Of a stretch of 10,166 bases of DNA, positions 1-10,166 are shown in pieces. Position 1 is the stretch's first letter; each line of letters begins with the position of its first letter. The stretch is from Thermogutta sp. (GTDB lineage: Bacteria > Planctomycetota > Planctomycetia > Pirellulales > Thermoguttaceae). Both the position numbers and the translations under genes were made by a program. The notes under the pieces were generated by a model. It did no database searches. It was not told the origin of the DNA and worked only from the letters and a program-made list of their open reading frames with translations. Location of the stretch: assembly GCF_014359955.1 (NCBI RefSeq), contig NZ_JACIYL010000074.1:1-10166 (forward strand). Reading direction: 5' to 3'.

Positions 1-141
1 CTCATCGAAGGCGGCCCCCAGGACCACCAGTTGATCGGCCTCTTTGAGGACCTTGCGATAGAGCGGGAGCGGGTCCGCGTCAATCCACCGCTGGCCGTTG
101 TAATAGCGAAAAAGCCCCCGTCTTCGCCTCCAAAACCACAT
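1..141 (-). CDS. Small phage protein, 3' end beyond the window (partial)
   Basis: An ATG at 141 opens a frame that stays open for 47 codons to the left edge, so the C-terminus is missing. The start overlaps the stop of the upstream 47-residue gene in a TGATG junction. AAGGAGG lies 7 bases before the ATG, inside the end of that upstream gene, so the two are translationally coupled. The protein begins MWFWRRRR, then has an aromatic stretch (FRYYNGQRW) and a DADPLPLYRKVL segment followed by a predicted helix. The 'aromatic-DG-x-RW ... DPL-x-x-YR' pattern recalls short uncharacterised proteins found near phage tail genes, but I cannot name a family or function. The strong SD and coupling support a real gene; the function is unknown. 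Confidence 0.6.
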   Translation of the reverse strand, partial: MWFWRRRRGLFRYYNGQRWIDADPLPLYRKVLKEADQLVVLGAAFDE

Positions 142-284
142 CAAGCAGCCTCCTTTTCGGCCGTCTCGGAATCGGGTTGGCTAGTGGTCCCCGTCTCATC
201 CTCCGGCACGGGGGGACTGGTCGTGCTGGTCGTCGTCACGATGTTATGAAGGGTTTCGTCGCTGTGTCCCCAGAGTGTGGGCAT
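141..284 (-). CDS. 47-residue hypothetical protein, Thr/Ser/Pro/Glu-rich
   Basis: A short frame between the fibre-like gene and the left-edge gene. Its ATG at 284 follows a GGAGG with a 5-base spacer, and that SD begins within the TAG stop of the upstream gene, so the two genes are only 9 bases apart. The product starts MPTLWGHSDETLHNIV and continues as a low-complexity acidic tail of Thr, Ser, Pro and Glu, ending in EKEAA. No signal peptide or membrane segment is visible. The tail is likely disordered. It could be a minor virion or chaperone-like protein, but no family is recognised. The evidence is the SD, the tight spacing on both sides and the TGATG coupling to the next gene. Confidence 0.6.
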   Translation of the reverse strand: MPTLWGHSDETLHNIVTTTSTTSPPVPEDETGTTSQPDSETAEKEAA

Positions 285-293
285 GGGCACCTC

Positions 294-1877
294 CTAATCG
301 AGCAGGGTCTCCGGAATCTGCGTGGTCCCGGACGCCGGGACGGCCCGGTCCAGGCGGGCCCGCCAGCCCAGATAGCGTTCCAGACAGGTTTCCCACTTCC
401 CTCCCAAGTTGTTGCTGGCCGTGATCGTCCAGGTGTCGCCCGCGGATGCCTTCCAGCCCGAAACGCCCCCGACATACGGCCCGCCCTGATAGAGTCGGGA
501 GGCCTCCACCAGGACCAGCTCGTCGATCCCCACTGACTGGCCGGCATTGATCGGCGTGGCCGCCGTGATTACGAGGACCACCGGATCGCTCCCGTAATCG
601 ACGGGGAGACGGAAGGCCCCCGTGATCCCCGTGTGGCCGGTCGTGGAGAGTCCCGCCACGCTGATACTGACCCGATTGAGGTTCCCCGCCGAGTCGGCCA
701 GTGCGGTCTCATTGATCGACCGCCGCAGCTCGAAGTTGATAGTCCCGGTGGCTGTGGCCGAACGGCGGGCCCGCACAAAGAACAGATAGACCCGGCCCGG
801 GGTGAGGCGGACGGGCTGATACAGGGTCGTCTGTTCGCTGCCATTCCCCACTAACTTCAAACTCCGCCCGCGATAGCTCAACGCGTCCCCCGCCCGCGTC
901 GTCGTGATGCTCACCTGGGGACTTGTGCCACCGGTGAGCCTGTTGATGACCGCCAGTTGCGAGATGTCCCCCGGCGTGTTCTCGAAGGTCACGGTGAAGG
1001 GATTCGTTCCCGTGACCGTCACCGAGGCAAGACCGGGAATCCCGCGGAGGGCCGTCTGAATGTCCAAGGCCGTGGCCGCCGGCCCCAGGGGGCCTGTCTG
1101 CCAGACTTTTCCCCGGGGATCGGTCCAGGTGAGAACAAAATAGCCGCCGGTGGGGCTTCCCGTGATCGTGATCTGCTGCTGTTCCGGCTCCGTCACAAAA
1201 ATCGTTGTTCCTGGTGTCCCCGTGTGGATCGTCCAGCCCTGCGGGGTGTTGGCGGCAACGATGTCTTCAAACCCGGAATTTGCGAGCAGCGACTGGTTCA
1301 CTGTGGTGATGGGGAGGGTGAAATAGGCCCCGCTGCCCTGGGGCCAGTTGCGGTCGCCGCGTCCCTGGGGCGCGGTCCGGCTTCCCGCCACGCTCAGTGT
1401 GCTGCCGTCACTCCGCACGCTGATCGTCTCGGGATAGACCCATACGGTTTCGCCCCGGGCGTTGCGGTCGGTAACGGCAACGATGGCATCGCCCTGGTTT
1501 GCGGTTCCCGGCGTGACGGTGAGCGACTTTGTTGAGGCCGCGAAATAATAACCGCCCGCCACAAGATCGCTGCGGATCACCTCCAGGGCCTGATCGAGTG
1601 TGCGATAGGTGAGGTTCTTTTCCTCGAGATAGCGGCGGATCAGACTGATCGCGGCGGAGACGATCTGGTTGTGGAGAGCGGCCCCCGAGCTATCCCAGGC
1701 ATTGTGTCCGTTGATGGCCGCCTGGACCTGGGGGGCCAGGTCGAGGACCGCGTCCAGGGCCTGGCGCTTCGTCCAGACGCTTCCCGTGCGGGCGGCATCG
1801 ACCGCCTGCCCCAGGGCAAAGAGTCTTCCCAACAGGTTGAACAGGCCGCTGTCGCTGGAAGGGGTGTACAGGTCCAT
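294..1877 (-). CDS. Virion surface or fibre-like protein with split carbohydrate-binding-like module
   Basis: The product is 527 residues. Residues 1-110 are mostly helical and may anchor it to the particle. Residues 115-195 look like beta structure. Residues 197-228 (N-SGFED ... PQGW) resemble the first strands of a CBM4_9/galactose-binding-like sandwich. Residues 329-460 resume it (YRGRSLKLVG, then LYQPVRLTPGRVYLFFVRAR, ending GIDELVLVEAS). Between them, residues 229-328 match a beta domain common in large surface and phage proteins: ITITGSPTGGYFVLTW, then ALDIQTALRGIPGL, then VTVTG...FTVTF, then LTGGTSP. Residues 461-527 form a distinct C-terminal piece. I infer a host-binding or capsid-decorating structural protein. 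The ATG at 1877 has no SD but a TACAAT 7 bases upstream. A TTG at 1907 is the only earlier start and has no better signal. Family assignments are from pattern memory. Confidence 0.75.
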   Translation of the reverse strand: MDLYTPSSDSGLFNLLGRLFALGQAVDAARTGSVWTKRQALDAVLDLAPQVQAAINGHNAWDSSGAALHNQIVSAAISLIRRYLEEKNLTYRTLDQALEVIRSDLVAGGYYFAASTKSLTVTPGTANQGDAIVAVTDRNARGETVWVYPETISVRSDGSTLSVAGSRTAPQGRGDRNWPQGSGAYFTLPITTVNQSLLANSGFEDIVAANTPQGWTIHTGTPGTTIFVTEPEQQQITITGSPTGGYFVLTWTDPRGKVWQTGPLGPAATALDIQTALRGIPGLASVTVTGTNPFTVTFENTPGDISQLAVINRLTGGTSPQVSITTTRAGDALSYRGRSLKLVGNGSEQTTLYQPVRLTPGRVYLFFVRARRSATATGTINFELRRSINETALADSAGNLNRVSISVAGLSTTGHTGITGAFRLPVDYGSDPVVLVITAATPINAGQSVGIDELVLVEASRLYQGGPYVGGVSGWKASAGDTWTITASNNLGGKWETCLERYLGWRARLDRAVPASGTTQIPETLLD

Positions 1878-1884
1878 ACTGCGG

Positions 1885-1890
1885 ATTGTA
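1885..1890 (-). promoter_or_regulatory. Possible -10 element of a leaderless promoter
   Basis: TACAAT on the minus strand ends 7 bases before the ATG at 1877. That gene has no SD and follows a non-coding gap of about 130 bases, the longest in the window. Transcription starting about 7 bases after a -10 would begin at or next to the ATG and give a leaderless mRNA. No convincing -35 is seen at 16-18 bases; a TTGACC upstream is only 11 bases away. Moderate to low certainty. Confidence 0.4.
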
Positions 1891-2010
1891 CACCCCACAC
1901 CGGTCAAAGTTGGGACAAGTTATCAGCCACCGATGCGAGTGGCCGGGATGGATGGCCATAACGCCGACAGCTGAGTCAGCCGGGCGAGACGAGAGACGTT
2001 TTTCGGAAAG

Positions 2011-2292
2011 CTAGAGAATGAGGTCCTTGATCGCTTCCCACTCGTTGTCCCAATAAGGTTCACGATATTGATAAAGAGGATTGTCCTTGTAATTGGCACC
2101 GAAGATCGACTCTGTCAGCCATTGTTTCATCTTCTGTTCGTATTCCGCCTCGGCCTTCTTGTACTCCTCGGGAGGCAGGTCCTCCGGGGGCGGTTTGGGC
2201 TCCGTGAGTTTGGTGGGAATTTGCACGAAATTCTTCGCCAGTTCGTAAGCCTCTTCTAAGGTTTTCGGTCGCCTTCCGGTGTGTTCATTCAC
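2011..2292 (-). CDS. 93-residue charged hypothetical protein coupled to the portal gene
   Basis: The start is a GTG at 2292 that overlaps the portal stop as GTGA. GGAGG sits 7 bases upstream, so this start is preferred over the longer frame reaching 2448, which would lie deep inside the portal gene. The product is highly charged. It has an N-terminal helix (RRPKTLEEAYELAKNFV), a Pro/Glu-rich hinge (EPKPPPEDLPPEE), a Lys/Glu-rich helix (residues about 42-60) and an aromatic tail with several Tyr and Trp (residues 66-88). No membrane segment or known motif is seen. Coupling to the portal with its extra C-terminal domain suggests a partner of that protein, but this is inference only. The function is unknown. 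Confidence 0.8.
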   Translation of the reverse strand: MNEHTGRRPKTLEEAYELAKNFVQIPTKLTEPKPPPEDLPPEEYKKAEAEYEQKMKQWLTESIFGANYKDNPLYQYREPYWDNEWEAIKDLIL

Positions 2293-4598
2293 GGCGAATC
2301 CTCCACGAAACCGATGGGGTAGTCTTTTGAACGGAACTCCCCATAATATCCACTTTCCGCCCGTCGTCGAATCTCCTCCGGGTCTCGGGTATCTCCCACG
2401 TACCGCATGAAATAAATCGGCGGGCGGTCGTGCTTTTGGTAGTCCCAACCCGCGGGGGCGTACTGGTCATCCCAGGCCACGACTTTGTAAACCCGAAAAC
2501 CGTACTTATGATAGATCCTCGCCAAACCTTCGCCAATGCAATCCAGCGTCGTGGCCCCTTGGCTGATGGCCTGGATAACCGCGGCTTGGCCTGCTCCGGG
2601 AGTACCACCCGGGATCCGGAAGACATTGCACAGGTCGTATTCCCCAGGTTTGCCCTCCCAGGGGACGAGCATATAGCCCGCCGTCCCGTCCGCCGTCTGG
2701 AAGATCTTGGCGCCCTTCTTTATTTTATCGCGGATCTCGTCGATGGAATACAACGTCAGGAAAGCCCTCCGATCGGGTGGTAACTTGTCGCGGAATTCGA
2801 CGAAGCGCTCGGGGGTCGTTTCGTGGAAATCAACTTTTGGGATTCCCTCTCGCTTTTTACCTGGAGCCTTTGTTTTCTCTTGTTGCGGGGCCTCTTTTTT
2901 CTCACCGGGTGGACGAGTCGTCGCCGTGGGTCCTGGCCGTTCCGGACGGGAAGGAGCTGGAGTGGTGGTGGTTGGCTGGGAAGGGCCGGGGCCGCGGCCT
3001 CCTGAGGCCGCCCTACCCACGACCTGCCACTGATGAATTCCCGCTGTGTTGCGTAGCCAGGCATAGATTGTGTCCTTGAAGATATACGTTTCGCCATCCT
3101 GCGGGTCGGGCGGGGCCCCGGGCGGGATCCAGTAACGTTCTACCTTCGCGTCCTGCTCCGTATACTGGGCCGTCGGCACGCTCGTCTCCAGGGAGCGGTA
3201 GGCCGGATTCTGGAGGAATTCCTCCTCCGGTCCGGGATCGGAGATGTCCAGGAGCTCGCGGAGGTCGGCGGCCCGGATCTTCAGTCCCATGTTGAAGGCC
3301 GCCTGGAGGGCCTCCAGTTTTTCCCGCGTATCGTCCCGCTCCAGTTCGATGACGAAGCGAAAAGCGCGGGCATCCAGCCCGGGCCAATTCCAGCCCACAA
3401 GGCGGCGAACCACCTGATCCGTGATCGTCTCCTGGAGATTGATCGCATCATAGCGGACGATCTGGAGGAAGGTGTCCAGGTGAATCGACGCAAGGTTCGA
3501 CCCCAAGCCGGTCGCATGGGCCTCCGTGGTGAGGGTTTGTCCCAGAATGTACCGCTTGATCTGGTGGCCGAAGTAATCGGTGATGATCTCCTTGAGGGCC
3601 TGGGCCCCGGCCAGCGACGGCTCGATCCGTTCCACGCCGTAGACCGCCCCTTCCATCCCCGGAGGCCTCGGCACAAGCAGGATGTTCTTGTTGGGCCCGG
3701 CCCGCTCCGCCGCGGCCTGGCGGAGTTCCTCCCGGGCCTGGGGATTCCCCGCGGGGTAGTACCAGAGTTCGATCCCGAAGGCACTCCGCTCCAGGAACTC
3801 CATCAGCCAGGCCAGGGCGTCTTGCTTCTGGTACCACGTCCAGTAGATCCGGTCGCGGATCCCCACCCCGAAGATTCGCGAGGCGTTGCGTGGTTCCTCG
3901 TACTCGCCGTCCTCGATGTAGTGGCGATGAACGACGAGGAGTTCCCGTTTCCCCGGCGGCGGGAAATAGGCCCAGCCGAATTCCGTGGACTCGATCCATT
4001 GTTTGTGCTCGCTATGCCACCGGGATACCTCTTCACTGAGGCCGGACGTGCCACCCACGCGGATCCCCAGGCCGTCGAAGAGGTCGCCGACATCGGCATC
4101 CACCTTCCAGACCAGTTTATCGCCATGGATGGGAATCCACGACTTTATAACGACAACCTTCCTGCCATCGATCCAGTCCCAGGTGTAGCGGTTGGCGACT
4201 GCGTAACGGCCGAACCAGATGGCGTGGAGGAGATTTTCCCGGTACTGCGTGAATCGCGGGATGCGGCGGAGAATCTTTTCCAGGATGGTACGGGCCTCAT
4301 CATAGGCCGGCTCGTCCGTATCGCACTCCACCCGCCAGTCGAGCAGGGCCACCGCCCGCTGCCGCAGCTCGACGCATTCCATGACGGCGGCGTCGGCCCG
4401 CATCTTGATGGCATTCTGGCGGGCAATCTTGAGGGCCGTATCGGAAGGCCAGTAGACCCGGGCCGTTCCACCCGTGAACAGACCCAGAAAACCTGCCGCA
4501 TGGGGCAAGATGGTTTGTCCCTGCCCCGGTGGCATGCCGGGGATCTCGGTCACTCCCTCCGCGGTGACGAGATAGAGGGCATCCCCGGCCATCATCAT
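2289..4598 (-). CDS. Mu gp29-like (DUF935) portal protein with C-terminal GNAT-like domain
   Basis: The product is 769 residues, well above the roughly 450-550 usual for this portal family. Residues about 50-480 look like the portal. They include the helical stem/wing region and the diagnostic segment at 349-405: ILGQTLTTEA, then a Gly/Ala/Ser stretch, then LDTFLQIVRYDAINLQETI and RLVGWNWPG. The portal forms the ring at the capsid vertex through which DNA is packaged and ejected. Residues 485-530 form a small unit (YIFKDTIYAWLRN). Residues 531-582 are a Pro/Thr-rich, then Lys-rich linker. Residues about 590-735 look GNAT-like: a beta strand (DLCNVF), a Gly-rich turn (PGGTPGAGQ), and LARIYHKYGFRV, which resembles the 'YxxxGF' end of acetyltransferases. 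Three successive ATGs (4598, 4595, 4592) overlap the upstream stop; no SD is seen, so re-initiation is likely. The portal call is firm; the GNAT call is structural inference. Confidence 0.88.
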   Translation of the reverse strand: MMMAGDALYLVTAEGVTEIPGMPPGQGQTILPHAAGFLGLFTGGTARVYWPSDTALKIARQNAIKMRADAAVMECVELRQRAVALLDWRVECDTDEPAYDEARTILEKILRRIPRFTQYRENLLHAIWFGRYAVANRYTWDWIDGRKVVVIKSWIPIHGDKLVWKVDADVGDLFDGLGIRVGGTSGLSEEVSRWHSEHKQWIESTEFGWAYFPPPGKRELLVVHRHYIEDGEYEEPRNASRIFGVGIRDRIYWTWYQKQDALAWLMEFLERSAFGIELWYYPAGNPQAREELRQAAAERAGPNKNILLVPRPPGMEGAVYGVERIEPSLAGAQALKEIITDYFGHQIKRYILGQTLTTEAHATGLGSNLASIHLDTFLQIVRYDAINLQETITDQVVRRLVGWNWPGLDARAFRFVIELERDDTREKLEALQAAFNMGLKIRAADLRELLDISDPGPEEEFLQNPAYRSLETSVPTAQYTEQDAKVERYWIPPGAPPDPQDGETYIFKDTIYAWLRNTAGIHQWQVVGRAASGGRGPGPSQPTTTTPAPSRPERPGPTATTRPPGEKKEAPQQEKTKAPGKKREGIPKVDFHETTPERFVEFRDKLPPDRRAFLTLYSIDEIRDKIKKGAKIFQTADGTAGYMLVPWEGKPGEYDLCNVFRIPGGTPGAGQAAVIQAISQGATTLDCIGEGLARIYHKYGFRVYKVVAWDDQYAPAGWDYQKHDRPPIYFMRYVGDTRDPEEIRRRAESGYYGEFRSKDYPIGFVEDSP
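2300..2304 (-). promoter_or_regulatory. SD fixing the GTG start at 2292
   Basis: GGAGG on the minus strand lies 7 bases before the GTG that overlaps the portal stop codon. It lies within the last portal codons and decides the start of the 93-residue gene. Confidence 0.75.
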
Positions 4599-5098
4599 GT
4601 CCCAGTGTAAGGCTTGTAGATGTAACCTTGCGAATCAGGATAGCACTCGAAGGCGAGCATGAGGCGGCTGTGGCGGGACCCCTTATTGATTTCGAACTGC
4701 CCACGGACCACGGCCACCGGGAGGTCCCAGCTCGCCACGTTCGACTTGAGGACCAGGCGAAAGGCCTTCTGGCCGGCGACCATCACGATCCCCGCCTCGT
4801 AGGCCAGTCCAGGCTGCGGCGTGGTGACCGAGATGCGGGCCGCCAGTTGATCGGCCACCGCGGCGTCCCACTTGACGAGTTCCATCGTGACCCGCACCCG
4901 CTTCCCCTGATAGACGAGATCAATCGGCGGACCGCTGTCTCCTCCGCGTTCATCGGAGTGGATCTCTTCGTAAAAATCCTCCTCCTGGATGCGGACACCG
5001 TTGGCCGTGTATCCCAGAATCTGCAGGGCCGTATCGGCGCATTCCTGGGGGCCGACCTTCACCAGCACAGCACCGGAGACCTGAACAGAAATGGGCAT
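4595..5098 (-). CDS. Probable tail-tube-like or head-tail structural beta protein
   Basis: The product is 167 residues. The ATG at 5098 follows AAGGAG with an 8-base spacer, in the 16-base gap after the adaptor gene. The sequence is beta-rich with no membrane segment. It opens ISVQVSGAVLVKVG, then has LGYTANGVRI, FYEEIHSDERGGDSGPP and LVYQGKRVRVTMELVKWD. It ends with a further beta region (FRLVLKSN to FEINKG) and an aromatic tail. The 'LGYTxDGV ... DxxG ... GPP ... hydrophobic-beta ... KWD' layout resembles phage tail-tube and related beta-barrel virion proteins. Its place directly after the head-completion adaptor fits a tube or neck role. The family cannot be fixed by eye; a capsid accessory protein is possible. 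It overlaps the portal start by 4 bases (ATGA). Confidence 0.7.
   Translation of the reverse strand: MPISVQVSGAVLVKVGPQECADTALQILGYTANGVRIQEEDFYEEIHSDERGGDSGPPIDLVYQGKRVRVTMELVKWDAAVADQLAARISVTTPQPGLAYEAGIVMVAGQKAFRLVLKSNVASWDLPVAVVRGQFEINKGSRHSRLMLAFECYPDSQGYIYKPYTGT
4604..4609 (-). promoter_or_regulatory. TANNNT element before the portal start
   Basis: TACACT on the minus strand lies 5 bases before the first of the three portal ATGs and 8 before the second. The portal gene has no SD. The element falls inside codons of the upstream gene, so it may be chance. It is listed because the same arrangement precedes the genes starting at 8404 and 1877. Confidence 0.2.
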
Positions 5099-5114
5099 GA
5101 CGTGTTCTCCTTAC

Positions 5115-5609
5115 TCAACGAGCCATGCGATCGGGGCGGCTCGGATAGTACCCGTCACAGCGATCGACAAGCAGATTCATCCGCTCGATCTCAACCAGGG
5201 TGGGGGCCTCGGTCCTGGGCAGCCCGGCTTCCTGCGCCCCCGGCGTGGCGAAGATCCGCTCGCCCTTGGCAAGCTGAGAAAGCTTTTCCTCAACCCACTC
5301 CTGGGCCGCCCGGTAGTTCTCCTCACCAAACACGCTCACGCGGGCGGCCGCCAGATTGAGCACGGCCCGGGTGCAGACCAGCCGCTTGAGAAAGGCCTGG
5401 TCATCAGGGTCCAAATTGCTCAGGTCCTCGATCGTGTAGCGCCGGCCCTGGAGGATGGCGGAGCGGACCTCGCCGCTCGCATCGGTCAGCGCCGAGAGAA
5501 TCCGCGTGTTGCTGGCGAGATTCGTCTCGGGTGTGCCGTCGTCGCGGGCCAAATCGGCCAGGAGCCGACTGTCGAACCGATCAATGAGGTCCTGCACACT
5601 GGCAAGCAT
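5115..5609 (-). CDS. Head-completion/adaptor protein, Mu gp36-like (DUF1320 type)
   Basis: The product is 164 residues. The ATG at 5609 comes 2 bases after the capsid stop with no SD, so translation probably depends on re-initiation by ribosomes finishing the capsid gene. The pattern matches small helical adaptors of the Mu gp36/HK97 gp6/SPP1 gp15 type: 'xxxLIDRFDxxLLADL' at 6-20, then 'ILSALTDASGEVRSAILQGRRY' at about 37-58, then a long helix rich in Ala/Leu (residues 75-92) and a Trp-containing amphipathic helix (residues 99-116). Such proteins form a ring under the portal to which the tail attaches. The C-terminal 45 residues (Pro/Glu/Arg-rich) are extra. Position after the capsid gene supports the role. 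The exact family name is inferred. Confidence 0.78.
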   Translation of the reverse strand: MLASVQDLIDRFDSRLLADLARDDGTPETNLASNTRILSALTDASGEVRSAILQGRRYTIEDLSNLDPDDQAFLKRLVCTRAVLNLAAARVSVFGEENYRAAQEWVEEKLSQLAKGERIFATPGAQEAGLPRTEAPTLVEIERMNLLVDRCDGYYPSRPDRMAR

Positions 5610-5611
5610 GA

Positions 5612-6640
5612 TCAGGTGATGTTGGTGATCAGGACGGCCGCGGCGGGGGCCACGAGGCGCACGTCGTAATCCTCGACGACGCGGCCGGAGATGCGGCGGT
5701 TGTCTGGATCGTCCTTCTGTTCGACGGTCATCTCTTCGTACATGAACAGGCAGCAGGCCGCGAAGTTGATGACGTTGGCGGCTCCTTCCATCCCACCCGG
5801 ACGGGCCAGCAGGACGGCCTGGTTGTCCGGCCAGACGGGCGCCACGGCCCGCGTGCCTCCCTTTTTCGACGTCACCTTTCTCGTCTCATCGACGACCACC
5901 TTGAAACCGTAGAGGCTCTCCGGGACGCCGTAGGAAACATTCGTCCGCTCACTGGCCCCGCGGAGGAAGTCGAACCCGGCCTGGTACTTGATCATTTCCG
6001 TCAGTTCTGGAGCGGCGGCGATCTTCTTAGCCAGACCGCTGCCCATGACGAGGACCAGGTCGTCCTTGGTGACCATCCCCAGGGTATCATCGAGAATCTT
6101 TTCCGCCGCCGCGGTGAGCGTTTTCAGGATGTACATGTTCGTCTGGGTGGAGCTCGACCAGGCCCCGAAGCCGCTCGTCGCGTTGATCACGTGGTCCGCG
6201 GCATACTGCGTGGAGTCCAGCAGGACATTGGCGGCCAACTGGGTCCGCAGGGTCATGGCCTGCTGGGCCTTGGCCGCCGCGTGGCGGGCCACGATCTCCC
6301 AGGAGGCCTGCCGGGCGGCCTTCCAGCCGATGGTGAATTCGAAGATGTAGCGCTGCGTCCGGTACGGCCGGAACTCGAACTCCTGATTGCCAGCATGGCT
6401 CCGGCGGGCGTCCGCGCCGTCGTACCAGACGAAATCCCGGGCATCGCTGTTGAGGATCCGCCCCGCCTCATCGGGGTCCAGATAAATGTAGTAACCGGTG
6501 TCTTTCTCAACCGGCACGACCTGGGTGTACTGCGCGACCTTGAACCGCTTCGGGTCACGGGCAAAATCAACAACCAGTTTGTCCTTGGCCAGGGCCACCG
6601 GGACATAGGTGTTCGAGCTGGCAGGCATGACCTGAGGCAT
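5612..6640 (-). CDS. Major capsid protein, HK97 fold
   Basis: The product is 342 residues. The ATG at 6640 follows GGAG with an 8-base spacer. Features of the fold are visible. A polar N-arm/E-loop region runs to about residue 100. A long helix spans about 108-142. A P-domain segment (KTLTAAAEKILDDTLG ... DLVLVMGSGLAKKIAAAPELTEMIK, residues 173-218) has the usual 'voltage' of a predicted strand then helix. A loop reads GVPESLYGFKVVVDE (residues 238-251). The end (VVEDYDVRLVAPAAAVLI, residues 321-338) is typical of these proteins. There is no long N-terminal delta domain, consistent with the separate scaffold upstream. It builds the icosahedral shell. The specific capsid subfamily cannot be set without a profile search. 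Confidence 0.9.
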   Translation of the reverse strand: MPQVMPASSNTYVPVALAKDKLVVDFARDPKRFKVAQYTQVVPVEKDTGYYIYLDPDEAGRILNSDARDFVWYDGADARRSHAGNQEFEFRPYRTQRYIFEFTIGWKAARQASWEIVARHAAAKAQQAMTLRTQLAANVLLDSTQYAADHVINATSGFGAWSSSTQTNMYILKTLTAAAEKILDDTLGMVTKDDLVLVMGSGLAKKIAAAPELTEMIKYQAGFDFLRGASERTNVSYGVPESLYGFKVVVDETRKVTSKKGGTRAVAPVWPDNQAVLLARPGGMEGAANVINFAACCLFMYEEMTVEQKDDPDNRRISGRVVEDYDVRLVAPAAAVLITNIT

Positions 6641-6675
6641 TGAAGAGTCTCCTTCGTTCTAGCAGTCCCATTCCA

Positions 6676-7092
6676 TCACGTTAAGGCAGGTCGAACCTTC
6701 TGCATGGGCAGGACCAGGCAGAGGATCTTCTGCCCGGCGGCGGTGGCCGCCTGAAGCGCCACGGCCCCGTAGTTCTGAATGGTCGTTCCGGTCGTGGCCA
6801 CGGCAACCGCCCGCCCCTGCGAGTCGCTCTTCAGCAGCGCCCCTGCGGAGATGGCGCCGCCGGCTTCCACGAGGCAGAGTTCGCCGACCGAATAGACTTC
6901 CAGGGCCTGGCCGGTCTCCGCCGCATAGACGGTGCTGACAAAGTCCTGGAGGGGCGCCTTGTTCGAGCCTTCCTGGGCCACCCCGATGATCTCGCTGTTG
7001 TCTCCGGCCTGGGCCACCGTGTTCTCGCCCGACAGCGTCACGAACCGGCTGGGACTGATGTTCCCGCTGGCTTTGAAACTTAAAATGGCCAT
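6676..7092 (-). CDS. Capsid decoration (cement) protein, DUF2190-like
   Basis: The product is 138 residues, about the usual size for this family. The start chosen is the ATG at 7092, which has AAGGAG 7 bases upstream. A GTG one codon earlier would leave a spacer of only 4. The sequence has the family's pattern: FKASGNISPSRFVTLSG near the N-terminus, then IIGVAQEGSN, then a Gly/Ala-rich centre with LCLVEAGGAISAGALLKSDSQGRAV and GAVALQAATAAGQKILCLV near the end. These beta-rich proteins bind the outside of the expanded shell and stabilise it. Its position directly before the major capsid gene is the usual one. Confidence in the role is good; in the exact family it is moderate. Confidence 0.82.
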   Translation of the reverse strand: MAILSFKASGNISPSRFVTLSGENTVAQAGDNSEIIGVAQEGSNKAPLQDFVSTVYAAETGQALEVYSVGELCLVEAGGAISAGALLKSDSQGRAVAVATTGTTIQNYGAVALQAATAAGQKILCLVLPMQKVRPALT

Positions 7093-7099
7093 CACACGA

Positions 7100-7105
7100 C
7101 TCCTT
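7100..7105 (-). promoter_or_regulatory. SD deciding the decoration-gene start
   Basis: AAGGAG on the minus strand, 7 bases before the ATG at 7092 and 4 before the GTG at 7095. The spacing favours the ATG. Confidence 0.7.
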
Positions 7106-7111
7106 CACAAA

Positions 7112-7822
7112 TCAGAGTTTTCCCGTCTTGACGGCTTCCAGGATTTCCTCGTAACTGCAGCTTTCGCCGAGCTCCTTCTTCCGCTTGGCGATCTCCAGGG
7201 CCCGTCGGCGGACCTCCTCGCTGTACTTCTCCCGGGACTCGTCCAGTTCGACCGCCGCGCCTAGGGGCGGCAAGCGCTCCCCGACCGGGATCTGCTTGTA
7301 GTTCTCGCGGATGATCGCCAGGTGGTCTTTGAACTGCTCGTCGGTCATCCGCGAGTAGCGGCACCGCTCCACCTCCTTCTCCAGGTCGAAGGCGTAGACC
7401 TGCCGCAACTGAACAAGCTGGGAATACCGCTCCGCGTTGACCCGCGCGGCCCGTTCGGCCTCCACGTCCCGGCGGAGTTTTTCCAGTTCCGTCCGCTGCC
7501 GCTCGAGGTGTTGCTCGAGCAGGCGGTAGCGTTCCCGCAGTTCGCGGTCGGCGTCCCGTTCGCGGCTGGCCGCCGCCCCAAACATCTTCCGCTGGTCTTC
7601 GGTGAGGGGTTTGCCGTGCACGGTGCCGTCCTCCAGGATCTGTTTCGCCTTCTCGGGGTCAATCTTGTCCGAGGGCTGGTCCTCGTACTGCTGTTGCGGG
7701 TTATCCCCCTCGGTCTCGCCGCCACCCTGAGCCTGCTCCTGGGCCATCTTCTTTTTCACCCATTTCACCCAGTCGAGCTCGTTGAACGCCTCGATGATCT
7801 GTTTCAGGAGGTCCTGGTCCAT
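7112..7822 (-). CDS. Nested in-frame scaffold protein (internal start)
   Basis: An in-frame ATG at 7822 (codon 195 of the protease gene) is preceded by AAGGAG with a 9-base spacer. It falls exactly between the protease part and the coiled-coil scaffold part. It would give a 236-residue scaffold lacking the protease. It starts MDQDLLKQIIEAF and carries the GKPLT motif, a coiled coil of about 45 residues and the charged C-terminal tail. Mu (I and Z) and lambda (C and Nu3) use the same design, making many scaffold copies per protease. The parent gene has no SD of its own, which makes the internal site stand out. Whether it is used is inferred. Confidence 0.6.
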   Translation of the reverse strand: MDQDLLKQIIEAFNELDWVKWVKKKMAQEQAQGGGETEGDNPQQQYEDQPSDKIDPEKAKQILEDGTVHGKPLTEDQRKMFGAAASRERDADRELRERYRLLEQHLERQRTELEKLRRDVEAERAARVNAERYSQLVQLRQVYAFDLEKEVERCRYSRMTDEQFKDHLAIIRENYKQIPVGERLPPLGAAVELDESREKYSEEVRRRALEIAKRKKELGESCSYEEILEAVKTGKL

Positions 7823-8404
7823 TGTGTATCGCTCCTTGTCTTGGGACGGGACAGTCGAAACAAATGTGTTGCTTCCGGCGGGCATGACCGCCGCATAACG
7901 CTCGACAAGGACGTTCCCCTCACGCTCCGAATAGAGCAGCGTCAGCCCCATATCCAGCCGCGGCGGTTCCGCCCCCAGGAGGGCAATCGGATCGAGGTGT
8001 GTCTTGCGGAGGTCGTCCACGAGGCGAAACTCCGGACTGCGGCGGGGATAGCGTTTGAGGACGTCTTTGTATTCCTGAAAGATGTGAAAGTCCGCTAGAA
8101 TCGCCGGTTTTCCGGCAAATTCACCCAGGCGGAACGGCCCCGCGAAGCCCACAACCTCCGGTTGCGGTTTATCCTCTCCCGGCGCCGGTGTGTGTCCGAG
8201 GGTGATGACGGCGTAATCGCCCGTCTCCTCAATGCGCCGGTTGCAGTTTTCGACGATGGCGGCCAGCTCGTCCGGGCCGAAAGTGACCCGCCGTCCGTCG
8301 GACAGCTCCGCTTCGTGCGCCACGAAGACCGGCACGTCCCGGACGTTGAAGAACTCCTCTTCAGGGAAGGTCTTCGGTTTAGCGATCTCCAGAAAACTCA
8401 CCAT
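7112..8404 (-). CDS. Capsid maturation protease fused to scaffold
   Basis: The product is 430 residues. The N-terminal part (about 20-185) looks like a Mu I-type head protease. It contains ITLGHTPAPGEDKPQPEVVGFAGPF, with His71 as a likely catalytic residue. It then has HIFQEYKDVLKRYPRRSPEF, with Ser123 as the likely nucleophile, and DPIALLGAEPPRLD. The His-Ser arrangement recalls herpes/S78-like prohead proteases. The C-terminal part is the scaffold: a GTVHGKPLTEDQRKMFG motif at 260-276, an Arg/Glu coiled coil at about 283-328, and a charged tail. The enzyme would cut the scaffold and itself during prohead maturation. No SD precedes the ATG at 8404; an extended -10-like TGTTATATT ends 6 bases upstream. 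Catalytic residues are inferred from pattern, not proven. Confidence 0.82.
   Translation of the reverse strand: MVSFLEIAKPKTFPEEEFFNVRDVPVFVAHEAELSDGRRVTFGPDELAAIVENCNRRIEETGDYAVITLGHTPAPGEDKPQPEVVGFAGPFRLGEFAGKPAILADFHIFQEYKDVLKRYPRRSPEFRLVDDLRKTHLDPIALLGAEPPRLDMGLTLLYSEREGNVLVERYAAVMPAGSNTFVSTVPSQDKERYTMDQDLLKQIIEAFNELDWVKWVKKKMAQEQAQGGGETEGDNPQQQYEDQPSDKIDPEKAKQILEDGTVHGKPLTEDQRKMFGAAASRERDADRELRERYRLLEQHLERQRTELEKLRRDVEAERAARVNAERYSQLVQLRQVYAFDLEKEVERCRYSRMTDEQFKDHLAIIRENYKQIPVGERLPPLGAAVELDESREKYSEEVRRRALEIAKRKKELGESCSYEEILEAVKTGKL
7832..7837 (-). promoter_or_regulatory. Internal SD for the nested scaffold start
   Basis: AAGGAG on the minus strand, inside the protease-scaffold gene, 9 bases before the in-frame ATG at 7822. 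It matches the SD used by most other genes in this cluster. Confidence 0.6.
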
Positions 8405-8410
8405 GCCCGC

Positions 8411-8419
8411 AATATAACA
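8411..8419 (-). promoter_or_regulatory. Possible extended -10, leaderless promoter of the protease gene
   Basis: TGTTATATT on the minus strand fits an extended -10 (TGnTATAAT-like) and ends 6 bases before the ATG at 8404. The gene has no SD and follows a 42-base gap. A start of transcription at the ATG would give a leaderless mRNA for the head-assembly genes. No good -35 is seen, which an extended -10 can tolerate. Confidence 0.45.
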
Positions 8420-8446
8420 AGCCCGATCGTCCGTGATGGAACATTT

Positions 8447-9586
8447 TCACGATAAACCCAGCAACGGACGCAGCGAGGGCCGCGGCGGCTTCACGACCTT
8501 GAAGACCTGCACAACCTCCAGGGGGAGTTTCGACTCCAGCCACTTCCCCTCGTGAAAGACGACCCGCGGACGGAAGACCTCGGCGATATAGGGTTTTCCC
8601 GTCCTCGGCCCGCGGATCGTGGTAAGGGCCGCCTGACGTGGGACGTACCCCCCGGTGATTCCCGCCAGGAAATAAGGCTTTTTGTGGCCCGATACGGTCC
8701 CGCGCTCGCGGAGATGGTCCCACACCCAACCACCCTTCGATCCCGCCTCGAGGAAATCCAAAAACTCTTCCGGCCAGACATCGCGATAGCCGTAGAGGGA
8801 ACCGGGGAACCGGACAAGCTGACCCTTCCGCTCGGTTTCCGCCCAGAAACGGACATAGAGAATGTGATTGTCGATGTCGTAGCCGATGGAATGGACGTTC
8901 GATGAGCGGACTTCGACCATTTCCCCGGTCACGATGGGATGGGTGACGGGGAATTCCCGTGGCGGCCCGAACCGCATGGGCACCATCACGGTGTTGGAAA
9001 CCCGCAACTGCGTCTCCCGTCGTTCCTGGACCTCCTCTTCGACCTCGCTCGGTTTCGGGGCAAGCCCTGCCAGCCCGAACTCCGGCCGTCGCAGGAGCAT
9101 GTCAGCATGCTCTTGCAGGAAGTAATAGGCCGCCCAGATGGACCGCTCCAGCTCCTCCTTGGGGAGCCGCATCTCTTTCGGCGGCAGGACTTCAAAACCG
9201 AAAGCCCGCAGGAAGTTGATCGCGTCAAGGACCGAGAGGCGGAAGCCGGGGGCTTCATACGGGGGTTTACTCAGCGGCTGAAAAATGTTTTCCAGGAGTG
9301 TGCCAACCGGCCCTAGCGAACGGAGGAACTGCTTCACGACCGTCCACTCGCTTCGCCCGGCGTACTGCTCAATGGCCCCCTTGATTTCCCAGATCGACGT
9401 GCCCATCAACTCCTTGAGCGTCATGCCCCGCTCCAGCTTGCGGAACAGCTCGCTGGGATCGACCGCTGGACGGGCCCGCCCCTGTCTGATGATACTGCCG
9501 ACCGGAGAACGGCGAAACGACTCCTCCAGCTCCAGACGGAGGACCTCATCGGCACGGCGAAAGAGCTTTCCAGGATCAAAGGCCAT
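8447..9586 (-). CDS. KTSC-domain phage protein in the portal slot
   Basis: The product is 379 residues. The ATG at 9586 lies just after an AAGGAGGAG, so the much longer frame reaching 10105 is rejected (its first part is a shadow of the terminase). Residues 1-170 are helical and charged, with repeated LF-R motifs near the start (GKLFRRADEVL, SELFRKLERG). Residues 175-200 are Glu/Arg-rich. Residues about 226-294 fit a KTSC domain: VRSSNVHSIGYD, then ILYVRFW, then GSLYGYRDVWPEEFLDFLEA, then GGWVWDHLRERG. KTSC is named after lysyl-tRNA synthetase and occurs in phage and stress proteins. The end (VPRQAALTTIRGPRTGKPYI...) is not recognised. Its place between terminase and protease suggests a packaging or assembly role, but no function can be assigned. 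Confidence 0.82.
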   Translation of the reverse strand: MAFDPGKLFRRADEVLRLELEESFRRSPVGSIIRQGRARPAVDPSELFRKLERGMTLKELMGTSIWEIKGAIEQYAGRSEWTVVKQFLRSLGPVGTLLENIFQPLSKPPYEAPGFRLSVLDAINFLRAFGFEVLPPKEMRLPKEELERSIWAAYYFLQEHADMLLRRPEFGLAGLAPKPSEVEEEVQERRETQLRVSNTVMVPMRFGPPREFPVTHPIVTGEMVEVRSSNVHSIGYDIDNHILYVRFWAETERKGQLVRFPGSLYGYRDVWPEEFLDFLEAGSKGGWVWDHLRERGTVSGHKKPYFLAGITGGYVPRQAALTTIRGPRTGKPYIAEVFRPRVVFHEGKWLESKLPLEVVQVFKVVKPPRPSLRPLLGLS

Positions 9587-9590
9587 CTCT

Positions 9591-9599
9591 CTCCTCCTT
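9591..9599 (-). promoter_or_regulatory. SD deciding the KTSC-gene start
   Basis: AAGGAGGAG on the minus strand, ending 4 bases before the ATG at 9586 (8 bases if counted from the end of its first AAGGA). It is the strongest SD in the window and fixes the start well inside the longer open frame. Confidence 0.75.
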
Positions 9600-9611
9600 T
9601 TTCGGAGTTTA

Positions 9612-9630
9612 CCGGCCCGCCCCTGGCCGG
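9612..9630 (-). repeat. GC-rich inverted repeat between terminase and KTSC genes
   Basis: CCGGCC and GGCCGG are perfect 6-base arms around a 7-base loop, in the 49-base gap after the terminase stop. No T-run follows in the direction of transcription, so it is not a standard terminator. It could be an RNA processing or stability hairpin, or chance in GC-rich DNA. Confidence 0.35.
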
Positions 9631-9635
9631 ACGGT

Positions 9636-10166
9636 TCACCAGTGCGACTCCCTTCGTGACATTGCCTCGGGTTTGTAGACGACGGTGTGGAGGAGCATCC
9701 GCAGGGCCATCTCCAGGGCGTCGGGGCCGTCGTCATGTTCGCCCAGCGGGAAGTCCTGGAGCTCGTCCACGAGTTTCCGACACCCCGGACTGGTGCGAAA
9801 ACGGAGTTCCCGATTGGCGAGATACGGCCCGATCCGACGGATCCGCATGATCTTGGGTTCCGTGTTCTGGATCGGCCAGACGGGGACCCGGACCCCGAAA
9901 CGCTCGAGACTCTCCCGCTCCATCTGCCGCTCCAGAAAGCCGTGGTACTGATTGGACTCCACGACCAGCCACCGCGGCCGGCACTGGTCGTACAGTTGCA
10001 GTGCCCGCCGGATCGTCTCTTCGGGTGTTCTCGGTTCGATCTCCGCATCAACGTAGAGGAGGGCCCGGTCGGGGGCCACACCCAACAGTACGATCGCTGT
10101 ATCATCGCCAGGCAGGTCCGCCCGGCCGCGACTGGGATCGATGGCCATGATCCAGTAATCCACGGG
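9636..10166 (-). CDS. Terminase large subunit, C-terminal nuclease domain (5' end beyond the window)
   Basis: The frame is open to the right edge, so the ATPase half lies outside the window. The visible 177 residues are an RNase H-fold nuclease of the Mu gp28/Terminase_6C type. They contain YWIMAIDPSRG followed by DDTAIVLLG, then LVVESNQYHGFL with a likely catalytic Glu. Next comes PKIMRIRRIGPYLANRELRF, the 'K-x-x-RI' stretch typical of terminases. FPLGEHDDGPDALEMALRML supplies the final Asp residues. This domain cuts concatemeric DNA during packaging into proheads. A GTG near the edge is not the true start, because the domain begins upstream of it. The sequence after HDDGPDAL is a short tail ending SRRESHW. 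Confidence 0.92.
   Translation of the reverse strand, partial: PVDYWIMAIDPSRGRADLPGDDTAIVLLGVAPDRALLYVDAEIEPRTPEETIRRALQLYDQCRPRWLVVESNQYHGFLERQMERESLERFGVRVPVWPIQNTEPKIMRIRRIGPYLANRELRFRTSPGCRKLVDELQDFPLGEHDDGPDALEMALRMLLHTVVYKPEAMSRRESHW

Follow-up and report, generated by a model that had tools for sequence, protein, structure and literature searches.

Why a phage portal protein should end in a domain that looks like an enzyme is the question raised by this locus. The window, by which we mean the whole analysed stretch of 10,166 nucleotides from Thermogutta sp., is a run of phage genes, all on the minus strand (contig 830 in a 4.64 Mb assembly). Its features are collected in Table 1. The KTSC-domain protein comes after the terminase piece in this run and has relatives in most of the 28 portal loci described below; its place is near the usual MuF position in Mu-like phages.

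Table 1. Coordinates of the genes in the window and of the regions within the portal protein.
Feature	Position	Strand	Basis
Terminase piece	9636-10166	-	
KTSC-domain protein	8447-9529	-	PF13619, 1.6e-10
Unassigned protein	7112-8404	-	
Cement protein	6676-7095	-	
Major head protein	5612-6640	-	
Mu gp36-like protein	5115-5609	-	
Unassigned protein	4595-5098	-	
Portal protein with GNAT tail, 769 aa	2289-4598	-	Open frame; PF06074, E 5.6e-46
Mu-type portal core, residues 65-451	3246-4406	-	PF06074 match
Small beta-hairpin module, residues 501-530, N-terminal to linker	3009-3098	-	Strands in low-quality full-length model
Pro/Thr/Lys-rich linker, residues 531-584	2847-3008	-	pLDDT, composition, homology ends
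GNAT-fold domain, residues 585-758, phrog_2563 family	2325-2846	-	AF2 model, PDB fold matches, phrog_2563
Candidate acetyl-CoA loop GGTPGAGQ, residues 664-671	2586-2609	-	Between beta 4 and helix 3
Tyr696, candidate general acid	2511-2513	-	Conservation 61/61 rows; weak YjaB alignment
Family signature WDDQYAPAGWD, residues 709-719, between beta 6 and beta 7	2442-2474	-	Conservation
93-aa acidic protein gene	2011-2292	-	GTG start overlaps portal stop (GTGA)
Tail-like protein	294-1907	-	

The predicted GNAT domain

An earlier note, made from the letters of the sequence, had described a portal core followed by a Pro/Thr- and Lys-rich linker and a separate folded domain. All three parts were recovered. 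The Pfam profile Portal_Mu (PF06074) gave 157.8 bits against a curated cut-off of 23.9 and thus identifies the protein as a Mu-type portal. The linker and the folded domain are borne out by composition and by the pLDDT profile: residues 531 to 584 include 12 Pro, 8 Thr, 6 Lys and 5 Arg among 54 (pI 10.6), and in the full-length model, which is poor overall (mean pLDDT 57.2, six sequences), pLDDT is below 50 for residues 532 to 583, with ten-residue means of 64 to 93 from residue 591 on. The interval 2289-2900, to which the note had drawn attention, holds the last part of the linker, starting at about residue 567, and the domain.

The note had gone on to interpret the domain as GNAT-like and had proposed structure prediction and fold comparison as a check. 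AlphaFold2 modelled the tail with a pLDDT of 97.1 and a pTM of 0.91, and the model gave fold matches to GNATs in the PDB. Its elements follow the GNAT order beta1-alpha1-alpha2-beta2-beta3-beta4-alpha3-beta5-alpha4-beta6-beta7. The three motifs on which the interpretation had been based sit at GNAT-typical places in the tail model: DLCNVF (655-660) is the strand preceding the CoA loop, PGGTPGAGQ (663-671) comprises the CoA loop and the beginning of the next helix, and LARIYHKYGFRV (692-703) covers the helix and strand after those of the CoA loop.

At the level of sequence the domain belongs to phrog_2563, whose profile matched residues 568 to 769 (E 2.5e-5) and all seven relatives scanned (E 1e-4 to 1e-16). 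PHROGs lists this family without a function; its assignment to the GNATs and its fusion to the portal are contributions of the present analysis. With E values up to 1, the window's own tail matched no Pfam GNAT model, and among 61 rows Acetyltransf_7 matched four and Acetyltransf_10 three (best E 0.0036). A sequence search of PDB chains returned CueR as the best match (E 0.042), followed by the GNAT YjaB (0.27). The CueR match was taken as chance because the fold search points elsewhere.

In the family alignment Tyr696, Gly681 and Pro715 are invariant (61 of 61 rows each), as is Trp718 (60 of 60), and residue 709 is Trp or Phe in all 61 rows. Tyr696, a candidate general acid, lies in alpha4 at the place where GNATs carry this residue, and a weak HMM match (E 0.27) pairs it with the Tyr in the FYKKVGF stretch of YjaB. 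The WDDQYAPAGWD loop is a possible acceptor-site loop. GNATs have the acyl-CoA loop motif Q/R-x-x-G-x-G/A between beta4 and alpha3. The GTPGAGQ of the window lies at this place, with its loop glycines kept in only 42 (G668) and 41 (G670) of the 61 rows; the basic residue is not kept, the window having Pro where Lys is the commonest residue ahead of the loop glycine.

The tail looks to be under purifying selection, with dN/dS values of 0.06 to 0.14 that were obtained in three of four pairs (none for L012) and at high dS (1.4 to 5.3). The ratio was 0.14 (NG86) or 0.11 (YN00) against the T. terrifontis-like copy, 0.08 against L010 (dS 2.7) and 0.06 against L011 (dS 5.3). Because relatives of the same tail were found and signs of purifying selection were seen, the tail is not a chance pattern. 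The observation of the earlier note is confirmed and its GNAT interpretation is supported by the model and the fold search; judged from sequence and predicted structure, the tail is likely to be an active enzyme.

Different tails on related portal cores

Among portal-sized database proteins the tail was present in 4 of 551 candidates, the window's own protein included. A search of viral contigs with the portal core identified 28 loci, among which L096/L097, L101/L102, L103/L104 and L105/L106 are near copies by eye. When tails were measured from the end of the tblastn core match, three loci had the GNAT tail, 11 had other tails of at least 197 residues (L107 and L109 run off the contig), 11 ended no more than 100 residues past the core match, and three were unreadable (L105 and L113 run off the contig, the frame of L117 is broken). 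The earlier note had allowed for the domain being the ordinary C-terminus of all DUF935 portals. This is ruled out by the 3 of 28 loci that carry it and the 22 that do not.

The cores of L096 and L100 are 79% and 76% identical to that of the window, yet they carry another tail. Ten of the other tails were scanned with Pfam, leaving aside the three GNAT tails and L097, which is the same as L096. Six passed the cut-off, as PBECR1, ART-PolyVal, InPase (twice, once with LPD1), topoisomerase IB and NUDIX. The tail of L100 matched S-AdoMet lyase below the cut-off, and three had no match at 0.01. This S-AdoMet_lyase match (PF23780, E 0.0016) was given by L100 and not by L096, as was a match to phrog_2226 at 0.0061. 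BLASTP aligned one stretch of the L096/L100 tail to the phage T3 gene product (E 0.046, a single comparison), and no phage record matched this tail at E 1; that it is SAM-lyase-like is a guess. The L107 tail matched phrog_2859, whose function is unlisted, at 1.1e-26, and no Pfam family. On the L100 contig the portal occurs twice, as a short-ended piece truncated at the contig boundary (3-539) and as a full copy with the SAM-lyase-like tail (5812-8265).

A tree was built from 24 cores, those of 22 of the 28 loci (L097, L102, L103, L105, L113 and L117 were left out), the window and P0003. On this tree the GNAT label needs at least three changes, gains or losses, and a single GNAT clade is rejected (p 6.9e-47). 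L119, with a tail of 235 residues and no family, was placed in the 'notail' group, which alters the count of that group and not that of GNAT. Core and tail identities to the window disagree in rank across pairs: 49% for the core vs 72% for the tail in L110, 56% vs 62% in L122, 69% vs 55% in L012, and 91% vs 82% in P0003. The place of the gene also varies: in L110 and L122 the GNAT-tailed portal comes before the homologue of the 7112-8404 protein, and in the window and L012 it comes after the homologue of the 4595-5098 protein.

Similarity of the window to its nearest differently tailed portals stops at residue 521 (L096) or 528 (L100), at the start of the linker. The hairpin module, whose strands span residues 504-507, 510-516 and 522-529 in the low-quality full-length model, is seemingly common to relatives with different tails. 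A local HMM of it was built from nine stretches whose similarity was chosen by eye; as it was built from stretches it finds, most of its matches arise by construction and its support is partly circular. Its only other matches, copies of the nine loci aside, were L009/L007 and L117. The hairpin might serve as a docking or packaging part.

Two further arrangements were observed. P0006 is identical to the window in 175 of 180 positions at residues 481 to 660, then in 17 of 20, and further on in 10 to 14 of 20 per block; the drop reflects either an exchange within the GNAT domain or a chimera made in assembly. In L101 the portal carries PBECR1, and a GNAT of the phrog_2563 family is found on a separate 341-aa protein (1305-2330), which by eye has retained a hairpin and linker resembling these, as though the cassette had left the portal.

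The small acidic protein encoded downstream (pI 4.8) has relatives beside the GNAT tail in all five loci of the window type: the window, L009 (T. terrifontis-like, its portal part masked as N), L010, L011, which has two copies, and L012, where the gene is cut by the contig end. Beside the other loci compared, non-portal relatives of the domain included, it was absent at E 0.001, some of these loci ending soon after the portal. When the small protein was used to search viral contigs, only those of L010 and L012 came up; L011 was missed, so the reach of this search is short. There was no PHROG match at 0.01. We regard the small gene as a candidate partner gene of the GNAT tail, whose product, in the cell that makes the virions, probably attaches to the GNAT domain, holds it in check or is a substrate for it; a chaperone, an inhibitor and an immunity protein are among the candidate roles.

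Other contexts of the domain and its possible role

When nine domain sequences were searched against viral contigs, 284 relatives came up and 80 of them were retained. Of these loci, 17 were scanned whole with Pfam and another 46 in the stretch upstream of the domain; 17 had no scan. Portal and domain shared one frame, over the Pfam cut-off, in 10 loci (not every portal family was tested in all 80): with Portal_Mu in L010, L011 and L012, with Phage_portal in L036, L038, L041, L021 and L039, and with Phage_portal_2 in L054 and L067. The Phage_portal_2 match of L013 was below the cut-off, as were both the portal end and the MuF domain of L019, whose 5′ end is open. The domain is carried by MuF or min_cap2 in L016 and L031, and MuF was present in 3 of the 46 upstream stretches. 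The frame was at least 1000 residues long in 45 of the 80 loci, some of them cut by contig ends. L014 has InPase and SNF2 helicase in one protein with the domain. In L021 a single frame of 1604 residues contains portal, Acb1 (anti-CBASS) and GNAT, Acb1 occurring in 1 of 46 records searched. DUF7178 (PF23802) was seen upstream of the GNAT domain in 6 of the 46 stretches (loci L015-L086).

Seven phage records matched the window tail. In three Microbacterium phages (including Caron gp4) and a Methanobrevibacter virus the match is at the end of an annotated minor capsid protein, in Limnohabitans phage DC33 it lies in a 9.4-kb gene, and in a haloarchaeal virus, recorded twice, it is a free protein. 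DC33 (PQ492659.1; L004, L006) is filed under Inoviridae, and its 39-kb genome with a 9.4-kb gene is unlike that family. Two other family members matched 192 and 203 phage records, mostly of Streptomyces phages, many of which, among the matches listed, are already annotated 'acetyltransferase'. The domain is the first annotated gene of the T7-like Pseudomonas phage PCS5, and in Alpheus its gene precedes the phage RNA polymerase; both match the family profile. This early position, together with the company of Acb1, ART and InPase, suggests that the domain may have a counter-defence or takeover role. PADLOC gave no match for the tail, for the tails of L096 and L100, or for the small protein (threshold 0.1 for the last). 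In the window's own assembly the family profile matched only the window itself, which does not support a recent copy of a host GNAT from the same family; phrog_2563 was found in 2 of 60 genomes (the window's own and one congener) and in 1 of 14 control genomes (Caulobacter vibrioides).

On balance we favour, by a modest degree of confidence, the reading that the tail is a GNAT-family acyltransferase of the phrog_2563 family, an exchangeable payload on the portal that is delivered at ejection and modifies a host or defence protein. In tailed phages the portal is a ring of 12 subunits, which would place the GNAT domains where the DNA leaves the head. The domain would reach the next host cell at ejection, perhaps after cleavage in the linker, and could there use host acetyl-CoA to modify its target in the first minutes of infection. 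As related viruses have other domains or none at the same spot, the ring itself appears to serve as a means of carrying helper enzymes into infected cells. Against this reading stand the incompletely kept CoA loop, the few matches to Pfam GNAT models, the empty PADLOC result and the fact that a portal as a rule remains in the virion.

The tail could instead act late in the producing cell, with the small neighbour or a protein of the head, tail or terminase as its substrate, and never be delivered. Such a function would suit the portal gene's place among head genes and also the small gene, whose start overlaps with the portal gene's stop in the window and which comes after the GNAT tail in all five loci of this type. 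The first place in PCS5, the very long frames, the neighbouring Acb1 in one of them, and the quite different tails or short ends of the portal relatives argue against it, and we hold a purely late role to be unlikely. A degenerate, inactive GNAT fold, kept as a portal spacer or docking element, would agree with a CoA loop that only two thirds of the family rows retain, and a fold by itself shows no activity; the invariant Tyr696, Gly681, Pro715 and Trp718, the sister portals that lack the domain and its occurrence alone make this quite improbable. Least probable is an acetyltransferase toxin for competing cells, like MuF toxins, with the gene of about 90 codons as immunity: the swapped C-terminal domains, the linked small acidic gene, found among the loci compared beside this tail only, and its two copies in L011 fit a polymorphic toxin, but the contexts in PCS5 and Alpheus point to phage early functions and the small gene was not seen beside the non-portal relatives compared.

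The delivered payload may be one case of a wider arrangement, which we put forward tentatively, as a possibility a little short of even. Mu-type portals would be a polymorphic delivery platform, in which core, hairpin and linker form a socket for different counter-defence enzymes: GNAT, possibly SAM lyase, PBECR RNase, ADP-ribosyltransferase, InPase and NUDIX, with Acb1 joined to GNAT on another portal family. The GNAT cassette would travel with its small partner gene, and a virion would carry up to twelve enzyme copies at the DNA exit. If this is true, the portal, usually regarded as a DNA channel, joins MuF as a second carrier of exchangeable effectors, and phrog_2563 gains a predicted fold, candidate residues of the active site and a testable role in the opening minutes of infection. 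Closely related portals with swapped tails form a natural comparison set, a similar virion with a different enzyme.

Comparison with known systems

The following comparisons relate to the accessible parts of the published main texts. Iyer et al. (2017; PMC5512222) described polyvalent proteins with two GNAT families, and PBECR, 2H and InPase fused to MuF or portal. The window and its relatives, in which an enzyme domain and a head-vertex protein form a single polypeptide, resemble these proteins, in which the same junction is found and injection is thought to follow, and they share with them the GNAT payload and the ART and InPase companions. They differ in that a GNAT on the portal is not stated in those parts of that paper. 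The first GNAT family of Iyer et al. (BAR32501.1) may be the phrog_2563-type family of the window tail; ART-PolyVal was found upstream of the domain in 2 of the 46 stretches, which fits the description of that family. Alice gp113, the solo example of their second GNAT family, had no match to our family profile.

Fusions of ART, 2H and NUDIX to portal or MuF were reported in 2022 (PMC9503650). Their architecture is the same, with other enzyme folds, and the accessible text does not describe an exchange of tails among close relatives, unlike what we see here. An enzyme-like tail on a portal, which the earlier note had held to be less expected, is instead recurrent, both among the scanned loci and in print (PMC5512222, PMC9503650).

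Phage GNATs are also known as free proteins. Rac (PMC7552054), a predicted GNAT of phiKMV-like phages that leads to host transcription shutdown, is a phage GNAT like the window tail, but stands by itself. LUZ19 Rac (gp28) gave no match to the family profile, so membership of the window tail in the Rac family was rejected, as was membership in that of Alice gp113. GNATs and Rac are discussed in a jumbo-phage paper as well. The MuF polymorphic toxins (PMC5576092) share with the window a structural N-terminus and an exchangeable C-terminal effector, and the MuF protein is portal-associated; unlike them, the carrier in the window is the portal itself.

The main-text parts accessible to us of the literature on portals with GNAT or effector fusions contained no portal-GNAT fusion, which is not proof of absence. 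The observation, which began with one GNAT-like end, has thus widened to a portal tail that is exchanged among relatives and is linked to a small gene, and for this tail delivery into the host, acyltransferase activity and a host or defence target are proposed.
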